From positions 1 through 47,423 of the forward strand of contig CANFUO010000007.1 in the NCBI GenBank assembly GCA_947450225.1: a stretch of DNA of 47,423 nucleotides, read 5' to 3'. Positions 1 to 47,423 of this stretch are shown here, in pieces (position 1 is the stretch's first letter; every line of letters starts with the position of its first letter). This DNA is from Burkholderiaceae bacterium. Lineage in GTDB: Bacteria > Pseudomonadota > Gammaproteobacteria > Burkholderiales > Burkholderiaceae. The notes under the pieces are model-generated. The model worked only from the letters and a program-made list of their open reading frames with translations, did no database searches and was not told where the DNA came from. A program made the position numbers and the translations under genes.

Positions 1-357
1 ATGATTAAAACCATATTAGAAGATGTGGCAGATAACTTATTTAACCCAGACCCATACTATCAACAAGGCGGGGACATGGTACGTGTAGGTGGACTGCAAT
101 ATAGCATTCGTCCCAAAGAAGGAATGGGCAAGCGTATTTCAGACATGCGTTTACATGGACAGTTAATTGATGCAAATAAAAGCTATAAAGTGGCTGGATG
201 GGCGCCGGTGAGTGCTGCGTCAAAAGATATTGGTGGAGAGCCGATATGGGATGTTATCGCGCATCATTTGCGAGATATAAAAACAGTAAAAGCAGTAAAA
301 ATTAATGAACCTAAGGTACTCGGAGTTACTAGTAATCCTGGATATGAATCACTTTAA
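1..357 (+). CDS. soxB: Thiosulfohydrolase SoxB, C-terminal fragment (5' end outside window)
   Basis: This is the last 118 residues of a SoxB-like protein, the periplasmic dimanganese enzyme that hydrolyses sulfate from the cysteine-bound sulfur intermediate on SoxYZ during thiosulfate oxidation. The fragment belongs to the 5'-nucleotidase C-terminal domain. The strings DNLFNPDPYYQQGGDMVRVGG and YKVAGWAPVS are typical of SoxB and not of ordinary 5'-nucleotidases. SoxB is usually about 560 residues, so the ATG at base 1 is almost certainly an internal methionine and the gene continues to the left. No other sox gene is visible; the downstream gene faces the same way but is 104 bases off with its own ribosome binding site. 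Confidence 0.9.
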   Translation: MIKTILEDVADNLFNPDPYYQQGGDMVRVGGLQYSIRPKEGMGKRISDMRLHGQLIDANKSYKVAGWAPVSAASKDIGGEPIWDVIAHHLRDIKTVKAVKINEPKVLGVTSNPGYESL

Positions 358-461
358 CATTGGAAGATGAAATATATAATTAATCCTAAAATCTTTTATC
401 AAATCGAAAAAGACACCGATCATAAGAGTCTATAATCAATGAATATAACAAGGAGGCAAGT

Positions 462-1268
462 ATGGCAAATAAAGAGCAACTTTCTCGTCGGAGTGCAATT
501 AAATTAGGGTTGGGGACTGCCGCGGCAGCCACAATTACTTCAGGCGGAGTATCAACTGCCGTGGCTGCAGAAAAGAAGATCTTATTCAAAGTCCCGCAGA
601 TCTATATTCCGGTTGTTGATCAAAAAGAACAATTTCCGGTTCGAAGAATTTATTGTATCGGCAGAAATTACGCAGCTCATGCCAGGGAAATGGGATCGGA
701 TCCAACACGTGAGCCACCATTCTTTTTTCAAAAGCCAACCGATGCGATTCAGTATGTGGCACCTAACACGGTAGGAGATCATCAGTATCCAACCCTGACT
801 AATAACTATCATTATGAAGTTGAATTAGTCGCAGCACTTCATCGTGGTGGAAAAAATATCTCTGTTGAAAAAGCACTAGATCACGTCTACGCTTATGCAT
901 TAGGTTTAGATATGACAAGAAGAGATTTGCAGCGCTTTATGGGCGACCAGAAAAAGCCTTGGGAGATTGGCAAATCATTTGATCACTCAGCGCCCATAGG
1001 CCCATTATTCCCAGTGAGTAAGGTAGGGCATTTCACAGAAGGCAATATTGAGTTATCTGTTAATGGTGTTGTTAAACAAAAAGCAGACTTAAAGCAAATG
1101 ATTTGGTCCGTTGCAGAGCAAATTGCTAAATTATCAGAAGCGAATGAACTATTTCCTGGCGATATCATTTATTCAGGCACGCCAGAGAATGTAGGGCCAG
1201 TAGTTCGGGGCGATGTGATTCGTTGTCAGATTCACAAATTACCAGATCTCGTGGTTAAGATTGTTTAA
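462..1268 (+). CDS. FAH-family hydrolase with Tat signal peptide
   Basis: A 268-residue fumarylacetoacetate-hydrolase-fold protein. The N-terminus has a twin-arginine motif (SRRSAIK, arginines 9 and 10), an alanine-rich hydrophobic stretch and a likely signal-peptidase site near AVAAEKK (about residue 36), so export to the periplasm is predicted. The fold is shown by RRIYCIGRNYAAHA (61-74) and by acidic metal ligands in YEVEL (E119, E121) and GLDMTRRDLQ (D150). Members of this family cleave or isomerise C-C bonds of 2-oxo or 1,3-diketo acids with a divalent metal. The ATG follows a strong AAGGAGG site at about 450. Most family members are cytoplasmic, so the Tat signal is the odd feature. The substrate is unknown. 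Confidence 0.85.
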   Translation: MANKEQLSRRSAIKLGLGTAAAATITSGGVSTAVAAEKKILFKVPQIYIPVVDQKEQFPVRRIYCIGRNYAAHAREMGSDPTREPPFFFQKPTDAIQYVAPNTVGDHQYPTLTNNYHYEVELVAALHRGGKNISVEKALDHVYAYALGLDMTRRDLQRFMGDQKKPWEIGKSFDHSAPIGPLFPVSKVGHFTEGNIELSVNGVVKQKADLKQMIWSVAEQIAKLSEANELFPGDIIYSGTPENVGPVVRGDVIRCQIHKLPDLVVKIV

Positions 1269-1291
1269 TGTAGCCTATTAATTAGCTAAAT

Positions 1292-1333
1292 AGTAAAAAG
1301 GGTAAATATCAAAAGTATTTACCCTTTTTTACT
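1292..1333. terminator. Rho-independent terminator after the Tat-FAH gene
   Basis: A near-perfect inverted repeat of about 17 bases per arm (AGTAAAAAGGGTAAATA and its complement with one extra T) around a 7-base loop. It starts 23 bases after the stop codon. The right arm ends in a run of six T, and the left arm carries the matching A run, so it could work in both directions. This is the clearest terminator in the window and separates the sox/FAH side from the DUF2452 gene. Confidence 0.85.
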
Positions 1334-1461
1334 AGTGGGTCACCTTCAGACGTCTAGCTCAAAAAGTAGGTTTTTAAGTCGAGAAAGTCAAGTTAAGCAC
1401 TATTCTCCAAAATTTACGATAATCTAAGTTCACCACATTATTCTGTCAAATAGGAATTATC

Positions 1462-1884
1462 ATGCGTATTGAAGACACAGACCCAGCTAAGCACGCCTCT
1501 ATCGAATACCCCATGGAAGTAAGTGCGCCCGTCTTTGCCCCCATTCAAGTCGTCGCAGAAAAAGATAAGGCAGTAAATATTGCAAGGCAAAATGCACAAC
1601 TAGAATACGACCGGATTATGGAGCAGGCCGCAGTTTTAGTAAAACAAGCAAAAGCATTACAAGCACGATTAGATGCAACAGAGATGGTGCATGCAGCCAC
1701 ATTTAGTTTTAATCCCATACACGGCAAAATATATCACTTATATGTGGATCAAAGGACGCAAAAAAATTTGTTGATTCAAAATGGCCCAAATGAATGGAGT
1801 TGTGGGATTCCCCAGAATTGGACTTACTCTTTTGCGGTAAAAAAATTGGGTGATAGTACTTGGGCTGTTGTTGAAGAAGTGTGA
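1462..1884 (+). CDS. DUF2452 domain protein
   Basis: A 140-residue soluble protein with no signal peptide or membrane segment. The middle (residues about 30-75) is a predicted helical, possibly coiled-coil stretch rich in Ala, Gln and Lys. The C-terminal part contains FNPIHGKIYHLYVD followed by NEWSCG, the pattern I associate with DUF2452, a bacterial family of unknown function. It stands alone between a terminator upstream and a convergent Bug gene downstream. The family assignment is from pattern memory; function cannot be inferred. Confidence 0.7.
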   Translation: MRIEDTDPAKHASIEYPMEVSAPVFAPIQVVAEKDKAVNIARQNAQLEYDRIMEQAAVLVKQAKALQARLDATEMVHAATFSFNPIHGKIYHLYVDQRTQKNLLIQNGPNEWSCGIPQNWTYSFAVKKLGDSTWAVVEEV

Positions 1885-1890
1885 TTAACC

Positions 1891-1918
1891 AGCGACGCTT
1901 TCGCTATCGCCACGTGGC
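1891..1918. other. GC-rich inverted repeats between convergent genes
   Basis: Two adjacent short symmetric elements lie in the 51-base gap between the DUF2452 gene and the convergent Bug gene. AGCGA-cgctt-TCGCT (1891-1905) can form a small hairpin, and GCCACGTGGC (1909-1918) is a perfect 10-base palindrome. They may stop converging transcripts or bind a protein. There is no T-run, so it is not a textbook terminator. Confidence 0.35.
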
Positions 1919-1935
1919 ATACCTAGTAATTTGTA

Positions 1936-2925
1936 TTAATCCACTTTGCCAATTTTTAACATGGTGGCTTTAATACGTTCGGCATCTTTATTCAGGAAAT
2001 CAGCAAAAGCAGCGCCATCGCGATAATCACTGGTTGCGCCAAGCTTTGTCATACTTTGAATAAAGCCGTTATCTTGAGTAACTGCCTTTTGAATATCGCT
2101 ACGAATCGACTGAACAATTTGATCCGGGGTTTTGATTGGGGCAAACAAACCGATCCATAAATAAAACTCAGCATCTTTATATCCAAGTTCAATTGCAGTT
2201 GGTACCTCAGGAAGTGAAGCCAATCGTTTATTGCCAGTAACAACAAGGGCTCTGAGCGCACCGGATTTAATTTGATTGACAACAGCACTAGGAGCGCTAG
2301 CCGTGGTTGCAATATGCCCGCCTAAAAGAGCCAAAATTGCGGGACCACCTCCAGCAAAAGGAATATGTCTTAATTTGACATTGGCGGCATTGGCTAACAT
2401 TTCAATTGGAATATGAGAAGCACTATAAGCCCCAGACGATCCATACGTGATTTCTCCCGGCTTGGCTTTTGCATCCGCAATTAAATCTTTATAGGTTTTC
2501 CAAGGCGCGTCAGCTTTTACGACTAACACAATAGGATCAGCCACTAAAAGGGCTAAAGGGGCAAAGTTATTGATATCAAATGTAGTTGGTCGACCAAACA
2601 TACGATCTGCTTCAGGAACAATAATCATTGATGGGTTGGTTGCGAGTAGGGTATAGCCATCAGGGCTAGAGTTAGCAACAAAAGCCGCACCAATTGCACC
2701 ACCAGCGCCAGGTTTAGTCAAGACCACAGCAGGCTGTTGCCAGACATTAAATAAGGCTTGAGAAATCAATCGTGACGGTTGATCAGCTGCGCCCCCAGGT
2801 GGGAAAGGGACAACGAGATTAACAGGTTTATTGGGGAAGTTGTTTTGTGAGAAAACAAGACTGCTAAATACAAAGAAAAATAAGAATAAAAGTTTTTTTA
2901 GATAAGGGTTAACATCATGAAGCAT
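1936..2925 (-). CDS. Bug-family tripartite tricarboxylate receptor (TctC-like), copy 1
   Basis: A 329-residue periplasmic solute-binding protein of the Bug (TctC) family. A signal peptide (hydrophobic core LLFLFFFVFSSLVFS) is followed by the family opening FPNKPVNLVVPFPPGGAAD and by KPGAGGAIGA and SPDGYTLL. Bug proteins bind small carboxylates or related polar organic molecules. No TctA/TctB membrane partner is in the window, which is common for this expanded family in Burkholderiales. The ATG has a good CAGGAGA site 8 bases upstream. The gene diverges from the Ldh-type dehydrogenase at 3017 and may share a control region with it (2926-3016). Confidence 0.93.
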   Translation of the reverse strand: MLHDVNPYLKKLLFLFFFVFSSLVFSQNNFPNKPVNLVVPFPPGGAADQPSRLISQALFNVWQQPAVVLTKPGAGGAIGAAFVANSSPDGYTLLATNPSMIIVPEADRMFGRPTTFDINNFAPLALLVADPIVLVVKADAPWKTYKDLIADAKAKPGEITYGSSGAYSASHIPIEMLANAANVKLRHIPFAGGGPAILALLGGHIATTASAPSAVVNQIKSGALRALVVTGNKRLASLPEVPTAIELGYKDAEFYLWIGLFAPIKTPDQIVQSIRSDIQKAVTQDNGFIQSMTKLGATSDYRDGAAFADFLNKDAERIKATMLKIGKVD

Positions 2926-3016
2926 CTTTATATCTCCTGATTAATTTTCGTTATATGATTAGATTAACATTAAATACAAAACGTATCCATGAGACTCATT
3001 ACAAAAAGAAAATAAG

Positions 3017-4054
3017 ATGATTCAATTTACCCCTTCACATTTAAACCGTGTAGTTCAAACTATCTTTTGTGCAGCTGGTGCAAAAGAGCAAGATGCAATC
3101 CAAATAGCTGATATTTTGGTGGCCAACCATCTGGCTGGCCATGACTCGCATGGTATTTTAAGAATTCCCGAATATTTACAAAGTATCAAAGATGGCGAAA
3201 TTGACCCATCGGCAGATCCTGAGATCCTTCAAGAAACCCCAACGAGTGCGGTTGTGAAAGGTAATTGGTCATTTGGACAGGTCGCGGGTAATTTTGCCAC
3301 CGATTTAGCGATACAAAAAGCATTAGAGATGGGCGTCTGCGCGGTGTCTATTGTGCAAGCTGCGCATACAGGCCGCCTGGCCGTATTTACCGAAAGAGCA
3401 GCCGCAAAGGGTGTTGTGATGTTTATGACAATTGGCACGGTTGATCGACCAATGACTGCTCCCTATGGCGGTGCAGCTCCCTTACTTGGCACGAATCCAA
3501 TTGCGATTACATTACCTAATCAACACGGCCCTCACGTCACATTAGATTTTGCAACTTCGGCGATTGCCGCAGGTAAGATCAAGGTAGCCAAAGCCAAACA
3601 TGAAGCCTTGCCACCGAATTGTTTGTTAGATAAAAACGGCGACCCTACGACTGATCCTAATGATTTTTTTGATGGCGGATTTATGATGCCCTTTGGGGGG
3701 CATAAAGGATATGCCTTAGCTGTAATTGCTGAATTAATGAGTGGTCCATTAGTGGGGTCAGAATATTTTCCCGCGGTGACACAACGAAGTGGGGTGTTTA
3801 TATTTGCACTCAAAGCATCTTTATTCCAACCGATGGAAAAGTATGATGAGGCATTACAAAAGTCCTTACAGAAAATCAAAGCAATCCCACCAGCGAAGGG
3901 GTTTACTGAGGTGTTATTGCCAGGAGAGCCAGAATCAAAAATGAATACCAGGCGTCTTCAAGAGGGAATTCCGATACCCAAAGATACATGGCAAGCGGTC
4001 AGAAATGCTGGATTAACGGTGGGCGTAGATATAGATACAATAAAAGCAGTTTGA
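3017..4054 (+). CDS. Ldh family NAD(P)-dependent oxidoreductase (malate/L-sulfolactate dehydrogenase type), copy 1
   Basis: A 345-residue member of the LDH2/MDH2 family, which oxidises 2-hydroxy acids or reduces 2-oxo acids and cyclic imines with NAD(P)H. It has the family signature HDSHGILR (42-49, H45 the likely catalytic histidine), the nucleotide-binding region around GTNPIAITLP and the late GGHKGYALA motif. It is the first gene of a six-gene operon that includes a BadI-like hydrolase, a Bug receptor, an MDR dehydrogenase and an amidohydrolase, so a hydroxy-acid intermediate is a reasonable guess. A second member of the family lies at 8950-9990. The substrate is unresolved. Confidence 0.9.
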   Translation: MIQFTPSHLNRVVQTIFCAAGAKEQDAIQIADILVANHLAGHDSHGILRIPEYLQSIKDGEIDPSADPEILQETPTSAVVKGNWSFGQVAGNFATDLAIQKALEMGVCAVSIVQAAHTGRLAVFTERAAAKGVVMFMTIGTVDRPMTAPYGGAAPLLGTNPIAITLPNQHGPHVTLDFATSAIAAGKIKVAKAKHEALPPNCLLDKNGDPTTDPNDFFDGGFMMPFGGHKGYALAVIAELMSGPLVGSEYFPAVTQRSGVFIFALKASLFQPMEKYDEALQKSLQKIKAIPPAKGFTEVLLPGEPESKMNTRRLQEGIPIPKDTWQAVRNAGLTVGVDIDTIKAV

Positions 4055-4124
4055 AGGAATCATTTAAGGGTATTTATTTTTTGTTATAGTCATACCATTA
4101 CAACTATATTGAGAAAGAAGAGAC

Positions 4125-4502
4125 ATGACACATCCTGTATTGCAATACGAAGAAAAACGCCGCCTAGCAATGGACACAACTGATTTAGATGCTCTTAGAC
4201 AGATATGTGACCCTGCAATGATTTATCGCCATAGCACTGGTGCAGTTGATGATTTAACTCAATACATTGGTAAATTGGAAACAAAACAAGTTAAATACTC
4301 GAATGTCGTATTTAAAGACATGACAGTGATTCTTCCTCATCAAGGTGATGCGAAGGTAGTACTGGTTATGGGGCATATGTTTGCTGATGTCACTAAGCCT
4401 ACAGAAAATATCAAGATCAGTAGTCACTTTCAGACAACTTGGACACAAGTTGGCAATGACTGGAAACTACTAGCTGTGCATAGCGCATCGATAGGTCATT
4501 AA
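4125..4502 (+). CDS. NTF2-like / SnoaL-type small protein
   Basis: A 125-residue protein with the cone-shaped alpha+beta fold pattern of the NTF2-like superfamily: an N-terminal helix with a DLDALRQICDPAMIYRHSTG turn, then strands ending WTQVGNDWKLLAVHSASIG. The superfamily includes isomerases, dehydratases and ligand-binding proteins. It sits 70 bases after the Ldh-type gene and 34 before the BadI-like gene, so a role in the same pathway is likely but undefined. AGAAGAG just before the ATG is a fair ribosome binding site. Confidence 0.8.
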   Translation: MTHPVLQYEEKRRLAMDTTDLDALRQICDPAMIYRHSTGAVDDLTQYIGKLETKQVKYSNVVFKDMTVILPHQGDAKVVLVMGHMFADVTKPTENIKISSHFQTTWTQVGNDWKLLAVHSASIGH

Positions 4503-4536
4503 TCAGCTTTAAATTCTGCAGCTAGGGGAGTTTGGC

Positions 4537-5313
4537 TTGCGTTCTTTCGAAGATATTTTATATACAGAACATGGTGGCGTTGCCACCATTGCGATTAATC
4601 GTCCTGAAAAATACAATGCCTTTCGCGGGCAAACGTGTGATGAAATCATTCAAGCACTCCACCTTGCGGGTTGGAATAAAGATATTGGCGTCATTATTTT
4701 GACTGGCGTTGGAGAAAAAGCATTTTGTTCTGGCGGCGATCAATCGGCTCAAGAAGGTGGCTATGACGGTCGAGGCATCATTGGTTTGCCACTTGAGGAG
4801 CTTCATAGCTTAATCAGAGAAGTACCCAAACCAGTCATTGCTAGAGTCAATGGCTATGCCATCGGTGGCGGCAACGTGTTGGTGACCTGTTGTGACCTAG
4901 CGATTGCGTCTGAAAATGCCATCTTTGGACAAGTAGGGCCCAGGGTTGGATCGGTCGATCCAGGTTTTGGTACTGCCTACTTAAGTCGTGTTATTGGCGA
5001 AAAGCGTGCCAGAGAAATTTGGTATTTGTGCCGTAAATATACTGCGCAACAAGCCTTAGAATGGGGGCTAGTTAATGCGGTAGTCCCTATGGATCAGCTA
5101 GACCAAGAAGTTGAGAAGTGGGCTCAGGAAATCATGGCATTAAGCCCAACCGCCATTAGTATTGCTAAACGATCATTTAATGCGGATTCGGACTCCATTA
5201 AAGGTATTGGTTCTTTGGGGATGCAGACACTTAAACTCTTTTATGAGTCAGAAGAATCAAAAGAAGGGGTAAAAGCTTTTCTAGAAAAACGTAAACCACG
5301 TTTTAGAGACTGA
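4537..5313 (+). CDS. badI: BadI-like 2-ketocyclohexanecarboxyl-CoA hydrolase (crotonase superfamily)
   Basis: A 258-residue crotonase-fold protein. It resembles MenB and, more closely, the Rhodopseudomonas BadI enzyme that opens the ring of 2-ketocyclohexanecarboxyl-CoA to give pimelyl-CoA. Supporting stretches recalled from that family are NAFRG-TCDE, CSGGDQS (oxyanion region 64-70), YDGRG-GLP-EELH, GYAIGGGNVL (107-115), GQVGPRVGSVDPG (D141 in the MenB/BadI catalytic position) and the ending ESKEGVKAFLEKRKPRF. The start is TTG, chosen because AGGGGAG lies 6 bases upstream and the protein aligns from there. MenB is less likely since no menaquinone gene is nearby. The usual aliA/badH/badJ partners are absent here. 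Confidence 0.78.
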   Translation: MRSFEDILYTEHGGVATIAINRPEKYNAFRGQTCDEIIQALHLAGWNKDIGVIILTGVGEKAFCSGGDQSAQEGGYDGRGIIGLPLEELHSLIREVPKPVIARVNGYAIGGGNVLVTCCDLAIASENAIFGQVGPRVGSVDPGFGTAYLSRVIGEKRAREIWYLCRKYTAQQALEWGLVNAVVPMDQLDQEVEKWAQEIMALSPTAISIAKRSFNADSDSIKGIGSLGMQTLKLFYESEESKEGVKAFLEKRKPRFRD

Positions 5314-5356
5314 AGTGTAATTAACCCATCGATATATATTGATCCATAGGCACAAT

Positions 5357-6349
5357 ATGAAGAAAAACATCATGCAACTAAACAAACGCTTAATACTTTT
5401 GTTCTTCATTGCTTTTTTCTCAGCATCACAAGCGCAAACGTCTGAGGGTAATTATCCGATTAAGCCGATTCGCATTATTATTCCCCAAAGTTCAGGTTCC
5501 GCCACGGATACCTTAATTCGGCTGATCGCGCCTAAATTAACAGAGCAGTTAGGGCAAGCGCTCATTTTGGAAAATAAATTAGGGGCGGGCGGCATTATCG
5601 GCGCCGATACAGTTGCTAAAGCGGCTCCAGATGGATACACGCTTTTGATTGGCGCTACATCATGGATTACGATTGCACCGCATGTATATTCAAAATTAAG
5701 TTATGACCCACAAAAAGATTTAGCACCAATATCGATATTTGCTATAGGTCAAAATGTATTAGCCGTACCTGCGAACTCACCGGTGATGAATGTAAAAGAT
5801 TTAGTTGCGCAGATGAGGGCCAATCCCAATGGATTAAATATGGCCTCAGCGGGGATTGGATCTACGAGCCATCTTGCTGGAGAAATGTTGACCTCCCTTG
5901 CAAATGTGTCCGCAGTGCATGTGCCATACAAGGGGGCGGGACCATCCGTAATGTCCTTATTATCAGGAGAGGCACAATGGGTTTTTACCCCGATGCAAGG
6001 CCCCATTGCCTTGATTCGGTCAGGTAAATTAAGGGCGCTTGCTGTAGGAGGTGGTGTTCGCTCAGCCATCTTGCCAGATGTGCCTACAGTCAAGGAATCT
6101 GGAATTGCTGGCTATGATATGAGAAATTGGTATGGCTTATTAGCACCAACGGGAACTCCAAAACCAATTATCGATAAATTACACGCCGCGATTGTAAAAG
6201 TTGTTAATAGCCCTGAGATCAAAGAGCAGTTTTATACACAGGGATCAGAGCCCACTACCAACTCTCCGCAAGAGTTTAGTCAGTTTATTCGTGACGAGAC
6301 AGAGCGTATGTCTAAAGTGGTTAAAAAAGCGGGTATCAAGGTTGAGTAA
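5357..6349 (+). CDS. Bug-family receptor (TctC-like), copy 2
   Basis: A 330-residue periplasmic binding protein. The signal peptide has the core LILLFFIAFFSASQAQ, then YPIKPIRIIIPQSSGSATD, GAGGIIGADTVAKAAPDGYTLL and the late YKGAGPSVMSLLSGE typical of Bug proteins. I place the start at the ATG at 5357 rather than the TTG 18 bases upstream because it gives a normal signal peptide; the ribosome binding site is weak (AGG). It lies within the BadI operon, 43 bases after that gene and 13 before the MDR dehydrogenase, so it probably captures the pathway substrate. Confidence 0.92.
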   Translation: MKKNIMQLNKRLILLFFIAFFSASQAQTSEGNYPIKPIRIIIPQSSGSATDTLIRLIAPKLTEQLGQALILENKLGAGGIIGADTVAKAAPDGYTLLIGATSWITIAPHVYSKLSYDPQKDLAPISIFAIGQNVLAVPANSPVMNVKDLVAQMRANPNGLNMASAGIGSTSHLAGEMLTSLANVSAVHVPYKGAGPSVMSLLSGEAQWVFTPMQGPIALIRSGKLRALAVGGGVRSAILPDVPTVKESGIAGYDMRNWYGLLAPTGTPKPIIDKLHAAIVKVVNSPEIKEQFYTQGSEPTTNSPQEFSQFIRDETERMSKVVKKAGIKVE

Positions 6350-6362
6350 TGAAGGATAAATA

Positions 6363-7343
6363 ATGCAAGCACTCAGATTTAATCAAACGGGCGATTTAAA
6401 TTTTCTGCAACTAATCGATGTACCCTTACCAAGCATCAAAGAGGATGAAGTACTGATTGAAGTAAAAGCAGCAAGACTCAATCGGAATGATATTTCGAAT
6501 GTGATGGGCAGACTTCCCTATACAACGATTCCACGAACACCAGGACGTGATTATGCGGGCATTGTAAAAGCGGGACCTAAAAATCTGATTGGTAAAGAAG
6601 TTTGGGGTACAGGTAAAGAAAACGGCTTCATCCAAGACGGCAGTCATGCCGCGCATATCAAAGTCCATCAAAATGCTATTTCTTTGAAGCCACAATCCTT
6701 ATCCTTTATCGAAGCGGCCAATTGTGGGACACCCTACATCACAGCCTGGGGAGCGATAGAGTCGTGTCATGTCGGTGAAGGGACACGCATTGTTATCATA
6801 GGAGCCAATGGCGCCGTTGGAAATGCCGCGATTGAATTAGCAAAAAAAAGAAAAGCGCAGGTCTTAGGCTTGGTACGTCGTCAAGAAAACATCGCAGATA
6901 TTGAACATCAAGGTGTTAAGGCTAATCTTTTGCCGACCGATAACACTGATGAAAAAGCCCTCAAACAATTAATACAGCAGTATTTTTCCGATGGAGCTGA
7001 TGTTATTTTTGATACGACAGGGTATTGGTTACCTAATTCCATTTCGGCGATCGCAAAATTTGGTCAAGTCGCAGTTATTGTTGCCCCAGGCAATGGACAA
7101 GTGAGTATTTCAGTCAGAGATTTATACCGAAATGGTGGATCGATCAAAGGCGTTAACTCCTTGCTGCATTCAGCTAGCGAATGCGCCACAATTTTTAACG
7201 AATTAGCAAAGGATTTTGATCATCAATTGATGCGCCCACCAAAGAATATACAAACCCATGCATTAAAAGATGCGATTGAAATATATCGAGCAGTGCAAAA
7301 TGGCTTAACTGGTATGCATGTATTTATTCCACAGCACGCATGA
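6363..7343 (+). CDS. MDR-superfamily NADPH:quinone oxidoreductase-like dehydrogenase
   Basis: A 326-residue medium-chain dehydrogenase/reductase. The N-terminal GroES-like domain contains VKAARLNRNDI and PGRDYAGIV; the Rossmann domain has IIGANGAVGNAAIELAK. The cysteine ligands of zinc alcohol dehydrogenases are not evident, so it groups with zinc-independent quinone oxidoreductases and enoyl reductases. It is fifth in the BadI operon and its stop overlaps the next start (ATGA), so the two are translationally coupled. AAGGA precedes the ATG. Its substrate may be an unsaturated CoA or keto acid intermediate. Confidence 0.85.
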   Translation: MQALRFNQTGDLNFLQLIDVPLPSIKEDEVLIEVKAARLNRNDISNVMGRLPYTTIPRTPGRDYAGIVKAGPKNLIGKEVWGTGKENGFIQDGSHAAHIKVHQNAISLKPQSLSFIEAANCGTPYITAWGAIESCHVGEGTRIVIIGANGAVGNAAIELAKKRKAQVLGLVRRQENIADIEHQGVKANLLPTDNTDEKALKQLIQQYFSDGADVIFDTTGYWLPNSISAIAKFGQVAVIVAPGNGQVSISVRDLYRNGGSIKGVNSLLHSASECATIFNELAKDFDHQLMRPPKNIQTHALKDAIEIYRAVQNGLTGMHVFIPQHA

Positions 7344-8155
7344 ACATGAAAATTATTGATGCCCATATTCATATTTGGCAAAATGGTAAACCACGAGGAG
7401 CCCACCGCCAAGCGCCTTATTCAGCAGCAGAAGTTTTGTTGGATATGGACAGTGCAGGGGTTGATGCAGCAATTATTCAACCACCAGCCTGGGATCCGCA
7501 AGCTAATCAGATTGCTATAGCAGCAGCAAAACAATATCCCAAGCGTTTTGGTATTTTGGGTAATTTTGCATTGAATAGCCCACAGCCAGAAATCATACTT
7601 CGAGATTGGAAAGAACAGTCTGGGATGTTAGGACTACGTTATATCCTCAATGAGCCGATACACAGAGAATGGATGATGGGTGATGAATTACATTGGTTAT
7701 GGTCTGGAGCGCAGGAAAACGGTATACCCATTGCAATTGCTGCAAGCAGTCATTTAGAGATTTTTGCATCGATTGCCAAGCGTTATCCTGAACTTAAATT
7801 AATTATTGATCATTTGGGTGTTCCATTAGACGCAACTGGAGAGCAGGCATTCTTGCAAATGCCTGCTCTAGAACAGTTGGCTAAATTTTCAAACATCGCC
7901 ATTAAAGCAACAGCAGTGCCCGCATACGCTGACGACACCTATCCCTATCAAAGTATTGAAAAACATATCCAAAGAATTTATCAGTTATTTGGCGCAGAAC
8001 GATTTTTTTGGGGTAGCGATATCACGAAACTTAAATGCACATGGCGCCAATCGATTGATTTATTTATCAATGAATATCAATGGATCAGTGCTGAAGAAAA
8101 GTCTTTAGTGATGGGGAGTGGATTAACTCAGTGGTTATCTTGGGACATTGATTGA
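7340..8155 (+). CDS. Amidohydrolase 2 family metal-dependent hydrolase
   Basis: A 271-residue TIM-barrel hydrolase of the amidohydrolase-2 family. Metal-ligand motifs are DAHIHIW (H9, H11) near the N-terminus, LIIDHLGVP in the middle and FWGSDITK near the C-terminus (Asp as general base). Relatives include lactonases, 2-pyrone-4,6-dicarboxylate hydrolase and decarboxylases of aromatic acids. It is the last gene of the BadI operon and overlaps the upstream gene by 4 bases. Its 3' end overlaps the convergent MBL gene by 28 bases. It could open a lactone or decarboxylate a pathway intermediate. Confidence 0.85.
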   Translation: MNMKIIDAHIHIWQNGKPRGAHRQAPYSAAEVLLDMDSAGVDAAIIQPPAWDPQANQIAIAAAKQYPKRFGILGNFALNSPQPEIILRDWKEQSGMLGLRYILNEPIHREWMMGDELHWLWSGAQENGIPIAIAASSHLEIFASIAKRYPELKLIIDHLGVPLDATGEQAFLQMPALEQLAKFSNIAIKATAVPAYADDTYPYQSIEKHIQRIYQLFGAERFFWGSDITKLKCTWRQSIDLFINEYQWISAEEKSLVMGSGLTQWLSWDID

Positions 8156-8907
8156 GCAACATTGAGGTCGATAAGGCCTGATGATTCAATTTTTTCAGAG
8201 AACCACACCATCAGAGAATCAGCGCGCTTACCCAAATAAACGGGACAATCATTTTCATCAAGTTGCATTGATAGATCATGGCCCGGTATTAAAATATTTT
8301 TCGGCTTGGAGCGCCACTTCTCAAAAATGAGATCAATGGAGTCCGCACTTTCAGAGACATTAGCCGTATCAATAACCTTCTTTGACATCAGTTCCGCACG
8401 GTTCTTGGCAGCATCACCCGTAAAGATAACATCACTGGCACCATTATCTAAGACGAAGAGTAAATGACCAGGAGTATGTCCAGGGACAAGGAAGCAGTGC
8501 AGAAAAGGCAAGAACTCAGAAGGAGCTTGAATACGTCTGACATGGGCAGACTGATTGAGTTGTTGCACATACAGCTCCGGTAGAGGATTAAATCCAGGCG
8601 CTTGCTTGGCAGCCCAAGTCAGCTCAGTATCCCCAATCCAGATAGTCGCTTGTGGAAATAAAATATAGTTCACCATATGGTCATAATGCGCATGCGTCAA
8701 AATAACATCGGTAATATCTTTTGGCTCTAAGCCGAATTCATGTAAGCGTTTTTTTAAAGGACCGCGCATACCAAAAGCGCCGACATCTAGCAAAATAGTT
8801 CGACCTTGCCCACGAATCAAACTCACCGTACTCCAACCAAGTCCCCCATGACAAATAGATCTTCCCGGGAAGCCTTGAATCAGAACATCGACTTGATAAT
8901 TTGCCAT
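8128..8907 (-). CDS. MBL-fold metallo-hydrolase
   Basis: A 259-residue metallo-beta-lactamase-fold hydrolase. Visible metal motifs are THAHYDHM (HxHxDH), GHTPGH, FTGDAAKN and IPGHD, in the right order. The layout recalls lactonases of the AttM/AiiA type, but substrate cannot be assigned. No signal peptide is seen, so it is cytoplasmic. It lies 42 bases downstream of the second Ldh-type gene and probably forms an operon with it. A lactonase plus a 2-hydroxy-acid dehydrogenase would make a coherent pair for a lactone or hydroxy acid. Confidence 0.85.
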   Translation of the reverse strand: MANYQVDVLIQGFPGRSICHGGLGWSTVSLIRGQGRTILLDVGAFGMRGPLKKRLHEFGLEPKDITDVILTHAHYDHMVNYILFPQATIWIGDTELTWAAKQAPGFNPLPELYVQQLNQSAHVRRIQAPSEFLPFLHCFLVPGHTPGHLLFVLDNGASDVIFTGDAAKNRAELMSKKVIDTANVSESADSIDLIFEKWRSKPKNILIPGHDLSMQLDENDCPVYLGKRADSLMVWFSEKIESSGLIDLNVAQSMSQDNH

Positions 8908-8949
8908 ATTTTGTGCCGTTAAGAAAAAAAGGAGAGTGGATGAAAATAG

Positions 8950-9990
8950 TTAAGCGTCACCCAGCTGAGAGTGTTTTTTAAGTAATTGCAAAGTATCCTC
9001 ACTTAACTTAATACCTAAGCGACGCTGTTCCGCCATTTTTGTGAGTTCAATCATGCCTGGCACAATCACAGGATGCTCAGCATCTGCCGCGGGGCTATCC
9101 GTGAGGATCTGGGCAAAATCAGTCATACGCTGTGCAAGCCACTGCGTAGAGCCCAATTTTTTAGTATCGAGCAAAATAAAAAAGTGCCCGAGATTTTGTG
9201 GCTCAGCCGGGGCATCCTGCCAAGATTGAATATGCGTCAAGTAAGCGGCATTTGATAAAAGCCCGGCAAAAATATCCACCATTAATGCAAGACCATAACC
9301 CTTGTGTCCACCAACAGGTAATAAAAATCCATCTAAAGCAGCTTTTGGATCGGTAGTTGGGAAACCTTTGGCATCAGTCCCCCATGTATTTGGAATTTCC
9401 CGGCCTTGTTTAAAAGCATCCCTAATTTTTGCTCTTGCGACAACACTCATCGCCATATCCAGTAAAAAGGGATTACCACCTGGGTTAGGAACCCCAAAAC
9501 CTAGAGGACTATTGCCAAGGCGGGCATCAGTTCCACCCCAAGGTGCGATTGTCGTAGTGGCATTACTACCAATCATGCTAGCAAAACCCTGCTCAGCAGC
9601 GAGTAGGGCATAGGGCGATATAGGACCAAAATGATTACTGCCCCGTGTTAACGCAATCCCAATGCCACACTCAGCAGCAACTTCCATTGCCGCCTCCAAA
9701 GACCGCATGCCCACGAGAGGACCAACACCATTGTCACCGTTCACTTTCACCATCGCCGCAGCAACGCGTTCAACAGTGATTTTTGGATTTGGATTAATTC
9801 CGCCAATTTGCAGGCGTTCGCCGTAGGATTCGAGACGACTCATGCCGTGAGTAGAAAGCCCAAAAAGGTCAGCCATGACGAGGATTTTTACAACTTCAGT
9901 GGCATCCCCGCGCGGAAGACCTAAGCGGCAGAATGCCTCGATACCTAAATGGGTTAATTCTGCTTCACTAATACGCGGGGACTCAATCAT
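8950..9990 (-). CDS. Ldh family NAD(P)-dependent oxidoreductase, copy 2
   Basis: A 346-residue LDH2/MDH2-family enzyme, paralogous to the protein at 3017-4054. Signatures are LSTHGMSRL (45-53, H48 the likely catalytic residue), NHFGPISPYALLA, GNSPLGFGVPNP and GGHKGYGLALM. Compared with copy 1 it has the more usual GSNHFG segment. It is the first gene of a two-gene minus-strand unit with the MBL hydrolase and diverges from the molybdenum hydroxylase operon at 10152. The likely reaction is hydroxy acid/oxo acid interconversion; the exact substrate is unknown. Confidence 0.9.
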   Translation of the reverse strand: MIESPRISEAELTHLGIEAFCRLGLPRGDATEVVKILVMADLFGLSTHGMSRLESYGERLQIGGINPNPKITVERVAAAMVKVNGDNGVGPLVGMRSLEAAMEVAAECGIGIALTRGSNHFGPISPYALLAAEQGFASMIGSNATTTIAPWGGTDARLGNSPLGFGVPNPGGNPFLLDMAMSVVARAKIRDAFKQGREIPNTWGTDAKGFPTTDPKAALDGFLLPVGGHKGYGLALMVDIFAGLLSNAAYLTHIQSWQDAPAEPQNLGHFFILLDTKKLGSTQWLAQRMTDFAQILTDSPAADAEHPVIVPGMIELTKMAEQRRLGIKLSEDTLQLLKKHSQLGDA

Positions 9991-10034
9991 TATGACCTAT
10001 TAAAAAACGGTGTAATTCTCAATTTTGGCACATT

Positions 10035-10050
10035 TGGCGAGCAATATGCC
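10035..10050 (+). promoter_or_regulatory. Possible sigma-54-like promoter upstream of the molybdenum hydroxylase operon
   Basis: TGGCGAGCAATATGCC has the GG-N10-GC spacing and most invariant bases of a -24/-12 element (TGGC...G....TGC). It lies about 100 bases upstream of the FAD-subunit gene. No enhancer-binding activator gene is in the window and the element could equally be a chance match, so this is tentative. Confidence 0.25.
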
Positions 10051-10151
10051 GAGAAAATGCTTCGTATGCATAGTGAGTATTGGTTTTAATGGCATAAAAC
10101 ATAAAATATATAATATTGATTTATTATCGATAGAAACAGTAAAGAGACGAT

Positions 10152-10943
10152 ATGAACACTTTTCAATTCCATAGTACAAAAACCATCCAATTGGCAAAAG
10201 ATGCCTTTTCTGCCAATGAAAATGCAAAATTCTTATCAGGAGGCATGACCTTATTGCCTTCGATGAAGCACGGCTTAATTCAGCCGAATCATTTGATTGA
10301 CCTCAGTAAAATTCCAGAACTTCAAGTTTTAGAAGAAAGTAATGAGTTCTTGACGATTGGGGCGGCGACGAAGCACGATACCGTAGCAACCCATCCATTG
10401 GTGCAATCAGCGATTTCGGGCCTTGCTTATTTAGCGAGTCAAATTGGTGATCCTCAAGTACGCATGCGTGGCACCATTGGTGGTTCACTAGCGAACAATG
10501 ACCCTGCTGCCGACTATCCTGCCGCAGCCTTAGCTTTAAAAGCACACATTGTGACGGATCGCAGAGTGATTGCTGCCGATGAATTTTTTACCGGATTTTA
10601 TTCAACCGCTCTCGAAGAAGGCGAAGTCATTACGCAAATTAAATTGAGTAAGCCGATCAAAAGTGCGTATGTGAAGTTTAAGCAAGCGGCATCTGGATAT
10701 GCATTAGCGGGTGTATTTATTGCGCTGTATGCTAATCAAGAAGTTAGAGTTGCAGTCACAGGTGTAGCCTCGGGCGTATTTCGGTGGGAAGAAGCGGAGC
10801 GCGCTTTTTTAGGCTCAGAAATGAAGCCTGATTTGCAACGTGATGATGTCATCAGTGACCTACATGCCCCTAGTGCATACAGAATCAATATTGCTCAAGT
10901 CTTATTTAAAAAAGCAGCGCAACAAATAAAAAATAATTCATAA
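10152..10943 (+). CDS. Molybdenum hydroxylase, FAD-binding (medium) subunit, CoxM-like
   Basis: A 263-residue subunit of the xanthine oxidase/CO dehydrogenase family. FAD-binding motifs are AKFLSGGMTLLPSMK (about 26-40) and RMRGTIGGSLANNDPAADYPA (about 108-128). It carries electrons between the iron-sulfur subunit and the final acceptor. The gene leads a three-gene operon: 10 bases to the small subunit, and the small and large subunits overlap. Relatives include 4-hydroxybenzoyl-CoA reductase, nicotinate and quinoline oxidoreductases and true CO dehydrogenase. The weak site AAAGAGA precedes the ATG. Confidence 0.9.
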   Translation: MNTFQFHSTKTIQLAKDAFSANENAKFLSGGMTLLPSMKHGLIQPNHLIDLSKIPELQVLEESNEFLTIGAATKHDTVATHPLVQSAISGLAYLASQIGDPQVRMRGTIGGSLANNDPAADYPAAALALKAHIVTDRRVIAADEFFTGFYSTALEEGEVITQIKLSKPIKSAYVKFKQAASGYALAGVFIALYANQEVRVAVTGVASGVFRWEEAERAFLGSEMKPDLQRDDVISDLHAPSAYRINIAQVLFKKAAQQIKNNS

Positions 10944-10953
10944 AAGGTTATCT

Positions 10954-11418
10954 ATGCAACTCACAATTAATGGCCAAATAAAAGATTTGGCAGTCCAAGA
11001 CAATATGCTTTTAATTGAAGTCATTCGCGACCAATTACAACTTACAGGCACTCACAATGGTTGTGACACCACCCAATGTGGATGTTGCACTGTCTTGATG
11101 GATCAAGTGGCGGTCAAGTCTTGCACCATACTCGCAAGACAAGCCGAAGGAAGCAGTATTCAGACCATTGAAGGATTGGCTGGTAGCCAGCTCCATCCCG
11201 TTCAAGAAGCGTTTTCTCAAGAACATGGCTTGCAGTGCGGGTATTGCACTCCGGGTATGATCATGAGTACTGTTTACTTATTACAGCGTTATCCAAATCC
11301 GACCGATGATCAAATTAAAGAAGGTTTAGCCGGCAATATTTGCCGTTGCACAGGATACGTCAACATCATTAAGGCAGTTCAATCTGCTGCCAAAAAAATC
11401 CAGGAGGCAAAAGTATGA
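10954..11418 (+). CDS. Molybdenum hydroxylase, [2Fe-2S] (small) subunit, CoxS-like
   Basis: A 154-residue subunit with two iron-sulfur clusters. The N-terminal plant-ferredoxin-like cluster is held by C37, C42, C45 and C57 (GCDTTQCGCC...KSC). The C-terminal helical domain carries CGYC and CRCTG. All eight ligands are present, so the subunit should be functional. An extra cysteine (C44) replaces the usual alanine next to the third ligand. The stop overlaps the start of the large subunit by 4 bases (ATGA), which favours equal synthesis. Confidence 0.93.
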   Translation: MQLTINGQIKDLAVQDNMLLIEVIRDQLQLTGTHNGCDTTQCGCCTVLMDQVAVKSCTILARQAEGSSIQTIEGLAGSQLHPVQEAFSQEHGLQCGYCTPGMIMSTVYLLQRYPNPTDDQIKEGLAGNICRCTGYVNIIKAVQSAAKKIQEAKV

Positions 11419-13703
11419 ACGCACCCGAAGCGCTACTGCGTAAAGAAGACTTACGTTTAATTACAGGCCAAGGTAAATTTACATCAGACTGGTATTACGA
11501 CGGTATGTGTCATGCCTATATGATTCGCTCACCTTATGCCCATGGAGTAATTAAGTCCATAAGTTATGAAGATGTTTTAAAAGCGCCAGGTGTTGTACGG
11601 GTGATCACAGCGCAGGATGTTGCGCAAGCTGGTATGAAGTCCCTTCCCACGGGTGTCACGATTCAAAATCCGGACGGACAAAATCAAACTTTGGCACCAA
11701 TGCCAGTTCTTGCAACAGGTAAAGTGCGCTTTGTAGGACAGCCGATTGCGATGGTCATTGCCGATACCTATGAACATGCAAAACAAGCCGCAGAACTCGT
11801 CCAGATGGATGTTGACATGCTCGATGCCGTTACGGATTATGATTCAGCCCTCGCATCTCAAGCCCCGCAATTACATGAACAAGCAACAGGTAATTTATCG
11901 ATTCACTTCACCAAAGGGGATCAAGTTGCTACCGAAAAAGCCTTTGAACAGGCAACTTTTGTAAGCTCGATGTGTGTGAAGAGTCAACGTTTAATCGGCT
12001 CCCCAATGGAGTTGCGATCAGTCGTTGGTAAATATGATCCACAAACAGATCGCTATATTATCCATACCCCAAATCAGGGGATGCTTGGTATGCTTGGGGC
12101 GCTTGAGCATATTACAGGGATTCCAAAAGCACAGATTGATGTGCAGACACAAGATGTGGGTGGATCCTTTGGTATTCGTGGTGGAGCTTTTAGTGAAAAT
12201 GCCCTGGTATTGCTAGCGAGTAAGCTCATTGGAAAGCCAGTAAAGTGGGTAGCGACTCGCTCAGAAGTATTTTTATCAGATTGGCATGGTAGAGGACTTG
12301 AGTTAAACGGTTTTATTGCACTTGATCAATCTGGAAAAATTTTAGGGCTTCGTTTTGAGAATAAAGCTGACCTTGGTGCCTATACCTGTTATTTTGGATC
12401 ATTCATTGGTGCGCGCAATATTGTTATTACGATGAATGGCGTGTATGACATACCTGCTTTATCGATGTCATCAGAACTCTACTTCACCAATACCGTGCCA
12501 GTCTCTGCTTATCGTGGAGCTGGAAGGCCTGATATCGCTTATGCCATTGAACGACTGATTGATCATGCGGCGTATGAGCATGGTTTTGATCCAATTGAAT
12601 TACGCCGTAAGAATTTTATTAAGCCTAGTCAATTCCCATACGACAATCAGATTGGTTCGGTATACGATAGCGGAGAATTTGACACATTATTGGATCGTGC
12701 TTTAGAGGTCAGCGACTATAAAAACTTCGAGGGGCGTCGTCAACAAGCGCTCCAAAATAATCGCTTGCGAGGCATTGGCTTAGCCTATTTTATAGAGGCA
12801 TCTGGAGCAGGAACAGCACCTAAAGACCAAGTGATTGGTCAATTTACAGCTCAAGGAGTTTTGCAAATATTTGGGGTGACAGGAGCATCTGGTCAAGGAC
12901 ATGAAACATCGTTTTCACAAATTGTGCACGAAAAAATTGGCCTACAAAGTGATCAAATTGAATATTTTGCAGGACAAGCTGACAAAATGATGGTCGGTAG
13001 TGGCACTGGAGGATCTAGGACCTTGTATGGAGCCGGAAGTGCAGTTTTTAATCTGTGCGAGCAAATCCAAGAAAAAAGTAAATCACTAGCCGCGCAACTC
13101 ATGGGTGTATCGCAGGAGCAGTTGCAATTTAACCAAGGTAGTTGGCATGCGGGCAATCAATCCCTCTCGATTTTGCAAATTGTGCAAAAAACATTTGTGC
13201 CAGGACAACCGCACCCATTAGATGCAACTGGCGAAGCCTCTTCAGGTGCGACATACCCGAATGGGTGCCATATTGCGGAGGTAGAGATAGATCCAGAGAC
13301 AGGCGTTACCGAAATTATTCAATATGTAGCGGTGGATGATGTGGGAGTTGCAATCTCCCCGGCGCTTGTACAAGGACAAATTCATGGAGGAATTGTTCAG
13401 GGTATTGGACAGGTATTTTATGAACAAGCCATTTATGATGAAACAGGACAATTACTTACTGGATCATTTATGGACTATGCAATGCCTAAAGCAGGTTGCT
13501 TACCTCTTATTAAAACTGAAAAAATAGAAGTAATCACCAAAAATAACATCCTTGGATCTAAAGGTGTTGGTGAATCCGGTTGCTCAGGATCCTTGCCGAC
13601 CTTATCCAATGCTGTGATCAATGCGCTTCGACCCAGAGGTATTACTGAATTAGATATGCCCTTTACACCTGCCAAAGTATGGCAGGCATTGCAGTCTAAT
13701 TAA
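11415..13703 (+). CDS. Molybdenum hydroxylase, molybdopterin-binding (large) subunit, CoxL-like form II
   Basis: A 762-residue catalytic subunit. Cofactor and active-site motifs include VGGSFGIRGG (GGSFG at 249-253), AYRGAGRPD, GSGTGGSR and GVGESG with the catalytic glutamate E720. The AYRCSFR active-site loop of true aerobic CO dehydrogenase is absent, so CO oxidation is unlikely. A hydroxylation of an aromatic or heterocyclic ring, aldehyde oxidation or aryl-CoA reduction is more probable. No CoxD/CoxF/XdhC-type maturation gene is adjacent. The gene end overlaps the convergent Bug gene by 4 bases; that Bug protein may bind the substrate. Confidence 0.92.
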   Translation: MNAPEALLRKEDLRLITGQGKFTSDWYYDGMCHAYMIRSPYAHGVIKSISYEDVLKAPGVVRVITAQDVAQAGMKSLPTGVTIQNPDGQNQTLAPMPVLATGKVRFVGQPIAMVIADTYEHAKQAAELVQMDVDMLDAVTDYDSALASQAPQLHEQATGNLSIHFTKGDQVATEKAFEQATFVSSMCVKSQRLIGSPMELRSVVGKYDPQTDRYIIHTPNQGMLGMLGALEHITGIPKAQIDVQTQDVGGSFGIRGGAFSENALVLLASKLIGKPVKWVATRSEVFLSDWHGRGLELNGFIALDQSGKILGLRFENKADLGAYTCYFGSFIGARNIVITMNGVYDIPALSMSSELYFTNTVPVSAYRGAGRPDIAYAIERLIDHAAYEHGFDPIELRRKNFIKPSQFPYDNQIGSVYDSGEFDTLLDRALEVSDYKNFEGRRQQALQNNRLRGIGLAYFIEASGAGTAPKDQVIGQFTAQGVLQIFGVTGASGQGHETSFSQIVHEKIGLQSDQIEYFAGQADKMMVGSGTGGSRTLYGAGSAVFNLCEQIQEKSKSLAAQLMGVSQEQLQFNQGSWHAGNQSLSILQIVQKTFVPGQPHPLDATGEASSGATYPNGCHIAEVEIDPETGVTEIIQYVAVDDVGVAISPALVQGQIHGGIVQGIGQVFYEQAIYDETGQLLTGSFMDYAMPKAGCLPLIKTEKIEVITKNNILGSKGVGESGCSGSLPTLSNAVINALRPRGITELDMPFTPAKVWQALQSN

Positions 13704-14689
13704 TCATAGGAAACATTCGCGGACTTAATCACCTTACCCCAGCTATCAAGATCTTGGGCAATTTGTTTTTGCATTTGAGCTGGGGTCATTGAAATGAGGT
13801 CATAACCTTCCTTGCGAATCGCTTCTTGAACAGCGGCGTCTTGAAGTGCGGTGGTAAATGCTGGTAGTAATTTATCTATGACTGCTTGAGGAAGTTTTGC
13901 TGGCCCTACAACTCCAAACCAAATACTCGCATCAAAATTTGGATAACCTGACTCCGCTAAAGTAGGAACATCTGGAAACATGGAGCTACGCTTAATCGAA
14001 GTAACAGCTAAAGGCTTGATACGACCGGCTTGAATATGCGCAGAGGCTGCCCCCAAAGAAGAGAACAAGAGAGGGACATGACCGCCAATGAGTTCAACGA
14101 TTGCAGGCGCGCCCCCTTTGTACGGAATATGGGTTAGTTTTGTATTGGTGACAACCTGAAACTGTTCTGCAGCAAGATGACCAACACCACCGATACCAGA
14201 AGTTCCGTAGCTCCAAGACCCTGGTTTGTCGCGCATGAGTTCGATGAGTTTTTTAACATTTGTGGCAGGTGAGTTTGCTGGTGTGACTAAAATGACACCA
14301 CCTGTCCCGACCATGGCTAGCGGCGTAAAGTCTGTCATGGGGTTATAAGGTGTTTTTTTCATGCGCGGCACAATGGTCATTGGCCCTGAGTCGGTAATGT
14401 GCAGGGTATAACCATCGGCAGGTGCTTTAGCTAAAATATCTGCTGCAATAGCACCACCAGCACCAGGGTGATACTCCATAATGATCGATTGGCCTAAGAG
14501 GCGGTTTAACCGCTCAGCTAGTGGCCGAATGAGGTTGTCTGCAGCGCCGCCGGGCGAATAACCCACAATCATGCGAATCGGTTTGTCGGGGTAATCGGCA
14601 AACGACAAGACGGGGAGAGTAAGCATGCAAGCTAATAAAACCCTCTTAGCTAAAGCTCGTGACAAAATTCTCAAATGAACAAACATCAT
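13700..14689 (-). CDS. Bug-family receptor (TctC-like), copy 3
   Basis: A 329-residue periplasmic binding protein. The signal peptide (core VLLACMLTLPVLSFA) precedes YPDKPIRMIVGYSPGGAADN; HPGAGGAIAADILAKAPADGYTL and IPYKGGAPAIVELIGGH are family-typical. AAGGAG lies 5 bases before the first of two ATG codons; the second would also fit. It is the last gene of a minus-strand operon after a quinone oxidoreductase and a VOC protein (gaps of 3 and 9 bases). Its 3' end overlaps the large molybdenum subunit on the other strand. Confidence 0.93.
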   Translation of the reverse strand: MMFVHLRILSRALAKRVLLACMLTLPVLSFADYPDKPIRMIVGYSPGGAADNLIRPLAERLNRLLGQSIIMEYHPGAGGAIAADILAKAPADGYTLHITDSGPMTIVPRMKKTPYNPMTDFTPLAMVGTGGVILVTPANSPATNVKKLIELMRDKPGSWSYGTSGIGGVGHLAAEQFQVVTNTKLTHIPYKGGAPAIVELIGGHVPLLFSSLGAASAHIQAGRIKPLAVTSIKRSSMFPDVPTLAESGYPNFDASIWFGVVGPAKLPQAVIDKLLPAFTTALQDAAVQEAIRKEGYDLISMTPAQMQKQIAQDLDSWGKVIKSANVSYD

Positions 14690-14698
14690 ATCGACTCC

Positions 14699-15112
14699 TT
14701 AGTCTTTAGAAAATACTGCATTTGTATTTTTAATACCTTTGATTTCTACAGCATTACCAGAAGGGTCAAACACCAAGAAAACCTCTTGCTCTCGAGGTGT
14801 GCCATGAAAAATGGTTTGTGGCGGCATCGCAAAATGAATCTGATGCGCATGGATACGGTCTAAGATTTTTTGATATTGATCAAGTTCAACGACGACACCA
14901 AAATGTCGCAGGGGATAATGATTAGGTTGAGTTCCAATATAGACACTTTCATGAGCAGCTTCTTCCGCAGAAAGTTGCGCAACCAAATGATGATTAAAAA
15001 AATCAAAATCGATACGATCAGGAGCAATTTTGGTGGCTTTACAGCCTAAGACATCACTATAAAAAAACAGTGTTTCTGTGATGGTGCGAATCGGAATAGA
15101 TAAATGGATCAT
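14699..15112 (-). CDS. VOC-family (glyoxalase/extradiol dioxygenase-like) protein
   Basis: A 137-residue vicinal-oxygen-chelate-fold protein. Two beta-alpha-beta-beta-beta units can be read: HLSIPIRTITETLFFYSDVLGC at the start, and RHFGVVVELDQYQKIL through FLVFDPSGNAVEIKG at the end. Likely metal ligands are H3, the histidine in RHFG and the glutamate in VEIKG. The superfamily includes dioxygenases, lyases and isomerases. It is the middle gene of the qor-VOC-Bug operon, 3 bases downstream of the dehydrogenase. Ring cleavage or isomerisation would fit, but the specific reaction is unknown. Confidence 0.82.
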   Translation of the reverse strand: MIHLSIPIRTITETLFFYSDVLGCKATKIAPDRIDFDFFNHHLVAQLSAEEAAHESVYIGTQPNHYPLRHFGVVVELDQYQKILDRIHAHQIHFAMPPQTIFHGTPREQEVFLVFDPSGNAVEIKGIKNTNAVFSKD

Positions 15113-15115
15113 GGC

Positions 15116-16105
15116 TTATGGAATCAACACAATAGCGCCTTTTGTACCACGCCCTTCAATCATCGTGTGGGCTTTAGCCGCCTCTTTTAAAGGGAGAACG
15201 GCTTCAATATCTAAACGAAAAGAAGGGTCACCCAAGATCTCAAACGCATCGATAGCCATAGCTTGCATATCATTTTTGTCAGCAATATAGGTTCGTAGAG
15301 TTGGCCTACAAATCCAGAGTGATTTTGCATGTAAGGTTTGTAATGCAAAATTTTCAACTTGACCAGAAGCAGTACCAAAATTAATCGCGAGGCCTTTTGG
15401 TTCTAGACAATCAAGGGAACCCATAAAAGTATCTTTTCCAACAGATTCAAAAACAACCTTCACACCCTTACCTTGAGTAATTTTCTTGACCTCAGCGGCA
15501 AAATCGTGGGTACGATAGTTAATCAAGTGATCAGCGCCCAAAGATTTAACGAACGCAATTTTTTCATCAGAACCAGCTGTCGCAAAAACCTCCAAACCAA
15601 GACGCTTAGCCCACTGCACTAAAACTTGGCCAGTTCCACCGGCGGCAGCATGAATCAGAACTTTATCGCCTGCAATAAGAGGGCGCATCTGCTTGAGAAG
15701 ATATTGCGCGGTCATTGCGCGAACAAAGCCAGCGGCACATCTTTCATCTGAGATATTACTGGGTACAAGAACCAATCGATCAGATGCGACAGCCACATGA
15801 GAACAATACGTACCAACGCCAGCATTGGTGTAGGTAACACGATCACCCATTTTGACTTCAGAAACATCAGAGCCAATGGCTTGCACAATTCCAACCGCAT
15901 GAACACCAGTAATAAAAGGAGGTTCTGGATTATGGGCATGCGATTGACCAGCACGCAAATAAATATCTACAAAATTAACCCCAATAGCAGTTTGTGCTAC
16001 TAAAACCTCATTACTTTTTGGAATCGGCATAGCCATTGCCGCGTATTGCATGACCTCGGGGCCGCCCAATTTTGTCACCATCATGGCATAGCAAGCTTGA
16101 TTCAT
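15116..16105 (-). CDS. Quinone oxidoreductase (QorA-like, zinc-independent MDR)
   Basis: A 329-residue MDR enzyme. GVNFVDIYLRAG and the Rossmann motif AAAGGTGQVLVQWAK are classic for NADPH:quinone oxidoreductase, as is the end EGRGTKGAIVLIP. No zinc-ligand cysteine set is seen. It reduces quinones or conjugated carbonyls with NADPH. TGGAGAC upstream supports the ATG at 16105. It is the first gene of the minus-strand qor-VOC-Bug operon and is divergent from the methyltransferase at 16238. Confidence 0.88.
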   Translation of the reverse strand: MNQACYAMMVTKLGGPEVMQYAAMAMPIPKSNEVLVAQTAIGVNFVDIYLRAGQSHAHNPEPPFITGVHAVGIVQAIGSDVSEVKMGDRVTYTNAGVGTYCSHVAVASDRLVLVPSNISDERCAAGFVRAMTAQYLLKQMRPLIAGDKVLIHAAAGGTGQVLVQWAKRLGLEVFATAGSDEKIAFVKSLGADHLINYRTHDFAAEVKKITQGKGVKVVFESVGKDTFMGSLDCLEPKGLAINFGTASGQVENFALQTLHAKSLWICRPTLRTYIADKNDMQAMAIDAFEILGDPSFRLDIEAVLPLKEAAKAHTMIEGRGTKGAIVLIP

Positions 16106-16196
16106 ATTGTCTCCAGCGCATTATTTTTTATTTAATCTAACATAAAATTTCTGCCTAAAATGCCCAATACAGTAATTACCCTAAGGAGGGAATAGA

Positions 16197-16226
16197 ATGG
16201 GACATTGTTTGTACACCCTTAAATAA
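16197..16226 (+). CDS. Possible 9-codon leader ORF upstream of the methyltransferase
   Basis: An ATG preceded by a near-perfect Shine-Dalgarno sequence (CTAAGGAGGG, 6 bases upstream) opens a nine-codon ORF, MGHCLYTLK, that ends 11 bases before the methyltransferase start. It is out of frame with that gene, whose own ribosome binding site is weak (AAAAGAATCC). It could be a leader peptide that couples or regulates translation. Its reality rests only on the ribosome binding site. Confidence 0.35.
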   Translation: MGHCLYTLK

Positions 16227-16237
16227 AAGAATCCCGC

Positions 16238-17377
16238 ATGAACCATTCATACCCTAGCATTGATTGGCAAGAACAATCACAAAGTCATCGAGGGCTTTGG
16301 TACTCAGAAGCACAGTTACCTGCCCCGCAGAAAATCATGTTGATAGATGACACCATCAAAGCAAATAAAGCAATGGAACTGGCCAGGCAAGGTATTGGTT
16401 TGCTGTGGGTTGGAGATTATCAAAATGGACGAGAGTTACTGCGCTCAATAACACGACGTCTTGATCGACCACCACGCGTGGGATCACAAAAGATACCCAC
16501 CTTACCAGCTGAGATCTTTGCGCTTCACCGCCAAAATCAAGGGCAAAAGGCACAAATTTTAGGGCAAATATTGATTGCTTTAACGCCGGATTTTGTAATC
16601 AATTTACGACGCGGGCAGGACGTTTCACAAGCATGCAAAGATGTGATTGGCGAGATTACGCAGCCCATCGTAATGCCCTTCAAGCAACTCTTAGCAATTG
16701 TCAGTGCACATGAATGGCGCAAGAAAAAAGTATTTGTTCCATCTCTTAAAGAACATATTATTCCGCACTTTGGGGTGTATTCACCACTGCGTGGCGAATA
16801 CCTAGAACTAGCGATGCAAGCGCCATTACCTACAAATCATGTCCAGGCCTTTGATATTGGAGCCGGGACCGGGGTATTGTCGATTCTTTTGGCAAAACGC
16901 GGCTTTGAAAAAATCACTGCAAGCGATATGGATCCACGCGCGATTGCATGTGCTCGTGAAAATATTCAGGCTTTGGGACTTAGCGAAAAGATTACAGTGA
17001 TGCAAGCAGATCTTTTTCCACCGGGGCGGGCAGACCTCGTTGTCTGTAATCCACCTTGGTTGCCAGCGCAGCCTAGTTCACCCATCGAACACGCAATTTT
17101 CGACCCAGGATCACGTTTCTTACAAGAGTTTATTGCGCAACTTCCTGAGCATTTAGCAATTGATGGGCAGGCATGGTTAATTATTTCAGACTTAGCGGAG
17201 CATCTAGGACTGCGGACTAGGCAGGAGTTGTTGGAACTGATATCTAAAGCAGGGCTTGTGGTGCTTGAGCAATTACAAACCAAGCCAAAGCATCCTAAAG
17301 TACAAGACGAGAACGACCCACTTCACTTTGCTAGAGTGAAAGAAGTTAGTTCTCTGTGGGTCTTGGGACTGAAGTAG
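16238..17377 (+). CDS. Class I SAM-dependent methyltransferase (small-domain / PrmC-like)
   Basis: A 379-residue protein. The N-terminal half (1-190) is a domain I do not recognise. The C-terminal half is a Rossmann methyltransferase: FDIGAGTGVLSILLAK (SAM motif I), ITASDMDPRAIACARENI, and VVCNPPWLP, the NPPW/NPPY motif of N-methyltransferases acting on glutamine or nucleic-acid bases. It stands alone between divergent qor and a convergent Bug gene. A protein, RNA or DNA target is plausible; the catabolic context need not be meaningful. The ATG at 16238 is the first in frame; see the leader ORF upstream. Confidence 0.8.
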   Translation: MNHSYPSIDWQEQSQSHRGLWYSEAQLPAPQKIMLIDDTIKANKAMELARQGIGLLWVGDYQNGRELLRSITRRLDRPPRVGSQKIPTLPAEIFALHRQNQGQKAQILGQILIALTPDFVINLRRGQDVSQACKDVIGEITQPIVMPFKQLLAIVSAHEWRKKKVFVPSLKEHIIPHFGVYSPLRGEYLELAMQAPLPTNHVQAFDIGAGTGVLSILLAKRGFEKITASDMDPRAIACARENIQALGLSEKITVMQADLFPPGRADLVVCNPPWLPAQPSSPIEHAIFDPGSRFLQEFIAQLPEHLAIDGQAWLIISDLAEHLGLRTRQELLELISKAGLVVLEQLQTKPKHPKVQDENDPLHFARVKEVSSLWVLGLK

Positions 17378-17400
17378 TTTTAAAACGCGATTGGTGCGTA

Positions 17401-18372
17401 TTAATCGAGTTTGATATTGGCTGACTTAATTGTTTTTGTCCAATAAGCAATTTCTTGGTTCAGTAATTTAGTCATTTCTGCGGGCGGTAAATAACGTAAT
17501 TCAATACCCGCAGCATCTGCTCTTTGTTTTACTTCAGGAAGCTCTGTAATTATTTTTAATTGCGTTGTTAATTTATCAATAATTGGTTGAGGAGTGCCTG
17601 CTGCCATGTAGAGCGCAACCCAGGACTCTAATTGAAAATCAGGTAAACCGGCTTCCGCCACTGTTGGTATAGTCGGCATCATCGGATGGCGAATCTTACC
17701 AGTTACTGCTAGTGCTTTGAGCTTTCCGGTTTGCACATGCCCCATCACTGACGGCGGGGTTGTAATAAAGACTTGCACTTGTCCAGCCAAAACATCTTGG
17801 ATAGCAGCGCCAGAACCTTTATAGGGAACATGCACCATTTCCACACCCGTTTGTTGTTTAAAGATTTCTGAACCAATATGAGATAAGGAGCCGTTACCTT
17901 GAGAGGCATAATTTAATTTGCCAGGATTGGCTTTAGCATACGCAATAAATTCTTTTAGGTTATTGACCGGAATGGAGGGGTGCACTGCGATGACGTTGGT
18001 TGCTACAGTTACTAAACCAATTGGCGTCAAATCTTTGCGTGCCCAGGGTAATTTATCTTGCAAAATAGGATTGGCAACATGATATCCAGAATAAGACACC
18101 AAAATCGAATAACCATCTTTTTGACCACTAGCAACATGTTGATAAGCTATGTTGCCACTGCCACCGGGTTTATTCTCAATAATCACAGATTGTTGGAGCA
18201 ATTGCCCCAGAGGATCACTTACTAAACGAGCAGAAGTATCTACGATTCCACCAGGAGGGTTAGGAACAATTAAAGAAATCGGACGCGCAGGATAGTTTTG
18301 GGCAAAACAAAAGCAAGAAACGAACAAAAGTGTGCTGACTACAGCTGACTTGATAAATCGATTGAGCAACAT
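17401..18372 (-). CDS. Bug-family receptor (TctC-like), copy 4
   Basis: A 323-residue periplasmic binding protein. The signal peptide (VVSTLLFVSCFCFAQ) precedes YPARPISLIVPNPPGGIVD. KPGGSGNIAYQHVASGQKDGYSIL and VPYKGSGAAIQDVLAGQ are family-typical. The residue after PPGG is Ile-Val-Asp rather than the common Ala-Ala-Asp, which may tune ligand specificity. It diverges from the CoA-transferase/GGT/fumarylacetoacetase operon; the 136-base gap (18373-18508) probably holds both promoters, though I see no confident element there. Confidence 0.92.
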   Translation of the reverse strand: MLLNRFIKSAVVSTLLFVSCFCFAQNYPARPISLIVPNPPGGIVDTSARLVSDPLGQLLQQSVIIENKPGGSGNIAYQHVASGQKDGYSILVSYSGYHVANPILQDKLPWARKDLTPIGLVTVATNVIAVHPSIPVNNLKEFIAYAKANPGKLNYASQGNGSLSHIGSEIFKQQTGVEMVHVPYKGSGAAIQDVLAGQVQVFITTPPSVMGHVQTGKLKALAVTGKIRHPMMPTIPTVAEAGLPDFQLESWVALYMAAGTPQPIIDKLTTQLKIITELPEVKQRADAAGIELRYLPPAEMTKLLNQEIAYWTKTIKSANIKLD

Positions 18373-18508
18373 GTTTATACACCCCCAAAAGTCATTAAAT
18401 GGAAAAAGTAAATTATTATTACATAATCAATGTATACCAGGTTTGTTGTCGCGCGGGTTGGTGATGGGATAAAAATATCCTTGCGACTCTATTAAAAAGG
18501 GGAAATCT

Positions 18509-19720
18509 GTGAGTTGTTTAAGTGGTTTAAAAATTATCGAAATGGGGCAGTTGATTGCTGGGCCATTTGCAGGAAAAACTTTAGCTGACTTTGGGGCAGA
18601 GGTTATTAAAGTAGAAACCCCAGTTACAGGTGATGCATTACGCAAATGGCGTTTATTGAAAAATGGCACTTCTATTTGGTGGCAAGTCCAATCGAGAAAT
18701 AAAAAATCAATCTCATTAGATCTAAAGTCCCCTGAAGCGCAAGATATCATACGTGCCTTGGTAAAAGAGTGCGACGTCTTGATTGAAAACTTTCGACCAG
18801 GAACGCTAGAGGAGTGGGGCCTTGACCCTGAGGATTTATTAAAAATTAATCCACGATTAATCGTACTTCGGATCAGCGGTTATGGACAAACCGGACCTTA
18901 TCGGAATAGACCTGGATTTGGGGTGGTTGCAGAAGCGATGGGTGGTTTGAGACATTTAACTGCAGAGCCAGGTAGAGTTCCCGTCAGAGTTGGCGTTAGC
19001 ATTGGCGATACCCTGGCAGCCTTGCATGGGGTTATTGGGATATTACTCGCCTTACATGAACGACATCAAAGTGGTAAAGGGCAGATTATAGATGTAGCCC
19101 TTTATGAGGCGGTCTTTAATTGTATGGAAAGCTTATTGCCTGAGTACAGCGCTTTTGGAGAAGTGAGACAAGCCGCGGGTAGCGCTTTGCCGGGAATCGC
19201 ACCTTCCAATGCCTACTTATGTAAAGACGGGGGATATGTGTTGATTGCTGGAAATGGCGACAGCATTTTTAAACGGTTAATGACCGCGATTGGTCAAAAA
19301 GAGATGGCCAATAATTCGGACTATGGAGATAACACTGGCCGCGTTCAACATGTTGCCTATATTGATCAAGTTATTGGAAAATGGACATTATTGCATGGCG
19401 TTGATGAGGTTCTTCAGGTATTGGAAGAGGCAAAAGTTCCTGCTGGGAAAATATATACGGCAGCAGATATTGCCCATGACCCTCATTTTATTGCCCGACA
19501 AATGATATTAAATCAAGTGAGTTCGGATGGTGATCACGTACTTGTCCCTGGAATTGTGCCTAAATTATCTCGAACTCCAGGCAACATCCACCGAGCATCT
19601 CCAAATATTGGACAAGACAATGAGCAGGTATTAAAAGAAATAGGCCTATCTGAAGAACAAATATCAGCGATGTATGCACGGGGAATCATTTGGTCTGAGA
19701 AGAAATCGAATGAGCAATAA
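18509..19720 (+). CDS. Class III (CaiB/BaiF family) CoA-transferase
   Basis: A 403-residue family III CoA-transferase, which moves CoA between carboxylic acids through an aspartyl-CoA intermediate. D167 in GVSIGDTLAALHG is the predicted nucleophile. Other family signatures are LIAGPFAGKTLADFGAEVIKVE (two parts around residues 15-36), NKKSISLDLK and LRISGYGQTGPY. The start is GTG with AAAAAGGGG upstream. It begins a three-gene operon and could activate the acid captured by the divergent Bug protein. Confidence 0.93.
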   Translation: MSCLSGLKIIEMGQLIAGPFAGKTLADFGAEVIKVETPVTGDALRKWRLLKNGTSIWWQVQSRNKKSISLDLKSPEAQDIIRALVKECDVLIENFRPGTLEEWGLDPEDLLKINPRLIVLRISGYGQTGPYRNRPGFGVVAEAMGGLRHLTAEPGRVPVRVGVSIGDTLAALHGVIGILLALHERHQSGKGQIIDVALYEAVFNCMESLLPEYSAFGEVRQAAGSALPGIAPSNAYLCKDGGYVLIAGNGDSIFKRLMTAIGQKEMANNSDYGDNTGRVQHVAYIDQVIGKWTLLHGVDEVLQVLEEAKVPAGKIYTAADIAHDPHFIARQMILNQVSSDGDHVLVPGIVPKLSRTPGNIHRASPNIGQDNEQVLKEIGLSEEQISAMYARGIIWSEKKSNEQ

Positions 19721-21467
19721 AAAACGCTCCATCTGGATGCAGGTGTGTTTTTGTTTTTTATTTCCAGGAATATTAAGTGCCCAAACATCTTCCCCAATCC
19801 TTGAATTTTTACCAGAACAGGCAACGGGCATCAAAGAAAAAAAAGTTGTATTTGCTAAGGAGCAGATGGTCGCTGGTGCGAATCGATACATATCACAGGC
19901 CGGCGCTAGCATTTTAAATCAAGGCGGTAATGCTGTAGATGCCGCTATTGCAAGTGCGATCATGGTCACCTTAGTCGAGCCACAATCTGCCGGAATTGGG
20001 GGCGGTGGATTTATCTTATATTTTGATAAGAAACAACACATCTTAACTAGTTTTGATGGCAGAGAAACTGCGCCACAAGTAGTAACAGAAAACCTTTTCA
20101 TCGACCAAATGGGGCGACCGCTGTCTTATCCTGATGCGGTGAACAATGGCAGATCAGTCGGTGTGCCTGGGCTTCTCAAGGCTTTAGAGCTCATGCATCA
20201 AAAATATGGAAGGCTTCCTTGGCAAGAACTTTTTGCGCCGACCATTGAGCTAGCAGAGCGGGGTTTTGAGGTATCTTCCAGGTTATCCCAATTAGTACAA
20301 AAAGATCCTTTTCTGGCGTATTCAGAAAACGCTAAAACATATTTTTACAGCTCAAGTGGAACGTCAATACAAACAGGGCAGATATTAATCAACATCCCAT
20401 TAGCAAATGCATTAAAAAAAATTGCCAAATATGGGGCACATGTTTTTTATGAAGGTCAGATGGCCAAAGAAATAGTCTTAGCAGTAGGTCGACATCCGCG
20501 GCCTGGGGTCCTTAATGAAGATGACTTAAAAAAATACCGTGCTGTGGAGCGGGATGTCGTGTGTGGGCCTTATCGCACATTGAGGGTATGCGGTATGAGC
20601 CCGCCATCGTCTGGGGGGATTACTTTATTACAGATTTTAGGAATACTAGAGTCGTTTCCGATGACCACTTATTCCCCCACATCCTATCAAGGGATTCATT
20701 ATTTTTCAGAGGCTGGCAGACTTGCCTATGCAGATCGAGATATTTACATAGCCGATCCATCCTTTGGCAAAGTTCCTGTTAAAGAATTATTAGCACCCGG
20801 TTACTTAGCGCAAAGGGCAAAACTCATTCGTTCAGATATTAGTATGAAGCAAGCGACTGCTGGTGAATTTGTTACACAGCAATCAAAGCTTGGTATCGAT
20901 CAAAGCGCAGAATTTCCATCTACAAGTCATTTATCGATTGTGGATCGACAGGGGAATGCCGTATCGATGACATTAAGTGTTGCCGCAGCCTTTGGATCAA
21001 GAATCATGGTGAACGGATTTTTCTTGAATAATGAAATGACAGACTTTTCATTTGTACCCGAACAAAATGGCGTAAAAATCTTTAACCGCGTTGAGCCTGG
21101 AAAAAGACCACGAAGTGCCATGGCGCCAGTGATGATCTTTGATAGTAATGACCAATTAAAAATGGTTATTGGTTCTGCAGGTGGGCCCGCAATTATTAAC
21201 TATGTTGCCAAAACGATTATCGGGGTGATTGATGGGGGCCTCAATATTCAAGAAGCTATTGCATTGCCGAATATAGGTAGTCGCAATATAGAAACCGACC
21301 TTGAAATAAGCAGATTACCTTTAGGAACAATAAATCAACTAAAATTCATGGGACATCCTATTAAAGAATGGGAAATGAATAGTGGTACTCAGGGGATCTG
21401 GATAGATCACAGGGGTTTATGGGGAGGCGTTGATCCAAGACGCGAGGGTGTTGTTTTGGGTCAATAA
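19710..21467 (+). CDS. ggt: Gamma-glutamyltransferase (gamma-glutamyltranspeptidase)
   Basis: A 585-residue Ntn-hydrolase precursor exported by a signal peptide (VCFCFLFPGILSAQ). Signatures are GGNAVDAAIAS, GIGGGGFI, DGRETAP for gamma-glutamyl binding, and TSHLSIVDRQGNAVSMT, where T405 should be the autocleavage nucleophile. PRSAMAP and GSAGGPAI complete the active site. It hydrolyses glutathione and other gamma-glutamyl compounds in the periplasm. I use the ATG at 19710, which overlaps the CoA-transferase end by 11 bases and starts a normal signal peptide; a longer reading from 19674 puts extra charged residues in front. Confidence 0.92.
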   Translation: MSNKKRSIWMQVCFCFLFPGILSAQTSSPILEFLPEQATGIKEKKVVFAKEQMVAGANRYISQAGASILNQGGNAVDAAIASAIMVTLVEPQSAGIGGGGFILYFDKKQHILTSFDGRETAPQVVTENLFIDQMGRPLSYPDAVNNGRSVGVPGLLKALELMHQKYGRLPWQELFAPTIELAERGFEVSSRLSQLVQKDPFLAYSENAKTYFYSSSGTSIQTGQILINIPLANALKKIAKYGAHVFYEGQMAKEIVLAVGRHPRPGVLNEDDLKKYRAVERDVVCGPYRTLRVCGMSPPSSGGITLLQILGILESFPMTTYSPTSYQGIHYFSEAGRLAYADRDIYIADPSFGKVPVKELLAPGYLAQRAKLIRSDISMKQATAGEFVTQQSKLGIDQSAEFPSTSHLSIVDRQGNAVSMTLSVAAAFGSRIMVNGFFLNNEMTDFSFVPEQNGVKIFNRVEPGKRPRSAMAPVMIFDSNDQLKMVIGSAGGPAIINYVAKTIIGVIDGGLNIQEAIALPNIGSRNIETDLEISRLPLGTINQLKFMGHPIKEWEMNSGTQGIWIDHRGLWGGVDPRREGVVLGQ

Positions 21468-21489
21468 AACAATTAAAACGGATGTGGTG

Positions 21490-22791
21490 ATGAATAAAAA
21501 AACGACAGGTAGTTGGGTAGAAAGTGCCAATCTTGAGGATTGCGATTTTCCAATTGAAAATTTACCCTTTGGTAGTTTTCATGTATTGAGTGACGTTACA
21601 CAAAAAAATCATATTGGCATCGCAATTGGAAGCCAGATATTACCTTTGACACAACTTTCTGAAAAAATCGCTATTCCAGAAGGACTTCAAGAAGCATTTC
21701 AAGCATTTGATCAAGCCAACCTGAATGCCTACATGGCAATGCCAGAAGTGGTTTTGCAGAACTGCAGAAAGTTCCTTATTCAATTACTAGAAAAAAACAG
21801 CGCATATCAGAGCCAGTTGAAAGATTGTTTGATTTTGCAGTCAGATGTACAAATGCATATACCCTGCAGAATTCCGGACTTTACAGACTTTTATTCAGGA
21901 ATACACCACGCAACGAACGTTGGCAAGATGCTTCGTCCAGATGAGCCATTGGCGGCTAATTATCAATGGATTCCGGTGGCTTATCATGGGCGCTCATCGT
22001 CGATCATTCCATCAGGTAAGGCCATTGTTCGACCATTGGGTCAAACCAGAGCAAGTGGAGGTAAGCCCCCTTACTTTCAAGCCACGAGAAAACTTGATTA
22101 TGAATTAGAGTTAGGGGTTTTCATTGGCAAGCCCAATACTCAAGGACATCCGATTGCAATAGAAAACGCAGAAGAGCATTTTTTTGGCATGTGCATTTTA
22201 AATGACTGGTCTGCTCGAGATATCCAAGCTTGGGAGGCTATGCCACTGGGACCATTTTTGGCGAAAAATTTTGCAACTAGTATTTCGCCATGGATTGTGA
22301 CTAAACATGCTCTGGCACCATTTAGAGCACCATGGAATAGAAAAGAGGAAGATCCACAGCCTTTAGATTATTTAGAGAGTAAAACTAATCGATCGAGTGG
22401 AGCCATTCAAATCGATTTAGAAATCTATTTATTAACACAGGCGATGAAAGAGAAAAAAATACCGCCTCAAAAAATCGCATCTTCTGATTTTTCACGGGCG
22501 GCTTATTGGACAGTTGCGCAATTAATTACCCACCATGCAAGTAATGGTTGTAACTTAAGTTCTGGCGATTTATTTGGCACAGGAACATTGTCTGGTGAAT
22601 TATCAGAGCAAGCTGGTTCTTTACTTGAGTTATCACAAGGTGGAAAGCTGCCTATTTCATTAGACCATGGTGAGCAGAGAAGCTTTTTGGAAGATGGCGA
22701 CACGGTTATCTTCAAAGCGTATTGTGTATCTAAAGACGCCGTTCGTATTGGACTTGGGGAATGCCGAACGGAAATTTTACCAACTATTTAA
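21490..22791 (+). CDS. fahA: Fumarylacetoacetase
   Basis: A 433-residue enzyme of tyrosine and homogentisate breakdown, splitting fumarylacetoacetate into fumarate and acetoacetate. The N-terminal SH3-like domain begins SWVESAN and has LPFGSFHV; the catalytic domain has DFYSGIHHATNVGKM, PVAYHGRSSSI, LDYELELGVFIG (metal glutamates) and NDWSARDIQAWE. Length and motifs match the family. The start is placed at 21490 because homologues begin just before SWVESAN; the longer reading overlaps ggt. Homogentisate dioxygenase is not in the window. The 3' end overlaps the convergent Hpt gene by 8 bases. Confidence 0.93.
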   Translation: MNKKTTGSWVESANLEDCDFPIENLPFGSFHVLSDVTQKNHIGIAIGSQILPLTQLSEKIAIPEGLQEAFQAFDQANLNAYMAMPEVVLQNCRKFLIQLLEKNSAYQSQLKDCLILQSDVQMHIPCRIPDFTDFYSGIHHATNVGKMLRPDEPLAANYQWIPVAYHGRSSSIIPSGKAIVRPLGQTRASGGKPPYFQATRKLDYELELGVFIGKPNTQGHPIAIENAEEHFFGMCILNDWSARDIQAWEAMPLGPFLAKNFATSISPWIVTKHALAPFRAPWNRKEEDPQPLDYLESKTNRSSGAIQIDLEIYLLTQAMKEKKIPPQKIASSDFSRAAYWTVAQLITHHASNGCNLSSGDLFGTGTLSGELSEQAGSLLELSQGGKLPISLDHGEQRSFLEDGDTVIFKAYCVSKDAVRIGLGECRTEILPTI

Positions 22792-23128
22792 TTGAGTAAG
22801 TGTTGGTTGCCTCAGATTCTGAACCAATCCAAATAGATTCAAGATCTAGTTGCCACTGTTTAAATGGCGGGTCTTTCTCTAATTTCAGCTCAGCCTCTAT
22901 ATGGACACAGAAATCATAAATGCCTTGCATGCCCATGAAAGAAGAAGAGCCTTTAATAAAATGAGCATTTTTTAAAATAGAGTCGATATCTTGATTGATT
23001 AAGCTATTGGATAAGGAGTCCTTTCCAGACTTAATGGGATCGAAAAAATTCTTGAACATGCCCAACAATTGCTCTGGGGACATAAATTGTCGTAATTTGT
23101 CGATTTGATGTACGTTGATGTAAAGCAT
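22784..23128 (-). CDS. Stand-alone histidine phosphotransfer (Hpt) protein
   Basis: A 114-residue helical protein. AHFIKGSSSFMGM contains the H-x-x-K-G-S motif of Hpt domains, with H56 the phosphorylated residue. It has no kinase or output domain, so it must pass phosphate between other proteins. It is divergent from the hybrid sensor kinase at 23213, whose C-terminal receiver is the obvious donor. The LuxR-type regulator at 33395-34042 is a possible recipient. The 84-base gap between the two divergent starts must hold both promoters. Confidence 0.85.
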   Translation of the reverse strand: MLYINVHQIDKLRQFMSPEQLLGMFKNFFDPIKSGKDSLSNSLINQDIDSILKNAHFIKGSSSFMGMQGIYDFCVHIEAELKLEKDPPFKQWQLDLESIWIGSESEATNTYSIK

Positions 23129-23212
23129 GTAATGTAAGATATAGCTTGTTATTTAGGGTCTATTATTCCTACAATAATAATACACATTTTGTGACAACTC
23201 TTTTTCTTTAAA

Positions 23213-25798
23213 ATGCGAATTCGGGCCAATTCTTCTATCTACTTATATCTTATAGGATTAATTTTGTCTTGCCTCATAGCATTTTTTGTTTACGGGGGGA
23301 CTAAGGCAAGAACGACCCTCATTTTGAACAATGTATTGTTCTTAAAAACAGACTTAATTAAAGAAAGACTGTTGGCACAAGAGCTTGTGATTAATAGGTA
23401 TGCTGATCAATTAAGCTATTCTAAATCTTCAAAATTACCGCGCCTAGAGCAAGAAAATTTAGCCCCTAAAAATACTTCATTTCTTTTAGGGCAATATTTG
23501 GTTGAAAAGTCCTTAGGCAATCAAACGCAAAATAATTTGGTAATTAAAACTTTATTTAAAAATGATCAGCGCTTTTCAGAAGGGCAATTAGCTCAACTCA
23601 AAAATATCGTTTTGAAGAATTTCGATAAGGCTTATTCAGTAAGTTCTTTTGCCCAATTTGATCCATTTTTTGCGTATGAAGAAATAACCAATGATGCGGG
23701 TGATCACGAACCAATGTTACTCGTTTTCAAGCATATCCCAAATCAAAGAGTTACTACTAAGGGTGAAAAAAGCCAAATATTGATTCATGTAATTGATTTT
23801 AAAAACTTAAGCAAAGCGTTACCTGAAAATAAAGCTGGGGGATACCCATTTTTAAGATGGTTAGGAGATTATGTTTTCAACACACCTATATCAAAAGATT
23901 ATCTAACCCAAGATCAGACAGTAACGTCAATTGTTAATATATCTACTTTAGAGCCCCTAAGGGTGGATAATCTCGGACCACTAGATAAAAGAATTCAAGG
24001 GAAAACAATTTCGGAAGCTGATGAATCCGTCTTTTCGAGGGTAATTTCACATAATGGCCTTCAGCTACAAATAAATATTCACCGTATGTTAAAAGTTGCG
24101 CCGTTAAATCTGAGTATTGCTGTTTTTTTATTGTGTAATGCCCTTGTTTTAATGTTTATTTTTATGGTTCGACGAGGGATTCAATTGCAAAAGAAAATAG
24201 TTGAAGAAGAGAATCTAAGGCTTATTCAGCAGGAAAAAGACTCTCTCATTAATGTCCTAGCCCATGAGTTACGAACACCCTTAAATGGAATTTTAGGGAT
24301 GATAAGATTTTTACTAAAAACCGACTTAAGCGCAGAGCAAAAATATTATGCATCTGCGGTCAGCCAATCTGGCCAAATAATGAATTTAATCGTCGAACAA
24401 ACACTGGCTAATTCGCATATTGAGTCTGTAAAGATGACTTTAGCGCAAGAGCCAATGACATTAAATGAACTTGCAAATGAATTACTTGATACATTAGGTG
24501 CTTTAGCTCAAATTAAAAAAATTAACCTTTTCTATGAAATTCCATTGGAGTTAAATAGTGTTATTTTTATGACGGACAAGTTGCGATTGCGTCAAGTTCT
24601 GATTAATCTTATAGGAAACGCTATTAAATTCACAGACAATGGATTAATTAAACTTAGGTTTTCAGTGCGCTCCAATGATAAAAACCCTTCAAATCCTTAT
24701 ATTCAATTTGATATTTATGATACGGGTATTGGAATTGAAAAACCAAATCGTGAGAATATTTTTAAACAATTCGGACGAATTAAAAAAGAATCATTTAAGC
24801 AATACTCTGCGGGCGGATTAGGCCTACATATTTCACAAAAATTAGTTCGATTACTAGGAGGAACGATCGAATTTGAGAGTGAGTATGCCGTTGGAAGTCA
24901 TTTTTATTTCTCGATACCGATGACAAAATGCGAGCAGGTAAAGCACGATATTCAAGCAAACGAAATTAACACTAAACATATTGTCTTTCTTTCGCAAAAG
25001 AACCATGGGCGATTAGATGAGTTGAAGGCATTATTAGAGGCTCAAGGAGCTCATGTTGATGTTTATGATCAATATTTAGAGATCAAAAAGTATTTTTTAA
25101 GCTTTAAACGCAAATTAAATCCACCAGATTTAATATTGATAGAAGAAAACGTAGGTGAGGTGAAGGGGTTAAATTACTTTACAGATATCCAAGAATGGAG
25201 CAATCTAGATTTATCATCAAGAGTAATATATCTTCACACTTCCACTGACAGTTTGCACAGAACGCAAGTTTTTACAGAGGGTATTAGGCTTGTAGAGTTG
25301 GCGCCATTTAGGCCCTTATATTTATTCAATCAAGTTTTAGATATTTTGGATAAGAATAATAATGAGCCAATCGTGAGACTGAAACAGGGCGTGGATAGCT
25401 TGCAAGGAAATATATTCGAGACCCAATTAAGGGTTTTAATCGCTGATGATCATCAGCTTAATATTGAAATTTTATCCATCATGCTTGAAAGTCTTGGTCA
25501 TATGGTGTTTGCTGCAAAAAATGGAAATGAAGTAGTACAGATGCTTGAAAGTGACCATTATGATTGCGTTTTAATGGACATCAATATGCCCGAATTAAAC
25601 GGCATAGAAGCCACCCAAAAAATACGATCTTCCAATCAGAGCTTTAAACATATCCCGATTATTGCAATGTCAGCAAACATAAGCGAAAAATTTGAGAACC
25701 TATGCCTTGAGAATGGCATGGATGGGTATTTAGCAAAACCAGTTGAAATAACTGTTTTGGATAGAAAAATTATGGAGATTCTTTCGAAGAGCCAATGA
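23213..25798 (+). CDS. Hybrid sensor histidine kinase with pseudo-receiver and C-terminal receiver
   Basis: An 861-residue membrane sensor. A first transmembrane helix (about 9-28) and a second (about 297-318) bracket a roughly 265-residue periplasmic domain I do not recognise. Then come HisKA with H351 in LAHELRTPLNG, a HATPase domain (NLIGNAIKFTDNG, DTGIGI, GGLGLHIS), and two receiver-like domains. The first (about 590-705) lacks the acidic pocket and has LILIEEN where the phospho-aspartate should be. The second is intact: D745, D746, D789 (LMDINMP) and K842. No Shine-Dalgarno sequence precedes the ATG. The 3' end overlaps motD on the other strand by 29 bases. Confidence 0.9.
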   Translation: MRIRANSSIYLYLIGLILSCLIAFFVYGGTKARTTLILNNVLFLKTDLIKERLLAQELVINRYADQLSYSKSSKLPRLEQENLAPKNTSFLLGQYLVEKSLGNQTQNNLVIKTLFKNDQRFSEGQLAQLKNIVLKNFDKAYSVSSFAQFDPFFAYEEITNDAGDHEPMLLVFKHIPNQRVTTKGEKSQILIHVIDFKNLSKALPENKAGGYPFLRWLGDYVFNTPISKDYLTQDQTVTSIVNISTLEPLRVDNLGPLDKRIQGKTISEADESVFSRVISHNGLQLQINIHRMLKVAPLNLSIAVFLLCNALVLMFIFMVRRGIQLQKKIVEEENLRLIQQEKDSLINVLAHELRTPLNGILGMIRFLLKTDLSAEQKYYASAVSQSGQIMNLIVEQTLANSHIESVKMTLAQEPMTLNELANELLDTLGALAQIKKINLFYEIPLELNSVIFMTDKLRLRQVLINLIGNAIKFTDNGLIKLRFSVRSNDKNPSNPYIQFDIYDTGIGIEKPNRENIFKQFGRIKKESFKQYSAGGLGLHISQKLVRLLGGTIEFESEYAVGSHFYFSIPMTKCEQVKHDIQANEINTKHIVFLSQKNHGRLDELKALLEAQGAHVDVYDQYLEIKKYFLSFKRKLNPPDLILIEENVGEVKGLNYFTDIQEWSNLDLSSRVIYLHTSTDSLHRTQVFTEGIRLVELAPFRPLYLFNQVLDILDKNNNEPIVRLKQGVDSLQGNIFETQLRVLIADDHQLNIEILSIMLESLGHMVFAAKNGNEVVQMLESDHYDCVLMDINMPELNGIEATQKIRSSNQSFKHIPIIAMSANISEKFENLCLENGMDGYLAKPVEITVLDRKIMEILSKSQ

Positions 25799-26504
25799 TC
25801 TTAATGGTTACACGACGATTACGATATCTTCCTTCTTCGCTGCTATTGGATTCTATAGGTTGATTTGCGGCATAACCAATAGCCATTAATTGATTTTCAG
25901 GTACACCATTGGTAATAAAAGCCCGCACAACGCTACTGGCTCTTGCAGAGGATAGCTCCCAATTGGAAGGATACAATCCAGAGCTAATGCGACTGCTATC
26001 CGTATGACCCTCAATTTGAATTTGATTCGGATATTTGCTTAAAATACTTGAAATTTGATTCAAATCTTTCTCAAAGGTCGGGTCTATTTGTGCTTGGCCA
26101 GATTTAAATAAAAGACTGTCATTAATAATAATATTGATGCCACCCTTGATTTGCACGATCTTAATTTTATTCAGCGCAAGTAAGGGAGCCAAATCATTTT
26201 GTAGAGTCGAATTTAATTCGATGAATTGGTCCTCTTTACTTTTTCTTGATTGAATCAACGCGCTGGATTTGTCTGATTCAAAAAGACTGCTTTTTGCTTC
26301 CGTATTTTTTACATTTAAAGCGACGCTTAAAGACTCAGATAGTGATTTAAACTTTGATTCTTCGACATTCGATACCGAGTACATAACAACAAAGACCGCC
26401 AACAAAAGAGTCACAAAGTCAGCATACGGTAGAAGCCACCGATTAGCATCATCATCATAATCGTCATCAGTTGAAGTGGTGGTTTGCCGCATATTATTCT
26501 TCAT
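25770..26504 (-). CDS. motD: Flagellar motor stator protein MotD/MotB
   Basis: A 244-residue stator subunit. One transmembrane helix, LLPYADFVTLLLAVFVVMYS, has D29 as the proton-binding aspartate. The C-terminal OmpA-like peptidoglycan-binding domain has IEGHTDSS, ELSSARASSVV and NRRVTIKI. Short length, the NVEESKF segment after the helix and the position after fliA resemble Pseudomonas MotD rather than enterobacterial MotB. An unusual acidic run (DDDYDDD) precedes the helix. The start overlaps motC by 11 bases; a second ATG 12 bases in is also possible. Confidence 0.88.
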   Translation of the reverse strand: MKNNMRQTTTSTDDDYDDDANRWLLPYADFVTLLLAVFVVMYSVSNVEESKFKSLSESLSVALNVKNTEAKSSLFESDKSSALIQSRKSKEDQFIELNSTLQNDLAPLLALNKIKIVQIKGGINIIINDSLLFKSGQAQIDPTFEKDLNQISSILSKYPNQIQIEGHTDSSRISSGLYPSNWELSSARASSVVRAFITNGVPENQLMAIGYAANQPIESNSSEEGRYRNRRVTIKIIGSSKESP

Positions 26505-27246
26505 CGGAGTACCAATGGCTCTTGATATGTTCTTTTATGATTGAAGGGTGTTCACCCTTTGACATGTAGTAAAGTGCCTCAGCGATCATCTCTCGCTTGA
26601 GAACTTCGTGTTGCAAGGAATACTTTAATTTATTGGCAATGGGTAAAAAAACTAAATTGGATAATCCAACCCCATAAAGTGTAGACACAAAGGCGATAGC
26701 TATCCCAGCGCCTAAAAGTTCAGGTTCCCCAAGGTGGCTCATCACTCGGATCAGGCCCATTACAGCCCCTAAAACGCCGATCGTTGGGGCATATCCGCCA
26801 GCAGCTTCCCAGACTTTAATGGCGAGCTTACTAGCGCGTTCATAGCTCAGAATATCCATTTTTAAAATTTCTAAAATTTGATTACGAGACTTAAAATCCG
26901 CAAGCAACATGAGTCCACGTGACATAAAAGGCTCTGCTGATTCATCAAGATGCATATCTAATTTATGTAAGCCCTCAGTTTTTGCCGTATTTGCCCAAAG
27001 ATCGATTGATGCTAGTAAATCATCGCAGAACTCTCTATCTGGAGTGAAAGCTCTGCGCATCAAGCGTATGGCGCGCAACACGCGCGGTATTCCAAATTGG
27101 AGAATAACCGCACCAGCAGTTCCTCCCACTGTCACTAAAAACGCAGTAGGCTGAATCAATGACTGCAGTAGACCACCCTCTAATAAATGACTGGCTAAGA
27201 TTGCAAAGATTGCAATCAAAAGTCCAATTAAGCTACCCCAGTCCAT
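26494..27246 (-). CDS. motC: Flagellar motor stator protein MotC/MotA
   Basis: A 250-residue MotA/TolQ/ExbB-family protein with four expected membrane segments. The conserved APTIGVLGAVMGLI segment contains the proline of helix 3. The protein is shorter than MotA of Escherichia coli (295) and similar in length to Pseudomonas MotC. With MotD it forms the proton channel that drives rotation. Its start overlaps the fliA end by 19 bases and its stop overlaps motD, so the three genes are probably one transcript. Only one stator pair is visible here. Confidence 0.9.
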   Translation of the reverse strand: MDWGSLIGLLIAIFAILASHLLEGGLLQSLIQPTAFLVTVGGTAGAVILQFGIPRVLRAIRLMRRAFTPDREFCDDLLASIDLWANTAKTEGLHKLDMHLDESAEPFMSRGLMLLADFKSRNQILEILKMDILSYERASKLAIKVWEAAGGYAPTIGVLGAVMGLIRVMSHLGEPELLGAGIAIAFVSTLYGVGLSNLVFLPIANKLKYSLQHEVLKREMIAEALYYMSKGEHPSIIKEHIKSHWYSDEE

Positions 27247-27965
27247 TTTTGGGCCCTCAAAATACCACGCATTCTAGCAATTGCTTGGCTATGTAGTTGT
27301 GAAACACGCGATTCTGTAATACCCATTACCGCACCAATTTCTTTTAAATTTAACTCTTGTTCATAGTAAAGACCCATGAGCAGTTTTTCACGTTCAGGTA
27401 AGTTATCAATCGACTTAATAACTGCGGCCTTAAAGCCCACATTAATCAATGCTTGCAATGGATCTTGAGACGTATCCGCATAAAACCGATCTAAGAAATG
27501 ATCTGCGCTATCACCATCACCATCATGGAAGTCGTCAAAATAGATGAGTTGGTGACCAGCACCTTCCGTTAAGATATGTTGATAATCCGATAAAGAAATC
27601 TGCATTTTTTTAGCGGCCTCTGTTTCCGTTGGCGGCCGGGCAAGTTCTTGTTGAAGTTCATTGAGCACCATCTCAACCTTACGCATATTTTTTCTGATAC
27701 CGCGCGGCATCCAGTCACTCTCACGCAGTTGGTCTAACATCGCGCCACGAATACGTTGAACAGCATATGTTTCAAACTGCGCCAGAGCTGTTTCTTCATA
27801 TTTGGACAAAGCATCGAGTAAGCCGATCATGCCAGCTTGAATGAGATCATCGACTTCTACATTAGGAGGCAGTTTAGCTTTTAATTGGTGGGCTAATTTC
27901 TTCACCAAATGCATATGATCTTTAAAGACAAGATCACGATCAGCACGTCCTTTAGCATCGTACAT
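27228..27965 (-). CDS. fliA: Flagellar sigma factor FliA (sigma-28)
   Basis: A 245-residue sigma-70-family factor for late flagellar genes. Region 2 reads DLIQAGMIGLLDAL and FETYAVQRIRGAMLDQLRESDW; region 4 reads LPEREKLLMGLYYEQELNLKEIGAVMGITESRVSQLHSQA (in two parts). I set the start at the ATG at 27965 (MYDAKG), which lies 1 base after the flhG stop and has GGAG 7 bases upstream; a longer reading would overlap flhG. Its antagonist FlgM is encoded at 34598-34903. Candidate target promoters lie upstream of flgM, flgB and flgK. Confidence 0.95.
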   Translation of the reverse strand: MYDAKGRADRDLVFKDHMHLVKKLAHQLKAKLPPNVEVDDLIQAGMIGLLDALSKYEETALAQFETYAVQRIRGAMLDQLRESDWMPRGIRKNMRKVEMVLNELQQELARPPTETEAAKKMQISLSDYQHILTEGAGHQLIYFDDFHDGDGDSADHFLDRFYADTSQDPLQALINVGFKAAVIKSIDNLPEREKLLMGLYYEQELNLKEIGAVMGITESRVSQLHSQAIARMRGILRAQKWTGVA

Positions 27966-27966
27966 C

Positions 27967-28821
27967 TTAGTGCTCCAATACGAGGGGTTGAGAGTTAGGG
28001 GATGTTTTTGGAACAAAGCTTGGCGATTTTTTGTGCATCAGTGATTCAGCAATTGTTCTAAAGGCATGTGAGGCTTTTGATAAGGGAAAGGCTTCGATAA
28101 TTGATTTACCAAGCAGCGCTGATTTACTTAGGTAATCATCTTCAGGAATAAATCCTACAAAGTCTAGTTGAATAGATAAATAATCCTTGGATGCAGTGGC
28201 AATATTTTTATAAATTAATTGGGCTTGAACATCATCCGCATTGATGACCAAAAGGCCAATTTTACGTCGACCATTGTTATTGGCGATATGTTTTAATTGA
28301 CTATAGCCATTTTTGATAGAACCGGGAGAACTTGAAACAATCAGAATTGTTTCACTCTCCACAAAATCGGGTATTAAATAGGGATTATCAAGTTTTAGAT
28401 CGGCATCTAATAACCAAATATTAGAGTCCATCGATAAAGATTGAATAATTTTGGAAAGGTGAGCAATAGTTGATGTTTGATTAATAATTTCAGATATTGC
28501 CAACTTGGATAGCTGACTGATTCTTCCACCTTGAATGAATTCATAAAAACACGCTTGTAAGGGTTGGCTTTTTTTGGCAATATCCCATAGGCTTGATTTA
28601 ATCAAGGATTGAACACGAGTACTCACCCCAGAATGATCTGTCCGCATATCTAAAATGTGGGTACTATTACCTGCGTAAATCAATGAAGATGCCAAATTTA
28701 ACAATAGGGAATTTTTTTGAGATGCGGCAATGGCCGACAAAACAACAAAATTCTTGGTGTTTGGCTTACCCAGCATGCGCCGCAATCCCGCGGCTTGATC
28801 TTCTACCATACTATGCAACAT
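27967..28821 (-). CDS. flhG: Flagellar number regulator FlhG (FleN/MinD-like), degenerate P-loop
   Basis: A 284-residue MinD/ParA-like protein that in relatives limits flagellar number by controlling FlhF. The N-terminal FlhF-activating motif DQAAGLRRM is intact. The deviant Walker A region, normally GKGGVGKTN, reads AIAASQKNS: the signature lysine, all three glycines and the threonine are lost and one lysine stays. The likely switch II strand is IWLLDADL. So ATP binding is doubtful while FlhF contact may persist. GAGGG supports the first ATG, which overlaps flhF by 11 bases. Identity rests on position and the DQAAGLR motif. Confidence 0.85.
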   Translation of the reverse strand: MLHSMVEDQAAGLRRMLGKPNTKNFVVLSAIAASQKNSLLLNLASSLIYAGNSTHILDMRTDHSGVSTRVQSLIKSSLWDIAKKSQPLQACFYEFIQGGRISQLSKLAISEIINQTSTIAHLSKIIQSLSMDSNIWLLDADLKLDNPYLIPDFVESETILIVSSSPGSIKNGYSQLKHIANNNGRRKIGLLVINADDVQAQLIYKNIATASKDYLSIQLDFVGFIPEDDYLSKSALLGKSIIEAFPLSKASHAFRTIAESLMHKKSPSFVPKTSPNSQPLVLEH

Positions 28822-30016
28822 AAATATCCCTCACACTTGCATCTTCACGGGCTGACTTCATCGACATTAACGTAGAAAGCTCAGCATCTTCAAATTGAGA
28901 AGACTCATCATCAGCTAATTTCTTAAAGGCACTTTCTACCAAAGATTTTGCGTTTCCAACCTCAAGATCTTCTGGAACACGTTGTCCAGTCCCTGTATAG
29001 AATAACTTGAGTTTTTGACGAAGCACTACATCAATCGTATTGCTTAAAACAGCGGCTTCATCAAGCTTGGTGAGAATACAACCCTCAACACCTGAGCCAC
29101 GATATGCGGTAACTACTTCATTGAGGGTCTCAATATTGCTAGTCGTGTTTAAGCACAACAAACGTTTCACTGGGAATTTGGTACCATTGAGCATGGCTAT
29201 TTGTTCAGTAACCATTTGGTCTCGTTGGCTCATGCCGACGGTATCAATCAAGACCATATGTTTAGACTTTAATTCTTCAAGAGCGATACGAAGATCGACT
29301 TCGTCTTTTACGGAATGGACCATCACACCAAGAATTTTTCCATAAATACGTAACTGCTCATGAGCGCCAATCCTGTAACCATCCGTTGTGATTAAAGCTA
29401 AATTTTTGGTGCCATGACGCATCACATAACGTGCAGCTAATTTGGCTGTTGTAGTTGTTTTTCCAACACCAGTTGGACCAACTAGAGCGTATACACCACC
29501 ATTGTCTAAAAAATCATCTTCGCTATTGATCACAGAGAGATTGCGGATTAATACATTTTTTGCCCAGCGAAGACCTTCTTCCATACTCATTTGAGCAGGT
29601 GCATTTTCAGATAAATAGCGGGATAAGCTTGCACTAAAACCAAGATTGAGGAGTTCTCTTAAGATGCCGTTCTTTGCAGGGGTTTTCGATTGTTGGTTAC
29701 CCCATGAAATTTCAGCAATTTGAGACTCAAGCGAGTTTCTCATCGCTCTTAATTCACCCATGAGTTCAGAGATATCTGGCATTACAGCCGCAGCTGTTGG
29801 CCTTAATTTCGGTTCAGTTCTTAAAATAGGGGGAGTAGAAATCGTATTTTCGGTACTTTCAATAATGCCATTAAAGTCTTTTGAACTACAAGCAAGGATT
29901 TCGATACCCTGCGCAACGGTACGGTTAGAAAGAATCATGGCTTCAGGCCCCAAAGCCAGCCTTACCAAGCCTAGCGCTTCACGCCCATTGATACCTATAA
30001 AACGTTGAACTTTCAT
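28811..30016 (-). CDS. flhF: Flagellar placement SRP-like GTPase FlhF
   Basis: A 401-residue SRP-family GTPase that directs the site of flagellar assembly at the cell pole. The N-terminal basic region begins MKVQRFIG; the GTPase has GPTGVGKTT (180-188), TTDGYRIGAHEQLRIY, LIDTVGMSQRD and LTKLDEA. All nucleotide-binding motifs look intact. The start ATG overlaps the flhA stop (ATGA) with a TAGGAG site just before it. FlhG, its regulator, is encoded directly downstream. Confidence 0.95.
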   Translation of the reverse strand: MKVQRFIGINGREALGLVRLALGPEAMILSNRTVAQGIEILACSSKDFNGIIESTENTISTPPILRTEPKLRPTAAAVMPDISELMGELRAMRNSLESQIAEISWGNQQSKTPAKNGILRELLNLGFSASLSRYLSENAPAQMSMEEGLRWAKNVLIRNLSVINSEDDFLDNGGVYALVGPTGVGKTTTTAKLAARYVMRHGTKNLALITTDGYRIGAHEQLRIYGKILGVMVHSVKDEVDLRIALEELKSKHMVLIDTVGMSQRDQMVTEQIAMLNGTKFPVKRLLCLNTTSNIETLNEVVTAYRGSGVEGCILTKLDEAAVLSNTIDVVLRQKLKLFYTGTGQRVPEDLEVGNAKSLVESAFKKLADDESSQFEDAELSTLMSMKSAREDASVRDIYVA

Positions 30017-32088
30017 CCAAGAGCTCCTACGAGGTTAGTTACTTTTATTGACCTGTTGTCAGGTAATTCTGCTTGTGAAAGAACACGTAATTGCGGCAGT
30101 GTTCTTCGTAAAAATTTCGATAAAGTATTACGTAATTGATGTGGCACTAAAAGTACAGGAGAATGCCCCAGTTGCTCTTGAATTTGAGCTGCTTCAATTG
30201 TTTGACGAACTAAAGTATCTGCCAGGCCAGGCTCTATACCTGTGTCACCAGCGTTATTGGTTTGTAAATTTTGTAATAATAATTTCTCAAGTCGCGTATC
30301 AAGCGTCATTACTGGTAACTCTGAATTTCCAGGAGCTAATTGTTGTACGATCGATCTGCCCAGAGCTACTCGAACTTGAGAAGTTAAGTAACTAGGGTCT
30401 TGAGACTGCGGAGCATATTCAATCAATGTTTCCACAATGGAGAACATATCGCGGATATTGACACCTTCGGCCAATAAATTCTGCAGAACTTTATGAACAA
30501 CCGTTAACGGCAAAGCTTTTGGAGTTAAATCGTCGCCTAATTTTGGTACTTCTTTGTTTAAGTGCTCCAGTAAAGCCTGGAGCTCTTGACGACCTAAGAG
30601 TTCAGAAGCATGAACAGAGATTAAATGATTTAGATGTGTCGCTATTACCGAGCCAGCATCAACCACTGTATAGCCAAGAGCTTGAGCTTGATCACGGATA
30701 TTCGCATCGATCCAAATCGCTGGTAAGCCAAAGGCAGGATCAGTAGTAACAGTTCCCGTGACTTCCCCAGAAACCATGCCTGGGTTAATCGCCATATATT
30801 GCCCAACGTTTGCTTCACCAGTACCAATTTCAACTCCCTTTAAGGTAATGCGATAAGCAGTTGGACGAAGTTCGAGGTTGTCACGAATATGAACTGACGG
30901 CGGAAGAAAACCAATCTCTTGAGCAAATTTTTTCCGAATACCCTTAATGCGACCAAGTAATTCGCCATTTTGGTTTTTATCAACCAAACTGATAAGGCGA
31001 TAGCCTACTTCAAGACCAAGGGTTTGAATCGGCGTCACATCTTTCCATGTTGCCTCCTCTAATTCAGGGCTTGCAACGGGCGGTGCAGGTGCAGCTTGAG
31101 TTGCTTTTTCTGCAGCCATTTTCTTGGCAAAGAAATAAGCCGCACCACCTAAAATTAAAGCAAACAAGAGAAAAGAAAAATGCGGCATTCTCGGTATTAA
31201 ACCCATTACGCCTACAATTCCCGCTGTAATATAAAGAACCTGAGTACGCTTAAAAATTTGATTGACTAATTGACTGCTAATATCTTGATCACTCGCAACA
31301 CGAGAAACTACGGCACCAGCGGCTAAAGAGATCACCAAAGACGGAATTTGTGCAACCAGACCGTCACCAATGGCTAAAAGCGTATAAGTTTCAAGCGCGC
31401 GAGAAAATTCTAAATTATGTTGCATCGTACCGACCAGTAAACCACCGATCATATTGACTACCGTAATAACGATACCAGCCACAGCATCACCACGAACGTA
31501 TTTACTAGCACCGTCCATTGCGCCGTAAAACTCAGCTTCTTGAGCGACCTCAGTTCTTCTTTTACGCGCATCCGCCTCACCAATGAGACCAGCGTTTAAA
31601 TCAGCATCAATCGCCATTTGCTTACCAGGCATCGCATCCAAGGCAAACCTAGCACCAACTTCAGCAATACGACCAGCACCTTTAGTAACCACCACAAAGT
31701 TAATAATCGTTAAGATGATAAAAACCACGGTACCGACTAAATAATTACCGCCAATTAAGAAGTGACCAAAAGCCTCAATCACCTTACCTGCCGCATCAGG
31801 ACCCGTATGACCTTCAGTTAAAACGATACGTGTCGAAGCAACGTTTAAGGACAGGCGTAGCATCGTTGTTACTAATAAAACTGACGGAAAAGCCATGAAG
31901 TCCAGAGGCTTGACTGTATAGAGAGCGGTTAAGAGAACAATGATGGATAGGGCTAGATTAAATGTGAAGAATATATCTAATAAAAATGCTGGAATCGGAA
32001 GTACCATCAACATCAAAATAATGATGACGATCAAAGGCGCCGTTAGCGCCTTAGCATTCAAATTGCGCATGATCTTATTCAAATCCAT
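30013..32088 (-). CDS. flhA: Flagellar type III export gate protein FlhA
   Basis: A 691-residue inner-membrane protein that forms the nonameric export gate. The N-terminal half holds about eight membrane helices and the conserved stretch between them (GKVIEAFGHFLIGGN, GAGRIAEVGARFALDAMPGKQMAID in parts). The C-terminal cytoplasmic domain docks chaperones such as FlgN. I place the start at ATG 32088, one base of overlap with the flhB stop (TGATG), rather than at the in-frame TTG three bases earlier. Confidence 0.96.
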   Translation of the reverse strand: MDLNKIMRNLNAKALTAPLIVIIILMLMVLPIPAFLLDIFFTFNLALSIIVLLTALYTVKPLDFMAFPSVLLVTTMLRLSLNVASTRIVLTEGHTGPDAAGKVIEAFGHFLIGGNYLVGTVVFIILTIINFVVVTKGAGRIAEVGARFALDAMPGKQMAIDADLNAGLIGEADARKRRTEVAQEAEFYGAMDGASKYVRGDAVAGIVITVVNMIGGLLVGTMQHNLEFSRALETYTLLAIGDGLVAQIPSLVISLAAGAVVSRVASDQDISSQLVNQIFKRTQVLYITAGIVGVMGLIPRMPHFSFLLFALILGGAAYFFAKKMAAEKATQAAPAPPVASPELEEATWKDVTPIQTLGLEVGYRLISLVDKNQNGELLGRIKGIRKKFAQEIGFLPPSVHIRDNLELRPTAYRITLKGVEIGTGEANVGQYMAINPGMVSGEVTGTVTTDPAFGLPAIWIDANIRDQAQALGYTVVDAGSVIATHLNHLISVHASELLGRQELQALLEHLNKEVPKLGDDLTPKALPLTVVHKVLQNLLAEGVNIRDMFSIVETLIEYAPQSQDPSYLTSQVRVALGRSIVQQLAPGNSELPVMTLDTRLEKLLLQNLQTNNAGDTGIEPGLADTLVRQTIEAAQIQEQLGHSPVLLVPHQLRNTLSKFLRRTLPQLRVLSQAELPDNRSIKVTNLVGALG

Positions 32089-33257
32089 CAAGCGGTCTCC
32101 ATCATACTGGCTGCTGGCTTGATCGCATCATAAGGATCTAGACCAGGAGGAAGTTCAAGCAGGTCCGGAAAATCAGGTTCGGTTTGTCCGACTTCTTTAA
32201 ACATCCGCAGTTGGAATACATAAGCTAATATTTGCGCAACAGCGTTATAAAGACTTGGCGGAATCTCGTCATCGAGTTCCGTCATTGCATAAAGTGCTCT
32301 TGCTAATGGTGGGGCTTCCACAATCAAGACATGATGTTCGCCAGCCAACTCCCGGATAACCATCGCCACATCATCAAGACCTTTGGCAACGACTACTGGT
32401 GCACGATTTGAATCTTCAGGGTAAGCAAGAGCAACAGCGTAGTGTGTTGGGTTAGTAATAACCACATCGGCAGTTGGAATTTTAGACATCATGCGACGAC
32501 GCGCCATTTCACGTTGTTGTTGACGGATTTTGGCTTTTATTTCAGGGTTACCCTCAGACTCTTTTGCTTCATCTTTTACTTCTTGTTTGGTCATCTTTAA
32601 TTTTTTGTTGTAACTCCACAATTGATAAGGAACGTCAATCATCGTAATTACCGCGAGGGTACCCACTAGCACAGTAAGACTTAATAGAATCAATTCCATT
32701 TGATGTGCGCCACCAAGTTCAATGGGTTGTGACATTAAGGACATCACCTCAAGGAGATGCGATTTCACTAAATACCACGCGGCAAAACAAATAAAAATGA
32801 CTTTTGCAATGGCTTTAATGAGTTCGACCAATGAGTTAATCGAAATAATTTTTGCAAGACCGCTTGCCGGATTTAATTTACCAAAGTTAGGCGCTAAATT
32901 ACCGGCAGTGAAAGACCAGCCGCCGATCAGCAGTGGGGTAATTAAGGCGGTTAGCACTATGATGCCAATAAAGGGAGAGAAGGTGATAACGAGATCAAGC
33001 ATTAAAGTTGCATAACTGCTAATGAGGAATTCTGCATCGAAACTAGGGACGCCTTTAAAGCTTAAACTTTCGCGCATATTTTTTTGTAAATGCAGATACA
33101 GAGTTTGGCCAACAAGCCAAAAGCCAGCAGTAGCAGCTGCGAGAATTGAAAAAGTAGCTAGTTCTCGAGACCGAGGAATATCCCCAGCTTCTCGAGCTTT
33201 CTCTATCTTTCGCGGCGAGGCCGATTCGGTTTTTTCCAAATCGCTTTCTTCAGCCAA
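32088..33257 (-). CDS. flhB: Flagellar type III export switch protein FlhB
   Basis: A 389-residue export component that changes substrate class from rod/hook to filament. Four membrane helices are followed by a cytoplasmic domain with the self-cleavage motif NPTH at 269-272. I choose TTG at 33257, giving LAEESDLEKTESASPRK as in other FlhB proteins, because GAGGG lies 7 bases upstream; this numbering also puts NPTH at 269 as in Salmonella. The gene starts the minus-strand operon through motD. The 137-base gap to the response regulator end shows only a 5-bp hairpin (CCTTC/GAAGG). Confidence 0.94.
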   Translation of the reverse strand: MAEESDLEKTESASPRKIEKAREAGDIPRSRELATFSILAAATAGFWLVGQTLYLHLQKNMRESLSFKGVPSFDAEFLISSYATLMLDLVITFSPFIGIIVLTALITPLLIGGWSFTAGNLAPNFGKLNPASGLAKIISINSLVELIKAIAKVIFICFAAWYLVKSHLLEVMSLMSQPIELGGAHQMELILLSLTVLVGTLAVITMIDVPYQLWSYNKKLKMTKQEVKDEAKESEGNPEIKAKIRQQQREMARRRMMSKIPTADVVITNPTHYAVALAYPEDSNRAPVVVAKGLDDVAMVIRELAGEHHVLIVEAPPLARALYAMTELDDEIPPSLYNAVAQILAYVFQLRMFKEVGQTEPDFPDLLELPPGLDPYDAIKPAASMMETA

Positions 33258-33394
33258 TCTCTTTCCCTCAAACTTTCTAATGTAATGAAACAATTTCCAT
33301 TAATTAGATTATTCAGGAAATTAGAACGATATAAAGCCTGAAAAGCTAGGTAAATTGACTGCAATTCGAGCCTTCACAAAGGAAGGTGAATTAA

Positions 33395-34042
33395 TTAGTC
33401 TAAGAGTTTGTTTTTAATTGCAAAACTAATCAGTTCTGAATTATTTTTGAGCTTCAATTTTTGCAAAATACGACTACGATACATGCTAATGGTTTTGACG
33501 GACAAGAATAGCTTTTCTGCAATATCAGAGACAGTTAGACCAGATGCCAACATTTTGAGCGTTTGGAACTCTCTGAAGGATAGTTTATCTTGAGGACTCT
33601 CATCATCACCGGTATGAATGCGATCAGCAATGAGCTGAACCATTGTGGCACTCAGATATTTTTTACCGTCGAGAACCGTTTGTATAGCCTCTAAATATTT
33701 TTCAAAGGGTTGATTCTTATGTAAATAACCAGAAGCCCCAGCTTTAATAGCGTGCATGGCATATAAATTCTCATCATGCATCGAAAAAATAAGCACTGGC
33801 AGCTTTGGAATTTCTTTTTTGATTTGTTTAATCAGCTCAATACCGTTTGTATTTGGAAGAGTGATATCAAGCATCAACAAATCAGGTTTATTTTTTAGAC
33901 ATAAATCAACGACATTATCCGTGCCATCGCTTTCGGCCACTAATTCAAGGCCATCTTGCGAATTGATGAGCATTTTGAGACCTTGACGAACAATTGCGTG
34001 GTCATCCACTATGACAAGATTACGAGGATTTAAATTGTTCAT
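33395..34042 (-). CDS. NarL/LuxR-type response regulator
   Basis: A 215-residue regulator. The receiver has D13, D14 and the phospho-acceptor D59 (LLMLDITLPNTNG), and the C-terminal helix-turn-helix reads LSFREFQTLKMLASGLTVSDIAEKLFLSVKTISMYRSRILQKL (in pieces). It is encoded between flhB and flgN, so flagellar genes are likely targets. No kinase is adjacent; the hybrid kinase and Hpt protein about 8-10 kb away are candidate partners. It resembles GacA/UvrY and BvgA in layout. No flhDC or fleQ master regulator is in the window. Confidence 0.9.
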   Translation of the reverse strand: MNNLNPRNLVIVDDHAIVRQGLKMLINSQDGLELVAESDGTDNVVDLCLKNKPDLLMLDITLPNTNGIELIKQIKKEIPKLPVLIFSMHDENLYAMHAIKAGASGYLHKNQPFEKYLEAIQTVLDGKKYLSATMVQLIADRIHTGDDESPQDKLSFREFQTLKMLASGLTVSDIAEKLFLSVKTISMYRSRILQKLKLKNNSELISFAIKNKLLD

Positions 34043-34114
34043 ATATCAAATTCTTACAAAGGGTTGGTATAAATCTTACAAATGAATTAACAAGTTTAAA
34101 CGAATAAGTAATTA

Positions 34115-34582
34115 TCAACCTAATATATTAAAATTAGAAATATTTGAAGATGCGCTACCTGGACCATAAATACTTTGCGTCGGATCTTTGCCGACTAAAG
34201 CTTGGATTGCATTACGGTTCGATAAAGTCAACTTCTGAAGCATCATACCATTACTGGCATTGATTGTTTGGCAAGCACGAAGAGCTTGTGAAAGGTTTTC
34301 CCACAATTGGTGCAGTTCAGAATTATTTTGTAGATAAATCCATTTTGTGTAGAGAGATTCTTCTTTGGGCAGACCTAGCGGGGTTAGTTGCTGCTGGCGC
34401 AAACCTCTTAAATGAAGATATTTTTGGATGAGATTATTTTTATTAAGAGTGATGTCTGGAAGTTTTTCCAGATTTTGCTGAGAAAGAGCCTGCTCTTCCT
34501 CAGCTAGTAAGGAAAGCAGGTCTTCACCGACTTCCATTTCCTTCTTGAAGTGTTCAAGAAGGATTATTTGATCTTGATTCAA
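34115..34582 (-). CDS. flgN: Flagellar export chaperone FlgN
   Basis: A 155-residue, mostly helical protein that by position and pattern is FlgN, the chaperone for the hook-associated proteins FlgK and FlgL. The ending NRNAIQAL and IYGPG is typical. The reading starts at TTG 34582 with AAGGA 12 bases upstream, a long spacing; an ATG at codon 16 is an alternative. It follows flgM by 15 bases, and its clients FlgK and FlgL are encoded at 43173-45805. Confidence 0.85.
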   Translation of the reverse strand: MNQDQIILLEHFKKEMEVGEDLLSLLAEEEQALSQQNLEKLPDITLNKNNLIQKYLHLRGLRQQQLTPLGLPKEESLYTKWIYLQNNSELHQLWENLSQALRACQTINASNGMMLQKLTLSNRNAIQALVGKDPTQSIYGPGSASSNISNFNILG

Positions 34583-34597
34583 GGGATAAAAGTATCC

Positions 34598-34903
34598 TTA
34601 AGCTTTATTAGAGCGAGATTGAATCAAGTCTTTTACAGAAGCAATTAAACCATCTGCCACCATTTCAGAATTTACCTGAAAACGGCCTTCAGCAATCGCA
34701 GCTTTAATATCAGCCACTTTCTTCGCATCAAATACAGCGCTTGATGACGAAGCTGAAGCGATGCTTTTAGCATCTTCTGAAATCTGCACTGAATCAGAAC
34801 TTGAGGCAACTTCATTGCCCCCATCTACCGATTTAGCTGATTTAGCAGTACCCGACCCAACCTTTGTGCTAGGGATATTAGCAACTAATTGATCGATTTT
34901 CAT
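34598..34903 (-). CDS. flgM: Anti-sigma-28 factor FlgM
   Basis: A 101-residue protein that binds FliA until the hook is complete, then is exported. The N-terminal half is Ser/Ala-rich and probably disordered; the C-terminal sigma-binding helices contain KVADIKAAIAEGRFQVNSEM and VADGLIASVKDL. The start at ATG 34903 gives the usual MKID opening with GGAG 6 bases upstream; two earlier in-frame starts are poorly spaced. A FliA-type promoter lies about 40 bases upstream. Confidence 0.93.
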   Translation of the reverse strand: MKIDQLVANIPSTKVGSGTAKSAKSVDGGNEVASSSDSVQISEDAKSIASASSSSAVFDAKKVADIKAAIAEGRFQVNSEMVADGLIASVKDLIQSRSNKA

Positions 34904-34941
34904 CATATTCTCCAAGTTAAAAACAATAAGTCTTATTCAAC

Positions 34942-34968
34942 ATTACGACCACCTTCAGAAAACCTTTA
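34942..34968 (-). promoter_or_regulatory. Candidate sigma-28 (FliA) promoter for flgM-flgN
   Basis: On the minus strand TAAAGGTT (34968-34961), an 11-base spacer and GTCGTAAT (34949-34942) match the FliA consensus TAAAGTTT-N11-GCCGWTAA at seven and about five of eight positions. The predicted start is roughly 30 bases upstream of the flgM ATG. flgM is a classic FliA target, which supports the call. Confidence 0.6.
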
Positions 34969-34996
34969 GGATTTATTTCAAAAAAAACAAAAATAA

Positions 34997-35710
34997 TTAC
35001 TTAAGGACCTCAACGAAGCCCCCAGAACGTGCAATACCACTAATAATTTGTCCTGAGGCCATCTTTACCTGAACATTCTGCCCTAAAGCAGCACTATTCA
35101 TGGCTTTACCCTCAGCGTTAATTCGAAATCCGGTTCCACCTACCGCTATTTTTACGGTTTGACCGAAATTGATGATGTATTCGTTTTTAAGGCCGGTCCC
35201 TATCATTGGGGTTCCGGCTTCTATAGTACTTATAACGGCTTTACCGATGATTTGTTGAGGGTCATTTACTGTTCCAAAGGGTAAATTCTCAGGAAAATCT
35301 TTTTTTGCGGTTAAATCACTCTCTGAAATAATTTGACCGGGCTCTAAACGGACCTTATTGACGTAATAAATTTTTTTCTGAGAAACATTAGCATTGAGAT
35401 AGATGGTCCATGGTTGCGGAGAAAAACATTTCGCAGAAAAGCGAATATTACCTGTGGCACCAGGATTGCTTGCTGGGGTAGAGAATTCTATTTTTTTGCA
35501 CGTTGGCAGATCAATATTTTCTTCAGGCATCTGTACGCGAACCTTTGAATCAGCACTATTACCATACTTCATTTTCAAATAACTCTCTGCTTGCATGACA
35601 ACATCGTTCATGTCTTGAGAGTCAGTAGTTACTCCGCCACTTATCATGGGCATCAAGAATAGTGACGTAAACAATACTGATTCTAAAAAATATTTATAAG
35701 TTCTATACAT
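34997..35710 (-). CDS. flgA: Flagellar P-ring assembly chaperone FlgA
   Basis: A 237-residue periplasmic protein needed to build the P-ring from FlgI. A hydrophobic N-terminus (FLESVLFTSLFLMPMIS) acts as signal peptide. The C-terminal SAF domain shows LEPGQIISESDL, GKAVISTIEAGTPMIGTGL and the end IARSGGFVEVL. It is divergent from flgB, with 164 bases between the starts. The next gene downstream, flgM, appears to have its own promoter. Confidence 0.92.
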   Translation of the reverse strand: MYRTYKYFLESVLFTSLFLMPMISGGVTTDSQDMNDVVMQAESYLKMKYGNSADSKVRVQMPEENIDLPTCKKIEFSTPASNPGATGNIRFSAKCFSPQPWTIYLNANVSQKKIYYVNKVRLEPGQIISESDLTAKKDFPENLPFGTVNDPQQIIGKAVISTIEAGTPMIGTGLKNEYIINFGQTVKIAVGGTGFRINAEGKAMNSAALGQNVQVKMASGQIISGIARSGGFVEVLK

Positions 35711-35819
35711 GCTTACATTCTAAGCGATAGATTATGATTTTTGTGAAGATTAAAACATGAAAGAAAGAACAAATAAGGGGTCTTATTGTGCTTTTAATAT
35801 AGAAAAATCCACCTATGAT

Positions 35820-35849
35820 TCAAGTTATAGAAACTTTTGTCGTTAACGA
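35820..35849 (+). promoter_or_regulatory. Candidate sigma-28 promoter for flgB, overlapping a palindrome
   Basis: TCAAGTTA (35820-35827), an 11-base spacer and GTCGTTAA (35839-35846) match the FliA consensus at six and seven of eight positions. The predicted start lies about 20 bases before the flgB ATG. The perfect palindrome TCGTTAACGA (35840-35849) overlaps the -10 element and could be an operator. flgB operons are more often early genes, so use of FliA here would be unusual or secondary. Confidence 0.45.
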
Positions 35850-35874
35850 TAATTTTTTAATTTGGTAAATCTAC

Positions 35875-36270
35875 ATGCAAACACGATTAGACAAAGAGAT
35901 AGGATTCATGGAGCAGGGACTAAGACTACGTTCTCAGCGTCAACAAGTCTTGGCCACGAATATTGCAAATGCAGATACACCTAATTATAAAGCACAAGAT
36001 ATAGATTTTAATCAAGCCATGAAAGCAGCCTTAACTCATACTAGTAGTTCAGCTGGATTAGCTGTCACTCATCCACAACATGTAGGTGGTACAAATGCTG
36101 GTTCGGCAAAAGTGCAGACAAGAAATCAAGTGCAGAGCAGTGCTGATGGTAACACGGTAGATATGGATGTTGAGCAATCGCAATTTGCAGAAAACGCATT
36201 GCAATATGAAACATTAGTCACCATGATTAATGGCACATTTAAAAATATTAACAGCGTCATGCAAGGATAA
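35875..36270 (+). CDS. flgB: Flagellar proximal rod protein FlgB
   Basis: A 131-residue rod subunit that joins the MS ring. It has the rod-family N-terminal segment [24 protein letters not shown] (in parts) and the C-terminal helix [20 protein letters not shown]. It opens a ten-gene plus-strand series. No clear Shine-Dalgarno sequence precedes the ATG, which sits only about 20 bases after the candidate promoter. Confidence 0.96.
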
Positions 36271-36275
36271 GAACG

Positions 36276-36680
36276 ATGTCATTACTTAATGTTTTTCAAA
36301 TATCAGCCTCAGGAATGTCAGCGCAATCATTGCGTCTGAATACGACAGCGAGTAATTTAGCCAATGCTGATAGTGCAAGTGCACCAGGTGGCGTTCCTTA
36401 CAGAGCGAAGCAAGTGCAATTCATGGCGGCGCAATTACCCAATAGTAAAGCCCTCGGTGTGAAGGTAGATAAAGTAATTGAAGATACAGCGCCACCCAAA
36501 TTGGTCTATATGCCAGGACATCCGCAAGCCGATGAAAAAGGCTATGTAGCGATGCCCAACGTTAACCCTGTTGAAGAGATGGTGAACATGTTATCGGCAT
36601 CACGTTCATATCAAACCAACGTCGACACCATGAATGCAGCTAAGTCGATGTTATTAAAAACATTAACCATTGGTCAATAA
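36276..36680 (+). CDS. flgC: Flagellar proximal rod protein FlgC
   Basis: A 134-residue rod protein. The family features are [27 protein letters not shown] at the start (in parts), [17 protein letters not shown] and the closing [18 protein letters not shown]. It begins 5 bases after flgB, with AAGGA in the flgB end as ribosome binding site, so the two are likely coupled. Confidence 0.97.
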
Positions 36681-36690
36681 GGAATAAATC

Positions 36691-37374
36691 ATGTCTACTT
36701 CCGTTATTACGAACAATAATTACAGCGTAACTCCACTTTCAGGTGCTTCTACAGCTACTGCAGCTGCAAAAGATCCTAATAGTGTAGAAGCTACGCAGGA
36801 TACATTTTTAAAGTTGTTAGTTACGCAGATGCAAAATCAAGACCCATTAAACCCAATGGATAACTCGCAATTTACGAGTCAAATTGCACAGTTAAATACA
36901 GTTCAAGGTATTAATAAACTCAATACTACAGTTGCAGGATTGCAAACACAATTGCAAGCGTCGCAAAACTTACAATCTACTAGTTTTATTGGCAGAACTG
37001 TATTAGTACCAGGATCTAGTGTTGATTTGAAGAGTGGTAGCGCTCAAATGGGAGTTGATTTAACAACTGCATCAGATTCAACAATGGTTCAAGTAAAAGA
37101 CTTAAGTGGCAATGTAGTAAGAACTTTTGGTATTGGTGCTGGTGTTGCTGGAACCAATCAAATTACTTGGGATGGAAAGAATGATGCAGGTCAAACTATG
37201 CCAGACGGACAGTATAAGTTTTCAGTTGCAGCATCTGCAAATGGTCAGCAAGTTCAAGCGGCAAATCTTTCATACGGATTAGTCAATAGCGTTTCGATGA
37301 GTAGTACAGGGGTGAAGTTAAATACAAATCTTTTAGGCGACGTTGATGTTAATAGCGTTCGTCTTGTTAAATAA
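36691..37374 (+). CDS. flgD: Flagellar hook cap/scaffold protein FlgD
   Basis: A 227-residue hook-capping protein that directs FlgE polymerisation and is later removed. The conserved N-terminal export region has TFLKLLVTQMQNQDPLNPMDN (in parts) and SQIAQLNTVQGI; the C-terminal part has the FlgD Ig-like fold pattern ITWDGKNDAGQTMPDGQYKF. AAGGA precedes the ATG, 10 bases after the flgC stop. Confidence 0.96.
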   Translation: MSTSVITNNNYSVTPLSGASTATAAAKDPNSVEATQDTFLKLLVTQMQNQDPLNPMDNSQFTSQIAQLNTVQGINKLNTTVAGLQTQLQASQNLQSTSFIGRTVLVPGSSVDLKSGSAQMGVDLTTASDSTMVQVKDLSGNVVRTFGIGAGVAGTNQITWDGKNDAGQTMPDGQYKFSVAASANGQQVQAANLSYGLVNSVSMSSTGVKLNTNLLGDVDVNSVRLVK

Positions 37375-37398
37375 ATTTTGAAATTAGGGAGAGTTTAA

Positions 37399-38739
37399 AT
37401 GGCTTTTAAAATTGATCCATCAGTATTAAATTCAGCATCTTTAAGACTTGCTGTGGTAGGTAATAATATTTCCAACTCAGGAGTTACAGGCTTTAAAGGC
37501 TCAGACTTCTCAGATGTTTTGGCTAGCACATCTTCATCTGGTGGCAATGGAGTTCGTATCGCCGGTTCTAGACAGTTATTTACTCAAGGAACTCTGCAGA
37601 CCTCTCAGAATGGTTTGGATATGGCGATTAATGGTAGAGGTTTTTATCAAATCTTTAGACCAAGTGACAGCAGTATTGCTTACACTAGGGATGGCTCCTT
37701 CAATTTGGATAAAGACGGTTACATCGTCAATCCAACTGGAGATAATTTAACGGGTTATGGAATTGACAATGCTGGAGAAGTGGAAGTTGGTGCTGTAAAA
37801 AATTTACAAGTAAGTACGGCTAATTCCCAACCGACGCCTACTTCTAAATCAAAAATGCAGCTCTTATTGGACTCTCGTTTGCCAGTCATTGCTGCTCCAA
37901 ATGACATATTTGATCCACAGGATGCTAAAACATATTCCAGTACAACCATCACTTCAATTTATGATGAGCAAGGAACTTCACATGAATTTAAAACGTATTA
38001 TGTAAAAACAGCTATTGGCACTTGGGATGTTTATGGTACTACCGATGGAGTTGCGTCAAACCCTAATCCGGCTGTAGGTGCAGTTGGGCATGATACGAAT
38101 TTACCGGCTGGTGCTCCACTAAGAGGCGCAAGATTTTCATTTGATCAGGCTGGTAACTTGGCTGATCGAGTAGTTGGTGGCCAACCTGTACCTGGTCTCA
38201 TAACATACGTAGGAAATGTTGGAACAGCGTTCTCTAATTTATCGAATGCAGACAAGATTACTTTCCCAATTGGCTATACCGATAGCTCTGGTAATGATGC
38301 TTTTTTTAACCTAGACGTTACGCAAACTGCGCAATATGCATCAGACTTTTTAGCATCTACGCAACAAAATGGCTATCCTACTGGGCAGTTTTTAAATGTA
38401 ACCGTAGATAAAGAAGGTACTCTCTTTGCTAATTATTCAAGCGGTCAATCGAATAAAGTGGGTCGTGTTGTTTTAGCTACATTTCCTAGTGAAATCAATT
38501 TAGCGCAAGATCGTAATAACCAGTTTGTTAAAACCACGGCATCTGGTGACCCAACGATTAATTCTCCAGGCAAAGGTGGAACTGGTCAGGTATTGGGCGG
38601 TAATATTGAAACTGCTGGTGTTGATCTTACTTCCGAGATGATTAAGTTGATTTCTGCACAAAGAACTTACCAAGCAAACTCTGAAGTTGTAAAGCGTCAA
38701 GACCAAGTGATGCAGACCATTATTGGTATCGGTCAATAA
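37399..38739 (+). CDS. flgE: Flagellar hook protein FlgE
   Basis: A 446-residue hook subunit. The N-terminal D0 region contains VVGNNISNSGVTGFKGSDF; GRGFYQIF and YTRDGSFNLDKDGYIV are the D1 signature; the C-terminus LTSEMIKLISAQRTYQANSEVV packs the D0 coiled coil. The central variable domain (about 140-350) sets hook surface properties. GGGAGAG precedes the ATG. Confidence 0.97.
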   Translation: MAFKIDPSVLNSASLRLAVVGNNISNSGVTGFKGSDFSDVLASTSSSGGNGVRIAGSRQLFTQGTLQTSQNGLDMAINGRGFYQIFRPSDSSIAYTRDGSFNLDKDGYIVNPTGDNLTGYGIDNAGEVEVGAVKNLQVSTANSQPTPTSKSKMQLLLDSRLPVIAAPNDIFDPQDAKTYSSTTITSIYDEQGTSHEFKTYYVKTAIGTWDVYGTTDGVASNPNPAVGAVGHDTNLPAGAPLRGARFSFDQAGNLADRVVGGQPVPGLITYVGNVGTAFSNLSNADKITFPIGYTDSSGNDAFFNLDVTQTAQYASDFLASTQQNGYPTGQFLNVTVDKEGTLFANYSSGQSNKVGRVVLATFPSEINLAQDRNNQFVKTTASGDPTINSPGKGGTGQVLGGNIETAGVDLTSEMIKLISAQRTYQANSEVVKRQDQVMQTIIGIGQ

Positions 38740-38761
38740 GTCAAGGAGCGCATAAAAAGCC

Positions 38762-39508
38762 ATGGATAAGTTAATCTACACTGCCATGACTGGAGCCACA
38801 CAGGCTCTAGAACAGCAGGCGACGACATCACAGAATTTAGCGAATGCTAATACGAATGGATTTCGTGCGCAGATTGATTCTTTTCAAGCAATACCTGTGA
38901 TGGGGTCGGGAGCGTTAAAAACAAGAACTCAAGTATCCAATGCAACAGTAGGTACGAGTTTTTCGATGGGGCCGATTTCGCAAACTGGCCGTGATCTTGA
39001 TGTTGCCTTACAGGGTCCAGGTTGGATTGCTGTGAGGGCAGAAGACGGGGCAGAAGCCTATACCAGAAATGGCTCATTTGAGGTTTCTCCTACGGGCATT
39101 TTAATTACTCAAACGGGTTTACAAGTAGTTGGTGAAGGTGGTCCGATAACGATTCCGCCAGACTCTAAGCTGATTGTTGGTAAAGATGGAACCCTATCCA
39201 CACTCATTCCAGGGGTTGTTCCAGCGGCCGTGAATGCCTTAGGTCGCATCAAGCTAGTTAATCCTCCAGAAGATAATTTGGTGCGCGGTGATGATGGTTT
39301 GTTTCGTTTAAAACAAGGTGGTGTTGCCCCGTTAGACCCTAATTTAACAGTGGTAGGTGGTGCATTAGAAGGAAGTAATGTCAATTTAGTCGATGCGATG
39401 GTGAGAATGGTGAATTTGGCAAGATCATATGAAACACAAATCACCATGATTAAAACTGCGCAAGATAATGCGGCAAAATCTTCGCAAATTATGAATTTGA
39501 ACTCTTAA
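38762..39508 (+). CDS. flgF: Flagellar proximal rod protein FlgF
   Basis: A 248-residue rod protein of the FlgE/F/G family. MDKLIYTAMTGATQALEQQA at the start marks it as FlgF rather than FlgG. AYTRNGSFEVSPTGILIT and VDAMVRMVNLARSYETQITM are the family core and C-terminal helix. AAGGAG lies 13 bases before the ATG, slightly far. It is followed by flgG after 14 bases. Confidence 0.96.
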   Translation: MDKLIYTAMTGATQALEQQATTSQNLANANTNGFRAQIDSFQAIPVMGSGALKTRTQVSNATVGTSFSMGPISQTGRDLDVALQGPGWIAVRAEDGAEAYTRNGSFEVSPTGILITQTGLQVVGEGGPITIPPDSKLIVGKDGTLSTLIPGVVPAAVNALGRIKLVNPPEDNLVRGDDGLFRLKQGGVAPLDPNLTVVGGALEGSNVNLVDAMVRMVNLARSYETQITMIKTAQDNAAKSSQIMNLNS

Positions 39509-39522
39509 CTTAGGTAAACAAA

Positions 39523-40305
39523 ATGATACGATCTTTATGGGTGGCTAGAACTGGGATGGAATCTCAACAAGCACAAATGGATACGATCACCAATAACTTG
39601 GCGAACGTGAGTACAAATTCATTTAAAAAATCCAGAGCTGTTTTCCAAGATTTGCTCTATCAAAATGTTCGTCAGCCTGGTGGACTATCTTCTCAACAGA
39701 CGATATTACCTTCAGGTATGCAAATGGGGACAGGGTCAAGGGTTGTTGCTTCAGAGCGTATTTTCACACAGGGAAACTTACAGCAAACCTCAAATGATTA
39801 CGATATGGCCATTCAAGGGAATGGATTTTTCCAAGTACTCATGCCAGATGGCACATTGAACTATACCCGTGATGGCGCCTTTCAAAAAGATAATCAAGGG
39901 CAATTAACTACAGCTAGCGGATATATTGTTCAACCAGCTATCACTATTCCAATTGATGCATTGTCGCTCACAGTATCAAGAGACGGGATTGTTTCAGTAA
40001 CGCAACCTGGGGCGACAGTACCAAATCAAATTGGGCAGTTGCAGCTGGTCTCTTTTTTAAATCCGGCTGGATTGCAAGCCAATGGCGAGAACTTGTTTTC
40101 AGAAACCAATGCATCTGGAACGCCGGTTGCTAATATTGCCGGTACGAATGGTTTAGGAACGATTTCTCAAGGATATGTAGAAACATCGAATGTGAATGTT
40201 GTTGAAGAGATGGTCAATATGATTACTGCTCAACGTGCTTATGAGCTTAATAGTAAAGCAGTAACCACATCTGATCAAATGTTGCAAAAATTAAATGACC
40301 TTTAA
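39523..40305 (+). CDS. flgG: Flagellar distal rod protein FlgG
   Basis: A 260-residue distal-rod subunit. [20 protein letters not shown] at the start, [21 protein letters not shown] and [16 protein letters not shown] are diagnostic; [20 protein letters not shown] closes the coiled coil. The family length is conserved at about 260 residues. It lies in the flgB series between flgF and flgH. Confidence 0.97.
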
Positions 40306-40325
40306 TTGAGTAGAGGGAGATGCTA

Positions 40326-41021
40326 ATGAAAATTTCAATACCAAACCAAAAAACAATCCAATGGATTAGTTTAGGGCTTGTGATTGCTTCATTAGTTTCC
40401 TGTTCAGGAGTAACTCCGACGACGATTACAAGTGGTCCATCTACATCGAAACCGATTCCAGAGGTCATCTATAAAAATAACAATGGTGGAATCTATCAAG
40501 AGAGAACTTTTAGGCCTTTATTTGAAGATAAGCGTGCGCGTTATGTCGGGGATACGATTACGATTGTGATGACAGAAACCACCAGCGCAAACAAAAAGAA
40601 TAATGCCACCTCAAATAATACGGGCAGTGTAGCAATAAGTACCAGTAATTTTCCAGGTCAAAATAGTAGCAATGATTTAGCAAACTTAAGTCCTAAAGGT
40701 GGTGGTACCAGAAAACTAACGACTGAGGATGCAGGTATTGCACAAAATGCTTTTAATACGACCTTAGCTGTCACAGTTAATGAAGTATTACCCAATGGTA
40801 ATTTAGTTGTTAGCGGTGAAAAACAAATTGGCTTTGATAAAAGTACGGAATTCGTTCGTTTTTCCGGAACAATTTCGCCTGCATTTATTTCAGTAGGTAA
40901 TACCGTTGCTTCAACACAAGTAGCTGATGTACGTGTTGAGTATAGAACCAACACCAATGTGGATAAGTCCGTTATTGCTAATATGATTAATCGTTTCTTC
41001 TTTAGTATGTTCCCGCTCTAA
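40326..41021 (+). CDS. flgH: Flagellar L-ring lipoprotein FlgH
   Basis: A 231-residue outer-membrane lipoprotein forming the L ring. The lipobox LVSC gives C26 as the lipidated residue. YVGDTITIVMTETTSANKKN and the end NMINRFFFSMFPL fit the family. The ATG at 40326 is chosen over one six bases earlier because the GAGGGAG site is then properly spaced. flgI starts 1 base after the stop. Confidence 0.96.
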   Translation: MKISIPNQKTIQWISLGLVIASLVSCSGVTPTTITSGPSTSKPIPEVIYKNNNGGIYQERTFRPLFEDKRARYVGDTITIVMTETTSANKKNNATSNNTGSVAISTSNFPGQNSSNDLANLSPKGGGTRKLTTEDAGIAQNAFNTTLAVTVNEVLPNGNLVVSGEKQIGFDKSTEFVRFSGTISPAFISVGNTVASTQVADVRVEYRTNTNVDKSVIANMINRFFFSMFPL

Positions 41022-41022
41022 T

Positions 41023-42156
41023 ATGATGAAGAATCGCTCCTTTTTTCAATCCCGACAACTCACGACGAATGGTTTCGTTGGGATTCTTTTCTTTCTGTTG
41101 TGTTTGGTTCCCGTTTTATCACAAGCTGAGCGAATCAAAGACATTGCCAATATTCAAGGCATACGTGATAACCAATTAATGGGATATGGGGTTGTTGTAG
41201 GTTTGGACGGAACTGGCGATGTTAGTCCTTTAACTACCCAGGGAATCATTAGTGCAATGATCCAATTGGGCGTGAAGTTACCCCCTGGCGTTAATTTAAA
41301 TGCCAAAAATATCGCAGGTGTTGCCGTGACTGCAACATTGCCACCATTTGCGCAAGCTGGGCAAACATTAGACGTGACAGTTTCCTCCTTAGGAAGTGCT
41401 AAAAGTTTACGGGGTGGAACCCTAATCATGACAGCATTGAAAGGTGCTGATGGTCAGATTTATGCTGTGGCTCAAGGAAATTTACTGGTTGGTGGAGCTG
41501 GGGCTTCTGCCGGAGGAAGTTCTGTCACAGTGAATCACCTGAATGCTGGACGAATTGTTGCTGGCGCTACAGTGGAAAAAACAATCGAAGTCAGTGTTGG
41601 GCAAGGTGACACCGTTACATTAGAGTTAAGATCGGCTGATTTCACAACCGCCACTCGGGTGGTCAGTGCAATTAATAATCGATTTGGTCAAAATACAGCG
41701 GCCGCAATCAATAGTCGCGTCATTTCAATTCGGGCGCCGATGGACTATGACGGACGCGTTGGTTTTATGAGTGATTTACAATCCCTGACTGTTAAAGCAG
41801 CAGACGTGATTGCTAAAGTGATCTTAAATGGAAGAACAGGATCAGTCGTGATGAATCAATCCGTTACCGTTAAAGAATGTGCAATTGCGCATGGTAATTT
41901 ATCGATAGTCATCAGTACGAATAATGACGTCAGTCAACCTGGAGCATTATCAAGTGGCCAGACAACTGCAGTCAGTAATTCACAAATCGACATTACGAGT
42001 CAGCCAGGATTGGTAGTACGATTACCCAACTCCGTATTATTAGCCGATGTTGTCAAAGCTTTAAATTCGATTGGTGCAACACCACAAGATTTATTAGCGA
42101 TATTGCAGGCGATGAAGGCCGCAGGTTCCTTAAATGCTGAATTAGAAATCATTTAA
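41023..42156 (+). CDS. flgI: Flagellar P-ring protein FlgI
   Basis: A 377-residue periplasmic protein forming the P ring around the rod. A signal peptide ends near LSQA|ERIKDIA, and the family core follows: GYGVVVGLDGTGD, TLPPFAQAGQTLDVTVSSLG, GGTLIMTALKGADGQ and the C-terminal LNSIGATPQDLLAILQAMKAAG. Two ATG codons are adjacent and no Shine-Dalgarno sequence is visible, so translation is probably coupled to flgH. Its assembly needs FlgA (34997-35710). Confidence 0.97.
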   Translation: MMKNRSFFQSRQLTTNGFVGILFFLLCLVPVLSQAERIKDIANIQGIRDNQLMGYGVVVGLDGTGDVSPLTTQGIISAMIQLGVKLPPGVNLNAKNIAGVAVTATLPPFAQAGQTLDVTVSSLGSAKSLRGGTLIMTALKGADGQIYAVAQGNLLVGGAGASAGGSSVTVNHLNAGRIVAGATVEKTIEVSVGQGDTVTLELRSADFTTATRVVSAINNRFGQNTAAAINSRVISIRAPMDYDGRVGFMSDLQSLTVKAADVIAKVILNGRTGSVVMNQSVTVKECAIAHGNLSIVISTNNDVSQPGALSSGQTTAVSNSQIDITSQPGLVVRLPNSVLLADVVKALNSIGATPQDLLAILQAMKAAGSLNAELEII

Positions 42157-42167
42157 GGAGTTAAAAG

Positions 42168-43109
42168 ATGCCAAGTTATCCAATGAGCCCTGATCAATCC
42201 AATTCTTTAGCGATTGATGTAAAAAATTTAAGAAGTATTAAGACCGCAGCCAAGCAAAACTCTCCAGAGGCCCTAAAAGCAGCGGCGAAGCAGTTTGAAG
42301 GTTTGTTTATCAATATGATGCTCAAATCGATGCGCGATGCTGTGCCTAAAAGTGGCATGAATGAAGGACCCGCACAAAAAACGTATACCTCCATGTTAGA
42401 TCAGCAGTTAAGTCAAAACATTGCCCAAAGAGGCATTGGTATTGCAGATATGATGATTAGGCAATTAAAAGCGCGTGAAAACACCATTGCGCCAGACGCA
42501 TCTAATTTAGGCAGTACTCCTCAAGCCAAAGTGAGTGCTATTTCAAATGAACAAAGTCCGATTGCGCAGATGGCTAAGTATCAAGAACAATTGGCGATTC
42601 AAGCAGCAAAAGAAGCGGCTGAGCAGCCATCTTTGGGGCAGCGTTTTTTTAATGGGGTTCAAGATTTTGTGAATGGTGTAGCGGATGGGGCGCAGGTTGC
42701 CAGTCAAATAACGGGGATTCCTGCAGCATTTATTACCGCGCAAGCAGCTTTAGAAAGTGGTTGGGGAAAGCATCAAATTTTGAACCAAGACGGTTCTACG
42801 AGTCATAACTTGTTTGGTATCAAAGCGGGTGGCTCTTGGGCAGGAAAAGTTGCGAAGGTATGGACGACAGAGTTCATTAATGGATCTTACCAAAAGGTAT
42901 TAGCAGATTTTCGTAGTTATGATTCATATGAAGACTCTTTTAAGGATTACGCTGCACTGTTAAAAAATAGTCCAAGGTACAGAGGAGTCATCGCCAATGG
43001 TTCCACTCCAGCAGGCTTTGCAGAGGGATTGCAAAATGCTGGATACGCGACAGATCCTGGTTATGCCGCCAAACTAAAGAATATTATTCAAAATATTAGG
43101 GTGTCTTAA
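42168..43109 (+). CDS. flgJ: Flagellar rod-cap / peptidoglycan hydrolase FlgJ
   Basis: A 313-residue two-domain protein. The N-terminal rod-capping part has AAKQFEGLFINMMLKSMRDAVPKSG and the C-terminal glucosaminidase domain (about 160-313) has AAFITAQAALESGWGKHQI with the catalytic glutamate, NLFGIKAGGSW and YDSYEDSFKDYAALL. It opens the wall for the growing rod. AAGGAG precedes the ATG. The stop overlaps an ATG (TAATG) of a tiny ORF in front of flgK; see rejected items. Confidence 0.96.
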   Translation: MPSYPMSPDQSNSLAIDVKNLRSIKTAAKQNSPEALKAAAKQFEGLFINMMLKSMRDAVPKSGMNEGPAQKTYTSMLDQQLSQNIAQRGIGIADMMIRQLKARENTIAPDASNLGSTPQAKVSAISNEQSPIAQMAKYQEQLAIQAAKEAAEQPSLGQRFFNGVQDFVNGVADGAQVASQITGIPAAFITAQAALESGWGKHQILNQDGSTSHNLFGIKAGGSWAGKVAKVWTTEFINGSYQKVLADFRSYDSYEDSFKDYAALLKNSPRYRGVIANGSTPAGFAEGLQNAGYATDPGYAAKLKNIIQNIRVS

Positions 43110-43122
43110 TGCAATTTAACCC

Positions 43123-43149
43123 TTATGTTTTGGCCAGTACTGCCGTAAA
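43123..43149 (+). promoter_or_regulatory. Candidate sigma-28 (FliA) promoter for flgK-flgL
   Basis: TTATGTTT (43123-43130), an 11-base spacer and GCCGTAAA (43142-43149) match TAAAGTTT-N11-GCCGWTAA at six and about seven of eight positions. The predicted start is near 43156, about 17 bases before the flgK ATG and just upstream of its AAGGAG site. flgK and flgL are late genes in well-studied systems, so a FliA promoter exactly here is expected. Confidence 0.6.
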
Positions 43150-43172
43150 TAGAGATACCAAGGAGTAATTTA

Positions 43173-44840
43173 ATGTCAGATATCTTATCGATTGCCAGTA
43201 CAGGTGTTGCTGCAGCTCAAACTGCCATTAATATCACCGGTCAAAATATTGCCAACGTTTCCAGCGTGGGATACTCACGTGAAAAAGTGAGTCAAACGGC
43301 AGCTACTGCAGGTCCAGGGACGCAAATTCTTGGAATTTCTAGAATTTATAACGATTTTTTGGCTACTCAAGCAAATAACGCAGCTACAGCAAATAGTTCT
43401 TCTAGTATTCAGTACGCCCAAATTCAATCATTAAATAGTATCTTGACTGATCCAAATGCAGGTGTATCACCTGCGATATCCAACTTTTTCAATGCACTTC
43501 AAGATGTCTCCAATAGCGCATCTGATGTTGCTCCAAGGCAAAGTGCGATTGGTTCTGCGCAAAATTTAGTCAGCTCCATCAACTATATTCAAAGCACGAT
43601 TGATGGTATTAATACTGAGATTAATACTCAATTAACGCAAAGCGTTAGCCGCATTAACCAATATGCTGAACAGATAGTTAGCTTAAATAAGGCGATTGTA
43701 GGTACAACAGACCAAGCAACTCAAAATTCATTAAAAGATCAACGCGATGCAGTCGTTAACTCTTTAAGTAAAGAAATAAAAGTTACTGTTACCAGTCAAG
43801 ATTCTCAGTACTTAGTTGCTGTTGGTAATGGCGTACCTTTATTGTCTGCTTCAAAATCCTATCCGTTGCAATTAACGACTAATACTCTGAATTTATCTCA
43901 GACTGAAGTTGCAATGAATTCTTCAACTGATTCCATTTTTACAACCAAGTCATCACCTGGCGGAATTATTGGAGGGTTAATTAATTTTCGAACCAATATT
44001 TTAAATCCAGCAAGTAGTAGTATTGGTTTAGTAGCCCTAGGTTTAACGCAGCAGATGAATTATGCTCAAAAACAAGGTAGTTCTTTATTGTCAGTGACGC
44101 CTCCGACGGGATCAGATTTGTTTAGTGTTGGCGATATTCTTGTTCAGGGATCCTCTGGAAATCAATCGCCATTACCACTGAGTGTTCAATTTAATTCATC
44201 CATCATAGCAAATCCTCCGCCAGGAAGTCCTTTAGCCTATTTGAATAATGTTACTTCAAGCGATTACACCTTTGCGTTTGACGGCACTAATTACACACTG
44301 ACCCGCAATTCTGATGGCAGTGTATTAAATACTCAAACTACGACAACGGATATGATTGCCGATGGCATGAAAATTTCTATTCCGAATGGGATCGTATCTG
44401 GCGACACATTTAGAATCAGTCCTACAGCAAATGCCGGACGTAATTTTAGTTTACTGACAACAGATCCTTTGGCAATTGCTGCGGCTGCTGGTGGCGCTGC
44501 AACACCTGCAGCGGTTAATGCTGGTGATAATAGCAATATGGTTAATTTGCTGAATGTGCAAAATAATAAGAATTTAAATGCAAATGCCAATTCCATCATT
44601 ACTGCTTTTAATCAGTTTGTCAGCAATATTGGTAGTCAGTCCCATGCCCTCAAGGTCCAAAGTATTTTTGATGAAACCGTTGCGCAAAAAACATCCCAAG
44701 CTTTAGAGAACGATTCTGGAGTTAACTTAGATGAAGAGGCTGCTAGTTTGATTCGTTATCAACAGGCTTATCAAGCCTCCGGAAAAGTCATGCAAATTGC
44801 TAAGCAAATGTTTGACACAATACTTAATATCGGCCAATAA
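43173..44840 (+). CDS. flgK: Hook-filament junction protein FlgK (HAP1)
   Basis: A 555-residue hook-associated protein linking hook and filament. The N-terminus has GVAAAQTAINITGQNIANVSSVGYSRE (in parts) and the C-terminus NLDEEAASLIRYQQAYQASGKVM; both pack as the D0 coiled coil. The middle is the variable domain. AAGGAG lies 7 bases before the ATG. The gene is 63 bases after flgJ with its own candidate FliA promoter, and its product should use FlgN as chaperone. Confidence 0.96.
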   Translation: MSDILSIASTGVAAAQTAINITGQNIANVSSVGYSREKVSQTAATAGPGTQILGISRIYNDFLATQANNAATANSSSSIQYAQIQSLNSILTDPNAGVSPAISNFFNALQDVSNSASDVAPRQSAIGSAQNLVSSINYIQSTIDGINTEINTQLTQSVSRINQYAEQIVSLNKAIVGTTDQATQNSLKDQRDAVVNSLSKEIKVTVTSQDSQYLVAVGNGVPLLSASKSYPLQLTTNTLNLSQTEVAMNSSTDSIFTTKSSPGGIIGGLINFRTNILNPASSSIGLVALGLTQQMNYAQKQGSSLLSVTPPTGSDLFSVGDILVQGSSGNQSPLPLSVQFNSSIIANPPPGSPLAYLNNVTSSDYTFAFDGTNYTLTRNSDGSVLNTQTTTTDMIADGMKISIPNGIVSGDTFRISPTANAGRNFSLLTTDPLAIAAAAGGAATPAAVNAGDNSNMVNLLNVQNNKNLNANANSIITAFNQFVSNIGSQSHALKVQSIFDETVAQKTSQALENDSGVNLDEEAASLIRYQQAYQASGKVMQIAKQMFDTILNIGQ

Positions 44841-44854
44841 TTGAGAAAAATATC

Positions 44855-45805
44855 ATGAGAATTAGTACTTCTAATTTTTACAACAACACAACGACGCAAT
44901 TGAACGAATTACAAAGTTCGATTTCAGATTTATCTACGCAAGTATCTACTGGAAAAAAAGGTATCACACCTCAAGATGACCCAGCTGCTTCTGTACAAAT
45001 ATTAAGTCTTTCCCAAGTAGGCGCAGCAGATGCGCAGTACACAAAAAATCGTGTTGCCTTGAAAAATACCTTAGGGAGCGCCACTTCTGCCTTAAATGGC
45101 ATGATTGATACCTTGCAAGGAGTCAATGAGCAAGTGGTTTACGGTAGTACTGGCTCTTTATCTAATCAAGATCGATCTACTATTGCGACAACATTAAGCG
45201 GTCAGTTAAGTCAGCTAATATCATTATCAAACTCGAATGATGGAGCTGGCCATTATCTATTTTCTGGTTTTAATGTGGCAAGTAGCCCATCAACCGTGAG
45301 CATCACCCCTGGATCAGTTAGCATTAATGGAACACCGGTCAGTTATGATCAGTACTCCTATCAGGGCACGAGTAGCTCAGCACAAATCCAAGTAGATGTG
45401 GGCCGAACTGCAGGCCTAGACGTAACTGCGGCAGATTTATTTGGCTCTGATGCGAGTAATTTCTTGAATAAATTAAACAAGGCAATCGCTGTATTAAGCA
45501 ACCCGAGTCAAACTGCCAGTGATGCTACAACAGCATTAAATGACTTAGCGGTGTCTTTTAAAACAACATTTGATAATGTATTAAAAGCGCAGTCAAAGGT
45601 TGGTATCACTCAGAACCAACTTGAAAATATTGATATTTTAAGTGTTGATAAAGGCAATAGTAATGCGAAGGTTTTATCTGCACTGCAAGATACTGACTAC
45701 AATAAGACATTGTCTGACTTGGCGCGTCAGCAAGTTCAATTACAAGCAGCACAAAAATCATTTCAGCAGATTAGCAGCCTATCTCTTTTTAACTACATTA
45801 ATTAA
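44855..45805 (+). CDS. flgL: Hook-filament junction protein FlgL (HAP3)
   Basis: A 316-residue flagellin-like junction protein. The opening MRISTSNFYNNTTTQLNELQ and STGKKGITPQDDPAASVQIL are the family signature; the C-terminal helix (DLARQQVQLQAAQKSFQQIS) matches the flagellin C-terminus. It ends the flg series and its stop overlaps the convergent fliR stop by 4 bases. No flagellin (fliC) gene is in the window. Confidence 0.95.
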   Translation: MRISTSNFYNNTTTQLNELQSSISDLSTQVSTGKKGITPQDDPAASVQILSLSQVGAADAQYTKNRVALKNTLGSATSALNGMIDTLQGVNEQVVYGSTGSLSNQDRSTIATTLSGQLSQLISLSNSNDGAGHYLFSGFNVASSPSTVSITPGSVSINGTPVSYDQYSYQGTSSSAQIQVDVGRTAGLDVTAADLFGSDASNFLNKLNKAIAVLSNPSQTASDATTALNDLAVSFKTTFDNVLKAQSKVGITQNQLENIDILSVDKGNSNAKVLSALQDTDYNKTLSDLARQQVQLQAAQKSFQQISSLSLFNYIN

Positions 45806-46587
45806 TTGACGAGGCTTAGGGTGATGGTGCGGATGGTTTCAATGCCATCCGTAAGGGTCTTGATAAATGGCTTAGTCATATAGGGTAGGCTGACAAACAT
45901 CATCGTTAGTCCAACTGCCATCGTAATTGGAAATCCTATCCCAAATAAATTCAGTTGTGGCGCAGCTTTTGTTAATACCCCAAGCGCGATATTGGTAATA
46001 AGTAAGGCGGTAACAATGGGAAGTGATAACTGTAAGCCGATACTAAAGATTTTCGACCCTAAAAATGCCACATCCTTAAATCCCTTGATATTTAATCCTA
46101 TTTGGTCAATAGGTACCGAATAAAAACTTTGGATTAATGTGTCGATGACGAGCAAATGTAAGTCGGTGTTAATGAACAATAGGATAAGCAAGGTTGAGAA
46201 AAATTGGCTAACTACTTGGGTTTGGGATTGTGTTTGTGGGTCATAAAAGCTGGCAAATCCCATACCCATCGACACACCAATTAAATCACCAGTCATTTCA
46301 ATAGCAGTAAAAAAAATACGCATCACAAAACCAATCGTAATGCCAATAATAAATTGGTTAAATAGACTTGCTATACCTTGATAAGAAAAAGGGTCAATCA
46401 TTGAATGGCTTGGCAAAACTGGGGCGACTAAAATCGTGATGGCTAACGCCATACCGACTCTGGCCATCATGGGGAAATTGCTCACACTAAATAGAGGCGC
46501 GCTGCTAAATAAACCCAAGATACGTGAAAGTGGCCACATGAAAGCGACCACCCAGTTCAGCAGTTGATCGGTGGTCAGTTGCAGCAT
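45802..46587 (-). CDS. fliR: Flagellar export gate protein FliR
   Basis: A 261-residue membrane protein with about six hydrophobic helices, part of the FliP5-FliQ4-FliR1 export gate. PLSRILGLFSSAPLFSVSNFPMMARVGMALAI (in parts), GDLIGVSMGMGFASFYDP and the amphipathic stretch LTKAAPQLNLFGIGFPI are family-typical. It lies 13 bases after fliQ on the same strand. Confidence 0.96.
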   Translation of the reverse strand: MLQLTTDQLLNWVVAFMWPLSRILGLFSSAPLFSVSNFPMMARVGMALAITILVAPVLPSHSMIDPFSYQGIASLFNQFIIGITIGFVMRIFFTAIEMTGDLIGVSMGMGFASFYDPQTQSQTQVVSQFFSTLLILLFINTDLHLLVIDTLIQSFYSVPIDQIGLNIKGFKDVAFLGSKIFSIGLQLSLPIVTALLITNIALGVLTKAAPQLNLFGIGFPITMAVGLTMMFVSLPYMTKPFIKTLTDGIETIRTITLSLVN

Positions 46588-46600
46588 AAGGACTTACTGA

Positions 46601-46870
46601 TTAGCCACCGAAATTGGCAATACTACTGATCGTGGCACGAAAGTAATCGGTAAATACAGATAACATCCAAGGGCCCACAATCACGAGGGTGGCCATAATG
46701 CCTAGTAATTTAGGAATAAAGGAGAGTGTTGCCTCATTAATTTGGGTAGCGGCTTGAAAAATACTCACAATTAAACCAATGATGAGGGCCACAATCAGCA
46801 GTGGGCCTGCCATATAAATCCCAATTTCAAGGGCATGACTTGCTAAGGCGAGGGTTTGTTCTGGCGTCAT
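46601..46870 (-). CDS. fliQ: Flagellar export gate protein FliQ
   Basis: An 89-residue protein with two membrane helices, the normal size. MTPEQTLALASHALEIG and QAATQINEATLSFIPKLLGI are the family signature. It is encoded between fliP and fliR, 9 bases after fliP, as in most flagellar operons, and forms the lateral subunits of the export gate. Confidence 0.96.
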   Translation of the reverse strand: MTPEQTLALASHALEIGIYMAGPLLIVALIIGLIVSIFQAATQINEATLSFIPKLLGIMATLVIVGPWMLSVFTDYFRATISSIANFGG

Positions 46871-46879
46871 CGTAATACT

Positions 46880-47423
46880 TTATAAAAAACTTTGGGCGAG
46901 AGACCCGAGTAAAAGTTGCCAGCCATCCACCAAGACAAATAGCATTAACTTGAACGGTAAGGAAACAATAGACGGCGGCACCATCATCATACCCATAGCC
47001 ATTAAAACACTGGCCACGACCATATCAATAATTAAAAATGGAATAAAAATCGTAAAACCAATTTGAAAAGCGGTCTTCAGTTCACTTGTAACAAAAGCAG
47101 GGACTAAAATTTTAAAAGGCACATCATTAGCATCTTGTATTGATGACATATTGGCCATTTTGATATACAAAGCTAAATCTGTTTGACGAGTTTGTTTTAA
47201 CATGAAATCTTTAAGAGGAACCGCCGCTTTCTCCATTGCTTCAGATGTGGAAATTTGATTCGCGGACAAGGGTTGATACGATTTTGTATAAATTTCATCG
47301 ATCACTGGACTCATGATAAAGAATGTCAAAAACAAAGCCAATCCAATTAATACCTGATTAGGAGGAGAGCCTTGCGTACCTAGCGCAGATCTCAGTAAAG
47401 ATAGAACGATGATGATACGGGTA
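46880..47423 (-). CDS. fliP: Flagellar export gate protein FliP, C-terminal part (5' end outside window)
   Basis: About 180 codons of FliP, the main gate subunit. The reading is open to the window edge, where [18 protein letters not shown] and [20 protein letters not shown] (in two parts) are read, so the gene continues to the right; a full FliP is about 245 residues. The TTG at 47341 is an internal leucine, not a start. Later motifs are [21 protein letters not shown] and [24 protein letters not shown]. Confidence 0.95.

Follow-up and report, generated by a model that had tools for sequence, protein, structure and literature searches.

The window, by which we mean the whole stretch of 47,423 nucleotides analysed from a Burkholderiaceae bacterium, carries a gene for a BadI-like crotonase without the canonical partner genes. 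Our preferred reading, which we regard as reasonably probable, is that this BadI-branch hydrolase and the NTF2-like protein encoded next to it form a two-gene core, that the other four genes of the set are accessory, and that the route is not the bad-ali one. The host genus is presumably Polynucleobacter and its habitat, we take it, fresh water; the literature pairing this genus with cyclohexanecarboxylate yielded nothing beyond a soil metagenome study.

Six open reading frames lie on the forward strand, separated in order by 70, 34, 25 and 13 bp and finally overlapping by 4 bp. These encode LdhA, an NAD(P)-dependent dehydrogenase of the Ldh_2 type (3017-4054; Pfam Ldh_2, 350 bits); the NTF2-like protein (4125-4502; Pfam DUF4440); the BadI-like crotonase, which has a TTG start (4537-5313; Pfam ECH_1, 241 bits) and is a putative cyclic beta-ketoacyl-CoA hydrolase; TctC1, a Bug/TctC periplasmic receptor (5339-6349; Pfam TctC, 270 bits); an MDR-family reductase (6363-7343; Pfam ADH_zinc_N/ADH_N, 47/33 bits); and AmH, a metal-dependent hydrolase (7340-8155; Pfam Amidohydro_2, 80 bits). 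A divergent Bug/TctC receptor, TctC0, encoded on the reverse strand (1936-2925), accompanies LdhA. The preliminary description had listed the six same-strand genes as an operon; coordinates and families hold, but the genes turned out to be a unit only in part.

To place the 4537-5313 protein, scores against NCBIfam models were compared. The badI model (TIGR03210) ranked first with 444 bits, ahead of the menB models PRK07396 (345), TIGR01929 (313) and PRK08321 (230), and among the 25 of 73 families listed no enoyl-CoA hydratase model exceeded 160 bits. The protein did not reach the curated equivalog cut-off of badI (443.8-444.0 against 467.6 bits), and for this reason it is called BadI-like rather than a BadI equivalog. 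This cut-off is strict, as BadI proteins from two full bad-ali contexts, in the genomes of L079 (460.7 bits) and L121 (466.7 bits), miss it too. The top PDB sequence match was the MenB-type 2iex with 321 bits, and no BadI chain was named among the 60 of 213 matches listed.

In a tree of 48 rows, drawn up without four near-duplicate or remote rows, the MenB rows and the C8/C9 rows, the window-type clade was supported at 100/96 and lay inside the BadI radiation, a group of 39 rows with support 90/81, ten of them from gammaproteobacterial bad-ali (aliA-badH-badI-aliB) clusters. Most of its inner forks have weak support or are open (20 of 45 open), and this tree does not settle which group lies closest to the window type. 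In a separate tree, E. coli MenB and two of the genome's own paralogues were remote from the window protein; in that tree 31 of 49 forks were open and the bootstrap had not settled. Group labels were assigned from gene order, those of L082 and L074, at contig ends, being guesses; L159, from an Acinetobacter genome, joined the Burkholderiaceae-type bad-ali group because of its score, with which its neighbours BadH (60%) and AliA (51%) agree. Gene contexts were examined at 18 BadI places from the family search. The 4537-5313 protein thus belongs to the BadI branch of crotonases, apart from MenB and the hydratases. A MenB identity is ruled out by the tree and by scores below the MenB cut-offs (313 of 342.7 bits for TIGR01929, 345 of 380 for PRK07396), an ordinary enoyl-CoA hydratase by the low scores of those models, and a chance resemblance to BadI by a similarity far beyond chance.

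The residues point in the same direction. S139, D141 and Y236 are the equivalents of MenB S161, D163 and Y258, whose catalytic roles we take as given; in the alignment the serine and aspartate positions are kept in 107 of 107 relatives and the tyrosine in 106. Every position common to MenB and BadI is unchanged, and the MenB-type K89, R91 and Y97 are absent. Only four substitutions are specific to the window type, all of them mild (S65, Q72, R136 and F235), and two of these are the letter found in E. coli MenB. Overall, the residues fit BadI-type chemistry, as far as can be read from sequence. The close likeness to BadI that had been noted beforehand is therefore confirmed, both by the score difference between badI and menB and by the retained catalytic positions. 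Since dS had reached saturation in comparisons of the window with its relatives, dN/dS was taken from the L063, L064 and L156 pairs. Values were 0.024-0.039 for BadI (three pairs with unsaturated dS) and 0.024-0.060 for BadI and NTF2-like together (unsaturated pairs), and both genes are under strong purifying selection.

In the known route, BadH forms the substrate of BadI. Neither badH, aliA nor aliB was found over its cut-off in the window genome (assembly 91% complete), where the best scores of 199, 256 and 188 bits are less than half the model cut-offs. Two real bad-ali clusters, in comparison, score 369-470 bits for badH, 746-885 for aliA and 608-741 for aliB. In one of these, L079, aliB is above its cut-off and aliA and badH are slightly below theirs; because gammaproteobacterial badH and aliA can miss the cut-offs, the absence in the window genome is argued from the score gap. 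In three sister genomes, one of them closed, badH was likewise not found (best score at most 175 bits). By score, aliA and badH are thus missing, as first noted for the operon, from the whole genome as well, and so is aliB. A low score does not prove a missing step, since non-orthologous enzymes can substitute; the acyl-CoA dehydrogenase of one of the type-3 loci described below reaches only 181 bits with the aliB model.

The setting is unusual within the family. Of 96 flanked BadI loci, 84 have a BadH-like gene (identity of 45% or more) within 6 kb; the 96 come from 106 sequences and include some duplicates (e.g. L043/L066, L046/L080 and L048/L097). The threshold was missed in twelve loci (L140, L051, L063, L064, L067, L085, L098, L102, L103, L156, L205 and the window), although in L098 and L102 a BadH-cluster gene is present by another method. 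A BadI-like enzyme that persists without the usual dehydrogenase makes a badI match alone a poor annotation marker for cyclohexanecarboxylate degradation. As to regulation, no BadR-type CAAN4TTG site was found in the intergenic stretches of the six-gene operon. The site at 4260 was rejected as a BadR-type element, as it lies inside the NTF2-like gene and the window count is near that of shuffles (36 against 27.6 expected; 6 of 100 shuffles reach 36).

One alternative is that ordinary beta-oxidation of the cyclohexanecarboxylate type is merely dispersed, BadI being its sole dedicated enzyme and ligase, dehydrogenases and hydratase acting in trans. A separate cluster in the genome, C8, encodes all of these enzyme classes (CoA_transf_3, MenB/BadI-like, CoA ligase, hydratase, SDR, acyl-CoA dehydrogenase, 3-HCDH and CoA_transf_3), and, judging from its gene content, the missing reactions could be provided by its CoA ligase, acyl-CoA dehydrogenase, hydratase and 3-hydroxyacyl-CoA dehydrogenase. 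In addition, according to PMC9795900, most Burkholderiales bad-ali clusters already do without a local badK. The low badH, aliA and aliB scores and the rarity of lost BadI-BadH linkage speak against this explanation, and we consider it unlikely.

The distribution within the genus separates the genes into two classes. BadI occurs in 4 of 186 genomes and the full six-gene set in 3. Gene order is shared with G448 and G460 (L063/L157 and L064/L208), with proteins 76-89% identical (MDR, 77-78%) and TctC0 homologues of 84-89% in the same position; small genes such as the NTF2-like one were recovered in L063 and L064 by tblastn. In the case of the fourth carrier, the closed genome G411, the locus reads DUF2452-NTF2-BadI-LdhB. 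LdhA, present at the BadI locus of the three other carriers, is missing from it together with TctC0, TctC1, MDR and AmH, and the whole genome holds no MDR homologue at E<=1e-20. Because this locus keeps just the pair out of the six, with no MDR anywhere, NTF2-like and BadI are taken as the core, while the genes for Ldh, Bug receptor, MDR and amidohydrolase seem to be accessory. The proposal of one six-gene pathway is consequently not supported, and the set, although found in other genomes, is not conserved within the genus.

The fullest form of that proposal would have the six genes work together as a single operon for the breakdown of an alicyclic or terpenoid acid. The Bug receptor would import the acid, LdhA would yield a ring ketone for BadI to open, and MDR and amidohydrolase would process the product. 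This appears improbable to us. Tight spacing on one strand and the order kept in G448 and G460 argue for it, as does the company of some distant AmH relatives, L188 adjoining a 28% crotonase match and L194 having a 31% Ldh_2 match. Against it stand the G411 locus, the conserved block discussed below, which suggests a separate internal promoter, and a wider survey of 16 AmH relatives from other Burkholderiales, where a Bug receptor was nearby in 7, a weak (34%) crotonase match in one and an MDR match in none. AmH itself matches 36 of 399 genomes of the order at E<=1e-50, with at most 47% identity in sampled genomes besides its own, and no PDB sequence matched it at E<=1e-3. Among the Ldh_2 relatives, the solved structures belong to malate/lactate, sulfolactate, ureidoglycolate and piperideine-2-carboxylate enzymes, which act on alpha-hydroxy acids or cyclic imines and not on beta-hydroxyacyl-CoA. 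LdhA is therefore a poor substitute for BadH, the more so as it is missing at the G411 locus.

The NTF2-like gene is the sole gene directly adjoining BadI in all four carriers, and its product is 82-84% identical in the three others. Among 399 genomes of the order, matches at E<=1e-20 were confined to the window's own. The protein matches Pfam DUF4440 with 41.6 bits (threshold 25.2). An AlphaFold2 model with pLDDT 88.5 (five models, 38.0 to 88.5) has as nearest PDB chain 3fsd, an uncharacterised NTF2-like protein (Z 19.8), which is also the best sequence match (0.0085); CaMKII hubs, LinA, scytalone dehydratase and many uncharacterised chains resemble the model at similar Z. Judging by the model, the 4125-4502 product has the common NTF2 fold, which indicates no function. 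Several isomerases, dehydratases and cyclases share this fold.

Upstream of this gene, a non-coding block (4070-4124, forward strand) is conserved in four genomes, its core TTGTTATAGT..CATTACAAC having one difference in L063 and variable middle bases. The gene before it differs, being LdhA in three carriers and DUF2452 in G411. The block contains a weak sigma-70-like match, TTGTTA-18-TATATT at 4081-4110; in the promoter and terminator scan sites were no more frequent than in shuffles (11 sigma-70-like sites found, 14.0 expected). The block is perhaps a separate promoter of the NTF2-like gene within the six-gene set.

Under the two-gene reading, the 4537-5313 protein would cleave a C-C bond of a cyclic beta-ketoacyl-CoA hydrolytically, so that the ring opens and a dicarboxylyl-CoA results. 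A few species of the genus, whose genomes are small, probably acquired its gene by transfer, and NTF2-like and BadI may form a functional unit with a promoter of its own. In some species the accessory set of Ldh_2 dehydrogenase, Bug receptors, MDR reductase and amidohydrolase might serve for uptake and for the processing of a side chain or lactone. CoA activation and ring-ketone formation would then fall to other genes, such as CaiB at 18509, those of the Ldh_2 enzymes or the C8 acyl-CoA cluster. Alicyclic acids are present in humic matter and naphthenic acids. The earlier suggestion of a different pathway through a cyclic beta-keto acyl-CoA thus stands as regards a BadI-type protein without aliA, badH and aliB, and not as regards the six genes as a single pathway. 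A bolder version gives the NTF2-like protein the task of making or presenting the cyclic beta-keto form for BadI, which would dispense with a BadH-type dehydrogenase and set the route apart from both bad-ali and mrc; in our view it is quite unlikely. The pair is a two-gene target simple enough for assay.

Comparison with known systems puts the locus in context. BadI, the 2-ketocyclohexanecarboxyl-CoA hydrolase (product pimeloyl-CoA) of the bad-ali clusters of R. palustris, Aromatoleum sp. CIB and many Burkholderiales and Gammaproteobacteria, shares crotonase branch and catalytic residues with the window protein. In a named-relative scan (best 80 of 174 relatives), identity was about 75-78% to BadI of gammaproteobacterial and 66-70% to that of Burkholderiaceae bad-ali clusters. 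Unlike these clusters, the window locus is without aliA, badH, aliB, badK and badR, and its protein is under the badI cut-off. BadI-like enzymes outside bad-ali clusters are not new: PMC4109377, PMC9795900 and PMC12583861 already ascribe the cleavage of terpenoid rings to such hydrolases, aliAB being absent there too. According to this literature, MrcE of Castellaniella defragrans and a related protein of Azoarcus sp. KH32C (perillyl-CoA ring cleavage, mrc) are BadI-like hydrolases outside bad-ali, like that of the window, as is the one in the lrc operon of Syntrophobacteraceae LiM6; their authors assign them to a terpenoid ring acid. As described there, mrc has, unlike the window, a BadH-like dehydrogenase and a hydratase adjoining the hydrolase. 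In our comparison the KH32C protein is only 62% identical to the window protein.

Type-3 loci, identified in this analysis (Pigmentiphaga, Alcaligenaceae CGII-64 and Cupriavidus), carry CaiB, acyl-CoA dehydrogenase, MaoC-like, BadH, TctC, 4HBT thioesterase and CaiB genes divergent from BadI. Their BadI proteins are among the closest to the window protein by tree path (75-79% identity) and both settings have a Bug receptor; unlike the window, these loci hold BadH (398 bits in L078, cut-off 431), an acyl-CoA dehydrogenase and CoA transferases, and no NTF2-like or Ldh_2 gene was found within 6 kb. Type-5 loci (Caballeronia, Paraburkholderia and the Agrobacterium plasmid pTiCFBP4996) combine CoA-transferase A/B with a BadI-like gene. 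Three of them, L051, L103 and L205, are like the window without aliA or an above-threshold BadH, but their partners are others (a GntP permease in L205) and they are placed within the type-2 tree branch. MenB, the 1,4-dihydroxy-2-naphthoyl-CoA synthase, is a sister family with Ser, Asp, Tyr and Trp positions in common; it is, however, a menaquinone enzyme, two of its models score 100-130 bits under badI for the window protein, and three of its residues are not kept. Recruitment of a BadI-derived enzyme to a non-cyclohexane substrate (a five-membered ring, an open-chain beta-diketone-CoA or a MenB-like condensation) could be read from the four window-type residues, two of them matching E. coli MenB, and from relatives in very different contexts such as the CoA-transferase loci, yet the mildness of these substitutions, the unchanged MenB/BadI-common positions and the very low dN/dS make it very unlikely.

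The gene at 4537-5313 (+ strand) is a real member of the BadI branch, with a gene neighbourhood that is unusual and conserved only in part. With profile models, the protein scored 444 bits for badI (TIGR03210), 24 bits short of the curated cut-off of 467.6; three models for menB gave 345, 313 and 230 bits, and no hydratase model exceeded 160 bits. The active site was compared in an alignment to E. coli MenB and 107 relatives, with residue roles in MenB that we take as the reference. Kept relative to MenB are S139, D141, W162, Q132, G134, G67, G111, Y236 and K251; among the 107 relatives, the S, D, W, Q and glycines are invariant, the Y is present in 106 and the K in 104. MenB K89, R91, Y97 and T155 correspond to S70, Q72, G75 and V133, positions that mostly differ in other BadI-like proteins too. 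Specific positions, fixed in the four window-type proteins while 90% or more of the other 107 proteins share a different residue, number only four: S65 (T in the others), Q72 (H), R136 (K) and F235 (Y), all mild substitutions. Because the shared residues are kept and the specific substitutions are few and mild, the residue pattern favours BadI-type chemistry over a radically changed reaction, without fixing the ring substrate.

A phylogeny against BadI and MenB had been proposed in the preliminary description. In a 52-row tree whose bootstrap had not settled, the protein grouped among BadI proteins, with E. coli MenB and two paralogues from its own genome remote. In a second tree, built from 48 rows with the protein of Azoarcus KH32C as root, the three window-type rows formed a clade (branch supports 100/96) within a 39-row group (90/81), together with ten gammaproteobacterial rows of the canonical aliA-badH-badI-aliB route (bad-ali; own clade, 99/99). 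Five high-scoring bad-ali rows (own clade, 100/99), from four Burkholderiaceae family genomes and one Acinetobacter, lay outside this group. By path, rows of the type 3 context described below were among the nearest, and the forks do not fix the exact sister. An identity of 88% is reported between the BadI of KH32C and Castellaniella MrcE (PMC4109377). As the KH32C plasmid protein is only 62% identical to the window protein, the latter, judged by sequence, stands nearer to the BadI of bad-ali clusters than to the type found in KH32C and as MrcE.

Matches to the window BadI at E<=1e-90 were found in 47 of 299 family genomes; among those listed, 11 besides its own showed 71-80% identity and the remainder 66-70%, both classes co-occurring in several genomes. 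Named genomes yielded 174 relatives, of which the best 80 showed 72-89% identity. Gene order distinguished at least five contexts. The first, canonical aliA-badH-badI-aliB-badR, occurs in Marinobacter, Pseudomonas and Halomonas (BadI about 75-78% identical to the window's) and in Burkholderiaceae (66-70%). One locus of each kind was scored: the Burkholderiaceae type exceeded all cut-offs (aliA 885, aliB 741, badH 470 bits), and Marinobacter, where a MarR gene is present, exceeded that of aliB (608) and fell below those of aliA (746; cut-off 792.3) and badH (369; 431.2). The curated badH, aliA and badI cut-offs (TIGR03206/TIGR03208/TIGR03210) exclude members of a complete Marinobacter cluster; a BadI-like gene on a Marinobacter salarius plasmid is annotated merely as 'enoyl-CoA hydratase-related protein'. 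Type 2 (Cupriavidus, Variovorax and others) combines an OYE-type reductase, CoA ligase, BadH-like protein (364 bits in L080), BadI, hydratase and acyl-CoA dehydrogenase. In type 3 (Pigmentiphaga, Alcaligenaceae CGII-64, Cupriavidus), CaiB, acyl-CoA dehydrogenase, MaoC-like (Pfam 28.5 bits), BadH (398 bits in L078), Bug receptor, thioesterase and CaiB genes are divergent from BadI. Type 4 (Trinickia and further family genomes), based on cluster membership, holds acyl-CoA dehydrogenase, MaoC-like, CaiB, BadH and BadI. Type 5 (Caballeronia, Paraburkholderia, an Agrobacterium plasmid) has CoA-transferase A/B near BadI. This pairing, seen in L205 (Agrobacterium plasmid pTiCFBP4996), L051, L103 and L128, is unlinked to bad-ali; L205 and L128 also carry a hydroxyacid-type dehydrogenase; a GntP permease and an NAD(P)-dependent oxidoreductase accompany BadI in L205.

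BadH (>=45% identity) lies within 6 kb of BadI in 84 of the 96 loci that had 3.5 kb or more of flank on both sides, the window type being among the 12 without. In the preliminary description, aliA, badH or badJ found elsewhere as part of a standard pathway would have counted against its reading. In the source assembly (2.46 Mb, 173 contigs, of which the window is contig C7; 91% complete), no badH, aliA or aliB exceeded the cut-off, the best scores being 199 bits for badH (cut-off 431), 256 for aliA (792) and 188 for aliB (575). Because gammaproteobacterial members too miss two of the three cut-offs, absence is argued from the wide gap to real neighbours, which score 364-470, 746-885 and 608-741, respectively. 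The acyl-CoA dehydrogenase of one type 3 locus reaches only 181 bits with the aliB model; therefore, another dehydrogenase can fill the place of aliB. Alternatively, the missing steps could be supplied in trans by nine genes on contig C8 of the same genome (L061, 4525-13589): CoA_transf_3, MenB/BadI-like, CoA ligase, hydratase, SDR, acyl-CoA dehydrogenase, 3-hydroxyacyl-CoA dehydrogenase, 3HCDH-domain protein and CoA_transf_3. The ligase, hydratase and both dehydrogenases would provide steps of the kind needed. The MenB/BadI-like protein is 42% identical to the window BadI and keeps the Ser and Asp, with L at the catalytic Tyr position, and the cluster may represent a separate ring or dicarboxylate pathway.

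Regarding the window itself (GC 41%), the six ORFs described earlier were confirmed in position, all on the + strand: LdhA (3017-4054, Ldh_2), NTF2-like (4125-4502, DUF4440), BadI (ECH_1), TctC1 (5339-6349, TctC), MDR (6363-7343, ADH_zinc_N/ADH_N) and amidohydrolase (7340-8155, Amidohydro_2). Successive ORFs are separated by 70, 34, 25 and 13 bp, and the last two overlap by 4 bp. BadI was found at E<=1e-90 in 4 of 186 genus genomes: the window genome, G448, G460 and G411 (one contig, 100% complete). The search for the six-gene set in other genomes gave a divided answer: G448 and G460 have the full order, preceded by TctC0 on the opposite strand (1936-2925 in the window), and the G411 locus lacks LdhA, TctC1, MDR and the amidohydrolase. 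Its order is FAH-like, DUF2452, NTF2-like, BadI, LdhB, CoxMSL, TctC2, QOR, methyltransferase, TctC3, CaiB, FAH, histidine kinase, MotB. When 23 window proteins were sought there, 16 matched in order; the seven without a match in the fetched G411 stretches were TctC0, LdhA, TctC1, MDR, the amidohydrolase, the MBL-fold protein and gamma-glutamyltransferase. MDR had no match anywhere in G411 at E<=1e-20, and no badH scored above the cut-off there.

G411 nevertheless keeps intact copies of BadI and of the NTF2-like gene. Among G448, G460 and G411, dN/dS was 0.030, 0.039 and 0.024 for BadI and 0.041, 0.045 and 0.060 for the NTF2-like gene; in pairs with the window, synonymous sites were saturated or nearly so. 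The non-coding block ahead of the NTF2-like gene (4070-4124) is conserved in all four carriers despite differing upstream genes. Since both genes persist at the G411 locus without the other set genes there, under low dN/dS and behind a conserved block, we read them as a core of two genes behind a putative promoter of their own. The NTF2-like gene lies beside BadI only in the four window-type loci among the 96; when its protein was sought in 399 order genomes at E<=1e-20, the 398 besides its own gave no match. Relatives of the amidohydrolase occur in 36 of the 399, its own included, at no more than 47% identity outside its own. Around them, 29 short loci held a TctC match in nine, a 28% crotonase in one (L188) and a 31% Ldh_2 in another (L194); 16 wider loci held a Bug receptor in seven, a 34% crotonase in one and no MDR match.

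The general idea of the preliminary description, a BadI-like hydrolase outside bad-ali, already has precedent in print, since mrcDEF of Castellaniella (PMC4109377), an extra badKHI cluster that lacks aliAB and for which a role with monoterpenes is suggested (PMC9795900, with reference to Weiten et al.), and the lrc operon (PMC12583861) have been described. BadI paired with an NTF2-like gene and without BadH was not met in the BadI and ring-cleavage literature; the NTF2 pairing was not sought by name, and we do not claim its absence from print.

Flagellar genes fill much of 25.7-45 kb. Between the FAH-like gene and these genes (window 1-23200, L156 of G411, L157 of G448), gene content varies among close relatives: G448 has extra CaiB-like, TctC and other genes, and G411 lacks seven of the window's. 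This stretch is perhaps a hot spot of catabolic gene gain and loss. A gamma-glutamyltransferase gene (19674-21467) lies between CaiB and fumarylacetoacetase, with no match at the corresponding place in G411. At 8128-13703 lie a lactonase-like gene of the MBL fold, another Ldh_2 dehydrogenase and a group of genes read as a putative CoxM/CoxS/CoxL-type molybdenum hydroxylase; the Ldh_2-Cox block adjoins BadI in G411 as well.
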